A DNA stretch of 50,534 bases from Nodosilinea foveolarum. GTDB taxonomy: Bacteria; Cyanobacteriota; Cyanobacteriia; Phormidesmidales; Phormidesmidaceae. This document shows, piece after piece, positions 1 to 50,534 of this stretch. Numbering within the stretch: the first letter of the stretch is position 1; every line of letters starts with the position of its first letter. The translations under genes and the position numbers were made by a program. The stretch is taken from the NCBI GenBank assembly GCA_003242035.1, contig QBMC01000012.1, positions 1 to 50,534 of the forward strand. Direction: 5' to 3'. The notes beneath the pieces are model-generated. The model saw only the letters and a list, made by a program, of their open reading frames with translations. It was not told where the DNA came from and did not search any database.

Positions 1-48
1 AATGCCGATTCACCGCCTCATCCAGCCATTATGTTAGTGAGCGCCTAC

Positions 49-202
49 TTAGGAATGAGAATTTAATAAGTTGCCGATCTATCTCCGGCCACCCTTCGAC
101 TACGCTCAGGGTTCGGAATCAGCAACTGCCGCTGGCTGAGCGCAGTCGAAGCCAAACCCTACCGATCTACGAAAGCGCTTCTTATTTAATCCTCGTCCCT
201 AA
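49..202. mobile_element. MITE-like palindromic element
   Basis: A stretch of about 154 bp has long imperfect terminal inverted repeats. The left end (49-70) begins TTAGGAATGAG and the right end (181-202) finishes CTCGTCCCTAA; the 22-bp arms differ at about four positions. A second inverted repeat lies inside, at 94-109 and 136-151. It has no coding capacity. TA dinucleotides at 50-51 and 200-201 would fit a Tc1/IS630-type target duplication, but this is inference. The right end abuts a truncated protease fragment. It could also be a large REP-type palindrome. Confidence 0.55.
94..151. repeat. REP-like palindrome, CTTCGACTACGCTCAG arms
   Basis: The arm CTTCGACTACGCTCAG at 94-109 pairs with CTGAGCGCAGTCGAAG at 136-151, with 15 of 16 positions complementary. 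The same arm recurs at 12440-12455 and, as a degenerate pair, at 29247-29297, so this is an interspersed repeat rather than a local hairpin. Confidence 0.6.
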
Positions 203-203
203 T

Positions 204-434
204 CCTTTTTCCGAGGGAGCCAATCTCGATATTTTGGCTGAGCTATACGATGCAGCCGGTTTGTTCGTTGCGGGATCTAATCCCATCGGTTCACTGGCCG
301 CTAACCTCAGCGGCTCGTTCAGTTCGGGCGACTATTTCCTCAGTGTGACGGGCACTGGGGAAGGCAATGCCTCCTCAGGATACTCTGGCTATGCCAGCTT
401 GGGTCAGTACTCTATTACTGGAACAGTGGCTTAG
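204..434 (+). pseudogene. C-terminal fragment of a PPC-domain secreted protease
   Basis: The open frame encodes a beta-rich stretch with the pattern S-E-G-A-N-L-D-I-L-A-E-L-Y-D-A, then G-D-Y-F-L-S-V-T-G-T-G, and ends SLGQYSITGTVA. This is the usual shape of the bacterial pre-peptidase C-terminal (PPC) domain found at the end of secreted subtilisin- or metalloprotease-type enzymes. No start codon, signal peptide or catalytic domain precedes it: the frame runs back directly into the inverted repeat ending at 202. It is most likely the tail of a protease gene cut by the MITE-like element. It is unlikely to be expressed. Confidence 0.5.
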
Positions 435-749
435 GTGGGTCGGCACAGGGCGCTACACAACGAAACCCACCCCCGGTCCCTGTCTTGATGAATTCCCTAG
501 CGCCGCAAAGCGACGCGGGGTCTCACCGCTCCAGATGGGTGACTGTCGGCTAAGGGTTTCAAGGTTTTCTTATCCCGAACTGACGTAGAAATAGATTGAC
601 TGGCAGGCCGGTAAGACCTGGACAAAGACAGCAATCACAAAAAGAGGCGATGATTGCTAGTTAATGCAATCATCGCCTCCTGACTAATACCTATTTGCCA
701 AATAGCAGAGCTTCACCGAAAGTTCCACTCAGCCTACATCAACCTGCGT
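435..749. other. Intergenic region with one terminator
   Basis: This gap between the protease fragment and typA holds the terminator at 644-679. I see no convincing coding signal in the rest. A frame at 367-588 has no recognisable protein content and overlaps the fragment. Confidence 0.5.
644..679 (-). terminator. Rho-independent terminator of typA
   Basis: The arms GAGGCGATGATTGC (644-657) and GCAATCATCGCCTC (666-679) form a perfect 14-bp stem with an 8-nt loop. Read on the minus strand the stem is followed by a T-rich run (TTTTTG), so it terminates transcription coming from typA. Confidence 0.85.
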
Positions 750-2543
750 TTATCGCTTAGCCAGCTTTTTCTTGTTCACCTTACGCAAGCGAATAGACTC
801 TGGCGTCACCTCGACCATCTCATCTGGGCCAATGTACTCCAACGCTCGCTCTAGTCCCATCTCCATCGGCGATTGTAGCTGCACCAGCTCATCGCCCGAG
901 GCGGCGCGGTGGTTCGTCAATTGCTTAGCCTTACAGATGTTCAGCTCCAGGTCTTGCGGACGATTGTTCTCACCTACAACCATGCCTTTATAAACCCTCG
1001 CACCTGGCTCAATAAAGAACGTACCGCGATCTTCAGCGTTTTTCAGCGCATAGAAAGTCGCCACGCCTTCTTCAAAGGAAATCAACACGCCGTTACGACG
1101 CGTATCAATATCGCCCGACATCGGACGATACTCCAGGAAGCTGTGGTTCATGATGCCTGCACCCCGAGTTGCCCGCATAAACTCACCCCGAAAGCCGATC
1201 AGCCCCCGAGCCGGAACGACAAACTCAAGCTGAGCGCGGCCATCACCCGCAACCATCATGTCTTGCAGCTCTGCTTTACGCTGACCCAACCGCTCCATAC
1301 AGCCACCAACGGCATCTTCGGGTACGTCTAGCACCAACTGCTCAAACGGTTCGCAGGGCTTGCTGTTAACCTCGCGATAAATTACCTGTGGCTGAGAAAC
1401 CTGAAACTCGTAGCCTTCGCGACGCATCGTTTCAATCAAAATGCCGAGGTGTAGCTCGCCTCGCCCCGACACGGCAAAGCGATCAGGAGAGTCGGTGGGT
1501 TCTACGCGCAAAGCTACGTTGGTTTCTAGCTCGCGGAATAGGCGATCACGCAATTGACGAGAGGTAACAAAACTACCCTCTTGCCCCGCAAACGGCGAAT
1601 CGTTCACCGCAAAAGTCATCTGCAACGTCGGCTCGTCTACCTTAATTAGCGGCAAAGCCTGTGGCTCACTCGCACAGGTAATCGTTTCACCAATGTTTGC
1701 ATCCGCAAAACCAGCAACGGCCACCAGGTTACCAGCCGTAGCCTCCTGAATCTCTATGCGCGACAGCCCTTGGAAGCCCATCAGCTTCGTAATTTTGGAC
1801 TTCACAATCTTGCCGTCTTCTTTCACCAGCGCAGTTAGTTCGCCCTGACGAATCGTGCCGTTATGCACCTTACCAATGACGATGCGGCCCAAGTAGTCGG
1901 AATAGTCGAGCGTGGTGACCTGAAGCTGCAAAGGCTTATCAGGGTCGCCAACGGGCGGCGCTACGTGATGCAGCACCGCCTCAAACAGCGGCTGCATGTT
2001 ATGGCTTTCTTCTTCCATTTTGTTCTTTGCAAAGCCCGATAGTCCGGAGGCAAAGAGGTAAGGAAAGTCGCACTGATCGTCATCTGCACCCAGCTCTAGG
2101 AACAGGTCTAGCACCTTGTCTACCGCGACGTGGGGGTCGGCCCGAGGACGGTCGATTTTGTTGACGACGACAATCGGACGCAAACCCTTTTCCAATGCCT
2201 TTTTCAGGACGAAGCGAGTCTGAGGCATGGGGCCTTCGTTGGCGTCAACAATCAGCAAGCAGCCGTCTACCATGCCGAGTACGCGCTCTACTTCGCCGCC
2301 AAAGTCTGCGTGTCCGGGCGTGTCTACGATGTTGATTAGCGTGTCTTTGTAGTACACCGCCGTATTTTTAGACAAAATGGTGATGCCTCGCTCTCGCTCC
2401 AAATCGTTGGAGTCCATTACGCAGGTTGGGACGGCCTCGTTGTCTCGGAAGATGCCAGATTGCTCTAGCAAGGCGTCCACTAATGTGGTCTTACCGTGGT
2501 CTACGTGGGCGATGATAGCAACGTTGCGAATAGGAAGGCTCAT
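750..2543 (-). CDS. typA: Ribosome-associated GTPase TypA/BipA
   Basis: This 597-residue translational GTPase has the full length of the TypA/BipA family. The N-terminal G domain shows G1 AHVDHGKTT (about residues 12-20), a G2 region RERGITI, G3 DTPGHADF and G4 NKID. EF-Tu domain II, an EF-G-like domain and the TypA-specific C-terminal domain ([10 protein letters not shown], then [12 protein letters not shown]) follow. Family members bind the 70S ribosome and assist growth under stress and large-subunit assembly at low temperature. The start is the ATG at 2543. A strong terminator sits about 70 bp past the stop. It is probably transcribed on its own, because 327 bp separate it from the upstream channel gene. 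Confidence 0.97.
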
Positions 2544-2870
2544 TGAGGTCTCTCGAAGGTGGCGATAAGTGCCTAGCGGGTAAAATGCCGACTATAAAAA
2601 CTCACCGAGGGTCTCAGTGAGCGCTATGAAGCAGGCTAATTTTGATATTAAAGGCATCAAAGATGCTTTCTAGGCGGATGGTAGATATTTACTTACCACG
2701 CAAGAAAGCTTAACCAATTGTAACGTACACAATGGCGACTGCGGGGCCGAACCTTAGCTAATTTCTATACTTGTGTAGATTTGCTGATGTGCGCCTAAGG
2801 TGTGGGGTAAGGGAATCCTTGCAGGCTGGGTGATGAGGTGAGTAGGTGGGCGATCGCAGATAAAAATCGC
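2544..2870. other. Intergenic region upstream of typA
   Basis: This 327-bp spacer must hold the typA promoter on the minus strand and the end of the channel transcript. Around 2602-2625 a short CTCAC...GTGAG dyad is visible. I see no small gene or RNA signature. Confidence 0.35.
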
Positions 2871-3743
2871 TCAAGGAATAATAGCCACATCAGGGGTATT
2901 GCGCGAGTTAGTCAGTTCGGTTGTCCGCTCCGCAGACTGGCTATTCTCAGATTCAACGTCCGATTTAGCAACGGGTAGCTCAGATCCACATCGGCGACAA
3001 AACTGAGCATCGTCCTCGTGGCCTATTAGTCCGCAGTTTTTGCAGATAATGCGCACCGAATTTCTTACCTTGCTAAATTGCTGAATCAAATTACCAACCT
3101 GCGTTGGAATGAGCGCAATGCCGGTCAAAATCATGGTGATGGTCAGCCCCCGACCGGCTTCGGTGGTGGGGGTAATATCGCCGTAGCCTACGGTCGTCAT
3201 GGTGACCACGGCAAAATAAACCGCGTCTAAAAAGGTAGCAAAGTCTTCGCCATTGGTATCGTGCTCGGCTTGATAGATGGCTCCTGAGTAGATAAAGATG
3301 ATGGCAAACAGCGTGAACAAGATGCGGGCGAAGATGAGTCCCTCGGTGCCGCTGATGCGATTGAACCAGGTCTTTTCTTCGAAGAAGCGAGCGAGCCGTA
3401 GAATGCGCAGCCAGCGAACCAGACGGAGGAATCTGGCATCGACAAATCCCAACAGAAGCGGCAGAATCGCTACCAGATCAATCAGGCCATAAAGACTAAA
3501 CGCAAATCGCAGCGGTTTTTCTGCGGCCCATAGCCGCAGCAAGTATTCCAGCGTAAACAGCGTCAGAATGACCTGATCGGCAATGCCTAAAACCAGGCAA
3601 ACTGCACTGGGTAGCTCATAGGTTTGGATGGCGAAGAGGGCGGCTGAGAAAAGGATGAGGAGAGCGATCGCGCTATTAACCCCAAACCCCAATGGAGTCT
3701 CGATCTGATCAAACGCCTGCCGTACTCGCTCTCGAAAAGTCAT
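2871..3743 (-). CDS. Voltage-gated-like potassium channel with C-terminal zinc ribbon
   Basis: The protein is 290 residues from the ATG at 3743; a TTG two codons earlier is also open. It has several hydrophobic segments, an arginine-rich S4-like helix (RLVRWLRILRLARFF), a pore loop with the K+ selectivity filter TVGYGD and a following inner helix, i.e. a Kv-type six-helix channel subunit. After the pore comes a short zinc ribbon with two Cys pairs (CKNC and CRRC) and a polar tail, an uncommon cytoplasmic addition. It would sit in the plasma membrane and conduct K+. Whether it is truly voltage-gated cannot be seen. It lies upstream of typA but well separated. Confidence 0.88.
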   Translation of the reverse strand: MTFRERVRQAFDQIETPLGFGVNSAIALLILFSAALFAIQTYELPSAVCLVLGIADQVILTLFTLEYLLRLWAAEKPLRFAFSLYGLIDLVAILPLLLGFVDARFLRLVRWLRILRLARFFEEKTWFNRISGTEGLIFARILFTLFAIIFIYSGAIYQAEHDTNGEDFATFLDAVYFAVVTMTTVGYGDITPTTEAGRGLTITMILTGIALIPTQVGNLIQQFSKVRNSVRIICKNCGLIGHEDDAQFCRRCGSELPVAKSDVESENSQSAERTTELTNSRNTPDVAIIP

Positions 3744-3888
3744 AGCCAATAAAATTAAAGATTGGATTTAGAGGTGAAGATATGAGACAAATGCCAAAGA
3801 TCTTCTGTAATCTACGACGCTTCTCAAAATAAGCCGATAGTATTGTGAAGTTTGTATATGGATATAGACAAAACAAAACAAAATATAA

Positions 3889-3962
3889 TAGGTGATCGCA
3901 AAAGGGAAAGTCCGGTGAAACTCCGGCACTGTGCCGCAACTGTCAAAGTCAGAACACCTTTT
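3889..3962 (+). promoter_or_regulatory. Cobalamin riboswitch (short form)
   Basis: The stretch GGAAAGTCCGGTGAAACTCC followed by GGCACTGTGCCGCAACTGT matches the conserved core of cobalamin riboswitches (family consensus: GGAA, CCGGTGNAANTCCGG, CNGTNCCGCNACTGT). Flanking AGGTG (3890-3894) and CACCT (3955-3959) can pair as the closing stem. The visible core is compact, with little room for the long peripheral arms of class I aptamers, so it may be a class II type. It lies about 65 bp before cbiX in the same orientation, where it should repress chelatase synthesis when corrinoid is plentiful. Confidence 0.85.
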
Positions 3963-4027
3963 ACTTTCGCCTATCTGCCCTTTCATCTCCATTGTCCGCG
4001 TCGCACGGGCCAATGGAAAATTAATTT

Positions 4028-5125
4028 ATGACGCTCATTCAAACATCCGATACGCTTGTCTACACGCCCCATCAGCATCACCGCTCAGCCGTAGCCACCG
4101 CTGTAGCCGAACATACCGTTACCGCACCAGCTACCGCACCGGCCATCCATCTCCCGCCTTTGCCTCTCAAAAGGCCGCTACTCATGGTCGGCCACGGCAC
4201 CCGCAATCCACAGGGACGCCAAACCCTGATCGACTTTGCCAACATTTACCAAGAACTCGACCATTCTCGTCCCGTTCTTCCCTGCTTTTTAGAACTCACA
4301 GAACCCAGCATTCAAGACGGCATCGACCAGTGCGTTGCCCAAGGCCACACCGATTTAACCGTACTGCCGATTCTGCTATTCGCCGCTCGCCACAACAAAT
4401 TCGACGTTACCAACGAGCTAGACCGGGCCAAAGCGCGTCATCCCGGACTCACCTTTCACTATGGCCGTCACTTTGGCATCACCCCCGGCATTCTCGACCT
4501 GTGGAAAGCCCGCTTAGCCCTCCTCGACGAGCCAAAGCACAACCCCAACCGCATTGCCAGAGAAGATACGGTGCTGCTGTTTGTCGGTCGTGGCTCTAGC
4601 GACCCGGATGCCAACGGCGATGTGTCCAAGCTAGCGCGCATCGTGTGGGAAGGCAGCGGCTATCGCACCGTAGAAACCTGCTTCATTGGCATCACCCATC
4701 CACGCCTGGAAGAAGGCTTCGACCGCGCCAGACTGTATAAACCCAAGCGCATCATCGTCTTGCCCTACTTTATGTTCACAGGCGTTTTGATGGAGAAGAT
4801 CGCGCGTATTGCCGACGAGCAGCAGGCCGCGAACCCCGCTAGCGAAGTGATCATGCTGCCCGAGATGGGTCTGCACCCACAGCTCATTCGAGTGCTGCGC
4901 GACAGAGAAATTGAGACTCAGCTCGGACAAGTCGCGATGAACTGCGAAATGTGTAAGTTTCGGCTTGCAGCGGTCTCAGAAGATCAGACTCACGGGCACG
5001 GTCACGGACATGCGCACGGCCACGGACATGGACATGCGCATGGGCACGATCATGGGCAGGCTGAAATGCCCGACCATTATGCTCAGCCTGAGAAATATCA
5101 TGAGCGGATCTGGCAGGTGCCATAA
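4028..5125 (+). CDS. cbiX: Sirohydrochlorin (cobalto)chelatase CbiX with His-rich tail
   Basis: The 365-residue protein carries two CbiX/CbiK-type half-domains. The first begins near residue 55 with the signature [13 protein letters not shown]; the second begins near residue 185 with [16 protein letters not shown]. The C-terminus (about residues 322-345) is a run of His-Gly/His-Ala repeats that would bind divalent metal. CbiX inserts Co2+ into sirohydrochlorin for cobalamin synthesis; SirB relatives insert Fe2+ for siroheme and some insert Ni2+. The cobalamin riboswitch upstream favours the cobalt role (inference). The start is the first ATG after the riboswitch; its Shine-Dalgarno is weak. 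sipA follows after 34 bp in the same direction. Confidence 0.92.
4990..5060 (+). repeat. Degenerate hexanucleotide repeat encoding the CbiX His tract
   Basis: Repeats of CACGGN/CATGCG-type units within cbiX encode alternating His-Gly and His-Ala residues. Such tracts are prone to slippage, so repeat number may vary between strains. Confidence 0.7.
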
Positions 5126-5159
5126 TCAGGAATAGCTGAACCTGAGTAGATGAGATTTT

Positions 5160-5390
5160 ATGGCTGAGAATGAGAATGTAAAGGCATTTGAGGTGGGCGA
5201 TCGCGTTAAAATCGCCAGCCTACCGCCCTACTTAAAGAGCGCTGACCCGATGCCCATGCTGCGTCCCCCCGACCTAGTAAAGCTAGGCGACGAAGGCACC
5301 ATTCTCAGTCGTAAACCCGGCGGCTACTTAGGCATCCGCTTCAGCCAGGGCACCTTTTTAATAGATGGACAATATTTAGAGAAAAGTTAA
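5160..5390 (+). CDS. sipA: NblS-interacting regulator SipA (DUF3148)
   Basis: This 76-residue protein matches the cyanobacterial SipA family over its full length. The conserved block LPPYLKSADPMPMLRPP is present, followed by an SH3-like beta barrel (GDEGTILSRKPGGYLGIRF). SipA binds the ATP-binding domain of the histidine kinase NblS/Hik33 and modulates stress and high-light signalling. It starts at an ATG 34 bp after cbiX and may be co-transcribed with it, though nothing in the sequence ties it to cobalamin. The kinase itself is not in this window. Confidence 0.92.
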   Translation: MAENENVKAFEVGDRVKIASLPPYLKSADPMPMLRPPDLVKLGDEGTILSRKPGGYLGIRFSQGTFLIDGQYLEKS

Positions 5391-5890
5391 AAGAAGCGGA
5401 CAATTCTCCTTCTAAAAAGGCGCAGCTAATGCGAGCTATAAAGAAATATCACTTTTGTAGCTATCGAAGTAGCTGCCCGCTTCGAACTGGGCGTCGTTAT
5501 CTCCAGTACGCCTAGCTGATGTACTGTGTCTGGCTGGGCATTAGCAGGTGCTGAGACCATCAAGAAACAACTCAGCTCGAAGCCGCCCAAAAGCTTAGAA
5601 GACATTTTTAGCGCCATCGTTTCTCGTCCTTTGCATCAAGACAGATCTAAAGAACCCTTGGCGATCGCTTTATAAAGTGCAGGCGATCGTTAAGTAGTTT
5701 TTCATAGCTTCATATCGCAAATTACCTGCGAGCTTTGCAAAGCATATTGCCAATAATATAAAGAGTTCATTTGGAACCTAAGTTTGCGTTGCATCTATCT
5801 AAAGGACGATTGTACTGTTTCTACGTATGACCGTCGTTTGCAAGCTCAAAACCCTTTTGAGCACTTCAACCCAAATCACTTCTTTGCAAT
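5391..5890. other. Intergenic region with coding remnants
   Basis: No intact gene is visible in this 500-bp gap. Two plus-strand open stretches, 5520-5675 and about 5760-5894, read like the ends of broken small proteins and are listed separately. A minus-strand frame at 5426-5617 looks superficially like a signal peptide but is not supported. Confidence 0.45.
5520..5675 (+). pseudogene. Remnant of a small protein, possibly an antitoxin
   Basis: The open frame has no start codon and follows a stop. It reads ETIKKQLSSKPPKSLEDIF and ends SKEPLAIAL. The helical, charged composition and small size resemble the C-terminal half of a type II antitoxin, and a PIN-like remnant follows. I do not recognise a specific family. 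Confidence 0.25.
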
Positions 5891-5894
5891 ATGA
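5760..5894 (+). pseudogene. Remnant resembling the C-terminus of a PIN-domain toxin
   Basis: The frame contains KDDCTVSTYDRRLQAQNPF and ends just past the ATG of the next gene. The pattern of hydrophobic strand, T-x-D-R-R-L matches the last strand and helix of VapC-type PIN domains. The catalytic acidic residues of the N-terminal part are absent, and an in-frame stop precedes the fragment, so it would be dead. The assignment is tentative. Confidence 0.25.
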
Positions 5895-6409
5895 AAATCA
5901 ACAAAATCCTCACTAGTTCCCTGTCGGCGGCTTGCCTGCTAGCAGCGGTGCAAGTTCCTGCCTCTGCCGGATTTGGCGATCTGCTCAATACCATTGACCG
6001 GGTTAACTACACCGTTAACCGTCTCGATAGAACCATCAACGGCACGGCGTACACCGTTAATAGCCTAAGCAACACGCTGGGGTTGAATGTTCGCGAAGGT
6101 GACATTAGCGCCGATGACCCAACTGGCCAAGTTTTACAGGTTTACCAACTCTGGTACGAAGAGCTACCGGCTGCTGACCAAGAAACAGTCGCTTGGATGG
6201 TGATGCAAAAGGCTCAGAACCAAGATATTTCGTTTGAGACAATTTCTAGTAGCGACTGGTTTTTGCAAAAAACGCCTGCTCAGCAGTCTCAAGCGGCCGC
6301 TAACTTCTTCAAGCTACAGAATATTACAGAGGCGGCTGCACAAGAGGAAAGCCGCTTTCTAGCCTTTGCTTTCTGCGTGAACGGCGGCGCTGGAAGCTGC
6401 GAGATTTAA
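5891..6409 (+). CDS. Secreted protein of unknown function
   Basis: I do not recognise a family for this 172-residue protein. The N-terminus is a clear Sec signal peptide: basic MKINK, a hydrophobic core and a cleavage site near ASA-GFG, about residue 27. The mature part opens with two similar short units, NYTVNRLDRT and AYTVNSLSNT, followed by a soluble acidic/Gln-rich helical domain and a C-terminus with two cysteines (FCVNGGAGSCEI) that could form a disulfide. It is probably periplasmic or secreted. The ATG at 5891 overlaps the upstream PIN-like remnant by 4 bp. A terminator at 6469-6503 ends the transcript, so it appears monocistronic. Confidence 0.75.
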   Translation: MKINKILTSSLSAACLLAAVQVPASAGFGDLLNTIDRVNYTVNRLDRTINGTAYTVNSLSNTLGLNVREGDISADDPTGQVLQVYQLWYEELPAADQETVAWMVMQKAQNQDISFETISSSDWFLQKTPAQQSQAAANFFKLQNITEAAAQEESRFLAFAFCVNGGAGSCEI

Positions 6410-6468
6410 TCCGCACGGTAAATAGACGTTCTACAGAGAAAACCTGACGGCGACTATGGTTTCGGTAC

Positions 6469-6503
6469 AAAAAGCAGTAGTAAGAGCATTGCTGCTGCTT
6501 TTT
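6469..6503 (+). terminator. Rho-independent terminator
   Basis: The arms AAAAAGCAG (6469-6477) and CTGCTTTTT (6495-6503) form a stem with further pairing inside, ending in a T-run. It lies 60 bp after the secreted-protein gene. Confidence 0.75.
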
Positions 6504-6665
6504 CTTTTTGATCTAATTTTCGCCATTAAAAATATTGCTGCCAAAACGGTTCAATCCATGTGCTAAATTAAATAACCGTGCAGGGCACCTCGAAACGCTC
6601 GCGCACTAGTTTGATCTAAAAGCCTCTGATTTGGCCTAGAAGCCACGGTCAAAAATTAAATAAGC

Positions 6666-6737
6666 GGGTCGCTAGCTCAGTGGTAGAGCATTCGGCTTTT
6701 AACCGACTGGTCCTGGGTTCGAATCCCAGGCGACCCA
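6666..6737 (+). tRNA. trnK: tRNA-Lys (anticodon TTT)
   Basis: A complete cloverleaf is present. The acceptor arms are GGGTCGC (6666-6672) and GCGACCC (6730-6736), with discriminator A. The D-loop contains GCTCAGTGGTAGAGC, the anticodon loop CTTTTAA reads TTT, and the T-arm is CTGGGTTCGAATCCCAG. The 3' CCA is not encoded. Confidence 0.97.
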
Positions 6738-7090
6738 TTTTCTCCCGCTTTATCACTCTCTTACCCACATTTAGCAGTTACCTTCGATGCTAGGTAGTTG
6801 ATTGCATGAGGCAACATGATCGGTGCTTAGCGATGACCTTTTTAGTTCCTAATTTAATTTCTAAAAGGAATAAAGTCATCGTCAGAACCGCTTCACCGCG
6901 AAGCCTTTTACAAAGCGGATCAGCCTACTCTTTTCTTAGCTGAAAAGAGACCTGGGCGATCGCTCACTTTAAAACAAATCGTCGCCGGTCAATGTTTTGA
7001 CCTACTATTAAAAGATAAGAACCTACGCTAATTAACTAATAGTTAGCTCAGGTTTAGCCACCCGGCAACAAACAATTAGGAGGATATGGA
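6738..7090. other. Leader region of the aldolase gene
   Basis: This gap of about 350 bp between tRNA-Lys and fructose-bisphosphate aldolase presumably contains the aldolase promoter. A bulged hairpin can form between CGATGAC (6831-6837) and GTCATCG (6875-6881) with additional pairing of TTCCT and AGGAA inside. A 20-bp motif at 6780-6799 is shared, with three differences, with 17220-17239. A strong Shine-Dalgarno (AGGAGGA) at 7078-7084 fixes the aldolase start. No small gene is seen. Confidence 0.45.
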
Positions 7091-8170
7091 ATGGCGCTTG
7101 TACCTATGCGGCTGATGCTAGATCACGCAGCTGAAGAAGGCTACGGGATTCCTGCGTTCAACGTAAACAACATGGAGCAGATTATTTCGATCATGAATGC
7201 TGCTGACGCGACAGACAGCCCGGTGATCTTGCAAGCTTCACGCGGCGCGCGTAGCTACGCGGGCGAAAAGTTTTTACGTCACTTGGTGATGGCAGCGGTA
7301 GAAACCTATCCTCACATTCCCATCGTGATGCACCAAGATCACGGCAATGGCCCTGCAACTTGCTACTCAGCTATCCGCAACGGCTTTACCAGCGTGATGA
7401 TGGACGGCTCGCTCGAAGAAGATGCCAAAACGCCTGCGAGCTTTGAGTACAACGTTAACGTTACTCGCGAAGTCGTTAAAGTTGCCCACGCCGTTGGCGC
7501 TAGCGTAGAAGGCGAGCTAGGCTGCTTGGGTTCGCTCGAAACCGGCCAAGGCGAAGCTGAAGACGGCCACGGTTTTGAAGGTAAGCTAGACAAAGAGCAG
7601 CTACTGACAGACCCCGAAGAAGCCGCTCAGTTTGTTGAGGCGACTCAGGTAGATGCACTGGCTGTTGCAATTGGCACTAGCCACGGCGCGTACAAGTTTA
7701 CTCGCAAGCCAACGGGCGAAATTTTGGCGATTGATAGAATTGCAGAAATTCACAAGCGCTTGCCAAACACGCACCTGGTCATGCACGGATCTTCTTCTGT
7801 GCCTCAAAAGTGGCTAGACATTATCAACGCTCACGGCGGTGCGATTCCCGAGACTTACGGCGTACCGGTTGAAGAGATTCAAAAGGGCATCAAAAACGGC
7901 GTTCGCAAGGTGAACATTGACACCGACAACCGCTTAGCGATTACAGCGGCGATTCGCGAAGCGGCTGAAGCTGATCCCAAGAACTTTGACCCTCGTCACT
8001 TCCTCAAGCCTTCGATTAAGTACATGCAAGAAGTTTGTACCGATCGCTACGAGAAGTTTGGCGCGGCTGGCAATGCTTCTAAGATTAAGCAGGTTGACGT
8101 TAACGTCTATGCGGCTAAGTATGCCGCTGGCGAACTAGATGCAAAAATCAAACAGAGCGCAGCGGTTTAG
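7091..8170 (+). CDS. fba: Fructose-1,6-bisphosphate aldolase, class II
   Basis: This 359-residue class II (zinc-dependent) aldolase cleaves fructose-1,6-bisphosphate and, in the Calvin cycle, condenses DHAP with G3P or erythrose-4-phosphate. The zinc-binding and active-site region [12 protein letters not shown] lies near residue 80. A DGSLEED motif follows, then [18 protein letters not shown] with the second metal His, and the phosphate-binding [10 protein letters not shown]. The length and the [10 protein letters not shown] start match the cyanobacterial CbbA/FbaA type. The start ATG has an ideal ribosome binding site. It is followed by a strong terminator at 8224-8259, so it is a single-gene unit. 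Confidence 0.97.
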
Positions 8171-8223
8171 TCGTAGCGCTTAAAGACTCAATCGGACGTT
8201 TTGATGCCTGATTGAGTAAAAGC

Positions 8224-8259
8224 AGCCCCTTAGGAGAGAATGTCTTCTAAGGGGCTTTT
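8224..8259 (+). terminator. Rho-independent terminator of fba
   Basis: A perfect 10-bp stem, AGCCCCTTAG (8224-8233) with CTAAGGGGCT (8247-8256), is followed by TTT. A second dyad, ACTCAATC/GATTGAGT, precedes it. Confidence 0.9.
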
Positions 8260-8298
8260 GCTATGGGGTGACTTGTTTTTGTGTATTTGGCGATCGCG

Positions 8299-8916
8299 CT
8301 AACCCCGTTTTATCGCCACGCCTCGGTAGAAGTAGCCCATGATCTTCGGCAAATCATCGGCGTAAAATTCCTCAGATTTAACTTGGTCAAAGACGTTGCT
8401 CAGCAGTTCGTCGATTTTTCTATTTAGGTGGCAGCCATCGGCGACGACTTTTTGAACCGGCGTAACCCAGTTTTGCAGCCGCTGGATACCGCGTTCGTCG
8501 CTCAGCCCATGCTCAATAAAAAAGAACTTTCCACCGGGCTTTAGCACTCGGTAGGCTTCGCGCAGGGCCTGTTCTACGTTGGGAATGCTGCACAGCGTCC
8601 AGGTGCAAACTACGTTGTCGAAGCTGGCGTCGGGCATGGGGAGCTGTTCGCCGCTGATGGCCTGAGTTTTTACGGGAATGGGGCTGGTGTCGATGCGTTT
8701 TTGGGCGATCGCGCTCATCCCCTCATTCGGATCAACCGTGGTTAGCGATGTCACCGTATCAGGATAATGCGGCAAGTTTAATCCGGTGCCAAACCCAATC
8801 TCCAGCACGTCTCCACTCACCTCACTCAGCAGCCGCTGCCGGTAGCTCGTCATCGACTCAGACGACATTGACAGCTCTAGCAATCGAGGAAAAATTAGCT
8901 GTGAATAAAGGCCCAT
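8299..8916 (-). CDS. Class I SAM-dependent methyltransferase
   Basis: The 205-residue protein has the Rossmann methyltransferase motif I VLEIGFGTGLNLPHY (about residues 36-50). An acidic residue at the end of strand 2 (TTVDPNEGM) and motif IV (FDNVVCTWTLCSIP) follow, then the post-motif YRVLKPGGKFFFIEHG. This arrangement is typical of UbiE/METTL7-like small methyltransferases. The substrate cannot be told from sequence. It converges on fba and is divergent from argF, sharing a 153-bp promoter region with it. Confidence 0.88.
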   Translation of the reverse strand: MGLYSQLIFPRLLELSMSSESMTSYRQRLLSEVSGDVLEIGFGTGLNLPHYPDTVTSLTTVDPNEGMSAIAQKRIDTSPIPVKTQAISGEQLPMPDASFDNVVCTWTLCSIPNVEQALREAYRVLKPGGKFFFIEHGLSDERGIQRLQNWVTPVQKVVADGCHLNRKIDELLSNVFDQVKSEEFYADDLPKIMGYFYRGVAIKRG

Positions 8917-9069
8917 CGTGAATGCCCGTTCGATCAGACGAGCCTATGCAACTTCAATTAGATGCTAACGTCATTTCCTGCATATCCAGATCCCTATTCC
9001 CTATTCAGAAAACTTCTGATAGCGTTTTAACTTGCGGTTTGCACAGCCCCTTCTTAATAGGAACATAAT

Positions 9070-9993
9070 ATGGCAGCACTCAAAGGACGAAATCTCCTGA
9101 GCCTAGCGGATCTCACCGCAGAAGAGATGATGCGCCTAATCGCTACCGCCGCCAAAATAAAATCAGGCGAAATCAATCCTCAGTGCCCGCAAAAAATTCT
9201 GGGACTGGTCTTCAAAAAAGCCTCTACTCGAACCCGCGTTAGCTTTACCGCCGCTATGTACAAGCTAGGCGGCCAGGTGATCGATCTCAACGCCAACTTG
9301 ACCCAAATTGGCCGAGGCGAACCCGCCGCCGATACAGCCCGCGTCCTCGACCGCTACCTAGACGTGGTCGCCATTCGCACCTACGACCAGTCAGAAGTCG
9401 AAGAGTTTGCCCAGCACAGCCGCATCCCCATCCTCAACGCCCTGACAGACTTAGAGCATCCCTGCCAGATTTTGGCCGATTTGCTGACGGTGCAAGAAGA
9501 GTTTGGCGGCTTTAAAGGGTACACCATGACCTACTTAGGCGATGGCAACAATGTGGCCCACTCGCTGATTTTGGGCTGTGCGCTAGCGGGCATGAACGTA
9601 CGCGTGGCAACGCCTGAAGGCTACGAGCCGGATAGCACCATCGTCGAGCAAGCGCAGGCCATCAGCCAGGGCAATAGCGAAGTTGTGATTACTCACGACG
9701 CCAGGGCTGCGGTAGACGGTGCGCACGTACTCTATACCGACGTATGGGCCAGCATGGGGCAAGAAGACGATGCTGCTAAGCGGATTCCTATCTTCGAGCC
9801 GTACCAGATTAACCAGAAGCTGTTGGATATCGCCGATAAGACAGCTATTGTGCTGCACTGTTTGCCCGCGCATCGAGGAGAAGAAATTACCGAGGCGGTG
9901 ATGGAGGGTAGCCATTCGCGCATTTGGGATGAAGTGGAAAATAGAATGCACGCTCAGCAGGCGCTGCTCGCTGAAGTTTTGGGGGCTGTATAA
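9070..9993 (+). CDS. argF: Ornithine carbamoyltransferase
   Basis: The 307-residue enzyme makes citrulline from carbamoyl phosphate and ornithine in arginine synthesis. The carbamoyl-phosphate binding loop STRTR is in FKKASTRTRVSF near residue 54. HPCQILADLLT, the DGNN loop and the ornithine-binding, OTC-specific HCLPAHRGEE are all present. ATCase is excluded because HCLPAHRGEE is the OTC signature. The start ATG at 9070 gives the usual N-terminus (LKGRNLLSLADLT). No other arg genes are adjacent, as is usual in cyanobacteria. Confidence 0.97.
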   Translation: MAALKGRNLLSLADLTAEEMMRLIATAAKIKSGEINPQCPQKILGLVFKKASTRTRVSFTAAMYKLGGQVIDLNANLTQIGRGEPAADTARVLDRYLDVVAIRTYDQSEVEEFAQHSRIPILNALTDLEHPCQILADLLTVQEEFGGFKGYTMTYLGDGNNVAHSLILGCALAGMNVRVATPEGYEPDSTIVEQAQAISQGNSEVVITHDARAAVDGAHVLYTDVWASMGQEDDAAKRIPIFEPYQINQKLLDIADKTAIVLHCLPAHRGEEITEAVMEGSHSRIWDEVENRMHAQQALLAEVLGAV

Positions 9994-10010
9994 GAATCTG
10001 AAATTTTAAG

Positions 10011-10039
10011 CCAAAAAAAGACCTGGCATTACCAGGTCT
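10011..10039 (-). terminator. Rho-independent terminator, minus-strand orientation
   Basis: The arms AGACCTGG (10019-10026) and CCAGGTCT (10032-10039) form a hairpin with a 5-nt loop. Read on the minus strand it is followed by seven T residues. It probably ends the transcript of the SGNH-fold gene whose stop is 250 bp away, and may also weakly stop argF transcription. Confidence 0.75.
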
Positions 10040-10289
10040 AGAGGGTTCCATGAATGGTTAAAGAGTAGTTTAAAGGTTGGATTTAACAGGTTAGAGAAGA
10101 CTCTCTGGAGAGCTTCAGCAGGCTGTAGATACGTTGCGTTTGAGCGCTGGTTAAGCGCTACTAGCAAAAGGGTTTCTAAGGCAAGCGCCGAGGGTTAATG
10201 CGGCTTAATCTGCTGAAGTGTTGCCGCTAATATAGCCAGCTTGTCTAGTTCATACTGTGCTTTACGCAACAATTCGATCACAGTATGGC

Positions 10290-11771
10290 TCAGTTAGGTG
10301 GGTTAGGAGGCGTTGGTGGAACTGGTGGTGGCGGACGGCGAACCGGTGCGCTCTGATTGGGGTCTATCTGTGTAGGCCGCAATCGCTCAAGTAGTAGGTC
10401 TGTAGAGGGTGGCGGCTCGGCAGAGGGTTCTGAAGAAGGGTCTGAGGATCGGATCGAATTGAGGGCGTTGGTTAACGCGGGTTGTTGGGCTAGCTGGCGG
10501 GCGATCGCTCTAGCCCCATCTTGATTAATATGGCTAGGGTCGGCAAAAAATCCCGGCTGATTCTCCCACTGAGTGAGTAAATCGACCAGCGCAAACCCTT
10601 TCTGACTGCTCTGAGTCTGTAGAAATCTTTGGAACTGCTGCTCGTAATACAGTCGAAAATTGTCTAAATAGCTACCGCTCAGCGGCAAATTGACAAACAT
10701 TAGTTGAACGTTCTGACCTTGCATGTTTGCCGCTATTCGGCCCAATGCGTCTGCCTGCGCTCCGTCAAGCGCGAATCCGTCATAAGCGCCGTCGTAACGC
10801 CCTTCTACTTTAGGAGTTTGCTGATAGTAAGTTTGTGGGTTGAAGCGATCGCTCACCGCCGAAAATCCCAGTACATCCAGGTTACCAGGCAGCTCAATTA
10901 GGGGAGAATTTGCCGTGATCCGCCGCGTTAATTGCATCGGCTGTTTGGCGACAGGGCTGAATGCCAAGGCTCCTGGCATGGTTTGAGCCGATCGGTAGGC
11001 CGGTGAAGAGCGCAGACTTTCCCAGGTGCGATCGCGCCTCCCCTCATTAAACGCTCGCGACCCGTCACCCCACACCACCACTGGCGGCAGCGGCTCTGGT
11101 AACAGATTCCCCATCATAAACTCCACCACCTGCGCCGTTGCCCCGTTCACGCTGAAGTTATAGACGTTGATGTCGGCGTAGCCCTGTGCTGCTAGCGCCT
11201 GCTGCAATTCGTGCGGATCAATGCCTTGTAGCGCCCTCGAACTGCCCACAATCAGCACATCTGGCGTACCCACTGTTTCTACGTAAGACAAATACCCGGC
11301 AAGCTGCGCATTAAAAAGATCGCTGCCCAGGCTCGCTGTGCCCAAGCCGGGGCTAGACTGCTCGGCTCGGCGCTGAGCGTCTTGGAGCTGCTGTAGATAG
11401 CCGCGTATCTGCCTTTGCGCTAAAAGGCGAGACGGACTTTCGGGCGGGATGGTTTGAAGGAGGGCGATCGCCTCTAGCCATTGAGCCACCACCGTATCCC
11501 ATTGAGGTGCAGTCGCCGCTGTTTGAGCCGTCGCCACCGCTTCAGTTGCCAGTGCCGCCGCCTGCTGAAAAGTATTTGCTGCGGGCGATCGCACCACACC
11601 TTCTTCTATCTCTGTGGGAGCCACTTCGTCTGCATCGGCGATCGCCCGCATCGGCGAAACTGTACAGCCTATCGCTATGCCAGCTAATGAAAGGCCAATT
11701 TTGAGTCGCTTACTCAACGCCTTCTGCCAACCATAGCTAGCCCGTTCTGTATTTCTTTGAACGTTGCTCAT
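10290..11771 (-). CDS. SGNH/DUF1574-like envelope protein
   Basis: The 493-residue protein starts with a basic stretch and a hydrophobic segment (about residues 25-45; signal or anchor). An Ala/Gln-rich helical linker follows, then an SGNH-hydrolase-like fold: a block-I motif VLIVGSSRALQGIDP (about residues 172-187), Asn in NFSVNGATA and a C-terminal DPSHINQDGA carrying the Asp-x-x-His pair. The last 60 residues are proline-rich and end PPPPVPPTPPNPPN, a wall- or exopolysaccharide-contacting type of tail. DUF1574-type relatives act on extracellular polysaccharides, for example as acetyl esterases or transferases; the activity here is inferred. It is divergent from the small gene at 11954. Confidence 0.75.
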   Translation of the reverse strand: MSNVQRNTERASYGWQKALSKRLKIGLSLAGIAIGCTVSPMRAIADADEVAPTEIEEGVVRSPAANTFQQAAALATEAVATAQTAATAPQWDTVVAQWLEAIALLQTIPPESPSRLLAQRQIRGYLQQLQDAQRRAEQSSPGLGTASLGSDLFNAQLAGYLSYVETVGTPDVLIVGSSRALQGIDPHELQQALAAQGYADINVYNFSVNGATAQVVEFMMGNLLPEPLPPVVVWGDGSRAFNEGRRDRTWESLRSSPAYRSAQTMPGALAFSPVAKQPMQLTRRITANSPLIELPGNLDVLGFSAVSDRFNPQTYYQQTPKVEGRYDGAYDGFALDGAQADALGRIAANMQGQNVQLMFVNLPLSGSYLDNFRLYYEQQFQRFLQTQSSQKGFALVDLLTQWENQPGFFADPSHINQDGARAIARQLAQQPALTNALNSIRSSDPSSEPSAEPPPSTDLLLERLRPTQIDPNQSAPVRRPPPPVPPTPPNPPN

Positions 11772-11953
11772 TATTCGCTACTCAGCTACTCCTCTATGCC
11801 CCGATAATATTACAGAGGCATCTCATGTTTCCCCTGCGAATAAACCGATTTGCGTCAATAGGTTGCATAGAACCCCAAAAAGACGTAGAAAAAGGCGTAT
11901 CCAAACAACACGCTATCTCTTAAAATGATGGTACAAAAATACTATCTAAAATT

Positions 11954-12439
11954 ATGGTTCAATACACGCTCGCTCAAAGCCCAGAAGTTCTGATTGATGT
12001 TTCTGGTCGTGATTCCAACAAAGCCCGAGAAAAGGCGATGGATCAGCTTATGGCCCTAATGGAAGATGGCAAACTGCCGACCGAATTGGACGATGGATTT
12101 AACCCCAAGGATTTTATTGAAGTGAAAGACCAGAAAATAGAACCCACTGACGAAGAGAATGAAGTGGTGGAGGCGGTACAAACGCTCAGCAACTTGTCCA
12201 AGCTGAAGGTCAAGGTTCAAGGCTCTCGTCAGGAAGCCCTCAAAGTTCGTGAGCTAATCGATTTACTCTTTACCGATGAGGTGATTGAAGAAGAGCAAAT
12301 CGAAGAGCTTAACAGCGGCTTTAAGACGCTAAAGACCTTTGCGCAGAGCAATTTGCGCTACAGAGATGCTAAAGATGAGGCAGAATCTGCTCGCGAAGTC
12401 CTCGACAACGCTTTGAATCCGCCTAGTAAGAAGAAGTAG
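11954..12439 (+). CDS. Conserved-looking cytoplasmic protein of unknown function
   Basis: I do not recognise this 161-residue protein. It is soluble, highly charged and acidic in the middle (DEENEVVEAV), predicted to be largely helical with coiled-coil tendency over the last 80 residues, and ends in a basic PPSKKK tail. There is no signal peptide or membrane segment. The sense codons and low-complexity-free N-terminus (MVQYTLAQSPEVLIDVSGRD) look like a real protein. A REP-type arm sits directly after the stop. It is divergent from the SGNH-fold gene, and the kinase gene converges on it. Confidence 0.75.
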   Translation: MVQYTLAQSPEVLIDVSGRDSNKAREKAMDQLMALMEDGKLPTELDDGFNPKDFIEVKDQKIEPTDEENEVVEAVQTLSNLSKLKVKVQGSRQEALKVRELIDLLFTDEVIEEEQIEELNSGFKTLKTFAQSNLRYRDAKDEAESAREVLDNALNPPSKKK

Positions 12440-12455
12440 CTTCGACTACGCTCAG
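12440..12455. repeat. Single REP-like arm CTTCGACTACGCTCAG
   Basis: This is an exact copy of the arm at 94-109, directly after the stop codon of the 161-residue gene. No matching second arm is seen nearby. Confidence 0.55.
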
Positions 12456-12489
12456 CCAGCGTAAGTTTTTGGCTCATAGCGCCTATGGG

Positions 12490-14067
12490 CTAAACAATGG
12501 GATAAGAAGTCAAACCGCTCGACTCTAGAGGCAGATAGACCGTCCAGGTTGTGCCTTTGTTGGAGCGTTCGCGCACCGTCAGCTTGGCTCCTAGCGCGTT
12601 AAACAGGTTTTTAGTCGCTTCTAAGTTAAGGCTCAATCCGCCTGTTTCGGGCTGGAACATCAAAAGATGGCCCAGGGACTGAAGCGGCGGTGGGGCGCAA
12701 GCAGGCGAAGCGTCTGTCTGGTTCGGATCGGGCTGAGACTGAAACTGAAGCTTGAGCTTTTCGCCTGCATTGGTGACGTAAAGCTCGATATGACTACCGG
12801 GCGACACGCTGTGGGTGAAGAGTTCTACTAGGCCCGTGAGCACATGCTGGAGCATCGTGGGATCGCTGGCCACCATCGGTAGCTCTGGCGGTAGACCCAC
12901 TTCTAGGGATAGATTGCGACGATGAGCCGCCTGCTGCCACTGGGGAATGGCCTCCTGAAAGACCTGATGAAGTGCGATCGCACTCAAAGGTGATCGGGGC
13001 GACTGGCTCGCAGCCTCTAGCTCCACCGCTCGAAAAATCAGGCTAAAGCGATCAATTTGCTGGGTGCATTCGCGGTCGATACTGCGCAAGCGTTTGAGGA
13101 CTTGCTCGTCGAGATCGTCGCGTTTGAGCAGCGATCGCGTATAGGTTCGAATTGTCGTTAAGGGCGTTCGAATCTCGTGAGCCATCGCTTTGAGCAGGTC
13201 ACTGTCGGATAGCTGTGTACTCGCCGAACCGTTAGACGAACCCTTAGCAATATCGCCCTGCGCAGAGGCTTCCGTCGGTGCTGAAAGCTGAACGGACTGA
13301 GGCAAATAGGCTAGCATCCACCGATTAAACTGGCTGACTACCCGGTAGTTGGGATCTTTGGGGGCAAACTTTTCGACGAGCGGATCGATAAATTCGAGCT
13401 GCTGCGGACGGATCATGCGAAGGCGCGATCGCAAAATTCGCCAAACCGACATCACCACCTGCGGCATAAACGAAAACTGAAAGCGCAACTCGTCGTCAGC
13501 GTCTTTGCCCAACACCAGCACGATTGAGAACTGAGGCGTAAACACCAGCGCGAACTGCTCTTGCGCCAGCGGATCGTCCTCTAGCAGCGGCAACAACCGA
13601 TTGCTGTGCGGCTGCTTTTTGAACGTTTGATGAATCAGCCGCTCCACTGGGGAAAGGGCATGGAAGGCAGAGGCCAAATGCTCGGAAGACTGCGGTACAA
13701 ATGTCCAGTTCGAAAGCTGAGGCGCAAGTAAGGGATCGTTGAGCAAAGGCACCGGCCCACAAATGGCCAGCGCCCGAGGCGGATGGCTGCGGGCAAAGTG
13801 CGGCGGCTTCCGGCTGGTTTTGCCCTTAGTGCGAGATGAATTAGTTTTAGATAAGCTAGTTTGGCTAGTTTGCTGGATTAATAGCTGAGTGAGGGCAGCG
13901 ATCGCCCCTCTCCATTCGCGCTCGGCCTTTTGTTCGGCAGCGGCAGTGGGTAGGCGATCTCTCACCGTTTCAGTCTCTACGTTGTCGCCTAGACGATCCT
14001 CTTGTGCAAATTCGCCTAGCGCAACCAATGCGCTGATAGTGGGAAGAAGTTGAGGCGTAACGCTCAT
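12490..14067 (-). CDS. Histidine kinase-like sensor with degenerate ATPase domain
   Basis: The 525-residue protein has a poorly characterised N-terminal sensory half without clear membrane segments, so it should be cytosolic. A HisKA dimerisation domain follows with an intact H-box MAHEIRTPL; the phospho-acceptor is His297. The C-terminal HATPase region is recognisable by its end (GAKLTVRERSNKGTTWTVYLPL). However, the N-box reads LTGLVELFTHSV without the usual Asn, and no DxGxG motif is visible where expected. It may therefore not autophosphorylate and may act as a scaffold or receive phosphate in trans (inference). No response regulator is adjacent. Confidence 0.82.
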   Translation of the reverse strand: MSVTPQLLPTISALVALGEFAQEDRLGDNVETETVRDRLPTAAAEQKAEREWRGAIAALTQLLIQQTSQTSLSKTNSSRTKGKTSRKPPHFARSHPPRALAICGPVPLLNDPLLAPQLSNWTFVPQSSEHLASAFHALSPVERLIHQTFKKQPHSNRLLPLLEDDPLAQEQFALVFTPQFSIVLVLGKDADDELRFQFSFMPQVVMSVWRILRSRLRMIRPQQLEFIDPLVEKFAPKDPNYRVVSQFNRWMLAYLPQSVQLSAPTEASAQGDIAKGSSNGSASTQLSDSDLLKAMAHEIRTPLTTIRTYTRSLLKRDDLDEQVLKRLRSIDRECTQQIDRFSLIFRAVELEAASQSPRSPLSAIALHQVFQEAIPQWQQAAHRRNLSLEVGLPPELPMVASDPTMLQHVLTGLVELFTHSVSPGSHIELYVTNAGEKLKLQFQSQPDPNQTDASPACAPPPLQSLGHLLMFQPETGGLSLNLEATKNLFNALGAKLTVRERSNKGTTWTVYLPLESSGLTSYPIV

Positions 14068-14185
14068 AGCTGTGCCGACTGCGATCTATCTAAACAAAAT
14101 GACCCTGACATCACCCTACTGCGAGGGGCTTTGTGGGTGCTATGAGTAGAACCGAAGTGGAACCGAACGTCCGACGAAAAAGCCG

Positions 14186-14758
14186 ATGAAAAAGCTGACG
14201 CAAATGCAGCCCGTTATTATTTGTCCAGGCTTTCACGAGGCGCAGCTTACCGAGCAGTTTGTGCGTGCAGTCTTTTTGCCGCCTAAAGAATCGCAGCCAT
14301 CGAGCTTTCGTCCGCTGGTCGTAGAAGCTTTTTGCGCCGATCCGCTAGCCGTTTTCGACTGGATGACTCAAACGCTGGGATCGCCAGAGAGCAACAGGCA
14401 GCCAATGGTAGCCATCGGGTTTAGTGGCGGCGTGGTTGGCATCGCCGGGGCGCTGCTGCTATGGCAACAGCAAGGCGGCCAGGTAGACAAGCTAATTGCC
14501 ATAGACGGTTGGGGAATGCCCATTATTGGCCTGCCAGTTTGCCGACTGAGCCACGATTACTTTACGCACTGGAGTTCGCTACCGCTGGGCGCAGGCAAGG
14601 TAAATTTTTATGCCGATCCGCCTGTAGATCATCTGAAAATGTGGGGCAACCCGGACCAGGTAAGGGGTCAGATAACCGCAAGCTGGCAAAGACAGAACGG
14701 CCAGCCGATAACGGCTTCTGAGTTCATCAGACAAACGTTAGGTCAACCTCACATTTAG
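14186..14758 (+). CDS. Small alpha/beta-hydrolase-like protein
   Basis: This 190-residue protein shows an alpha/beta-hydrolase core. It has an early strand with VIICPGFHE, a nucleophile elbow GFSGG with Ser80 following the hydrophobic strand MVAI, a later strand LIAIDGWG supplying an Asp, and a candidate catalytic His in VDHLKMW. It is shorter than a full hydrolase because the lid is minimal. The substrate is unknown. It starts at the ATG at 14186 and is divergent from the kinase gene with a gap of about 120 bp, which suggests a shared regulatory region. Confidence 0.75.
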   Translation: MKKLTQMQPVIICPGFHEAQLTEQFVRAVFLPPKESQPSSFRPLVVEAFCADPLAVFDWMTQTLGSPESNRQPMVAIGFSGGVVGIAGALLLWQQQGGQVDKLIAIDGWGMPIIGLPVCRLSHDYFTHWSSLPLGAGKVNFYADPPVDHLKMWGNPDQVRGQITASWQRQNGQPITASEFIRQTLGQPHI

Positions 14759-14830
14759 CGCTTTTGTCCTGATTGATCCGTCTTGTTGTTCTTTAAACTA
14801 GATCCTACACTGATAAGAACTTATGCATAT

Positions 14831-14867
14831 GCCGCGTTTAGATGCGCGATCGCCATCTAAACGCGGC
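14831..14867. promoter_or_regulatory. Strong leader palindrome upstream of acetolactate synthase
   Basis: Perfect 14-bp arms, GCCGCGTTTAGATG (14831-14844) and CATCTAAACGCGGC (14854-14867), enclose a HIP1 octamer GCGATCGC. No T-run follows on either strand, so it is not a standard terminator. It lies 28 bp before the likely start codon and could act as an operator, an mRNA stability hairpin or an end signal for the upstream gene. Confidence 0.6.
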
Positions 14868-14895
14868 ATCGCAGATCCTACCTTTTGCAGTCCCT

Positions 14896-16659
14896 ATGGC
14901 TTCTCCTACAACCTTGATCTCTTCAACCGCGACCCAGCGAGTCAGCGGTGCCTACGCGCTGATTGATAGCCTAGTGCGTCACGGCGTAAAGCATATATTT
15001 GGCTACCCAGGCGGCGCGATTCTCCCCATTTACGATGCGCTTTACCAAGCAGAAGAAAAAGGTGAGGTGAAGCACTTTTTGGTACGCCACGAACAGGCCG
15101 CTGCTCATGCGGCAGATGGCTACGCTAGGGCCACCGGGAAAGTCGGCGTCTGTTTTGCCACCTCTGGCCCCGGCGCAACTAATTTGGTAACGGGCATCGC
15201 CACGGCGCAAATGGACTCGATTCCGATGGTGGTAGTTACGGGTCAGGTGTCTCGTGGAGCCATTGGCACCGACGCCTTTCAAGAGACCGACATTCACGGT
15301 ATTACCCTGCCGATTGTGAAGCATTCCTACGTCGTGCGCGATGCCAATCAGATGGCGCAGATTGTAGCCGAAGCGTTTCATATCGCCAGCACGGGTAGAC
15401 CCGGCCCCGTTTTGATCGACGTGCCCAAAGATGTGGGCACCGATGAGATCGATTACATTCCGGTAGAGCCAGGGGACGTGAAGATTCTGGGCTACCATCC
15501 AGAAATTGAGATTGACGGGCAGCAAATAGAAGCGGCGATCGCGCTCTTACACGAAGCCGAAAAGCCGTTGCTGTATGTCGGGGGAGGAGCGATCGCCTCA
15601 GCCGCTCACGAAGAAATTCAAACCCTAGCCGAAGCCTTCTCTGCCCCTATGACCAATACCCTGATGGGTAAAGGGGCCGTCGATGAGCATCATCCGCTGG
15701 CGGTTGGTATGTTGGGAATGCACGGCACGGCCTATGCCAATTTTGCCGTTAGCCAGTGCGACTTACTCGTCGCCATCGGCGCTAGATTTGACGACCGCGT
15801 GACGGGCAAGCTCGATCAATTTGCGGCTAGAGCCAAGGTCATTCACATCGACATCGATCCGGCTGAGGTGGGCAAAAACAGAGCGCCCGAAGTCGCGGTA
15901 GTGGGCGATGTGAAGAAAGTGCTGGTGCGGCTATTAGATGACCTAGGTAAGCAAGCAGAACCGGATGGCGATCGCACTAAAAGCTGGCTAGACGAAATCA
16001 AAGGCTGGCGTACTGACTTTCCGCTCACGGTGCCGACCTATACGGACGAAATTTCGCCGCAGTCCGTCATCGTCGAGATCACAAAGCAAGCCCCTTATGC
16101 TTACTGCACGACCGACGTGGGCCAGCACCAAATGTGGGCCGCGCAGTTCTTAAAAAATGGGCCGCGTCAGTGGATTTCTAGCGCTGGACTCGGCACAATG
16201 GGCTTTGGGCTACCGGCAGCTATGGGTGTAAAGGTTGCTATGCCCGAGCATCCCGTCATTTGCATCAGCGGAGATGCTAGCTTTCAGATGAACCTGCAAG
16301 AGCTAGCGACCTTAGATCAGTATGGGATCGCGGTGAAAACGGTGATTTTGAACAACGGTTGGCAGGGGATGGTGCGGCAGTGGCAAGAAGCGTTCTTTGG
16401 CGAGCGCTACTCGTCTTCGAATATGGAAAAGGGGATGCCGAATTTTCCCCTGCTAGCCCAAGCCTTTGGCATTAAGGGGATGACGATATCAGACCCGAGT
16501 GAACTGGAAGGGGCGATCGCTGAAATGCTAGCGTTTGACGGGCCGGTGCTGCTAGACGTGCGGGTAAAGCGAGACGAGAACTGCTACCCGATGATTCCAG
16601 CCGGTAAGAGCAACGCGGATATGATTGGTTTGCCAGACAAACCCAGACCGGCTAGATAA
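14896..16659 (+). CDS. ilvB: Acetolactate synthase large subunit
   Basis: The 587-residue ThDP enzyme condenses two pyruvates to acetolactate, or pyruvate with 2-oxobutyrate, the first common step of valine, leucine and isoleucine synthesis. The catalytic Glu region is [18 protein letters not shown] (about residue 55). It has the FAD/central-domain block, [10 protein letters not shown], and the ThDP motif [18 protein letters not shown] ending in NN. I chose the ATG at 14896 because an ATG 18 codons earlier lies inside the palindrome and adds residues unlike the family N-terminus. The small subunit (ilvN) is not in the window. A terminator follows at 16695-16722. Confidence 0.96.
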
Positions 16660-17285
16660 TCGTTCTGCCAATTATCGTTAATGCGCGGTAACTTAAAAAG
16701 CTCAGCGGTTGCTGGGCTTTTTGGGCGCGAATCTGCGGGAGACAGACCTTGGGCTACAAGCTGATTCTCGCTACGGAGTGCTCGTTTGAGTCTAGCGTCC
16801 TGAAATTTTCAGTAGATATAGGGGAACTGTAGAAATACGGTACTCGTATCTTCATCTACACTTCATAAGCAAACGCGCCAATAAGCGTTGGCTGTATGGT
16901 TAAGTCGTTTTTTTGAGTCCCTTTCTAGAAAATTCGCAGAGAAAGCTAATTTTTAAGGGAGCGATCGCCTCCTTAGTCACTGTTTTTAAGAGTAAAGATC
17001 GTCCACAGAAAAGCGCGACGGACTTTCTACATCAAAATCACATAATTCCTGATACAGGGCAGTCTCCACGAATTTAACAAAAAGTCTTGTTCTTCTCCCG
17101 CTGGCAAGGTAGTATGCGCGTAAATTCATTTGTGGCAGCGCTGCCCATTACCTAAAAGCTCCTAGCAATAAGGAATGCAGCTTCTACGCAAATCTACTGC
17201 CACCGCTTCATATCTAGATACCCTTGACGCTAGGTAGTTTCCTGCTCACTTTCTCCAAACCCCATCACCCTTTCCCCCTAGCCGC
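16660..17285. other. Long intergenic region before the ftsL-like gene
   Basis: This gap of 626 bp begins with the ilvB terminator. I see no convincing protein-coding frame in the remainder. It includes an imperfect palindrome around a HIP1 site near 16957-16976 (AAGGGAGCGATCGCCTCCTT) and, near its right end, the 20-bp motif at 17220-17239 shared with the fba leader, which could include promoter elements for the division genes. Confidence 0.4.
16695..16722 (+). terminator. Rho-independent terminator of ilvB
   Basis: The arms AAAAAGCTCAGC (16695-16706) and GCTGGGCTTTTT (16711-16722) pair around a 4-nt loop and end in a T-run, 36 bp after the stop. Confidence 0.88.
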
Positions 17286-17852
17286 ATGGTTTTCGCTACC
17301 GAGTTCAATCCTCGCGAACAGTCTCAACGCCGCCCTCGCCCTCAAAACAAATCGCAGTCAAACTCAGATTTGCAGACCCATCCAATCTCGCCCGTAGTGC
17401 CTTTACAGGTTGGCGGTCCAGCTCGGCGCGTCCGGTTAGATGCTGACTCGACGCTATCGTTACCCAAACAGCCCAAACTGTCGTTAGGGCTAAGAGTACT
17501 GACCCGCTTGCAGCAAGGCTCCACCGCAATTACTGGCGTTTTGGTAACGGGCGCTCTGGTGGTTTATGGCTCTACGGTGTACGTCGATAAATCTACGAAT
17601 AAGGCTATCCTTCAGTTAGATACTTTGCAGGGCGAGTCGCAGCAGCTAACCTCAGCAAACGAATCTATTAAGCAAAGTTTGGCAGAGCAGGCAACCCGTC
17701 CAAACTCTGGGCTAGAACCGTACGAAGCAGGCGATGTGCTGTTTGTACAGCCAGCCTCGCCCCGGCCAAAGCTGGCTAAAGAAAATTTGGCAGATAGCCC
17801 TGACAGCGCTGCCCCCGAACCGGCCGAAATGCCAGGGCCACTCGGTTACTAG
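17286..17852 (+). CDS. FtsL-like small membrane protein preceding ftsI
   Basis: The 188-residue protein has a basic, Pro/Gln-rich cytoplasmic N-terminus and one membrane helix (about residues 79-100). A periplasmic segment follows (KAILQLDTLQGESQQL...) with heptad-like spacing that could form a coiled coil, and the tail is Pro/Glu-rich. This bitopic topology, and a position 39 bp upstream of ftsI in the same direction, match FtsL in many bacteria, where it recruits and activates FtsI/FtsW with FtsB. FtsL is too divergent for sequence alone to prove this, so the name is inference from topology and context. Confidence 0.7.
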   Translation: MVFATEFNPREQSQRRPRPQNKSQSNSDLQTHPISPVVPLQVGGPARRVRLDADSTLSLPKQPKLSLGLRVLTRLQQGSTAITGVLVTGALVVYGSTVYVDKSTNKAILQLDTLQGESQQLTSANESIKQSLAEQATRPNSGLEPYEAGDVLFVQPASPRPKLAKENLADSPDSAAPEPAEMPGPLGY

Positions 17853-17891
17853 TCGTCAGTGGTTGCTAGTTACTCGTGAAGGTTAATCTAA

Positions 17892-19718
17892 ATGGCTTCC
17901 CCTCGTCCTCGCGCTAGGCGACGCAACCCTAAGCTGCGACTACCTCGCTCTACGTCAGCGCAAATTCAGGAATTTCGACACAACTCACCTCGGCTGCGGT
18001 TGATTAGCGTATGGCTGGTGCTTTTGGTGGGTATGGCGGGGCTGACGCTGCGGCTGGCCCATTTGCAGCTATTTACCGGGGGCGAGCTTAAGGCAAAAGC
18101 GGCTGAGCAGCAGTTAGTGCAAGAAGCGCCTCATCCTTCTCGACGGCAAATGGTTGATCGTCAGGGTAACGTGGTGGCCATGGATCAGGTGGTGTATACG
18201 CTGTACATGCACCCCATGCTGTTTAAGAAACCTGATGAGGTGGTTGCTCGCTCGGTGGGTGAGATATTGGGCCGCAGCGATAAAAGTCTGCTGCGCCAGT
18301 TTGACCAGCAGGAAAGCGGTATTAATTTGCAAACCGATATTTCTGAGGAGACGGCTAAGCGGCTGCGAGATTTGGGGTTAGACGGCATTGAGCTATTGCC
18401 TGCTCCACAGCGGATGTATCCGCAGGGCGAGCTGTTTGCGCAAATAACCGGATATATCGACCTGGAGGGTGAACCCAAAGCGGGCGTCGAGATGGACTTT
18501 GAGCAGCAGTTGCGATATGCCAATCCCAAGTTGGGTGAGGCTACCACGCTACAACAGGTTGCCCGAGATGATTTGCAGCTTCAGCTCACGATAGATAGCC
18601 GATTGCAGCGAATTGCGCAGGAAAATTTGGCGGCGACCGTGGCCGAATTTAAGGCTAAGCGGGGCGCGCTGATGGTAATGGATAGCCACACGGGTGAGAT
18701 GCTAGCGATGGCGATCGCCCCCACTTACAACCCCAACGAATATTACAATGCAGACGTCTCGCAGTTTAAAAACTGGGCCGTGAGCGATCTGTACGAACCG
18801 GGATCGACGTTTAAGCCGTTGAATGTGGCGATCGCCTTAGAAACCGGCAGCATTGCGCCTACTGACACAATCTACGACGAGGGCGAAATTTTTGTCGAAG
18901 ACTGGCCCATTCGCAACGTGGACTTTAAGTACATTGGCGGACGCGGCACCCTTTCGCTGACCGACGTGCTGCGCTATTCGAGCAATGTCGGTATGGTGCA
19001 TGTGATGCAGCGACTGCCGCGATCGCTCTATTACGAGTGGTTAGAAAAGCTCGGCATTGGGGGTGAAACGGGGGTTGATTTGCCCGGTGAGGTAAATGGA
19101 CAAATTAAGGAGCGATCGCAGTTTGAAGGCAGCGAAGTAGAAGCCGCCACGACCGCCTTTGGACAGGGATTTTCGCTCACTCCACTCCAGCTTTTACAGC
19201 TACACGGCATCCTGGCCAACGGCGGCAAAAAGGTCACCCCTCACGTTGTGCGCGGCCTGACCAACGCCGACGATCAGCTCACCTGGACACCTGAACAGGC
19301 TAAAGCCCAGCAAATTTTCTCGCCCGACACGACTCGTGAGGTCTTGAAAATGATGCAAGAAGTGGTGGACGACGGCACCGGCTCGGCAGCCAAAATTGAA
19401 GGCTATCAGGTCGCGGGCAAAACCGGCACCGCGCAGAAAGCAACCGAATATGGCACCTATGGCGACCAGCGAATTACCAGCTTTGTGAGCATTGCGCCTG
19501 TAAGTGAGCCGCGCTATGTGGTGCTTGCCGTAGTAGACGAGCCGCAGGGCGAAAATGCTTACGGCGGGACAGTCACCGCTCCTCTAGTTAAAAAAATGTT
19601 GAATTCGCTAGTAGTCCTAGAAGGCGTAACGCCCGACGGAGCGCCCGGAAAAGTAACCGAAGAATTAGAACAGCACTCACTGGATGAAACGACTCCGGAT
19701 GAAGCCTTTCCTGAATAG
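17892..19718 (+). CDS. ftsI: Division transpeptidase FtsI (class B PBP, PBP3)
   Basis: The 608-residue class B penicillin-binding protein cross-links septal peptidoglycan. One N-terminal membrane anchor (about residues 36-58) is followed by the PBP dimer domain. The transpeptidase domain has all three active-site motifs: Ser305-Thr-Phe-Lys308 in EPGSTFKPLN, Ser363-Ser-Asn365 in RYSSNVGM, and Lys510-Thr-Gly512 in VAGKTGTAQKA. The C-terminus has an acidic tail and no PASTA domain. It follows the FtsL-like gene and is probably co-transcribed with it. PBP2/RodA-type elongation function is less likely given the length and the neighbour. Confidence 0.94.
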   Translation: MASPRPRARRRNPKLRLPRSTSAQIQEFRHNSPRLRLISVWLVLLVGMAGLTLRLAHLQLFTGGELKAKAAEQQLVQEAPHPSRRQMVDRQGNVVAMDQVVYTLYMHPMLFKKPDEVVARSVGEILGRSDKSLLRQFDQQESGINLQTDISEETAKRLRDLGLDGIELLPAPQRMYPQGELFAQITGYIDLEGEPKAGVEMDFEQQLRYANPKLGEATTLQQVARDDLQLQLTIDSRLQRIAQENLAATVAEFKAKRGALMVMDSHTGEMLAMAIAPTYNPNEYYNADVSQFKNWAVSDLYEPGSTFKPLNVAIALETGSIAPTDTIYDEGEIFVEDWPIRNVDFKYIGGRGTLSLTDVLRYSSNVGMVHVMQRLPRSLYYEWLEKLGIGGETGVDLPGEVNGQIKERSQFEGSEVEAATTAFGQGFSLTPLQLLQLHGILANGGKKVTPHVVRGLTNADDQLTWTPEQAKAQQIFSPDTTREVLKMMQEVVDDGTGSAAKIEGYQVAGKTGTAQKATEYGTYGDQRITSFVSIAPVSEPRYVVLAVVDEPQGENAYGGTVTAPLVKKMLNSLVVLEGVTPDGAPGKVTEELEQHSLDETTPDEAFPE

Positions 19719-19835
19719 AAAAGAAATCTATGGAATCTTGCTGCATTTCTTGGGTTGTGTCCATTCAGCTAGCTATCGTTTTGTTGTTTTAACTGTAGCT
19801 TTTCTAACTTCAGCTATATTTCTTTGCCCAAGCGT

Positions 19836-21554
19836 ATGAACACTCAAAAAAACCAGCGGTCTTTTAACTCATCCAATCTATCTAGTTCTCCCGGAGAAGG
19901 CGATTCACCATTCAATCCATTAGCGCCTTTCTGGAAAGGTGGATTCCGATTTATTGTGATAGGTGTTGTTGTCCTAGGCATTGTTTTTCGGCTGGGGAAT
20001 TTGGCGATAAAGCCCTATTGGGAAGACGAAGTATTTACCTCGCTGCTAGTCTCCGGCTACGAGATAGAGATGATAGAGACCGCCGTTAAAAGCAACCTGA
20101 TGCCAGTTGACGGGCTAACAAAATACCAAGAAGTTCACCTGGGGCGCTCTTGGAAAGATACCTCGGTCGCCTTGGCCAAACGCCCTGAACATACCCCCCT
20201 TTATTTTCTGTTGGCAAGGGCTTGGGCAGAATGCTTCGGCAGCTCAATAACTGCCATGCGAGCGTTTCCGGCTGTATCTAGTCTGCTGACGCTTCCCTTG
20301 TTTTACTGGCTAGCTCGTCTACTCTTTGGCTCCTCAGAAATAGCTGCAATCACCCTTTGCTTAGCCTGCACCTCTCCTATTTTTATTCGCTATGCTCAAG
20401 ACACTCGGCCTTACAGTCTATGGGTTGTTGGAATTTTACTCTCTAGCGCTATGCTGTTGCATTCATTGCAAAATAGCCGACGGCGAAACTGGATGCTTTA
20501 TAGCGTCAGCGTGGCCTTTGCGATACTAACTCAGTGGCTATCGAGCTTTGTTTTTTTGGCTCATGGCATTTATGTACTAGTAATAAAGAATAGATTTATC
20601 TGGGCTAGGCCGATAATGGGAGAACCCGTAACCGAAGAGCAAGTAGCAATAGAGCGGACGACCCTAAAACACTTTTTTGCTGCTTTAACTGTCGGCCTTT
20701 TACCGGCTTTACCCTGGGTAGGGCTGGTGGTTTACAGACGGTCTTCTGTTCAGACTGTGCTGGGTTGGCTTGAAAAAGAAGAGACTTTGAGCGGGCTAAT
20801 GGTCAATTGGTTGAGCAACGTTAGCCGTCTTGTTTTTGCTGGGTTGCCTGCGGACAATAGTTGGCTGTGGATTGTCGGGCCTTTTGCGCTGTTACTGGTT
20901 GGGTCAACCGTTCGAATAGTGACTAAAAGGCCCATTAAGCAATGGCTTTTGCCAGTTTTGCTGTGCGTTATTCCGACGGTGGCCTTTGTTGCGCCAGATT
21001 TGCTCTTTGGGGGGACGCGATCGCTCATCTCAAGATATTTTCTCCCCGCCTATGTTGGCGCACTGCTAATTTTGGGCTTTGGCCTGGGCGCTAGCACTCT
21101 ACCCGCTAAGACATTGGCCAAGCGGCCATGGCGACCCCAGCGGATGCTTTTCTACGCGGTGCTCACTATCTCCCTATCGGCCTCCTGGTTCAACCTCAAT
21201 GCCGACAACTGGTGGGGAGAACCTGACTTTAGCCGTCAGGCTGCGAGCATCATTACCCAAACCTCAAGCCCTGTAGAAGTTTACTCAGACCAGCGCCTGA
21301 GTCCATTCATGGCATTTTCCCTTTCGCTAAGGCCCACAGACTATGTGATGTGGCTCGATTCTACAGAGCCGCTGCCAGCCGAAATGTTTGGTAATACGAG
21401 AACCACTTTTTTGTTCGAGCCTTCCGACAGTTTGCTGATCCGAGTCAAAGAAGAGGCGGCGAAAAGAGGCGTCAAGGTGGCGCTTGTTCAGGGCAACTCT
21501 CCAGCAGAAGGACTGAGTCAGAGCCTCTTTCAAATTGGCGATAATAGACCCTGA
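19836..21554 (+). CDS. GT39-type membrane glycosyltransferase (ArnT/PMT-like)
   Basis: This membrane protein of about 570 residues has a cytoplasmic N-terminus, then a first helix (FIVIGVVVLGIVFRLGNLA) followed by YWEDEVFT. That carries the acidic pair typical of the first loop of PMT/ArnT-like glycosyltransferases, which use polyprenyl-phosphate sugars. Many further hydrophobic segments follow and a soluble C-terminal domain of about 110 residues closes the protein. I use the ATG at 19836; a TTG four codons earlier is also open. The acceptor is unknown; cell-surface glycans or proteins are likely. The MocR-type gene converges on it. Confidence 0.8.
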   Translation: MNTQKNQRSFNSSNLSSSPGEGDSPFNPLAPFWKGGFRFIVIGVVVLGIVFRLGNLAIKPYWEDEVFTSLLVSGYEIEMIETAVKSNLMPVDGLTKYQEVHLGRSWKDTSVALAKRPEHTPLYFLLARAWAECFGSSITAMRAFPAVSSLLTLPLFYWLARLLFGSSEIAAITLCLACTSPIFIRYAQDTRPYSLWVVGILLSSAMLLHSLQNSRRRNWMLYSVSVAFAILTQWLSSFVFLAHGIYVLVIKNRFIWARPIMGEPVTEEQVAIERTTLKHFFAALTVGLLPALPWVGLVVYRRSSVQTVLGWLEKEETLSGLMVNWLSNVSRLVFAGLPADNSWLWIVGPFALLLVGSTVRIVTKRPIKQWLLPVLLCVIPTVAFVAPDLLFGGTRSLISRYFLPAYVGALLILGFGLGASTLPAKTLAKRPWRPQRMLFYAVLTISLSASWFNLNADNWWGEPDFSRQAASIITQTSSPVEVYSDQRLSPFMAFSLSLRPTDYVMWLDSTEPLPAEMFGNTRTTFLFEPSDSLLIRVKEEAAKRGVKVALVQGNSPAEGLSQSLFQIGDNRP

Positions 21555-21624
21555 CGGCAAGTAGGCTAATCTGACACGAAAACCGTAAGACATGCTAGCC
21601 GCAAGCTAAGTCAAACAGTCGCTA

Positions 21625-23100
21625 TTAAGGACGTGTCTCAGCCTTTTCGATGGCTGAGCGCAAAACTTTGCTCAAGATCTTAATCCCGCGCTCCATCTCT
21701 GCGGGCGGCAGCGAAAAGTTTAGCCGCATGGCCGGATAGCCCTGATTTTTTGGAAAGAAGGCAGCCCCTGATCCAATCAGAACTTTTTGCTTTGCCGCTG
21801 CTGCGCACACCTCCCGCATAGAGATTTCGTTCGGTAGCTGAATCCATAGGAACGTGCCGCCGTCTGGAACCGTCCAGGTAATGCTAGCTGGAAAATTCTG
21901 CAATAGGAGCCGAATCATGTAGTCGCGGCGATCGCGGTGAACCGCCCGAATTTGCCCTAGCCGACGGCGATAGTGCCCAGACGAAAGATACTCTTTAACG
22001 ATTGCTTGAGACGCTGTAGAAATATGAAAATCGTGTAGCAACTTGCGCTCAGTCAAGGCATCTTTCTCTTTGCCCGTAACCGTCATATAGCCTACGCGCA
22101 AACCCGGCATCAGCGTTTTAGAAAACGTGCCAACATAAATCACCTGATCGCGATCGTCAAAAGCCTTGATCGGCGGCGGCGTCGTGCCAAAGCTCAGCGG
22201 CTCATAAGCGTTATCTTCAACAATTAGGCAGTCGTGCGCTTGAGCGAGCGACAACAACTTTCTCCGATGGGCCACAGAAGTTGTAATGCCGGTGGGGTTG
22301 TGTAGCGTGCTGCTGGTGTAGATAAACTTAGGATGATGGCTCTCTAAATACTGGGCCAACAGCGTTAGGTTCATGCCTTTTGGCGTCATCGGAATGCCGA
22401 TAATTCGCGCCCCGCGCTGTTGCAAAATAGAGAGAAATCCATGATAGGTGGGTGCTTCTACTACCACCCAATCGCCGGGAGAAATGAAGTGATCTATCAA
22501 CAGCGAGAGGGCCTGCATTGAACCATTCGTCACGATCAAATCTTCAGGAGAGAGTTCAAGTCCTTGTTGAATGAGGAGCTGAGTAATCAGAACGCGCAGC
22601 TCGATGTCGCCCTGTGGATGGACGTGCTGAAAGAAGGTATGCGCTTCCTTCATGGCACGGCGAGCAATTCGCTGAAGATCTTCAAGGCCAATTGGCTGCG
22701 AGAAGCCCTGGCTAAATTCGATGTAGTCGGGCTGGTTGTAGGAGCGCAGGCCCGCGTGATACACCTCGGGAAAAGAGCTAACGCCCTCGCTGGGGATGAT
22801 CACTTCTTGGACGGGATTGAAGGTGGAATGCGGGGGTGAGTTGGCAGTGGGCGATCGCAATTCGGGCGGGTTAATAAAATAGCCAGCGCCGCGCTTGGCC
22901 TGCACTAGGCCCTCAGCTTCGAGCATACTGTAGGCTTCGAGCACGGTCAGCTTGTTGACCTTAACCGTTTCAGCCAAGCGGCGAATGGAGGGTAGCTGAG
23001 CGCCCGAAGGTAGACCGCCGCTGTGAATGAGATGCTGAAGGCGATCGCGTATTTGTAAATAAATCGGCTGCTTGGCCTGACGATCCAGCGGAATTTTCAT
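21625..23100 (-). CDS. MocR/PdxR-type GntR regulator with aminotransferase domain
   Basis: The 491-residue protein is a fusion of a GntR winged helix-turn-helix (about residues 10-75; QIRDRLQHLIHSGGLPSGAQLPSIRRLAE) and a fold-type I aminotransferase domain. In the latter, YTSSTLHNPTGITTS, EDNAYEPL and the PLP-lysine motif VGTFSKTLMPGLRVGY are intact. Such MocR proteins sense PLP or amino compounds and often regulate a divergent neighbour. Here nothing close is an obvious PLP or GABA gene, although a small unknown gene lies divergently at 23285. Some family members are true aminotransferases, so an enzymatic role is possible. Confidence 0.92.
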   Translation of the reverse strand: MKIPLDRQAKQPIYLQIRDRLQHLIHSGGLPSGAQLPSIRRLAETVKVNKLTVLEAYSMLEAEGLVQAKRGAGYFINPPELRSPTANSPPHSTFNPVQEVIIPSEGVSSFPEVYHAGLRSYNQPDYIEFSQGFSQPIGLEDLQRIARRAMKEAHTFFQHVHPQGDIELRVLITQLLIQQGLELSPEDLIVTNGSMQALSLLIDHFISPGDWVVVEAPTYHGFLSILQQRGARIIGIPMTPKGMNLTLLAQYLESHHPKFIYTSSTLHNPTGITTSVAHRRKLLSLAQAHDCLIVEDNAYEPLSFGTTPPPIKAFDDRDQVIYVGTFSKTLMPGLRVGYMTVTGKEKDALTERKLLHDFHISTASQAIVKEYLSSGHYRRRLGQIRAVHRDRRDYMIRLLLQNFPASITWTVPDGGTFLWIQLPNEISMREVCAAAAKQKVLIGSGAAFFPKNQGYPAMRLNFSLPPAEMERGIKILSKVLRSAIEKAETRP

Positions 23101-23284
23101 CAGCTTTCGAAATAGGGCTGCTTTAAGCCTAAGCCATCAACCTGCTACGGCTCTGGTACAGTTCGCGTAAGTTTGGCTAGACCACTTCAATATTTCACAA
23201 CTGGTCTAGTCAAACCCGGCCAATGCGTACCTTCCGAACGACCCACAGAACCCCGATAGTAAAAGTGTTGCTTACAGCATTCGT

Positions 23285-23641
23285 ATGAACTCAGGTTATT
23301 CTCGCAGTCATTCCAGTCATTTTCTTGACAGCGCCGGTCGCAGCGGCCCCTTAGAAGTCGAGCTAGCTCAGGCGATTAAACGCGCCGGACTAAGTTCTCC
23401 CGCTGGGACGCAGGCTCTACGCCAACCTCATCACGGGACAAAACGGAGGGCGATACTTCACAGGAGTAGCTGCGTCATCGCCCTCCTTAACTTCCTCACT
23501 GGCCAGCCACAAATCGCCATTCGATCTAAGTACGTCAACGGCGCGTTGCGGTGGACAGTCTATAATCCCAGCACAGACACCCTGAAGCAATTTGACTCAG
23601 AGCAAGCCGTTCGAGCCTGGGTAGAGCGAGGCGATGCCTGA
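23285..23641 (+). CDS. Small hypothetical protein
   Basis: The 118-residue frame has no family I recognise. The C-terminal 45 residues (QIAIRSKYVNGALRWTVYNP then QFDSEQAVRAWVERG) read like a compact conserved domain with two strands and a helix. The middle, near residues 38-72, is Arg/Pro-rich and overlaps a 10-bp inverted repeat, so it may be a repeat insertion carried in frame. It starts at an ATG, is divergent from the MocR-type gene and lies 59 bp before phzF in the same direction, possibly in one transcript. Confidence 0.5.
   Translation: MNSGYSRSHSSHFLDSAGRSGPLEVELAQAIKRAGLSSPAGTQALRQPHHGTKRRAILHRSSCVIALLNFLTGQPQIAIRSKYVNGALRWTVYNPSTDTLKQFDSEQAVRAWVERGDA
23445..23486. repeat. Inverted repeat inside a small gene
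   Basis: The arms GGAGGGCGAT (23445-23454) and ATCGCCCTCC (23477-23486) are perfect 10-bp complements separated by 22 bp, within the 118-codon gene. It may be a small inserted repeat. Confidence 0.5.
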
Positions 23642-23700
23642 CGAATAGTGAACAGAACAGGAAAAGTCTCGCCTGACAACGAACAATAAGTGAGGACAGC

Positions 23701-24522
23701 ATGGGATTAACGATTATTCAGGTAGATGCGTTTACAGATCAGCCTTTTGCGGGTAACCCGGCGGCGGTTTGTGTGACGGATAAGCCTTTGGCAGATGATT
23801 TGATGCGGGCGATCGCGTTAGAAATGAACCTCTCCGAAACCGCATTCCTCTACCCCATTGAAGACGGCTACAGCCTGCGCTGGTTCACACCCGCTGTAGA
23901 AGTGGATCTATGCGGACATGCCACACTAGCGAGCGCCCACGTCCTGTGGAGCGAAGGCCATTTACCAGAAAATGAAGTCGCAAAGTTTCAGACCAAAAGC
24001 GGCTGGCTCAGCGCCCGTAAACAAGCAGACTGGATCGAAATGGACTTTCCCGCCCAGCCGGTTCAGACGGCTAGCCACGTTCTACCGCAGCTCGTTAAGT
24101 CCCTGTGCTGCGGTGGTAACATTCGCGCCGTTAGCAAAAACGACATCAACTATCTAGTCGAAATTCAGTCAGAATCCGCGCTCACCAGACTCCAGCCAGA
24201 CTTTGCCGAAATGAAGAAGCTGCCCGTGCAAGGCGTGATTGCAACGGCCCCCGCCGACAGCGAAGACTACGACTTTGTTAGCCGCTACTTTTGCCCAGCC
24301 GTCGGCATCAACGAAGATCCAGTAACAGGGTCTGCTCATGCGTCCTTAGCCCCCTATTGGCAAGAAAAACTTGGCCAGTCTGAGATGATTGCGAAACAGA
24401 TTTCGGCGCGAGGAGGAGTTGTTAGAGTGAGATACAACAACTCTGATGACCCAGCAGATCGGGTGTTTGTCAGCGGTCAGGCTGTAACGATAATGAAGGG
24501 CGAGCTTTCGCCAGCTATATAA
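23701..24522 (+). CDS. PhzF-family isomerase
   Basis: The 273-residue protein has the twofold diaminopimelate-epimerase-like PhzF fold. Key elements are QVDAFTDQPFAGNPAAV at the start, MNLSETAFL with the catalytic Glu (about residue 47), FTPAVEVDLCGHATLA and the C-terminal DPVTGSAHASLAPYW. PhzF proper isomerises DHHA in phenazine synthesis, but no phenazine genes are present, and most cyanobacterial members have unknown substrates. It follows the small gene at 23285. The acetyltransferase remnant begins about 40 bp after its stop. Confidence 0.92.
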   Translation: MGLTIIQVDAFTDQPFAGNPAAVCVTDKPLADDLMRAIALEMNLSETAFLYPIEDGYSLRWFTPAVEVDLCGHATLASAHVLWSEGHLPENEVAKFQTKSGWLSARKQADWIEMDFPAQPVQTASHVLPQLVKSLCCGGNIRAVSKNDINYLVEIQSESALTRLQPDFAEMKKLPVQGVIATAPADSEDYDFVSRYFCPAVGINEDPVTGSAHASLAPYWQEKLGQSEMIAKQISARGGVVRVRYNNSDDPADRVFVSGQAVTIMKGELSPAI

Positions 24523-24564
24523 TTGAACTCATCTATGCTTGCTTCGTTACGTTAGATCGATTAG

Positions 24565-24687
24565 CAAGATAATAATGTCGCGGTGGGCGCAAATACCGTC
24601 GTTAATCGGAGCTTTGACGATGAGGCTGTCGTCGTGGGGATTCCGGCAAGGGTTGTCAGCTACAAAGGATCTGCGGACTTTCTATGA
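24565..24687 (+). pseudogene. C-terminal remnant of a hexapeptide-repeat acetyltransferase
   Basis: This frame, which has no start codon and directly follows a stop, reads QDNNVAVGANTVVNRSF, then DDEAVVVGIPARVVSYKG and SADFL. That is the last coils and C-terminal motif (GANxVV, D-x-A-V-V-V-G-I-P-A-R-V) of left-handed beta-helix sugar O-acetyltransferases such as those in capsule and exopolysaccharide loci. The catalytic His and trimer-forming N-terminus are gone. A different frame over the same DNA (24539-24748) is a shadow. The neighbouring GT2 and export genes fit a former larger polysaccharide locus. Confidence 0.6.
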
Positions 24688-24748
24688 GGACTTAGCGCAA
24701 TTGCGAAAAGTTCTTGGGTTTAATCTTTGTGTTTCCCGCTACTATTAG

Positions 24749-26002
24749 ATGTTTGCTACCGCAACTCTACGGAGTTCTTTTGCTGTAATGGCATCTTCAG
24801 AGATGGTTCAAGATGAGGGCCGAAGTCCTAGCAGGCTTCACTCGAAAAGCCCGGTTTTTATCAGCATTGGAATGATGGCCCACAACGAGGCCGAGCGAAT
24901 CGAATCAGCTTTGCGATCGCTCCTAGACCAAGACTTACTGCGGTCATCCTCAGCCATTGTAGAGCTGCAAATACTGGCGAATGGCTGTACAGATCAGACG
25001 GTGGCGATCGCTCAAGAAACCTTAACGAAAATCGCCCCGTGCGCCTACTTTAGTAATTTGCGCTGGTCGGTTGAAGTCATCGCTCAGGCCGGTAAGTCTA
25101 ATGCCTGGAACGCGTTTGTGCATCAGTGTTCTGACTTGGCGGCTGACTATCTCTTTTTAATGGACGCAGACATTGAGCTGCTAGGCACTAATACCCTACA
25201 GAGCATGGTAGACACTCTAGAGAGAAATCCGCAGGCTGATGTCGCGGTTGATCGCCCCATTAAAGACGTTGTGCTCAAAAATAGTAAGACGCTGCCAGAG
25301 CAAATCTTTACGGCGATCGCTCACTTGTCTGGCGAGCGGTTTGGTAAGGCCAAAGAAGAAGCCCCAGCCTGGATTTGCGGTCAGCTTTACTGTGGCCGCC
25401 CGTCGGCGCTCAGGCAGATTCGGCTACCGATTTCTTCCCTGGCCGAAGACGGGCTGCTGTATCAGCTTTTAGTTACTGATAGCCTGCGATCGCCCAGCAA
25501 TCCCCACCGCGTCATCCTAGCCAAATCTGCGGCCCATTCGTTTGAAGCCTATACGCGCCTAGATCTGTTGCTAAAGCACGAACGCTGGCGGATCATTAGC
25601 AACAGTGTGAACGACCTGCTCTTGACCAGTCTCCGCCAGCGCGGGCTAACTGGGCCAGCTGTCAGCCACTACATCCACCATCAAAACCAGCAGAATCCCC
25701 GCTGGCTGAATGAGCTTGTGATGACTCAAACCCGGCGCCGCCGCTGGCTTCTACCCCGGTCTATGCTCACCCGGCGATTCGTCAGTCTGGCGGACAAGCC
25801 ACTGCTAGGCGCAATTCTGATGCTGCCTATGGCGATCGCGGCTTTTCTCGTTGACCTATGGCTAGCCTGCTTAGCCAATCGAGATTTGCATCGAGGGGTC
25901 GCGCTGAAGTACTGGGGCAAGCCTGCCCCCGCCTCGACGACTCGCATCCGAACGGGCAAGCCTTTTCGCAGGCCCCTAGCGCCAGCGACTAGAAAAGGTT
26001 GA
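24749..26002 (+). CDS. Family 2 glycosyltransferase
   Basis: The 417-residue protein has a GT-A fold. VFISIGMMAHNEAERIESAL (about residues 36-55) is the nucleotide-binding strand and FLMDADIELLG supplies the DxD motif. AEDGLLYQLLVTD resembles the ED catalytic motif. A hydrophobic segment near residue 355-375 (PLLGAILMLPMAIAAFLVDL) may tether it to the membrane. The donor and acceptor sugars are unknown. An internal ATG at codon 14 is an alternative start. Its 3' end overlaps the convergent export gene by 14 bp, and the two probably serve one polysaccharide pathway. Confidence 0.85.
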   Translation: MFATATLRSSFAVMASSEMVQDEGRSPSRLHSKSPVFISIGMMAHNEAERIESALRSLLDQDLLRSSSAIVELQILANGCTDQTVAIAQETLTKIAPCAYFSNLRWSVEVIAQAGKSNAWNAFVHQCSDLAADYLFLMDADIELLGTNTLQSMVDTLERNPQADVAVDRPIKDVVLKNSKTLPEQIFTAIAHLSGERFGKAKEEAPAWICGQLYCGRPSALRQIRLPISSLAEDGLLYQLLVTDSLRSPSNPHRVILAKSAAHSFEAYTRLDLLLKHERWRIISNSVNDLLLTSLRQRGLTGPAVSHYIHHQNQQNPRWLNELVMTQTRRRRWLLPRSMLTRRFVSLADKPLLGAILMLPMAIAAFLVDLWLACLANRDLHRGVALKYWGKPAPASTTRIRTGKPFRRPLAPATRKG

Positions 26003-27227
26003 GGAAGAAACCTAGCGGGCCGAGTAGCCGTTGGGCAAAGTCTAGCACCGACCCCGTATTGGTTTTGGGCACCACCACCACGTCCCCGTCTTGCACCTGG
26101 TAGTCATCAATCAAGTCGCTCAAATCGACCACCTCTTGAATGACTTCACCGTTACCCTGGCGACGAATAAAGGCGACCTGGCTGAGCCTAGCGTCGTCAG
26201 TGGGGCCACCGGCGATCGCCACTGCGCTAGAAAGCGAGCTATTCGGCGGCACCGGCACTTCGCCCGGTGAGGTCACTTCGCCGACCACGCGGACGCGCAC
26301 AGTGTCGGGCGATAGGCTAGAGCTAGCCAGCAGTCGGCTATCTAGCGTTTCACCAGCGGCAAGCTGAGGGATGAATACCAGATCGCCATCTCGCAGCAGC
26401 AGATCTTCAGGTAGGGTTTCGGAGCCGAGCGAATCCCAGAGGTTAACCTGCGTTCTGACCGTTTGGCCATTAGGGAGCGATCGCACAATTACCACGTCAC
26501 GAACATCAGCCGTCCGCGTCACGCCGCCCGCTTGAATAATCGCCTGACTCACCGAAGGCGGCGCGTAAGAAGTCCCTTCCCCGTTCTGGTTATTGCCAAT
26601 GCGAGTCGCCCCCTGTAGCTGCAACGGCCCCGGTCTGTATACCTCGCCCGAAACGTTCACAACCACCGGGCGCAGCGCGTCTAGCGTCACCGAAACGCTA
26701 GGGTTCACCAGCACCTGATTGAGCGCCACCGCTAAATCTTGGGCGAGCTGATCGGTCGTGCGGCCAGCGGCGGGCACTTTGCCAATCAGGGGAATTGTTA
26801 GCGTCCCGTCTGGTAGTACGGAGGTTGGCCCGGTGTATTCTTCGTAGCCATAAACGTTGATTACAATGCGATCGCCTGGCCCTAGCAAATAGCTAGCAGC
26901 CGCCTGCTCAGACGACACAATCGGCGCTGGACTGTAGACCGGGGCCGTAGGTTGCGCGGTTGGAACTGGCTGAGCCGTTGGCGTAGGTTGCGCGGTCGGC
27001 GCTAGGGTCGGCAAAGACTGATCCGACTGGACGACGACCCATGCTGCGGATGCGCTCTGGGCGATCGCCAATCCCACCACGCCTAACCCCATCGACAACA
27101 GGCCCGCGCTCAGCAGCGATCTGTGCAAGCTACGCCGCAGTGGATGGCGTCGAGCATTAGGCCGGTGATGCTTGGGCGCAGCGACTGTATCCGCTATTGA
27201 GAAATCAGAAGAATCGTTGAAATGCAT
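25989..27227 (-). CDS. Wza-type polysaccharide export protein
   Basis: The 412-residue protein begins with a basic stretch and a signal-type hydrophobic segment ending SASAA (about residue 62). A Pro/Thr/Gln repeat linker (PTAQPVPTAQPT) follows, then a Poly_export domain starting YLLGPGDRIVINVYGYEEYTG and two SLBB domains (for example VNVSGEVYRPGPLQL and VRVVGEVTSPGEVPVP). Such proteins form the periplasmic/outer-membrane exit channel for capsule or exopolysaccharide. It lacks an obvious lipobox Cys, as in many cyanobacterial members. The partner Wzc-like kinase is not in the window. Confidence 0.92.
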   Translation of the reverse strand: MHFNDSSDFSIADTVAAPKHHRPNARRHPLRRSLHRSLLSAGLLSMGLGVVGLAIAQSASAAWVVVQSDQSLPTLAPTAQPTPTAQPVPTAQPTAPVYSPAPIVSSEQAAASYLLGPGDRIVINVYGYEEYTGPTSVLPDGTLTIPLIGKVPAAGRTTDQLAQDLAVALNQVLVNPSVSVTLDALRPVVVNVSGEVYRPGPLQLQGATRIGNNQNGEGTSYAPPSVSQAIIQAGGVTRTADVRDVVIVRSLPNGQTVRTQVNLWDSLGSETLPEDLLLRDGDLVFIPQLAAGETLDSRLLASSSLSPDTVRVRVVGEVTSPGEVPVPPNSSLSSAVAIAGGPTDDARLSQVAFIRRQGNGEVIQEVVDLSDLIDDYQVQDGDVVVVPKTNTGSVLDFAQRLLGPLGFFLNLF

Positions 27228-27448
27228 AGGGCTTAGGTGCGTTGATGACGTTAGACAAATTGCTTGCGATTGCTCGTCGCCGGATATCCCATTCTCAAGG
27301 TAATCCCTGTAAATATAACTAGAATTGCCTCAAATACTACTCACCGAGTGCCACTTATAGCCGGTTATCCGCTAAAAACTATCTGTTGAAATATGAAGAA
27401 CTGTTATTTCTACGGAAAAGAAATGGTACGATTCCAGTTGTAAATCGC

Positions 27449-27559
27449 TAGGGGTGCCCTAAACCTGCTTTGCAGGAGCCTTCGATTCGTTCAAATCGAA
27501 AGCTGGGCTGAGAACATACCCTCAGAACCTGAGCCTGGGTAATGCCAGCGGAGGAAAGC
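27449..27559 (+). promoter_or_regulatory. TPP riboswitch (THI element)
   Basis: The conserved elements appear in order: AGGGGTGCCC near 27450, a variable stem-loop with CGATT...AATCG, GGGCTGAGAACATACCC, then TCAGAACCTGAGCCTGGGTA and ATGCCAGCGGAGGAAAGC. These are the TPP-binding CTGAGA and ACCTGA cores with the P1 closing strands. It lies 122 bp upstream of a symporter gene and thiC. TPP binding should lower their expression. The GGAGG inside its 3' strand can also serve as a Shine-Dalgarno for the short ORF at 27560. Confidence 0.95.
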
Positions 27560-27691
27560 ATGAATTTTAGGCGAATCTCTTTAAGAGAGGCTGCGCCAAC
27601 GCATATCAGCGGGCCAACGCCTGCTAGTGCGCTAACGGAAACAGCATCCAAAAAATTAGCCATCACTACAGAGGTGCTTAGATGTCTGTAG
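27560..27691 (+). CDS. Short upstream ORF between TPP riboswitch and symporter
   Basis: A 43-codon frame (MNFRRISLREAAPTHISG... ending EVLRCL) starts at an ATG 5 bp after the GGAGG that forms the 3' edge of the riboswitch. It stops at TAG 27689-27691, overlapping the first 10 bases of the symporter gene in another frame. The layout suggests translational coupling: the aptamer would hide this ribosome binding site when TPP is bound. No protein family is recognised, so the act of translation may matter more than the product. It could also be a chance frame. Confidence 0.4.
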   Translation: MNFRRISLREAAPTHISGPTPASALTETASKKLAITTEVLRCL

Positions 27692-29211
27692 GCGCGATCG
27701 CCCTCACGGTGCTATTAGTCGCAGCGGCCACCTTTGCGCTGTTTGGCCTGGTCAAATCCAGCAATCGCGCTATCGACCTCGAAGACTATATGGTTAGTCG
27801 CAATCAGGTCGGCGGGCCAGCGGCAGTTGCCACAGTCACCGCTTCCGCATTGGGTGCCTGGATTTTGTTTAGTCCCCCAGAAGCCGGGTCGGAGTATGGC
27901 GGCATTACCGCTATTTTGGGCTATTGCTTCGGGTCGGCGCTGGCGATCTTTACCTTTGTGTTCGTTGGCCCTCGGCTGCGGCAGATTATGCCCTGGGGCC
28001 ATTCGCTCAATGAATATGTGCGGTATCGGTTTGGAGCAGTTGCCCTGAATGGGAAAAGTGCTGGCAGCTCGACCGGTCGCCTGATGTACCTGCTGACGGT
28101 CGGGGTGATACTGCTGTATATGTTTGTGTATTTGACGGCTGAACTGACGGCGATCGCCAAAGCCCTACAGCTCATTGCCGACGTACCGCTAATCGTTACC
28201 TCACTGGTGGTGATCAGCGCCGTTTTCCTTTACACCACCTACGGCGGACTCAGGGTTACCATCGTCACCGATATCTTCCAGTTTGCGCTGATTGTGCCGC
28301 TGTTGTTGATTTGCTTTGTGGCCACCATTACGCTGCTAGGCGGTATTGGCCCTGCCCTTGCGCCCGTCGCCGATAATCTCCCCGAGCTGCTGTCTTTCAA
28401 CAATATCGGCGGTCTTCGATTTGGCGCAACGCTGTTGATTGCCACGATTGCCGCCGAGTTGTTCAATCAGGGCAACTGGCAGCGGGTATACGCCTGTCGC
28501 AACGACGCCACGGTGCGCCGCTCGTTCTTAGGCGCTGCGCTGATTATTTTACCGCTAATCTTTCTCTCGGGTTCGCTAGGACTAATCGCCGCTGGCTACG
28601 ACTTAGTAGGGGCCACTTCCTTCTTCGATCTGTTGCAAAGCTTGAACATTGCGAACTGGCTGCTAAGCGCCGTCATTTTGCTCGCGGTAGCGTTGGTTAT
28701 GAGTAGCCTAGATTCCCTGCTTAACGGAATTAGCGCCGTGTTTGCTGGCGATTTGCTGCGCGTTAATGACGGCCCTGAAACGGTGCTGCTGATTTCGCGG
28801 GGGCTAACGATTGCCGTGGGAGTTCCGGCAGTGGCGATCGCCTCCCAAGGCTACAGCGTTCTCTATCTGTTCTTTGTTGCCGACTTGCTCTGCGCTGCGC
28901 TGTTGTTTCCGCTGCTGCTAAGCTTTTACAACCGTCATCAAACGGCTGCTAATGCACTGGTAAGTTCGCTTATAGGGATCATTGTCGGCGTTCTGTTCTT
29001 TCCAAAGCCAGACTTTTCACCGCTGGTCAACATTCCTGGCAGCGGCGATTTATTGAACAGCTTTGCCGCTGCGCTTTTGTCCTCCATGTTCATTACGCTG
29101 ATCTGGACGAGCGCTAGCAAACGCAGCAGTCAATTTGCCTTTAACTACAGCGATCTTAAAGAGGTTAAGCCTTACACGGATGGACATTTAGCCATTGAAC
29201 CCAAACTATAA
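27682..29211 (+). CDS. Sodium:solute symporter, probable thiamine/precursor transporter
   Basis: The 509-residue protein has about 13 hydrophobic helices and the SSS-family pattern. The early block DLEDYMVSRNQVGGPAAVATVTASALGAW matches the SSS helix 1-2 region, and the internal segment YTTYGGLRVTIVTDIFQ and the later ALVMSSLDSLLNGISAVFAGD are the conserved SSS signatures. Members import solutes with Na+. The TPP riboswitch upstream and thiC downstream point to thiamine, HMP or a related pyrimidine as substrate. A separate SSS member, ThiV, has been linked to thiamine by the same logic in other bacteria. Substrate assignment is inference. Confidence 0.85.
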   Translation: MSVGAIALTVLLVAAATFALFGLVKSSNRAIDLEDYMVSRNQVGGPAAVATVTASALGAWILFSPPEAGSEYGGITAILGYCFGSALAIFTFVFVGPRLRQIMPWGHSLNEYVRYRFGAVALNGKSAGSSTGRLMYLLTVGVILLYMFVYLTAELTAIAKALQLIADVPLIVTSLVVISAVFLYTTYGGLRVTIVTDIFQFALIVPLLLICFVATITLLGGIGPALAPVADNLPELLSFNNIGGLRFGATLLIATIAAELFNQGNWQRVYACRNDATVRRSFLGAALIILPLIFLSGSLGLIAAGYDLVGATSFFDLLQSLNIANWLLSAVILLAVALVMSSLDSLLNGISAVFAGDLLRVNDGPETVLLISRGLTIAVGVPAVAIASQGYSVLYLFFVADLLCAALLFPLLLSFYNRHQTAANALVSSLIGIIVGVLFFPKPDFSPLVNIPGSGDLLNSFAAALLSSMFITLIWTSASKRSSQFAFNYSDLKEVKPYTDGHLAIEPKL

Positions 29212-29245
29212 AAAACAATAGCTCTCTCTCTTTTGTTGCCGGACT

Positions 29246-29300
29246 TCGACTCTGCGCAGCCTTCTAGCTACAGCGAACCGAGCATTGAGCGTAGTCGAAA
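29246..29300. repeat. REP-like palindrome, third copy
   Basis: CTTCGACTCTGCGCAG at about 29247-29262 and TTGAGCGTAGTCGAA at about 29284-29298 are degenerate and near-consensus arms of the same palindrome seen at 94-151. It lies between the symporter gene and thiC. Confidence 0.5.
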
Positions 29301-29352
29301 TGCGTCATGCGATCGCCATACCATTCCCCCAGTGTATTTCCCACCTTTTTAC

Positions 29353-30924
<1,572 letters not shown>

Positions 30925-30933
30925 GGCGTTGCT

Positions 30934-32046
30934 TTAAAACGGAACAGCACTGCTAAACCGTAGCGGCGTCTTGGTAATAGGATGCTGAAATTCCAGAGAG
31001 GCTGCATGTAAATGTAGTCTCTTTTCTGGTTTTAGCCCCTTGTAGAGGCAATCACCTAAAATAGGAGAATTTAGACCGTTTGGGTGAGCGGCATGTACCC
31101 GCAGTTGATGGGTGCGTCCCGTCTGCGGAACAAACTGGATTCTGGGTTGTTCGCCATTTGAAATCATCCTAAACTCTGTTTGACTAGGCTTTCCCTTTTG
31201 GGTATCAACGATTTGTCTGGGTCGAGTTTCGGGATCTCCCCATAGGGGCAGCGATATCGTTCCTGAGATATTATTAATGGGTCTAGAGAGGATTGCTTCG
31301 TAGGTTTTGTGGACTTGTCGCTGGGCGAACTGTTGGCTTAGCGCTTTGTGGGATTGGGGGGAGCGGGCGATCGCCAAAACACCAGAAGTCGCCTGATCTA
31401 AACGATGAACCGCTGCCAAAAATGAACCTTTCGGCAACTGATAGCATAACCGACTCAGCACACTATCTTGCAATGTATATCGTCGTCCGGGTACAGAAAG
31501 CAGCCCAGCGGGTTTTTCTACTACAATTAAATGCTCATCTTGATAGAGAATTGAAAGGCGACATTCCTCTTGCCATAGATTACGGTCAACATCTTCTAAC
31601 TTCAGGTGCTGTTCTTTGCTTGCTAGCGTTGCAAGATAAACTTGCTGCATTAAGGCTTGCCAATTTTGCGAGAGCGTTGTGTATTGTCGTTTTAGCTCGC
31701 GTATCTGTTGCTCAACTTCAGAGACTTCTTGCGCGATAGGCTCCAGCGCTCGATCTCGATTTTGCTTTAGCTGTCGGCGTTCTATTCCATCTTGCTGACT
31801 CTGTTGTTGAAGAATGAGCAGGCTCTTTTTGAGTTCTGTTTCTGGTAGATGATTATGACTGTGAAGGCGTTGGCGATCGCGCTGCTGCTTCCTCTGCCGA
31901 TGGCTATCGGCCAACTGCTTCAACTGGTCGGCATACTGCCGAGACATCTGCTCGTAAGTAGAGCGCTTAGGCGACTGGTGAAGCGTCACTATTCTCTGCT
32001 TAAGCCAAGATAGCTTTGACAATATCTGAGGCTCAGCCAAAGCCAT
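30934..32046 (-). CDS. RluA-family pseudouridine synthase, shortened N-terminus
   Basis: RluA-type enzymes isomerise uridine to pseudouridine in rRNA or tRNA. The C-terminal 220 residues hold the catalytic domain: VVEKPAGLLSVPG, the catalytic Asp in AVHRLDQATSGVLA, and QTGRTHQLRVHA. The first 150 residues form a Gln/Arg-rich coiled-coil stretch (RQLKQNRDRALEPIAQEVSEV). I use the ATG at 32046, giving 370 residues. The frame extends to 32499 but would then cover the toxin-antitoxin genes on the other strand. From memory, long cyanobacterial relatives have a further N-terminal domain that is missing here. The gene ends 10 bp from thiC, convergently. Confidence 0.8.
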   Translation of the reverse strand: MALAEPQILSKLSWLKQRIVTLHQSPKRSTYEQMSRQYADQLKQLADSHRQRKQQRDRQRLHSHNHLPETELKKSLLILQQQSQQDGIERRQLKQNRDRALEPIAQEVSEVEQQIRELKRQYTTLSQNWQALMQQVYLATLASKEQHLKLEDVDRNLWQEECRLSILYQDEHLIVVEKPAGLLSVPGRRYTLQDSVLSRLCYQLPKGSFLAAVHRLDQATSGVLAIARSPQSHKALSQQFAQRQVHKTYEAILSRPINNISGTISLPLWGDPETRPRQIVDTQKGKPSQTEFRMISNGEQPRIQFVPQTGRTHQLRVHAAHPNGLNSPILGDCLYKGLKPEKRLHLHAASLEFQHPITKTPLRFSSAVPF

Positions 32047-32168
32047 GCTTCTTTCGTACGAGGCAATTACCAATCCATTTCGGTTTGGATGAGAAATTGA
32101 AAGGACTAGAGGACTTGATAGAATTTTGATAGCTAAGCTTTTGTAGTGGTTGTTTCTTAGGTGAAGGT

Positions 32169-32399
32169 ATGAGTGGTCAGGCGATTGAGTATATACGGGA
32201 TACGGCAGGGGAGCCAAGTGCTGTCGTGATTCCGATTGCAATTTGGCGACAGATTTTTCCAGATGTGGATATTTCTGTAGAGCAGTTAACTGAGCAGATT
32301 GAGGACTATTGCCTAAATAAGGCGATGGATGAAGCTGCCGAGTCGCCTTTAATGAGTCGTGAGGAGGCGATCGCCTTTTTGCAGGAGGATGAGGGTTGA
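32169..32399 (+). CDS. Type II antitoxin (RelB/Phd-like)
   Basis: This 76-residue protein is small and acidic with a short DNA-binding-like start (MSGQAIEYIRDTAGEPSAVV) and a helical, charged C-terminus (SRAEEAI-type segment MSREEAIAFLQEDEG). It lies directly upstream of a RelE-type toxin and overlaps it by 4 bp, the classical antitoxin-first order. It should neutralise the toxin by wrapping it with the C-terminal helix and autorepress the operon. The exact antitoxin family cannot be fixed from sequence alone. Confidence 0.78.
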   Translation: MSGQAIEYIRDTAGEPSAVVIPIAIWRQIFPDVDISVEQLTEQIEDYCLNKAMDEAAESPLMSREEAIAFLQEDEG

Positions 32400-32665
32400 G
32401 GGTTGAGTATCGGCAGCAATTTTTGAGAGATTTGAAAAAGCTGAGAAAGCAGCCTGTGTATAAACAGTTGTATGATTTGGCGTTTGAGATGCTACCCAAT
32501 GCAAAGTCTCTTCAAGATGTGCCGAATGTGAAGGCAATAGTGGGTGCTTCTGAGCGATATCGTATTCGGTTGGGCAATTATCGAGTAGGTATTGTGGCCG
32601 GTGAAGAAGGGTTGGAGCTGTTTCGAGTACTTCACCGAAAGGAGTTTTACAGATATTTTCCTTAA
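32396..32665 (+). CDS. RelE/ParE-type toxin
   Basis: The 89-residue protein has a RelE fold outline. It begins RVEYRQQFLRDLKKLRK, then has IVGASERYRIRLGNYRVGIV with the conserved basic and Tyr residues of the active face, and ends FRVLHRKEFYRYFP. RelE-type toxins cut mRNA in the ribosome; ParE-types attack gyrase. The strongly basic active face fits the RNase type (inference). The start is the TTG at 32396 inside the antitoxin stop (TTGA), preceded by GGAGGA at 32384-32388, implying coupled translation. Confidence 0.85.
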   Translation: MRVEYRQQFLRDLKKLRKQPVYKQLYDLAFEMLPNAKSLQDVPNVKAIVGASERYRIRLGNYRVGIVAGEEGLELFRVLHRKEFYRYFP

Positions 32666-32713
32666 GGGGGAACAACACGCCTTCTACCTCCAAACGGGCT
32701 GCTTTATTCTAAA

Positions 32714-33499
32714 CTACTGATTTCGCTGCTGATAGCTCCAGTAAACCGCTTCTAAAAAGTTGTTGGCCGTCATTTCGGTTGGCAAAGATTTCAACTGAGC
32801 CTTTCCTTTTAGCTGACGAGCGAGCTGAAGGCCCACGTCTTGACGGGCCGTTTCGGTTAAAAAGCTGCGGCGCTGAAGATATTCGCGAACGGTGGCAAAG
32901 TCGTCAGGGCTGATGAGATCGAAATTCAATCGGGTCAGTAAGTCGCTGCCTACGGCTTTAGCCTCTTCTGAGACAAAGAGACCTTGCCCAGCCGTACGTG
33001 AATCAACTTGAACGACCAATGTGCCTGCTAGCCAGTCGCCGATTCGCTTTTCGCGGTTGCTAAGGAGGATGCAGAAAAAGCCTAAGAAGAAAATGTCGTC
33101 TATGGGGCGGATGAGCGATCGCAATGTCGCTTGAAACAATCGCACCGGCTGACCATCATCGCGAATGACTCGAATTTTGGCATAGCGCTTACCCGGCGTT
33201 TGTCCATACCAGGCTGTTTCGAACCCGACAAAATAGCCCACATACAGGCCAAACGCCAGCACACTAGAAATGGCCGTTGTCCAAAGCTGAAGCGTATCGG
33301 TATCAATAGAGAGAATCGCGTCCCATTGACTGAGCTGCGTTAGCACCAGTATCCATAGCCAAAAGGTCAGCAAAAGCGCAACGCCTAGAACCGTGTAGTC
33401 AATCACCAGCGCGACAGCACGGCTGCCTACACCTGCCAAGGTAAACTCTAGTTCGACGCTCTCCGGGGTTTGAATCCTAACGCTATTAAAGAGGTTCAT
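32714..33499 (-). CDS. RDD-family membrane protein
   Basis: The 261-residue protein has the RDD domain: an early AGVGSRAVALVIDYTVLG with the Arg-x-x-Ala-x-x-Asp pattern, a hydrophobic hairpin of two or three helices (about residues 33-105) and a second motif WYGQTPGKRYAKIRVI. The C-terminal 100 residues are soluble. The molecular function of RDD proteins is mostly unknown; some are linked to ion transport. It overlaps the upstream membrane gene by 14 bp and is thus co-translated with it. Both belong to the MoxR-associated cluster described here. Confidence 0.88.
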   Translation of the reverse strand: MNLFNSVRIQTPESVELEFTLAGVGSRAVALVIDYTVLGVALLLTFWLWILVLTQLSQWDAILSIDTDTLQLWTTAISSVLAFGLYVGYFVGFETAWYGQTPGKRYAKIRVIRDDGQPVRLFQATLRSLIRPIDDIFFLGFFCILLSNREKRIGDWLAGTLVVQVDSRTAGQGLFVSEEAKAVGSDLLTRLNFDLISPDDFATVREYLQRRSFLTETARQDVGLQLARQLKGKAQLKSLPTEMTANNFLEAVYWSYQQRNQ

Positions 33500-34364
33500 C
33501 GCTCAAAGTATCTGGGGCAGGGTCTGTGACCGTATCGGTAACCAGTTTCAAATCTAGTCCCTCGCGACGGCTGCGTAAGTCGTAATAGAGTACCCCTTTC
33601 ACCACCTGCCAGAAGGGTAGCGTGAGGATACCCGAGGCAAAGCTCAGCAGAAATACCAGACTACTGAGCGCTACCGACAAGGACGACCCTGGTTCTACAA
33701 AGGCCACGGCGACCTGCGGCAAAATGCTTAAAAATATCAAGACGGGCAGGGTAACCAGATACGCTGCCATCACTACAAATTGGATGCGCACAATCGACTT
33801 TTTAGAAAGCTGCCAACTGCGACCAATGCTGGTACTCGGATCGACTCGCGGCTCCACTGCCATCGGCACCTCTGCAACAATCAGCCGTCCGACGATCCAA
33901 AGGAGTCCTAGTAACACCGCTGCGATCGCCACTAATGCCGTGACAATAATCGCGAAGGTGCCGCCGCCCTGTCCAAAAATGGCCGTGAGCACATAGCTGG
34001 CTAACCCGCCTATCGCGACACCGGCTAATACGCCCACTAAAGAGATTGCTAGATAAGCCGCCACAAATATCAAAAACAGCAGTACGCTAAGTCCTAAGAA
34101 CGCCCAAGTTTTAGGACTCACTTGCCGGTAGGCTTCTTTAGGCGTTTCGGGCTGATTCATTAGCTCTTGAAACGCCAGACGCGACATCAACCCTGTGTAC
34201 ATACCGTACTTTGCCCAGCCATATATCGGCACGATCAGCCAGAGGTAGGCGGTAGCCGACAGCGTTAGGTACATTTTGAAGCGATCGCGATACAGCCGAA
34301 TCGCCCCGCTAACAACATTGCCAGGATTAAGCGGCCCTAGATTCGAAGAGGAAGCCGAAGTCAT
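33486..34364 (-). CDS. Multi-pass membrane protein, glycerophosphodiesterase-membrane-domain-like
   Basis: The 292-residue protein begins with a conserved-looking PLNPGNVVSGAIRLYRDRF, then about six hydrophobic helices, with a cytoplasmic amphipathic segment IGRSWQLSKKSI in the middle and a final FWQVVKGVLYYDLRSRREG. That resembles membrane domains annotated in glycerophosphoryl diester phosphodiesterases and DUF975-type proteins. No catalytic domain is present. It is the first gene of the minus-strand pair with RDD and lies divergently opposite the SpoIIM-like gene, from a gap of about 117 bp. Confidence 0.75.
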   Translation of the reverse strand: MTSASSSNLGPLNPGNVVSGAIRLYRDRFKMYLTLSATAYLWLIVPIYGWAKYGMYTGLMSRLAFQELMNQPETPKEAYRQVSPKTWAFLGLSVLLFLIFVAAYLAISLVGVLAGVAIGGLASYVLTAIFGQGGGTFAIIVTALVAIAAVLLGLLWIVGRLIVAEVPMAVEPRVDPSTSIGRSWQLSKKSIVRIQFVVMAAYLVTLPVLIFLSILPQVAVAFVEPGSSLSVALSSLVFLLSFASGILTLPFWQVVKGVLYYDLRSRREGLDLKLVTDTVTDPAPDTLSDEPL

Positions 34365-34481
34365 CGCGATCGCTCCTTAGCGGTAAATATGGGTGGCTGT
34401 GGTCACATTACTACAGCTTTGGACGGATTAGCTTTAGATATAGTGAGTACGCCCACAGATGAAAAAGGTAAGTGCAACCGA

Positions 34482-35489
34482 ATGAACGTGCAGCGATGGA
34501 TCGCCCGAAGAGAAACTAGCTGGCGACAGCTTGAGCAGCTCCTAAAGCAAGCCGAAACCAAAGGCATCAAATCTCTCAAGAGCGATCAGGTACGGCAAAT
34601 GGCCAGCCTCTATCGCTCCGTCTGTGCCGACTTAGCCCGCGCCACCAGCCATCAAGTCAGCCCTGCTATCGTCAAAGATTTACGAGGGCTAACCACCCGA
34701 GGCTACAGCCAAATTTACCAGGGGTCGCGGCGGCAAGAATGGCAGGCTCTTAAAGACTTTTATCGCTATGGATTTCCAGAAGTGGTGCAGCAATGCTGGG
34801 CCTACATTGCTGTCGCTACCCTGCTATTTATCATCGGCGGCGCTATTGGCTGGTGGTTTGCTTGGCAAGACAACAGCTTTATGACCTTAGTGCTCGGCAG
34901 CGACTTCGTAGAAGAAGTTAGATCCAGCCAAGAACTCTGGACAGTCTCCATTCTCGGCGTAGAACCCGTCGCCTCCAGCAGCATCACCATCAATAATATT
35001 GCCGTTTCCCTTTTCGCCATCATCGGCGGCGTCACTACCTACCAACCCACCGTTCCGATGATCACGCCTCCCGGCACCTTCACCCTCTACTTACTCGTCT
35101 TCAATGGCCTGATGATCGGCTGCGTCTCTGCCCTAGTTGCCCAGGTCAACCTCGCCTACGATCTGTGGGCCTTCGTCTTCCCTCACGGCTCGTTGGAACT
35201 CCCCGCCATCTTCTTCGCAGGCGGCGCTGGCCTTCTTATCGCCAAAGCCATTTTAATTCCTGGCCAATACCGTCGCATCGACGCCCTTAAGCTCTACGGA
35301 CTCCGAGCCGCCAAACTCCTCTACGGCATCATCCCCATGCTCATCATCGCGGGCATTATCGAAGGCTTCCTATCTCCCCAACCCTGGCTCCCCAACGAAC
35401 TCAAATATCTGCTTGGCACCACCATCTTCATTGCCCTCGTTCAATACTGCCGTCGCAAACGCCCTATCACAACTGCGATCGCGCCTTAA
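34482..35489 (+). CDS. SpoIIM/DUF95-family membrane protein
   Basis: From the ATG at 34482 the protein is 335 residues; an upstream start at 34389 adds 31 residues that look unconserved. It has a helical cytoplasmic N-terminus (RWIARRETSWRQLEQLLK) and then several membrane helices, with the loop SITINNIAVSLFAIIGG and FPHGSLELPAIFFAGGAGL, which are characteristic of stage II sporulation protein M (DUF95) relatives. In Bacillus SpoIIM scaffolds peptidoglycan hydrolases. This organism does not sporulate, so here a more general envelope role is likely. It overlaps the convergent DUF58 gene by 23 bp. Confidence 0.88.
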   Translation: MNVQRWIARRETSWRQLEQLLKQAETKGIKSLKSDQVRQMASLYRSVCADLARATSHQVSPAIVKDLRGLTTRGYSQIYQGSRRQEWQALKDFYRYGFPEVVQQCWAYIAVATLLFIIGGAIGWWFAWQDNSFMTLVLGSDFVEEVRSSQELWTVSILGVEPVASSSITINNIAVSLFAIIGGVTTYQPTVPMITPPGTFTLYLLVFNGLMIGCVSALVAQVNLAYDLWAFVFPHGSLELPAIFFAGGAGLLIAKAILIPGQYRRIDALKLYGLRAAKLLYGIIPMLIIAGIIEGFLSPQPWLPNELKYLLGTTIFIALVQYCRRKRPITTAIAP

Positions 35490-36783
35490 TCCTCAAATAC
35501 TCTTCCACCAAAGCATCCGTAATCCCGTCCGCTGGCGCATCCAACACCAATACCCCGCTCCGCTTCAATAGCCCCAACGCCACCTGCCGCTGCGCCATCA
35601 AATCAATCGCCACTGCCCGCTCATATCCCTCGGCCACATTCTCCGACACCGCCTTCGCCCGCTGCTTCATCAACGGATCTTGCAGCGTCACACAAAAAGG
35701 TAGATAGCGCGATCGCAACCGCATTAATCCAGATAACAGCTCAGCCGACGCCGTTCGATCTACCACATCTGTAATCACTACCACCAAAGCCCGTCGATGG
35801 TGCGATCGCACTACCCGCGTCACTGCCTCCAAATAATCAGACTCCAAAAAATCCGGCTGCACGGGCGTCAACCGCTCCACCATCTGCCGCAAATGAGCCT
35901 GCCCTCGCTTCGGCGGCATCCAGGTATGCATGGTGCGATCAAACACGCCGACCCCGACGCGATCGCCTCGCCCAATCCCAGCCAGCGCCAAAGACAGCGT
36001 TGCATTTAGCCCCCAATCAAACCGCGCTAGTCCCTGCACCTGAGCCGTCATCAACCGCCCCCGATCCAGCAAAATAATCAGCGTTTGCTCCCGCTCTGGT
36101 TCCAGTACCCGTACCAAAGGCTGACTCCGCCGCGCCGTCGCCTTCCAGTCTATAAAACGCGGATCGTCTCCCACGTCGTATTCCCGCAGCTCCGCAAACT
36201 CAGTGCCTACGCCCAATCGCCGCTTCTGCTTCAGCGTCCCCGTCGCCTGCATCGCCAGCCGAATCGAAAGCTGCCGCAGCCCAATTAAATCTGGATATAC
36301 GGCCACTGGCTGCGCCGCCGGAATTCGCCACTGCCCCCAGGCCAACTTCAGCGGCCCTCGCTGCCGCACTTCCAAATCCCCCCAGGCATATTCCCCCCGC
36401 TGCCTAGGCTTCACCGCATAGGTCAAATTCGCCTGCGTCCCCGCTGCCACCACCGCCCGCAGCGGCATCTCATCGCCCTCAAACTCAGCCGGATAGCGGT
36501 CATAAATCAGCAGCTCAGCCGCCTTTTCCGATGCCACGACTAGCTCCACCGGATTATCTCGACCAATCGACAGCCGCTGCAACGGCACACGCGAAATGCT
36601 CGCCCGCCGACCGCGCACCCGCCAGCCGTCCCACAGCATCACTAGCAAAACCGCCCCGTCAAAACAAAGCAGTGTCAGCAGCGCCAGCGAAAATCGATCC
36701 GATCCATCTGCGAAATTAGCCAGCAGCGTCGCCACCGCCCCACCCGCAGCCAGCAGTCCATACGTTCTTTGAGTTGGCAGCAT
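35467..36783 (-). CDS. DUF58 (vWA-like) protein
   Basis: The 438-residue protein starts with two membrane helices (about residues 8-55). An intermediate beta domain follows, then the DUF58 signature GTEFAELREYDVGDDPRFIDWKATARR (about residues 197-223). The C-terminal half forms a von Willebrand A-like fold (LIILLDRGR resembling a MIDAS start, then VVVITDVVD). DUF58 proteins are standard partners of MoxR ATPases and are thought to act in assembly or metal-dependent maturation at the membrane. It is downstream of moxR by 20 bp, in the same transcript. Confidence 0.92.
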   Translation of the reverse strand: MLPTQRTYGLLAAGGAVATLLANFADGSDRFSLALLTLLCFDGAVLLVMLWDGWRVRGRRASISRVPLQRLSIGRDNPVELVVASEKAAELLIYDRYPAEFEGDEMPLRAVVAAGTQANLTYAVKPRQRGEYAWGDLEVRQRGPLKLAWGQWRIPAAQPVAVYPDLIGLRQLSIRLAMQATGTLKQKRRLGVGTEFAELREYDVGDDPRFIDWKATARRSQPLVRVLEPEREQTLIILLDRGRLMTAQVQGLARFDWGLNATLSLALAGIGRGDRVGVGVFDRTMHTWMPPKRGQAHLRQMVERLTPVQPDFLESDYLEAVTRVVRSHHRRALVVVITDVVDRTASAELLSGLMRLRSRYLPFCVTLQDPLMKQRAKAVSENVAEGYERAVAIDLMAQRQVALGLLKRSGVLVLDAPADGITDALVEEYLRIKARSQL

Positions 36784-36802
36784 AATATTCTCTTTTAAAA
36801 GC

Positions 36803-37753
36803 CTAGCGAGGCACCGGAACGCTTTCTAGCAGTCCTCGAATCACGTCATCCGTCGAAAGGCCATCGAGCTGCGCCTCCGCGCCCATCAGCAATCGGTGCC
36901 TCAACAGCGGCGTCGCCACCGCCTTAATGTCATCCGGCGAAACGTAATCTTGGCCGTGCAGCCAAGCGTAAGCCTGAGCCGCCCGCAGCCACTGCACCAC
37001 CGCCCGAGGAGACGTTCCCACTTCTAAATCGGGATGCGATCGCGTTTTCTGAGCCAGCGCCAGCAAATAATCCAGCACTGGCGATTGCACCGTCACCTTT
37101 TTCACTGCCGCTCTCACCTGAATAATTTCAGCCGCTGTCGTTACGGGCTGAATTTTAGAGAGTTGCGATCGCTTCGCCTCAAACCCGGCCTGCGCATTCA
37201 GCAACATCGTCCTCTCAGCCTCCGGCGACGGATAATCCACCACCAGCTTGAACAAAAAGCGATCTAGCTGCGCTTCCGGCAGCGGATAAGTCCCTTCATA
37301 CTCCAGCGGATTTTGCGTCGCCACCACCCAAAACAAATCCGGCAGCGCATAGCTCGTCCCATCCAGCGTGACCTGCTGCTCCTCCATCGCCTCTAGCAGT
37401 GCCGCTTGGGTCTTCGGCGGCGTCCGATTTATCTCATCCGCCAGCAGCACCTCCGTAAACACCGGCCCCTTTTTAAGCGTAAAGTCACGGGTATTCAGGT
37501 CGAACACGTTCGTTCCCAAAATATCGGACGGCAAAATATCCGGCGTTAGCTGCACCCGGCAAAAATCGGCCTGCAATAGCTGAGAAACCACCTTGACCAG
37601 CAGCGTTTTCCCCGTTCCGGGCACCCCTTCCAAAATCACATGCCCGTCCGCCAGCAGCGCCACCAAAAGCTGATTCACCAGCGCCTGCTGACCCACCACC
37701 ACCTGATTAACTGCTTTACTGATTCGATTCAGACTCGCTTGCAGCTCATTCAT
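36803..37753 (-). CDS. MoxR-family AAA+ ATPase
   Basis: The protein is 316 residues from the ATG at 37753; a TTG two codons before it is also open. Walker A is EGVPGTGKTLL (about residues 42-52), Walker B LLADEINRTPPKTQ, with sensor 1 in WVVATQNPLEYEGTYPLPEAQLDRF and sensor 2 in GTSPRAVVQWLRAAQ. MoxR ATPases act as chaperone-like machines that help assemble or insert partner complexes, often with vWA proteins. It sits 20 bp before DUF58 and 39 bp after DUF4350 in one operon. Confidence 0.94.
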   Translation of the reverse strand: MNELQASLNRISKAVNQVVVGQQALVNQLLVALLADGHVILEGVPGTGKTLLVKVVSQLLQADFCRVQLTPDILPSDILGTNVFDLNTRDFTLKKGPVFTEVLLADEINRTPPKTQAALLEAMEEQQVTLDGTSYALPDLFWVVATQNPLEYEGTYPLPEAQLDRFLFKLVVDYPSPEAERTMLLNAQAGFEAKRSQLSKIQPVTTAAEIIQVRAAVKKVTVQSPVLDYLLALAQKTRSHPDLEVGTSPRAVVQWLRAAQAYAWLHGQDYVSPDDIKAVATPLLRHRLLMGAEAQLDGLSTDDVIRGLLESVPVPR

Positions 37754-37792
37754 AAACAAATATCTTCCTAATAATTAGCCATTGAAGCGGCT

Positions 37793-39094
37793 CTAACGTT
37801 TATCCGCCCGCTCTGCGGCAGGCGTACTAGCCCGTTGACTGGCCCGTTGACTGGCTCGTTGACTGGCTCGTTGACTGGCCTTAACCGACAAAGACTGAAG
37901 CTGCCGCAGCCAAGTTTGCAGCGCCGATTCGCTTCTGGGCCTAGCTTGCAATACTGCTAACTCCTCAACGCTGCGCCCGGTTCCCTGCTGCCACGCCACT
38001 TGCAGCGCCTCAAAAGAAACCGCCACGTCGCCTAGTCCTAACGCTCGCTGAAGCGATTTTTGCTCTGCTTGAGTGAGCGTTTCTACTAGAAAATCTTGAT
38101 TGTTCGCCTTGTGCAATACGCCCGCTAGCGCCTTGATGTAGGCTTCGCTGTTGTTGACCTGGGGAGTGGAGAGCGATCGCCTCAACCCCACCCGCCGATT
38201 TTGCGCCACCAACACCACCAGTAAAATAACGCCTAGCTGCGCTGCTGCCAACATCAGCGGCGTTTTCGCCAGATATCCCAACCAGGTTCCCGCAACTTCC
38301 TCAACCACTACATCGCGATCTTTGTAACCATGCAAATACTCATCCACCCAAATTGGCCCCTCCGACTCCCTAGCTAAATCAGCCAAAAACGCGAAGTTTC
38401 CAGGCTCGTCCTGATAGGCATTCGCCGCGATAAACGGCGTGGTAGATAGGATAATATTTGGCTGCTCAACTGCTCTCCAAACCACGGCACCGTAATCATC
38501 GGCTAGTAACTCACTTCCTTGCACAGCCGGATTGATTGAACTTGGCTCAAAGCTAATCTCTTGACCCTCTCGATCATAGGGTGCCAGATCGCGATCGCTC
38601 AGCTTATAGCGGCGGCGCGTCTCAACGGTGACCTTTCCAACTTTAGAATCGAGCTGGGTTGAAAAGTTAGCTGCTGTGATTGATCCTTCTTGTGTCAGGA
38701 CGATGAGGCGATCGCCCCGCTCTAGCCAGTCCGTAAGTCCCGCTTGCCAAACGCTCGCGCCTCTGCCTGCCATGACGGGTGGAATGACTCGAATCACGGT
38801 CGCAGGTATCTGATCAGAACCCTCTTCATCCTGCTCTACCAGCTCGGAAATAGGCCGCTGCCACCGCTGAATCGGTGCGCCCTGCGCCTCCATATAGGCA
38901 TACCAAGCCCCATAGCCATCGGGAGCCTTCCCCCACGTAGACCCTGTATCTATCCGATTGCTAGCGGGCGCACCCACCAGCAAAAATAATCCCAGCACCA
39001 GCACCGCCAAAATGCCGATAATCCAGTAGCGCCGATTCGCCGCACCGCCTTTAGAAGCCTGACTAGAAGTGTTATTAGAACCCGCAGCCGTCAT
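37793..39094 (-). CDS. DUF4350 membrane protein
   Basis: The 433-residue protein has an N-terminal membrane helix (about residues 24-44), then an extracytoplasmic globular DUF4350 part with the family pattern GYGAWYAYMEAQG and WLERGDRLIVLT, where a glutamine-amidotransferase-like fold has been proposed. A second membrane helix lies near residue 276-297 (PLMLAAAQLGVILLVVLV). The cytoplasmic tail ends in four ASQR repeats. It overlaps the upstream DUF4129 gene by 4 bp (ATGA) and precedes moxR, so it belongs to the same operon. The function is unproven. Confidence 0.85.
   Translation of the reverse strand: MTAAGSNNTSSQASKGGAANRRYWIIGILAVLVLGLFLLVGAPASNRIDTGSTWGKAPDGYGAWYAYMEAQGAPIQRWQRPISELVEQDEEGSDQIPATVIRVIPPVMAGRGASVWQAGLTDWLERGDRLIVLTQEGSITAANFSTQLDSKVGKVTVETRRRYKLSDRDLAPYDREGQEISFEPSSINPAVQGSELLADDYGAVVWRAVEQPNIILSTTPFIAANAYQDEPGNFAFLADLARESEGPIWVDEYLHGYKDRDVVVEEVAGTWLGYLAKTPLMLAAAQLGVILLVVLVAQNRRVGLRRSLSTPQVNNSEAYIKALAGVLHKANNQDFLVETLTQAEQKSLQRALGLGDVAVSFEALQVAWQQGTGRSVEELAVLQARPRSESALQTWLRQLQSLSVKASQRASQRASQRASQRASTPAAERADKR
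37833..37880 (-). repeat. Four 12-bp tandem repeats in the DUF4350 gene
   Basis: Four consecutive copies of CGTTGACTGGCY (37833-37844, 37845-37856, 37857-37868, 37869-37880) encode an SQRA repeat at the cytoplasmic C-terminus. Copy number is likely to vary by slippage. Confidence 0.85.
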
Positions 39095-39702
39095 TTCTTC
39101 TGAAGCTCCTCGTAAGCTTGGCGGCAGCGCTGGAAAGTTTCTGCCGAGGCGATCGCGCTCCCAAACACCAGCCGTTCGTGCGTCCCAATCAACAGTTGAT
39201 AAGGGCGCGACAGCGGGCGATCCTGACCTAACTTCTCCAAATACTCGCCATCGGTGCGACTAGACTTGTGCAACAGCCGCTGACTATCGTGCAGTTGCTG
39301 TAGCGTTGCTCTATACAGCGCTTTGCAAGCTTCCCCATACTGGCCCTGCCGCGCACAAGCCTGAGCCTGCTGCCACCAATACTGATCGCTATGCGCCTCA
39401 TCAACCGACACTGCCTGAGCGCCCCCCAGCGTCACCCATTTTTGCTCCTGTGCTAGCCACTGCTTTACCGTGGGTTCCAGGGCGCGAAACAACAGCCACC
39501 CCAGCCAAATAGAGACCGCCGCTACCCCACTCCAAAACAATATCTGCCCCACTTCCGGCGGCAAATTCCAATTTGGCCAGTTCCAGTCCGGTAAGTCAAC
39601 GTCCGACTGCGAGGCTTGATATTCAGCCCATTCCCGAAACCGTTGTATCCCCTGGCGCACCTGCCAACCCAAAGAACTCGAATTGTAGGCAGCGCTAGGC
39701 AT
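39091..39702 (-). CDS. DUF4129 membrane protein
   Basis: The protein is 203 residues from the ATG at 39702; a TTG at 39723 gives seven more. One membrane helix lies near residue 55-75 (ILFWSGVAAVSIWLGWLLF). The C-terminal domain DQYWWQQAQACARQGQYGEACKALYRATLQQLHD shows the DUF4129 pattern (W...A...A..G.Y..A.R.LY). Such proteins accompany transglutaminase or MoxR/DUF58 genes. It is the first gene of the four-gene operon DUF4129-DUF4350-moxR-DUF58 and its stop overlaps the next start. Confidence 0.85.
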   Translation of the reverse strand: MPSAAYNSSSLGWQVRQGIQRFREWAEYQASQSDVDLPDWNWPNWNLPPEVGQILFWSGVAAVSIWLGWLLFRALEPTVKQWLAQEQKWVTLGGAQAVSVDEAHSDQYWWQQAQACARQGQYGEACKALYRATLQQLHDSQRLLHKSSRTDGEYLEKLGQDRPLSRPYQLLIGTHERLVFGSAIASAETFQRCRQAYEELQKK

Positions 39703-40020
39703 AAAGCGGCGAATGAGCAGCAACGAGATACCAATTTACAGCCTGACGGAAAAGGCCGCTGCGATCAGTACTGACAAATTAACATCTTTCAAAGGGCTAG
39801 CTAATCGAACACCCTGGACCATCTCAGCAACCGATACGCTCTGTAAAAAAAGGCACCTTCCGAAGTGGCCTCTTCCTCAGCAGATGCACTGAGCCAAAAC
39901 CGCCCGTTATCAACATTCACATCCGAATGTTTTGACCACCTTTAGGGGTGTCATTCAAAACTCTACTGAAATGAGACATCTTCGTAAGAATAGACATATA
40001 CCCGGTACGCGAGGATCGTT
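39703..40020. other. Intergenic region, promoter side of two transcripts
   Basis: This gap must contain the divergent promoters of the DUF4129 operon and of the interrupted small gene. A hairpin with a 2x2 internal loop and a T-run on the minus strand is visible at 39844-39871 (AGGCAC...GTGGCC) and could be a weak terminator. No gene is seen. Confidence 0.35.
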
Positions 40021-40165
40021 ATGTTTAATTCACCGCCAGATAGAGTGTGGGCTAGTTTGTTGTTCAAAGTGGCTGCTGTTCCTTTCGTCGGACTGCTGTT
40101 AGTCCTTATCGCCAGCCAAATAATGTCGCTGCAAAACTACTCTCCAGAAGAGGCTGGATCAGGTA

Positions 40166-41121
40166 TAGCAAGCAGCGCTAAGATACTGGCATAATAGAAA
40201 GCGTTGAGATCCGCGATTCTCTAGAAGAAAGGCTACGCCAACGCCAAATGCCATCTCCCTACAGTCAAGACCTCAGACAAAACGCTATCGGAGCCATCGA
40301 ATCAGGCGGCTCTTTCTGATCGGTAAGCAAATCGTTCAATATTAACCGCAACACCCTGTCTGACTGGTACAAACGCTATCAGCAGACGGGAGACTACAGC
40401 CCTAAACAGGGTTATCAGCAAGGTCACAGTCACCGAATTACCGACTGGGAACAGTTCCGAGCGTTTGTCCGCGAACATGGAGAGAAAACACAGGCTGAGA
40501 TGGCCCAGGCTTGGTCGGGCAAGATGAGCGAGGACGCTATTCGCCGGGGTCTTAAAAAGATTGGATTTACGCGAAAAAAAAGACTTATGCCTACCGCGAA
40601 AGAGACGAACAAAAACGCCAAGCTTTCCTGGTGCAGCGAGCGCAACTCGAAACCCACAAACTGATATACCTCGATGAAGCGGGCATTGATGATATCGAAG
40701 ATTACGGCTACGGCTGGTGTGAGCGTGGGCAGCGATTTGAAGCCGTGCGTCAAGGCAAGCGTCGAAAGCGAGTCAGCTTCATCGCTGCGCTACATCAGCA
40801 AGAGCTGATTGCGCCAATGACTTACGAAGGCTACTGTAACCGGGTAGTAACAAGCGCTACTGCCTAGTTTGCAACCAGGACAGGTACTCATCTGTGACAA
40901 TGCGTCCTTTCACAAGGGCGGTCGAATAGAAGCGTTAGTCAATCAAGCTAACTGTCAGTTGTTGTATCTACCGCCCTACTCACCAGACTTAAACCCAATT
41001 GAGCATCAATGGTTTGTGTTGAAGAACCGAATGCGTAAGCAGATTTAGTCAGGCCAGCCCTTTCGCCAAGTCGTTGACCAAGCCTTCATAGAAGTTGCCT
41101 TAACCTTTGTGCTGCTTGCTA
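40166..41121 (+). mobile_element. IS630-family insertion sequence, inactive
   Basis: The terminal inverted repeats TAGCAAGCAGC (40166-40176) and GCTGCTTGCTA (41111-41121) bound 956 bp, flanked by the dinucleotide TA on both sides (40164-40165, 41122-41123), as expected for IS630/Tc1 elements. It encodes one transposase, broken by stops and frameshifts. Confidence 0.85.
40248..41120 (+). pseudogene. IS630-family transposase, degraded
   Basis: The reading frame begins MPSPYSQDLRQNAIGAIESG. It is stopped by TGA at 40317-40319 and continues as a helix-turn-helix (SKSFNINRNTLSDWYKRYQQ). It needs a frame change at an A8 run near 40573, and then carries the DDE core: YLDEAGIDD, ICDNASFHKGG after another frame change near 40853, and YSPDLNPIEHQW with the Glu. 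A TAG interrupts it at 41046-41048. The A-run could be a programmed frameshift, common in this family, but the stops make the protein dead. Confidence 0.88.
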
Positions 41122-41220
41122 TACTGGCGCATTTGTAGAAGTCACCACTTTCTAGATTAAAAGCCGTACTGTGGCTTCTGGTACAGTCCAGAGATAAGCT
41201 CGCCGAGGCCCAGTTTTGAT

Positions 41221-41646
41221 ATGGAAATTAAATACAGCCACAGCACAGACAACGTTGACTGGGGTCAGGTCTCTAACCTTTTTCGCACGGTTAGCTGGAG
41301 CCATCGAGATCCCGATGCCCTGCGTCGCGCCTTTAGCCGAAGCACACACGTAAGATTCGCGCTTTGTAAAGAAAAAATTGTGGCCTGCGGCAGAACCATT
41401 GACGACGGAGAGTTTTACGCCATGGTGGTTGACTTAGTGGTTTCGCCAGAATTTCAGGGTGAGGGCATTGGCCGTAAAATACTCTGCGAGCTAAAAGATG
41501 CGTCCGAGAGCTTTATCTTCACCACGCTAATTTCAGCCGTGGGTAAAGAGCCTTTCTACCAAAAGCAAGGATGGCTCAAGCAGAAAACAGGCTTCATCTG
41601 GCCGCGCTCCGAACAGCAGAGTGCTGACCATGCCATTTGTGACTAG
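41221..41646 (+). CDS. GNAT-family N-acetyltransferase
   Basis: The 141-residue protein has the GNAT core. Motif A is VVDLVVSPEFQGEGIGRKILCELK (about residues 64-87) with the acetyl-CoA-binding Q/R-x-x-G-x-G/A pyrophosphate loop. It starts MEIKYSHSTDNVDWGQV and ends in a beta strand with EPFYQKQGW, where a conserved Tyr in GNAT proteins acts as general acid. The acetyl acceptor is unknown. It starts 66 bp after the broken small gene and is convergent with cytM, 19 bp apart. Confidence 0.9.
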   Translation: MEIKYSHSTDNVDWGQVSNLFRTVSWSHRDPDALRRAFSRSTHVRFALCKEKIVACGRTIDDGEFYAMVVDLVVSPEFQGEGIGRKILCELKDASESFIFTTLISAVGKEPFYQKQGWLKQKTGFIWPRSEQQSADHAICD

Positions 41647-41665
41647 TCAGCTAAAAAGCATCTAA

Positions 41666-42049
41666 CTACAGCGTCTCTAAAAAGCTCAGCAGATCGGCCA
41701 TATCTTTCTCGTTGGGCTGAAATTGAGGCATCGGCGGCGTCTGCCCGCTAATGACTTGCTCGATCAGCGCCACTTTAGACTTGCGCTCAGAAACACCGTT
41801 CAAACTTGGCCCCACCTCACCTGCGGCTTCTAAGCCATGACAGGTCGCACAGTTCAGAGCAAAGATGTCTTTGCCTCTAGCTGAATCGCCCGAGAGCTGA
41901 AGCACTTTCTGTACATAAGGATCGCTCGTCTGCATCGAGTGCAGACTCCAAAAAGTGAGGACGAGGGCGGTGAGCATTGCGATCACAATCACCGAGGCCC
42001 GCAGCAGCGGATTTGTCACGCTGACTTGCACGACCTGCTCTGGAGCCAT
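41666..42049 (-). CDS. cytM: Cytochrome cM
   Basis: The membrane-anchored c-type cytochrome has one N-terminal helix (about residues 18-38 from this start) and a haem motif CATCH in FALNCATCHGLEAAGEVGPSL. The C-terminal VISGQTPPMPQFQP supplies the axial Met and ADLLSFLETL closes the protein as in CytM. CytM has been tied to modulation of respiratory and photosynthetic electron flow in cyanobacteria. The ATG at 42049 has a good AAGG and gives 127 residues; TTG 42127 would add 26 poorly conserved residues. It is divergent from petG. Confidence 0.88.
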   Translation of the reverse strand: MAPEQVVQVSVTNPLLRASVIVIAMLTALVLTFWSLHSMQTSDPYVQKVLQLSGDSARGKDIFALNCATCHGLEAAGEVGPSLNGVSERKSKVALIEQVISGQTPPMPQFQPNEKDMADLLSFLETL

Positions 42050-42450
42050 TTGACCTTTTAGAGCCTGGTTTCGCGTCACTTTTTCTTGTACGCCGTTTTT
42101 TTGCACACTGTCTATTGACACAACCAAGCTTCTCGAAACAAATTCTTTAGCTATACATATCTTAATATTTTTTCAGAGAATTAAACAAGTCAAGGTGGCA
42201 GGTTGACAGCCTGTAGCGTTTCATTTAAGTCCTGCTATAGAGTAGCGAATGTCTTAGAAGCTATATCTCAAGCGCCTTTCAAAAATTTTTTTGTTTATCT
42301 TAAGATCTGCTGAGCCTCGGAGCATCAGGGCTAGATAAGGCGATGCTCCGAGGAGTGGCTTTGCGATCGCGCTCAAACATATCTTTGTACCCGGCCTCAT
42401 TTCCCTTTAAGATTAGGTAACTTAGTTAAAGCAAAAGAAGGAGAATCACT
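42050..42450. other. cytM-petG divergent intergenic region
   Basis: This gap holds the promoters of cytM and petG and a 12-bp perfect hairpin at 42315-42353. A T-run with TTTTTTT near 42290 lies beside it. No other gene is seen. Confidence 0.45.
42315..42353. promoter_or_regulatory. Strong hairpin upstream of petG
   Basis: CCTCGGAGCATC (42315-42326) and GATGCTCCGAGG (42342-42353) form a perfect 12-bp stem around 15 nt. No T-run follows on the plus strand. It is about 98 bp before petG, in the cytM-petG spacer. Confidence 0.55.
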
Positions 42451-42564
42451 GTGGTAGAGCCTCTACTATCTGGCATTGTTTTAGGGATGATTCCCGCTAC
42501 GCTACTCGGCCTCTTTGTGGCAGCCTACATGCAATACCGTCGCGGCGACCAGTTAGGCGGCTAA
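42451..42564 (+). CDS. petG: Cytochrome b6f complex subunit PetG
   Basis: The 37-residue single-span protein begins [20 protein letters not shown] and ends [12 protein letters not shown], almost identical in pattern to PetG of other cyanobacteria and chloroplasts. It is a small structural subunit of cytochrome b6f in the thylakoid membrane. It begins at a GTG (read as Met), with AAGGAG at 42438-42443 as ribosome binding site. It is too short for common gene finders. A terminator follows at 42593-42624. Confidence 0.95.
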
Positions 42565-42592
42565 GTGCGCTCATCACTCGCGATTAAGCATA

Positions 42593-42624
42593 AATCCTCA
42601 CCGGGTTATCTTGGTGAGGATTTT
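42593..42624 (+). terminator. Rho-independent terminator of petG
   Basis: AATCCTCACC (42593-42602) and GGTGAGGATT (42613-42622) form a perfect 10-bp stem followed by TT. The hairpin overlaps the stop codon of the convergent kinase gene and may serve both transcripts. Confidence 0.85.
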
Positions 42625-43895
42625 GTACGTTTAAACGCCGTTAGACCATCCATAGCTAATAGAGCGGTGCCGTAGGCTGCTTCAGTTTGAGCCGCTGCTG
42701 TTACGGGTTTACCGATTTTTTGTTGACGCAGCGATCGCCACCTTTCATTTTTCGCCCCACCCCCAGCAGTATAAATCCGAGTCACCGCTGGCCCACCTAG
42801 CTCAAACAGCTTTTGGTAACCTTCGGCTTCTATGCGGGCGATCGCCGCCAACAACCCCTGTAAAAAGTCCTTATCTTCAGCCGGTCGAGGGTCGAGCCGG
42901 GGCAGATAGTCCGGATCGTTGATAGGAAATCGCTCACCAGGGCAATTGAGCGGGTAGTAGTTCAACTGGCAGGGGGCAGCCGGATCTATTTGCGCGCTGA
43001 GATCGGCAATCTGCTCCGAGCTAAAGAAGCGTTTGAGTACTGCGCCGCCCGTATTAGAAGCGCCACCCGCTAGCCATAGATCGCCTAATTTATGACTGTA
43101 AACGCCAAAGGTCGAATCGTCTATAGACCGCTGACTCAGCAGCTTTAGCACCAGCGTAGAGCCTAAAGACGTAACGCCTTCGCCCGGTTGAGTCGCGCCG
43201 CTAGCGAGAAAGGCCGCGATGCTGTCTGTGGTGCCCGCGCAGATTAGGCAGGTTTTGGATAATGAAAGTTCAGTGGCGATGGTTGGGGAAATGGGTGCGA
43301 TCGCCCTCCCCGGTTCATTCACCACCGGCAACCAAGGCGCAATCGGCAAAGCCAGCAGCCAATCAGGATAAGCGCATTTATGCACGTCATACCCGAGCTT
43401 CAGCGCATTATGATAATCGCTCTCGGGCGCTTGCCCGTGCAACTGAGCAGCCAGCCAATCGGCCTGATGAGCTAGTTGCGAAACCTGCGACCTAACCGCC
43501 ACTTCCAACGATCCAAACCACCACAGCGCCTTCGTCAAACTAGAAGTTGCGCTCAGCGTGGCGCTGCCAGTAGGCGCGAAATGTTCTACCTGAGTGAGGG
43601 CAGATCGAGCACGAGTATCGTTGTACAGCAGAGCGGGTGTCAGCGGGTTTTGTTTAGCGTCACATAGCAAAACCGTTGCCGACGTGCCGTTAATTGCAAT
43701 GCGGCTGATGCGGTTGCGCTGCGGTATAGCCTGGATTAGCTGGTAGAGTACACTACGCCAAGCGGTTGGATTACTTACCTGCGAGGGTGTAAAGACATGG
43801 CGGGACTCAGCGACGATCTGGTGGGTGGGGTTGAGAGCGATCGCCCTAGCCCCCGAGGTGCCAAAGTCAATTCCCAGCGCCAGATCTGACAACAC
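42606..43895 (-). CDS. FGGY-family carbohydrate kinase
   Basis: The 429-residue protein is a short FGGY kinase. It has an N-terminal phosphate motif LALGIDFGTSGARAIAL, a conserved RISRIAINGTSATVLL, ALLYNDTRA, and a C-terminal GVTSLGSTLVLKLL/GGASNTGG block. Family members phosphorylate pentuloses, glycerol and related sugars; a short cyanobacterial/plant subgroup acts on D-ribulose, which fits the length (inference). The GTG at 43895 follows GGAGG; a TTG one codon later gives the family-like MSDLALGI. The 3' end shares a hairpin with petG. Confidence 0.85.
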   Translation of the reverse strand: MLSDLALGIDFGTSGARAIALNPTHQIVAESRHVFTPSQVSNPTAWRSVLYQLIQAIPQRNRISRIAINGTSATVLLCDAKQNPLTPALLYNDTRARSALTQVEHFAPTGSATLSATSSLTKALWWFGSLEVAVRSQVSQLAHQADWLAAQLHGQAPESDYHNALKLGYDVHKCAYPDWLLALPIAPWLPVVNEPGRAIAPISPTIATELSLSKTCLICAGTTDSIAAFLASGATQPGEGVTSLGSTLVLKLLSQRSIDDSTFGVYSHKLGDLWLAGGASNTGGAVLKRFFSSEQIADLSAQIDPAAPCQLNYYPLNCPGERFPINDPDYLPRLDPRPAEDKDFLQGLLAAIARIEAEGYQKLFELGGPAVTRIYTAGGGAKNERWRSLRQQKIGKPVTAAAQTEAAYGTALLAMDGLTAFKRTKSSPR

Positions 43896-43931
43896 AATGC
43901 CTCCATTTCCTAACCAGATCGGCAATACAAA

Positions 43932-43963
43932 AAAAGGGTCTACTTAAGAGACCCTTTTTCCTC
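43932..43963. terminator. Rho-independent terminator near apcF
   Basis: AAAAAAGGGTCT and AGACCCTTTTT pair around TACTTAAG near 43929-43961, with a T-run in each direction. It lies 40 bp past the apcF stop, on the minus strand, ahead of the kinase start. Confidence 0.8.
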
Positions 43964-43999
43964 AACTTATTTCCTAAGCGATGGTCGAAGGAAACTCGA

Positions 44000-44509
44000 T
44001 TAAACGCTTAGCTCGCTCACTTCACGGCAAATAAAGTCAAATGGCTGGTCGATAAACGACGCATCGGTGACGCCCGCATCAGAGGCCATATCCTTCACCA
44101 TCTGCTTCATAATCTGAATGCCCTGCACCGTTGGCGCAATCGGGACACCCAAAGAGTTGTAGGTCTCGCGCAGGCCCTGAAGCACACGCTCCATCAGCAC
44201 GTCGTCATTACCGGCAACCACGGCATAGCTGCTGTAGCGCAAGTAATAATCCATATCGCGCAGGCAGGCGGCATAGCGACGAGTGGTGTAGGCATTCCCA
44301 CCGGGACGCAGCAGTTCGGGCACTTCTTCGAACAGTTGCTTGCCCGCTTCTCTCGAAATCTCGGCAGCGTTGGCGCTAATCATGGCAGCTACTTTTACCC
44401 GGTCGGCTCCCGTTGTGAAGTACGTCCGCAGCGAGTCAATAGCGCTGCTATCCAGGTAACGGCCTGTCGTGTCGTAATTGCTGATTAAACTGGTGACCGT
44501 ATCTTGCAT
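44000..44509 (-). CDS. apcF: Allophycocyanin beta-18 subunit ApcF
   Basis: The 169-residue phycobiliprotein starts QDTVTSLISNYDTTGRYLDS and has the chromophore site RRYAACLRDMDYYLRYSSYA (Cys about residue 82). The segment LFEEVPELLRPGGNAYTT distinguishes the beta-18 subunit from ApcB, which has a shorter linker. It ends DQPFDFICREVSELSV. ApcF is the core beta-type subunit next to the terminal emitter ApcE in the phycobilisome. The start has GGGAGAA upstream. It is divergent from the glnN gene; the 466-bp spacer contains the NtcA-type promoter. Confidence 0.93.
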   Translation of the reverse strand: MQDTVTSLISNYDTTGRYLDSSAIDSLRTYFTTGADRVKVAAMISANAAEISREAGKQLFEEVPELLRPGGNAYTTRRYAACLRDMDYYLRYSSYAVVAGNDDVLMERVLQGLRETYNSLGVPIAPTVQGIQIMKQMVKDMASDAGVTDASFIDQPFDFICREVSELSV

Positions 44510-44975
44510 GAAATTCTCCCAAAGGCTGAAAAGACCTGATGCTCGAAAGACCTAATACCCGAAAGACAGGCCAAAAGGCAGACAGGTAAAAGGCTTCAGC
44601 AGTTCTAAATAGGCTACTAATTATCTTATCAAGAATACCACGGCGAATAATTGGCCGCGTCTGATTCCTTAACCGTAGATGCGTTATCGAAGGAAAAGTT
44701 TACATCTGAATCTATTCGCAAGGTTGCCAGTTTCCTTCTTTAGTCGCATCAGAACCCGCCCTTGTCATCCCTATATGAAGACAGCTCAACAAAAATTGTT
44801 TGATATTTTAAGCGGTTTGCTAGAGATTCGGTATAGACGTATACAAAATCTATTAATTGCTATTCATACGATGAAGGACGATCTGTAGGAACGGCCTGAA
44901 AGCAAGTAGGTCTCGATTCAGCATCAAACGCTCTACAAGCATCAAGCCGAACTGGAAAAACTTAGGAAATAGACT
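44510..44975. other. apcF-glnN divergent spacer
   Basis: The spacer holds the glnN promoter at 44831-44872 and a 96-nt leader. A small ATG frame at 44775 overlaps that promoter and contains TAG stops, so it is not taken as a gene. The apcF promoter must be in the left part, but I cannot place it. Confidence 0.5.
44831..44872 (+). promoter_or_regulatory. NtcA-activated promoter of glnN
   Basis: GTA (44831-44833), eight bases, TAC (44842-44844) match the NtcA site GTAN8TAC. Exactly 22 bases later comes TACGAT (44867-44872), a TAN3T -10 box. The spacing is that of class II NtcA-activated promoters, predicting a start near 44879 and a leader of about 96 nt. It indicates induction under nitrogen limitation. 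Confidence 0.85.
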
Positions 44976-47147
44976 ATGACTGGAAACGAGTCGCGCGTTC
45001 AAGCAATTTACGAAATCACGAATCGGGAACCAATTGCGGTGAAAACGCCCGAGAAGCTAGAAGACCTCTGGGCCTCGAACGTTTTCAGTCTAAGTAAGAT
45101 GCAGGCTAGCTTGCCCAAAGACATTTTCAAGTCGCTCAAAAAGACGATCCAAACGCGCCAGAAGCTAGATCCTTCCGTCGCCGACAACGTCGCGAGTGCG
45201 ATGCGCGATTGGGCCATCTCCAAAGGCGCGATGTACTACGCCCACGTCTTTTATCCGCTAACCGGTGGAACGGCTGAAAAGCACGATGGCTTTATTGAGC
45301 CGCAGAGCAACGGCGACGTGATTTCTGAATTCGCTGGCAAGCTCTTGATTCAGGGTGAGCCTGACGGATCTTCTTTCCCTAACGGTGGCATCCGCGACAC
45401 CTTCGAAGCCCGTGGCTACACCGGCTGGGATGTTACTAGCCCCGCTTACATTCTCGAAACCGAGCAGGGCGCAACCCTGTGCATTCCGACGGTCTTTGTC
45501 TCCTGGACTGGCGAAGCCCTCGACAAGAAAACGCCTTTGCTGCGCTCTATGTCGGTGGTCGATAAGGCCGCGAATCGGATGCTGAAGCTATTGGGCAATA
45601 CCGAGGTCGCGCCCGTTGGCTCTAGCTGTGGTGCAGAGCAAGAGTATTTCCTAGTGGATTCTAACTTTGCCAACACGCGCCCCGACATTCTGCTGGCAGG
45701 CCGGACGCTTTTTGGCCGCTCACCGGCCAAAGGTCAGCAGTTCGACGATCATTACTTTGGGGCGATTCCTTCTCGCGTGCAGGCATACATGCACGCCGTC
45801 GAAGAAAAACTTTACAAGCTGGGCATTCCGGCAAAGACGAGCCACAACGAAGTGGCCCCCGGTCAGTTTGAGATTGCGCCCGTTTATGAATCTGCAAACG
45901 TCGCCAGCGATCACCAGCAGATGATTATGACGACCCTACGCGATACTGCCAAAGAGCATGGGTTTGTCTGTTTGCTACACGAGAAGCCGTTTGCCGGTAT
46001 CAACGGTTCGGGTAAGCACGTCAACTGGTCAATTGGCAACTCGACTCAGGGCAATCTGCTCGATCCGGGCGATACGCCTGAGGAAAACCTTCAGTTTTTA
46101 GCTTTCTGTGGCGCGGTGATTCGCGGTGTCCATCTGTACGGCCCGTTAATGCGGGCGGTGATTGCCAGTGCGAGTAATGACCACCGACTAGGCGCTAACG
46201 AAGCGCCCCCGGCGATTATGTCTGTTTACTTAGGTAGCCAGCTAGAAGATATCTTTAATCAGATTAAGGACGGCGACCTGAAAGGATCTAGCTATAAGGG
46301 CCAAATGCAGTTGGGCGTAGATACGCTGCCGCCGTTGACGAAAGATGCGGGCGATCGCAACCGCACTTCTCCTTTCGCCTTCACCGGCAACCGCTTCGAG
46401 TTCCGCGCAGTTGGCTCTAGTCAGTCGGTATCTGGCCCGCTAATTACCCTCAACACCATGATGGCCGATTCGCTTAACTGGATTGCTGACCAGATTGAAA
46501 GCAAATCTGATGGCGGCGACATTGGCGTTACGGTTCAAGCCGTGCTCAAAGAAGTAATGGATAAGCACGGTGCGGCTGTGTTTGGCGGTAACGGTTACTC
46601 CGATGAATGGCACAAAGAAGCCGTTGAGCAGCGCGGGTTGAGGAATATTCCTACCACGGCTGACGCGCTGCCGTTCCTGCAAGATCCCATCGTCAAGCAG
46701 CTATTTACCAGCACGGGCGTTCTGTCTGCAACTGAGCTAGAAAGCCGCTATGAGGTCTACGCCGAGCAGTACATTCTCTCGATTGATGTCGAGGCGAAGC
46801 TGATGGTGGATATGGCGAAGACGCTGATTTATCCGGCGGCGCTGCGGTATTTGAATGAGACGGCAGGGGCGATCGCTAACCTCAGCGATGTCGGTATCAG
46901 CATGGACAAATCTCAGCTCGAAAAAGTGGCAAGCCTTGCCAAAGCGCTACTCGACACAGCTAACGAGCTAGATAGCTCCATAGCTCGCCACGACTTTGGC
47001 ACTAGCGAAGACCATATGAAGTTCTGCGCCGACACCATTCGCGGGCAAATGGATAAAGTCCGCGCTGCCGCCGACGGGTTAGAAGGCGAGGTCGCCGACG
47101 ACCTATGGCCACTGCCTACTTACGAAGAAATGCTCTTCATTAAGTAG
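44976..47147 (+). CDS. glnN: Glutamine synthetase type III (GlnN)
   Basis: The 723-residue GSIII enzyme makes glutamine from glutamate, ammonia and ATP. Its length and an N-terminal part ([20 protein letters not shown]) are typical of GlnN. Active-site elements include [39 protein letters not shown] and [18 protein letters not shown]. In cyanobacteria GlnN is usually induced by nitrogen starvation via NtcA, consistent with the promoter in front. The ATG at 44976 has AGGA 8 bp upstream. A terminator follows at 47197-47228. Confidence 0.96.
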
Positions 47148-47196
47148 ATTCGGTTTTGTCATCGGTAATTCAACTTATGGATTGCCGTCAGGATGT

Positions 47197-47228
47197 AAAG
47201 AAGCCGCTCTTAACCGGGCGGCTTCTTT
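47197..47228 (+). terminator. Rho-independent terminator of glnN
   Basis: The arms AAAGAAGCCGC (47197-47207) and GCGGCTTCTTT (47218-47228) are perfectly paired around 10 nt, followed by a short pyrimidine stretch, 50 bp after glnN. Confidence 0.85.
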
Positions 47229-47386
47229 GCGTTTGAATGCTTTGCCTTATCTGCACCTTTCAAAAGTCGCCCGCATTTTTGCGATTTTTTAGCGAAAACC
47301 CCCCACAGCGTTCGTAACATCCTTTTACAATAGAGAAACAACTTCACACAAACCACGCCATCTCTTAAGCCGTTCTCATAATCGCT

Positions 47387-48490
47387 ATGACACAAACGCT
47401 CACCCCAGACTCACTCACTCCCAACGGTCTCACTAAGCTTGCCTACCAGACGTTTCAGCAAAGCAAGCAGGTCTTTGGCTTTGCCCATAAAATGCTTAGC
47501 ACTCAGTTCCTCAACGCGCTTTCGCCCACTAAGCGCAACGAGCCGAACCCGCTCAATCCAGAAATGCTCCAGGCGATTCAAAGCCGCATCGACGACTTGC
47601 TAACCGCCGACTGGCAAGATGCAGAAGACGGCGTCTATCCCAAAAGCGCTCTGTTCGAGAACCGCTGGGACGACTTCTTTCGCTACTACCCCGAGCTATG
47701 GGTAGACCTACCGAAAATTTGGGATCGGGCCACCAACAAGCGCCATCAGGACTTCAGCGCAGGTATCAACACCGACGGCTACCCGGCCTACTACGTCCAA
47801 AACTTTCACCACCAAACCGACGGCTACTTCAGCGATGCCTCGGCCAACATGTACGACCTCCAGGTGGAAGTCCTCTTTAACGGCACCGCCGCTCCAATGC
47901 GCCGCCGCATCTTGGCACCCCTAAAGCAGCATCTAAGCCAAATGCCGCTTTTCCCGGACATCTCTCCTCAGCCGCTCAAAGTGCTGGACATTGCCTGCGG
48001 TACGGGTAACAGCCTTACCCTGATTAATCAGGCCATGCCCGAAGTCTCGCTTTACGGCGTAGATCTTTCCCCGGCTTATCTGCGCAAAGCGAACGAGAAT
48101 TTGTCGAATATTAAGAGCAATATTCCCGCTCAGCTTATTCAGGCCAACGGCGAAGCACTGCCCTTTGTCGATGAGTTTTTTGAAGCGACCACCAGCACGT
48201 TCCTCTTCCACGAACTGCCCGCCGAAGCTCGCCAAAACGTCATCAACGAAGCCGCTCGCGTTACTAAGCCCGGTGGCGTCTTCGTCATCTGCGACTCTGT
48301 TCAAAAAGTGGATACACCCGAGTTCGCGCCACTGATGGAAAACTTCCCCGCGATGTTCCACGAGCCTTACTACCGCAACTATATCGACGACGATTTGGTG
48401 GCCCGTCTCAAAGCGGCTGGGTTTACAGAAGTGGAAACCTATAACTACTTTATGAGTAAGTACTGGGTCGCTAAGAAACCAGCGGCTTAA
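47387..48490 (+). CDS. SAM-dependent methyltransferase
   Basis: The 367-residue protein has a helical N-terminal extension of about 190 residues (QTFQQSKQVFGFAHKML, then WDDFFRYYPELWVDLPKIWDRA) and a class I methyltransferase domain. The latter has VLDIACGTGNSLTLI (about residues 203-217), YGVDLSPAYLRKANENL, and VTKPGGVFVICDSVQK. Substrate and pathway are unknown; the long N-terminal extension is distinctive. It is divergent from nothing and converges on trpF with a 20-bp overlap. Its promoter lies in the gap after glnN. Confidence 0.85.
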   Translation: MTQTLTPDSLTPNGLTKLAYQTFQQSKQVFGFAHKMLSTQFLNALSPTKRNEPNPLNPEMLQAIQSRIDDLLTADWQDAEDGVYPKSALFENRWDDFFRYYPELWVDLPKIWDRATNKRHQDFSAGINTDGYPAYYVQNFHHQTDGYFSDASANMYDLQVEVLFNGTAAPMRRRILAPLKQHLSQMPLFPDISPQPLKVLDIACGTGNSLTLINQAMPEVSLYGVDLSPAYLRKANENLSNIKSNIPAQLIQANGEALPFVDEFFEATTSTFLFHELPAEARQNVINEAARVTKPGGVFVICDSVQKVDTPEFAPLMENFPAMFHEPYYRNYIDDDLVARLKAAGFTEVETYNYFMSKYWVAKKPAA

Positions 48491-49130
48491 TCTGCTCGAA
48501 TAGCTCGCGGACTTTTTCTAAGTCCTTGTCTCCCGGCGACCTCTCTACTCCACTAGAGAGGTCGATTCCGTTGGGAGAGATCTGCGCTAGCGCCGTTTGC
48601 ACATTCGCGGGCGTGAGTCCTCCCGCTAAAAACCAGGGACGTCCCGGTGAGAATTTCTGTAGCGATCGCCAATCCAACGTCTTACCAGTACCGCCTAGCT
48701 GCTCAGGATGATAGGCATCAAGCAGCAGCGAATCGACATAAGGTTCGTAGCTCCGCGCCATTTCGAGATCTTCAGCCGATTGAATTCGCAAGGCTTTCAC
48801 TAGCTTTACTTTGGGCAAGCCTGATTCTTTGAACGCATCGCGCAATAAATGGCAGATGGCAGGCGTTTCGTCGCCGTGAAGCTGAACGGCGGTGAGCCTA
48901 GCCGCCTTAACAACATCTAAAATGCTGAACAGGGAGTCGTTGGCAAAAACGCCGAAGTGCTGAACCTCTGGCCATTCGTCAGAAACTGCTGTCACAATCG
49001 GGGTGATATTTTGCGGAGTGATGTAGCGGGGTGACTTTTTTACGCAGATGTAGCCGAGAGCCGTTGCGCCTAGCTGAGCGATCGCACACCCTTGTTCCAC
49101 CGACGTAATCCCACAAATTTTTACCTGCAT
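48471..49130 (-). CDS. trpF: Phosphoribosylanthranilate isomerase
   Basis: The 219-residue TIM-barrel enzyme performs the Amadori rearrangement in tryptophan synthesis. Signatures are QVKICGITSVEQG with the catalytic Cys (about residue 6), LTAVQLHGDE, LLLDAYHPEQLGGTGKTLDW with the catalytic Asp, FLAGGLTPANV, and the phosphate-binding GIDLSSGVERSPGDKD. The ATG at 49130 gives the standard N-terminus. Its 3' end overlaps the convergent methyltransferase gene by 20 bp. No other trp genes are near, typical of dispersed cyanobacterial trp genes. Confidence 0.95.
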   Translation of the reverse strand: MQVKICGITSVEQGCAIAQLGATALGYICVKKSPRYITPQNITPIVTAVSDEWPEVQHFGVFANDSLFSILDVVKAARLTAVQLHGDETPAICHLLRDAFKESGLPKVKLVKALRIQSAEDLEMARSYEPYVDSLLLDAYHPEQLGGTGKTLDWRSLQKFSPGRPWFLAGGLTPANVQTALAQISPNGIDLSSGVERSPGDKDLEKVRELFEQIKPLVS

Positions 49131-49274
49131 ATCCGCTCCCTACGCCCCTTAGCTGTTTCGGTTATCTGTACAGCGGCTCATCACCTTACCCGGAGCCGAG
49201 TCAGTACAATGTAAGCATATCCGTAGAGCGAGCTTGGTTGCTTGGCTTTGCGATCGCACTCCAAGGAAAAACTT

Positions 49275-50534
49275 ATGCAAACTGGTTGGCGAGTGGGTTC
49301 TCTGTTCAACATCCCACTATACATCGACAATTCCTGGTTCTTTATCGTTCTACTCATCACCTTTTTGCAGGGCACTAACCCCGACCTACAAGGTGTCGTA
49401 GGGGGCACAGCCGGAGCTTGGGCAGCGGGCTTAGCCTTGGCGCTCTTGCTCTTTGCCTCAGTTCTTGCGCACGAGCTAGGACATAGCTTAGTGGCTCGCT
49501 CCCAGGGCATTAACGTCAACTCTATCAAGCTGTTTCTCTTCGGCGGCATTGCTTCAATTGAAAGTGAATCTAAAACGCCCGGACAAGCCTTTCAAGTTGC
49601 AGCCGCTGGCCCAGCGGTTAGCCTTATTCTCTACGTTGCGCTCACCGTCATCGGCAATTCAGTTGCCCTGCCACTGGTAGCCAAGAGCCTCATTCTTAGC
49701 GTGGCCACCACAAACCTTATCCTCGCTCTTTTTAACCTCATTCCTGGTTTACCCCTAGACGGCGGGCAAATCTTTAAAGCTGCTGTATGGAAAGTCACTA
49801 ACAGTCGAGCGAAAGGCGTTCGCTGGGCAGCTAGATCTGGACAACTTGTTGGATTTGGCGGCATTGGCCTGGGTCTATTAGCCTTTGCGGGCGGTGCCGG
49901 TCTAATCGGGCTGTGGCCTGCGCTGATTGGTCTGTTCATCTTGCGTAATGCGAAAAACTACAACCGCATGAACGACCTGCAAGAAGGTCTTTCCAAGCTA
50001 AAAGTGTCGGATGCTACCATTCGCGATTTCCGCGTACTCGATGCCGATATGACGCTGCGCGAGTTTGCCGATGAATATTTGCTGCTCGATCAAAAAGTTG
50101 CGCCGGTTTACTTCGCCTCTTCAGACGGTCGCTATCGCGGTCTGGTTTCTATCGACGGACTGCGTCAGGTAGAGCGCAGCGAATGGGAACATCGTAATCT
50201 ACAAAGCATTGCGCAGCCCCTGCTAGACATTCCTCACGTCAGCGAAAATATGCCGCTCACTGAGGCCATCGAGCTGATTGAGCAAAAGCAGTTGAGTCGC
50301 TTGACGGTACTAACGCCCGCAGACTCGGTGGCTGGCACGATAGATCGCGGCGATGTGGTTCGCGCAGTGGCTAAGCAAATGAACTTTAAAGTGCCTGAAG
50401 CGTTGATTCAGAAGGTTAAAGAAGATGGAGCTTACCCGGCTGGATTGCAGTTGGGGGCGATCGCGCAGTCCATCAAGCAGGGAGCACGTCATTCTCTGAC
50501 GGAAGAAATAACGTCAAGTTGTTTATTGAGGTAG
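49275..50534 (+). CDS. Site-2 protease (M50) with CBS domains
   Basis: The 419-residue intramembrane zinc protease has the HExxH motif in LAHELGHSLVARSQG (about residues 66-80) and the third ligand in NLIPGLPLDGGQIF, with about six hydrophobic helices. A soluble C-terminal region follows with two CBS repeats (VLDADMTLREFADEYLLLDQ and IPHVSENMPLTEAIELIEQK). Such proteases cleave membrane-bound anti-sigma or regulatory proteins; CBS domains may sense adenosyl ligands. The ATG at 49275 follows AAGGAAAA. The gene ends with a stop exactly at the last base of the window, so the full protein is visible. Confidence 0.92.
   Translation: MQTGWRVGSLFNIPLYIDNSWFFIVLLITFLQGTNPDLQGVVGGTAGAWAAGLALALLLFASVLAHELGHSLVARSQGINVNSIKLFLFGGIASIESESKTPGQAFQVAAAGPAVSLILYVALTVIGNSVALPLVAKSLILSVATTNLILALFNLIPGLPLDGGQIFKAAVWKVTNSRAKGVRWAARSGQLVGFGGIGLGLLAFAGGAGLIGLWPALIGLFILRNAKNYNRMNDLQEGLSKLKVSDATIRDFRVLDADMTLREFADEYLLLDQKVAPVYFASSDGRYRGLVSIDGLRQVERSEWEHRNLQSIAQPLLDIPHVSENMPLTEAIELIEQKQLSRLTVLTPADSVAGTIDRGDVVRAVAKQMNFKVPEALIQKVKEDGAYPAGLQLGAIAQSIKQGARHSLTEEITSSCLLR

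Follow-up and report, generated by a model that had tools for sequence, protein, structure and literature searches.

A TPP aptamer with an embedded ribosome site and an overlapping leader frame may control a putative HMP importer in Nodosilinea foveolarum

Introduction

The name ThiV reportedly goes back to Rodionov in 2002. Symporters of the SSS type that are called ThiV or SSSP are found under TPP switches in Methylobacillus, SAR11, other bacteria and algae (PMC11452348, PMC4260697, PMC2211319). HMP uptake by SAR11 has a picomolar to nanomolar Km, and ThiV is its likely carrier (PMC11452348). Cyanobacteria are not mentioned by McRose et al in their work on SSSP (PMC4260697), and a recent community study considered cyanobacteria to be virtually all net producers of vitamin B1 (PMC12442306). 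Two modes of control are also relevant. First, TPP switches often hide the ribosome-binding site (RBS) in the aptamer core, a design that is most frequent among Actinobacteria and Cyanobacteria (Barrick and Breaker, 2007; PMC2258182). Second, the B12 switch of Mycobacterium tuberculosis ppe2 acts through a riboswitch-uORF-gene relay by termination-reinitiation, as shown experimentally (PMC11260477).

We analysed a 50,534-nt stretch of the Nodosilinea foveolarum genome (hereafter the window), in which elements of all three systems are found in one leader (Table 1). As with ThiV/SSSP, the PF00474 symporter of the window sits under a TPP switch and would serve pyrimidine supply, and the cyanobacterial symporter persists together with thiG and thiE in genomes without thiC. 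Unlike ThiV/SSSP, it is cyanobacterial, lies mostly beside or upstream of thiC in prototrophs, and would start via an aptamer-embedded RBS or a leader frame; its equivalence with SAR11 ThiV is thus suggested by association. As in the direct-attenuation TPP switches, which are frequent in cyanobacteria, a purine-rich 3' conserved region replaces the RBS (PMC2258182), but here the target is a putative importer and the first product in the window is a leader frame that would relay the signal. As in ppe2, whose main gene needs uORF translation, the riboswitch is followed by a short uORF overlapping the main gene (PMC11260477). The ppe2 leader has a B12 switch, a 4-nt AUGA overlap and no Shine-Dalgarno (SD) sequence before the main gene, whereas the window has a TPP switch, a 10-nt overlap and an extra SD, and its relay is one that we infer.

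Table 1 Features of the symporter locus in the window.
Feature	Position	Strand	Evidence
TPP riboswitch aptamer (RF00059)	27440..27573	+	cmscan 55.1 bits, E 3.6e-8
GGAGG, aptamer core (J5-4 and P4 3' strand), also a Shine-Dalgarno sequence	27550..27554	+	sequence; Rfam structure line
Leader open reading frame, 43 codons	27560..27691	+	ORF reading; no family match
Possible hairpin CTACAGA...TCTGTAG around symporter start codon	27666..27691	+	weak, z -1.2 vs shuffles
AGAGG, Shine-Dalgarno-like sequence of the symporter, inside leader frame	27670..27674	+	sequence
Sodium:solute symporter, 509 aa, proposed HMP importer (ThiV/SSSP-type)	27682..29211	+	PF00474 E 1.4e-14
thiC, HMP-phosphate synthase	29452..30924	+	TIGR00190 1.1e-215; ATG 29452; no TPP switch of its own

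Results

The aptamer core carries a probable ribosome site

The aptamer in Table 1 was the sole TPP match in an Rfam search of the whole genome. It spans the full length of the model, and its score compares with an RF00059 gathering score of 54.3 bits and with 59–67 bits for the aptamers of close relatives. The window's aptamer has a long extra P3 stem-loop, and its P1 consists of just three standard pairs (GCU/AGC) in the Rfam alignment. Two relatives with a long P3 have TPP aptamers slightly under the Rfam threshold.

ATG 27560 stands 5 nt past the GGAGG, and in the Rfam alignment the 3' strand of P1 (AGC) sits after the GGAGG and abuts this ATG. As the GGAGG belongs to the conserved aptamer core, in the 3' strand of P4, the bound switch could mask the ribosome site directly, with the folded aptamer covering the GGAGG and reaching the start codon. 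By sequence, the arrangement of direct translation attenuation (an RBS inside the conserved aptamer and a start at SD distance) is present in the window and throughout its genus (7/7). Folding of the leader alone, in its ligand-free state, gave a minimum-energy structure without the aptamer, so the accessibility values were discarded. Elsewhere in the window, a cobaltochelatase of the CbiX type (4028-5125), which has a His-rich tail, is preceded by an AdoCbl-II riboswitch (3889-3967).

The start behind the aptamer is kept within the genus

We compared seven genomes, the window's and six others of the same genus that carry the symporter; five of the six loci were named, as Leptolyngbya sp. BC1307 and four Phormidesmis assemblies. 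In all seven, a start codon stands 5–6 nt past the purine tract of the aptamer; it is TTG in BC1307 and ATG in the other six. Starts at this offset that lead into or over the symporter start were found in 7/7 leaders of the genus versus 4/49 other leaders, with relatives counted as independent. What follows the start differs between two groups. In four genomes, a leader frame passes over the symporter start out of frame, with 43 codons in the window, 24 in L035, 70 in L037 and 66 in L015. In the other three (L036, L038 and L039), the ATG behind the GGAGG is the symporter's own start, in frame, and the symporter is without the first transmembrane segment found elsewhere. A maximum-likelihood tree of the symporter placed these three in one clade (support 100/99) and the four leader-frame sequences in another (99/84), both inside a genus clade (100/100) whose sister is L009 of genus g4 (99/91). 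The direct-start trio raises, rather than lowers, the likelihood that the aptamer GGAGG serves as a ribosome site. Behind residue 119, the symporters of L037 and L015 also have a hydrophilic, Q/G-rich insertion (roughly 10 to 46 residues), which is specific to the genus, differs in length among strains and is missing outside it.

The window's leader frame ends at TAG 27689-27691 and overlaps the symporter start, ATG 27682, by exactly 10 nt (ATGTCTGTAG). The same overlap recurs in BC1307, where the frame has a TTG start and 24 codons. A uORF stop overlapping the main start out of frame is thus seen with 10 nt in the window and L035, and with longer overlaps in L037 and L015, whose leader stops lie ~80 nt beyond the symporter start; an overlap of this length suits re-initiation poorly. 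On its own the 43-codon frame is not more than chance would give, as we estimate the probability of a random stop-free run of this length at ~0.13.

The frame is not kept as a peptide. The leaders of the window and BC1307 have different lengths and unrelated sequences, and those of L037 and L015 differ before the overlap by 6 synonymous and 10 non-synonymous codon changes (5, 5 and 10 differences at codon positions 1, 2 and 3), a weak third-position excess compared with the 6, 4 and 41 differences in the first 100 codons of their symporters. We therefore rejected a conserved leader peptide as a sign of function. A role of the peptide as such, for instance as a small membrane protein or a regulator, has a very slight probability: four genus members and the sister genus retain the open frame, but it is missing in the direct-start clade and has no match in Pfam or NCBIfam, and the codon changes and unrelated sequences above also speak against it. 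The constant features are the start codon, its spacing from the GGAGG and a frame that stays open across the symporter start; in sequence terms, this fits translational coupling.

The preliminary description had placed the GGAGG 5 bp from the ATG of a 43-codon frame with a 10-bp overlap, and these coordinates and distances were right. It had put the GGAGG at the 3' edge of the THI element; the position holds, but the motif lies inside the conserved core (J5-4/P4 3' strand), not merely at its edge. Its proposal that TPP binding could hide the site agrees with this placement and with the post-aptamer start in 7/7 genomes. It had also called for conservation of the short frame and the overlap in close relatives. 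The start after the GGAGG (7/7), the run over the symporter start (four genomes) and, in BC1307, the exact overlap are conserved; the peptide sequence is not, and three genomes have a direct start instead.

Coupling of the symporter to the leader frame may be only partial, as the symporter has its own AGAGG 7 nt before its ATG. Rho is not known from cyanobacteria, which makes Rho-dependent polarity an unlikely alternative. The CTACAGA/TCTGTAG hairpin has the symporter start codon in its loop and the leader stop codon in its 3' arm; as it was no more stable than shuffled sequences (z -1.2), we rejected it as proof of coupling.

Most relatives outside the genus carry a different element

Outside the genus, the symporter starts some 30–440 nt past the aptamer in the leaders that were measured. 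A pyrimidine-rich element, YYYYTAGY and mostly CCTCTAGC, was found 22–60 nt before the start in 35/49 non-genus leaders, for an expectation of 0.023 per interval of this kind from background density, with relatives counted as independent. The element and GCUAGGGG, which forms the 5' strand of P1 and P2, are complementary, and the sole change among variants of the element is T for C facing a G. A pairing of its CCUC with the GAGG in front of the symporter start is also possible, and the SD hairpins of two leaders (L021 and L024) beat shuffles in stability (z about -3). From these pairings, the CCTCTAGC element looks like an ordinary anti-aptamer and anti-SD element, by which the switch probably controls the ribosome site of the symporter itself. 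The element was absent from the leaders of all 7/7 genus members. The sister-genus locus, L009, has both the CCTCTAGC element and an ATG behind the aptamer GGAGG, which opens a 63-codon frame over the symporter start. The genus thus appears to have lost an anti-aptamer element that most other relatives carry. As a separate observation, a block GCGTTGATTGAGGTTACG..ACCGAA.CGACGAGC is conserved right behind P1 in L020, L021, L024 and many relatives. It is possibly a further stem-loop (CGUUG/CGACG), and its TTG also opens short frames reading LIEVT.PKRRA.

We propose, with a probability of about 0.66, that the aptamer GGAGG, the leader frame and the symporter form a TPP-gated relay and that the symporter is an importer of HMP or a close pyrimidine precursor. 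The elements, their conservation and the clade pattern are observed. When TPP is scarce, the GGAGG would be open and ribosomes would initiate at 27560, translate the 43-codon leader and stop at 27689-27691, from where they could step back 7 nt and re-initiate at the overlapping ATG of the symporter, which has its own AGAGG. With TPP bound, P4 and P1 would close over the GGAGG and the start codon, so that translation of the leader, and hence of the symporter, would be off.

The leader frame might instead be incidental, the symporter being translated from its own AGAGG and TPP acting in some other way, for example by transcription termination or by a fold that reaches that ribosome site. The short distance between this AGAGG and ATG 27682 (7 nt), the unconserved leader peptide and the probable action of the switch on the symporter's own site outside the genus all suit this explanation. 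We nonetheless consider it unlikely, since the CCTCTAGC-type element is in 0/7 genus members and the start after the aptamer GGAGG in 7/7, the symporter of the sister clade within the genus begins at this very codon, and the interval between aptamer and symporter showed neither a match in Rfam nor an obvious alternative element.

Several genomes keep the symporter without thiC

In the window, thiC lies directly downstream of the symporter in the same direction, and it is downstream on the same strand also in the four same-genus genomes in which thiC was placed. Two other loci (L098 and L084) have the order TPP-symporter-TPP-thiC, with a separate aptamer for each gene, which suggests that the window's single-switch operon lost a second TPP aptamer.

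For phylogenetic profiles we used a sample of 194 genomes of the class. Symporter orthologues were found in 45, a TPP switch in 190 and thiC in 185. Of the nine genomes without thiC, three (G044, G140 and G223) also have neither a TPP match nor the symporter, and gaps in the assemblies may explain these absences. The remaining six (G091, G101, G157, G185, G191 and G197) are 99–100% complete and all carry the symporter. Given 45/190, this has p 1.4e-4 by a hand calculation in which relatives were counted as independent; within family f24 alone, the association of thiC loss with the symporter has p about 0.2. A search with a second model for an intact thiC in these six genomes and in G180 found none. 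In G180, a short thiC relic with an internal stop is present (L095, G180:C77:83083-83202), apparently from a recent loss, and the symporter, thiG and thiE are still there. Both thiG (about 1e-110) and thiE (1e-66 or better) are present in all seven genomes. Five of the six (G091, G101, G157, G185 and G197) and G180 have a TPP aptamer above the Rfam threshold in front of the symporter. Since thiC is found in sister species of these genera (G174, G215 and G166), the losses look repeated. A cell that makes and couples the thiazole half and has no HMP synthesis needs HMP or a near relative.

The remaining genome of the six, G191, also has an orphan TPP aptamer (L094:836-935, 63.9 bits) with no recognised thiamine gene downstream; the next recognisable genes resemble ksgA and ispE. 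We rejected it as a scar of a thiC deletion, as its flanks are unlike the thiC locus of G215.

The symporter is most likely an HMP importer

The symporter matches PF00474 with 54.2 bits (cut-off 22.8). Its S341-S342 align with VSSLAS in TM8 of vSGLT, and S341 is invariant in 23 sequences. Serines of TM8 are known as ligands of the Na2 site. This role has been described for SiaT (PMC5931594). The ThiV/SSSP residue signature is Tyr78, Asp139 and Phe254 in SiaT numbering. Y81 of the symporter aligns with Y87 of vSGLT, which we take to be SiaT 78. E154 in TM3 does not vary, and the residue after F261 in TM6 is N or H; their register to SiaT, which matched at 2.5e-8 in the signature mapping, is tentative. 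As a side observation, L047 (G065:C1:2676385-2679002) has a tandem second, partial symporter copy straight after the first.

Most orthologue loci, across several cyanobacterial families, have a TPP aptamer before the symporter, including orthologues not adjacent to thiC and those in thiC-less genomes. More distant homologues are found in haloarchaea (39–41% identity), where they adjoin tenA in 5/7 annotated plasmid records (H1, H3, H4, H5 and H6, not H7 and H8), some of these tenA-linked loci also having thiD and thiamine-phosphate synthase. The annotation of these records, to which this statement is confined, lists no TPP aptamer. The plasmid search returned solely homologues of about 41% identity or less, and no relative was found in viral contigs. 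Since the symporter is TPP-switched across families, is kept in six thiC-less genomes with thiG and thiE, and has homologues beside tenA, it most likely imports HMP.

That it imports an unrelated solute such as proline or pantothenate and is merely carried in the operon is very unlikely. The haloarchaeal homologues are annotated as sodium:proline symporters, Poribacterial relatives are without TPP switches or obvious thiamine neighbours, and the symporter weakly matches the PutP and PanF models. These matches, at 34 and 30 bits, are however far under the cut-offs of 515 and 328, and the aptamers before orthologues away from thiC and in thiC-less genomes argue against a passenger.

Import of thiamine rather than HMP has a better claim than that of an unrelated solute but remains improbable. 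TPP control and the neighbouring thiC fit either substrate, and for SSSP, McRose et al did not decide between thiamine and HMP (PMC4260697). The evidence favours HMP: the thiC-less genomes keep thiG and thiE, which would be useless with imported thiamine; homologues adjoin tenA, a gene for an aminopyrimidine salvage enzyme; and SAR11 cells that have ThiV import HMP, and thiamine does not rescue them (PMC11452348). The operon would then raise the HMP supply in two ways, by sodium-coupled import through the symporter and by synthesis through thiC.

The symporter had been put forward in the preliminary description as a candidate thiamine or HMP importer, which the TPP-linked orthologues, the thiC-less genomes with thiG and thiE, and the tenA neighbours support, with HMP the favoured substrate. 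A grouping with riboswitch-free transporters of an unrelated solute, which it had named as contrary evidence, was not what we found, as orthologues are TPP-switched in several families. The role had been called uncommon for the family, which is partly right, but SSS-type ThiV/SSSP symporters under TPP switches are known (PMC11452348, PMC4260697, PMC2211319). Overall, its interpretation is well supported by the sequence comparison.

Discussion

Riboswitch-linked SSS importers (ThiV/SSSP), TPP aptamers that contain an RBS and a riboswitch-uORF-gene relay (ppe2) are each known singly. What appears to be new is their joint presence in one leader, along with the set of intermediate forms and the association with thiC losses that recur among cyanobacteria. 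We give even odds to a stepwise change of the riboswitch output stage, joined with an importer that lets cyanobacteria lose thiC repeatedly as HMP auxotrophs. The clade pattern itself is observed, and the following is the simplest order of steps that would produce it. At first, an anti-aptamer/anti-SD element would control a distant start, as in most relatives. A start codon would then be gained behind the aptamer GGAGG with the old element still present, as in the sister genus. Loss of the old element would leave the relay through an overlapping leader frame, as in the window's clade, and in its sister clade a deletion would join the transporter directly to the start codon at the aptamer and take away its first membrane helix.

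These leaders would offer a natural series of intermediates for the change of a riboswitch expression platform, in strains that can be compared in one reporter system. The analysis also names a probable HMP importer in cyanobacteria, and it predicts that several thiC-less cyanobacterial genomes are those of HMP auxotrophs, despite the view of cyanobacteria as net producers of vitamin B1 (PMC12442306).
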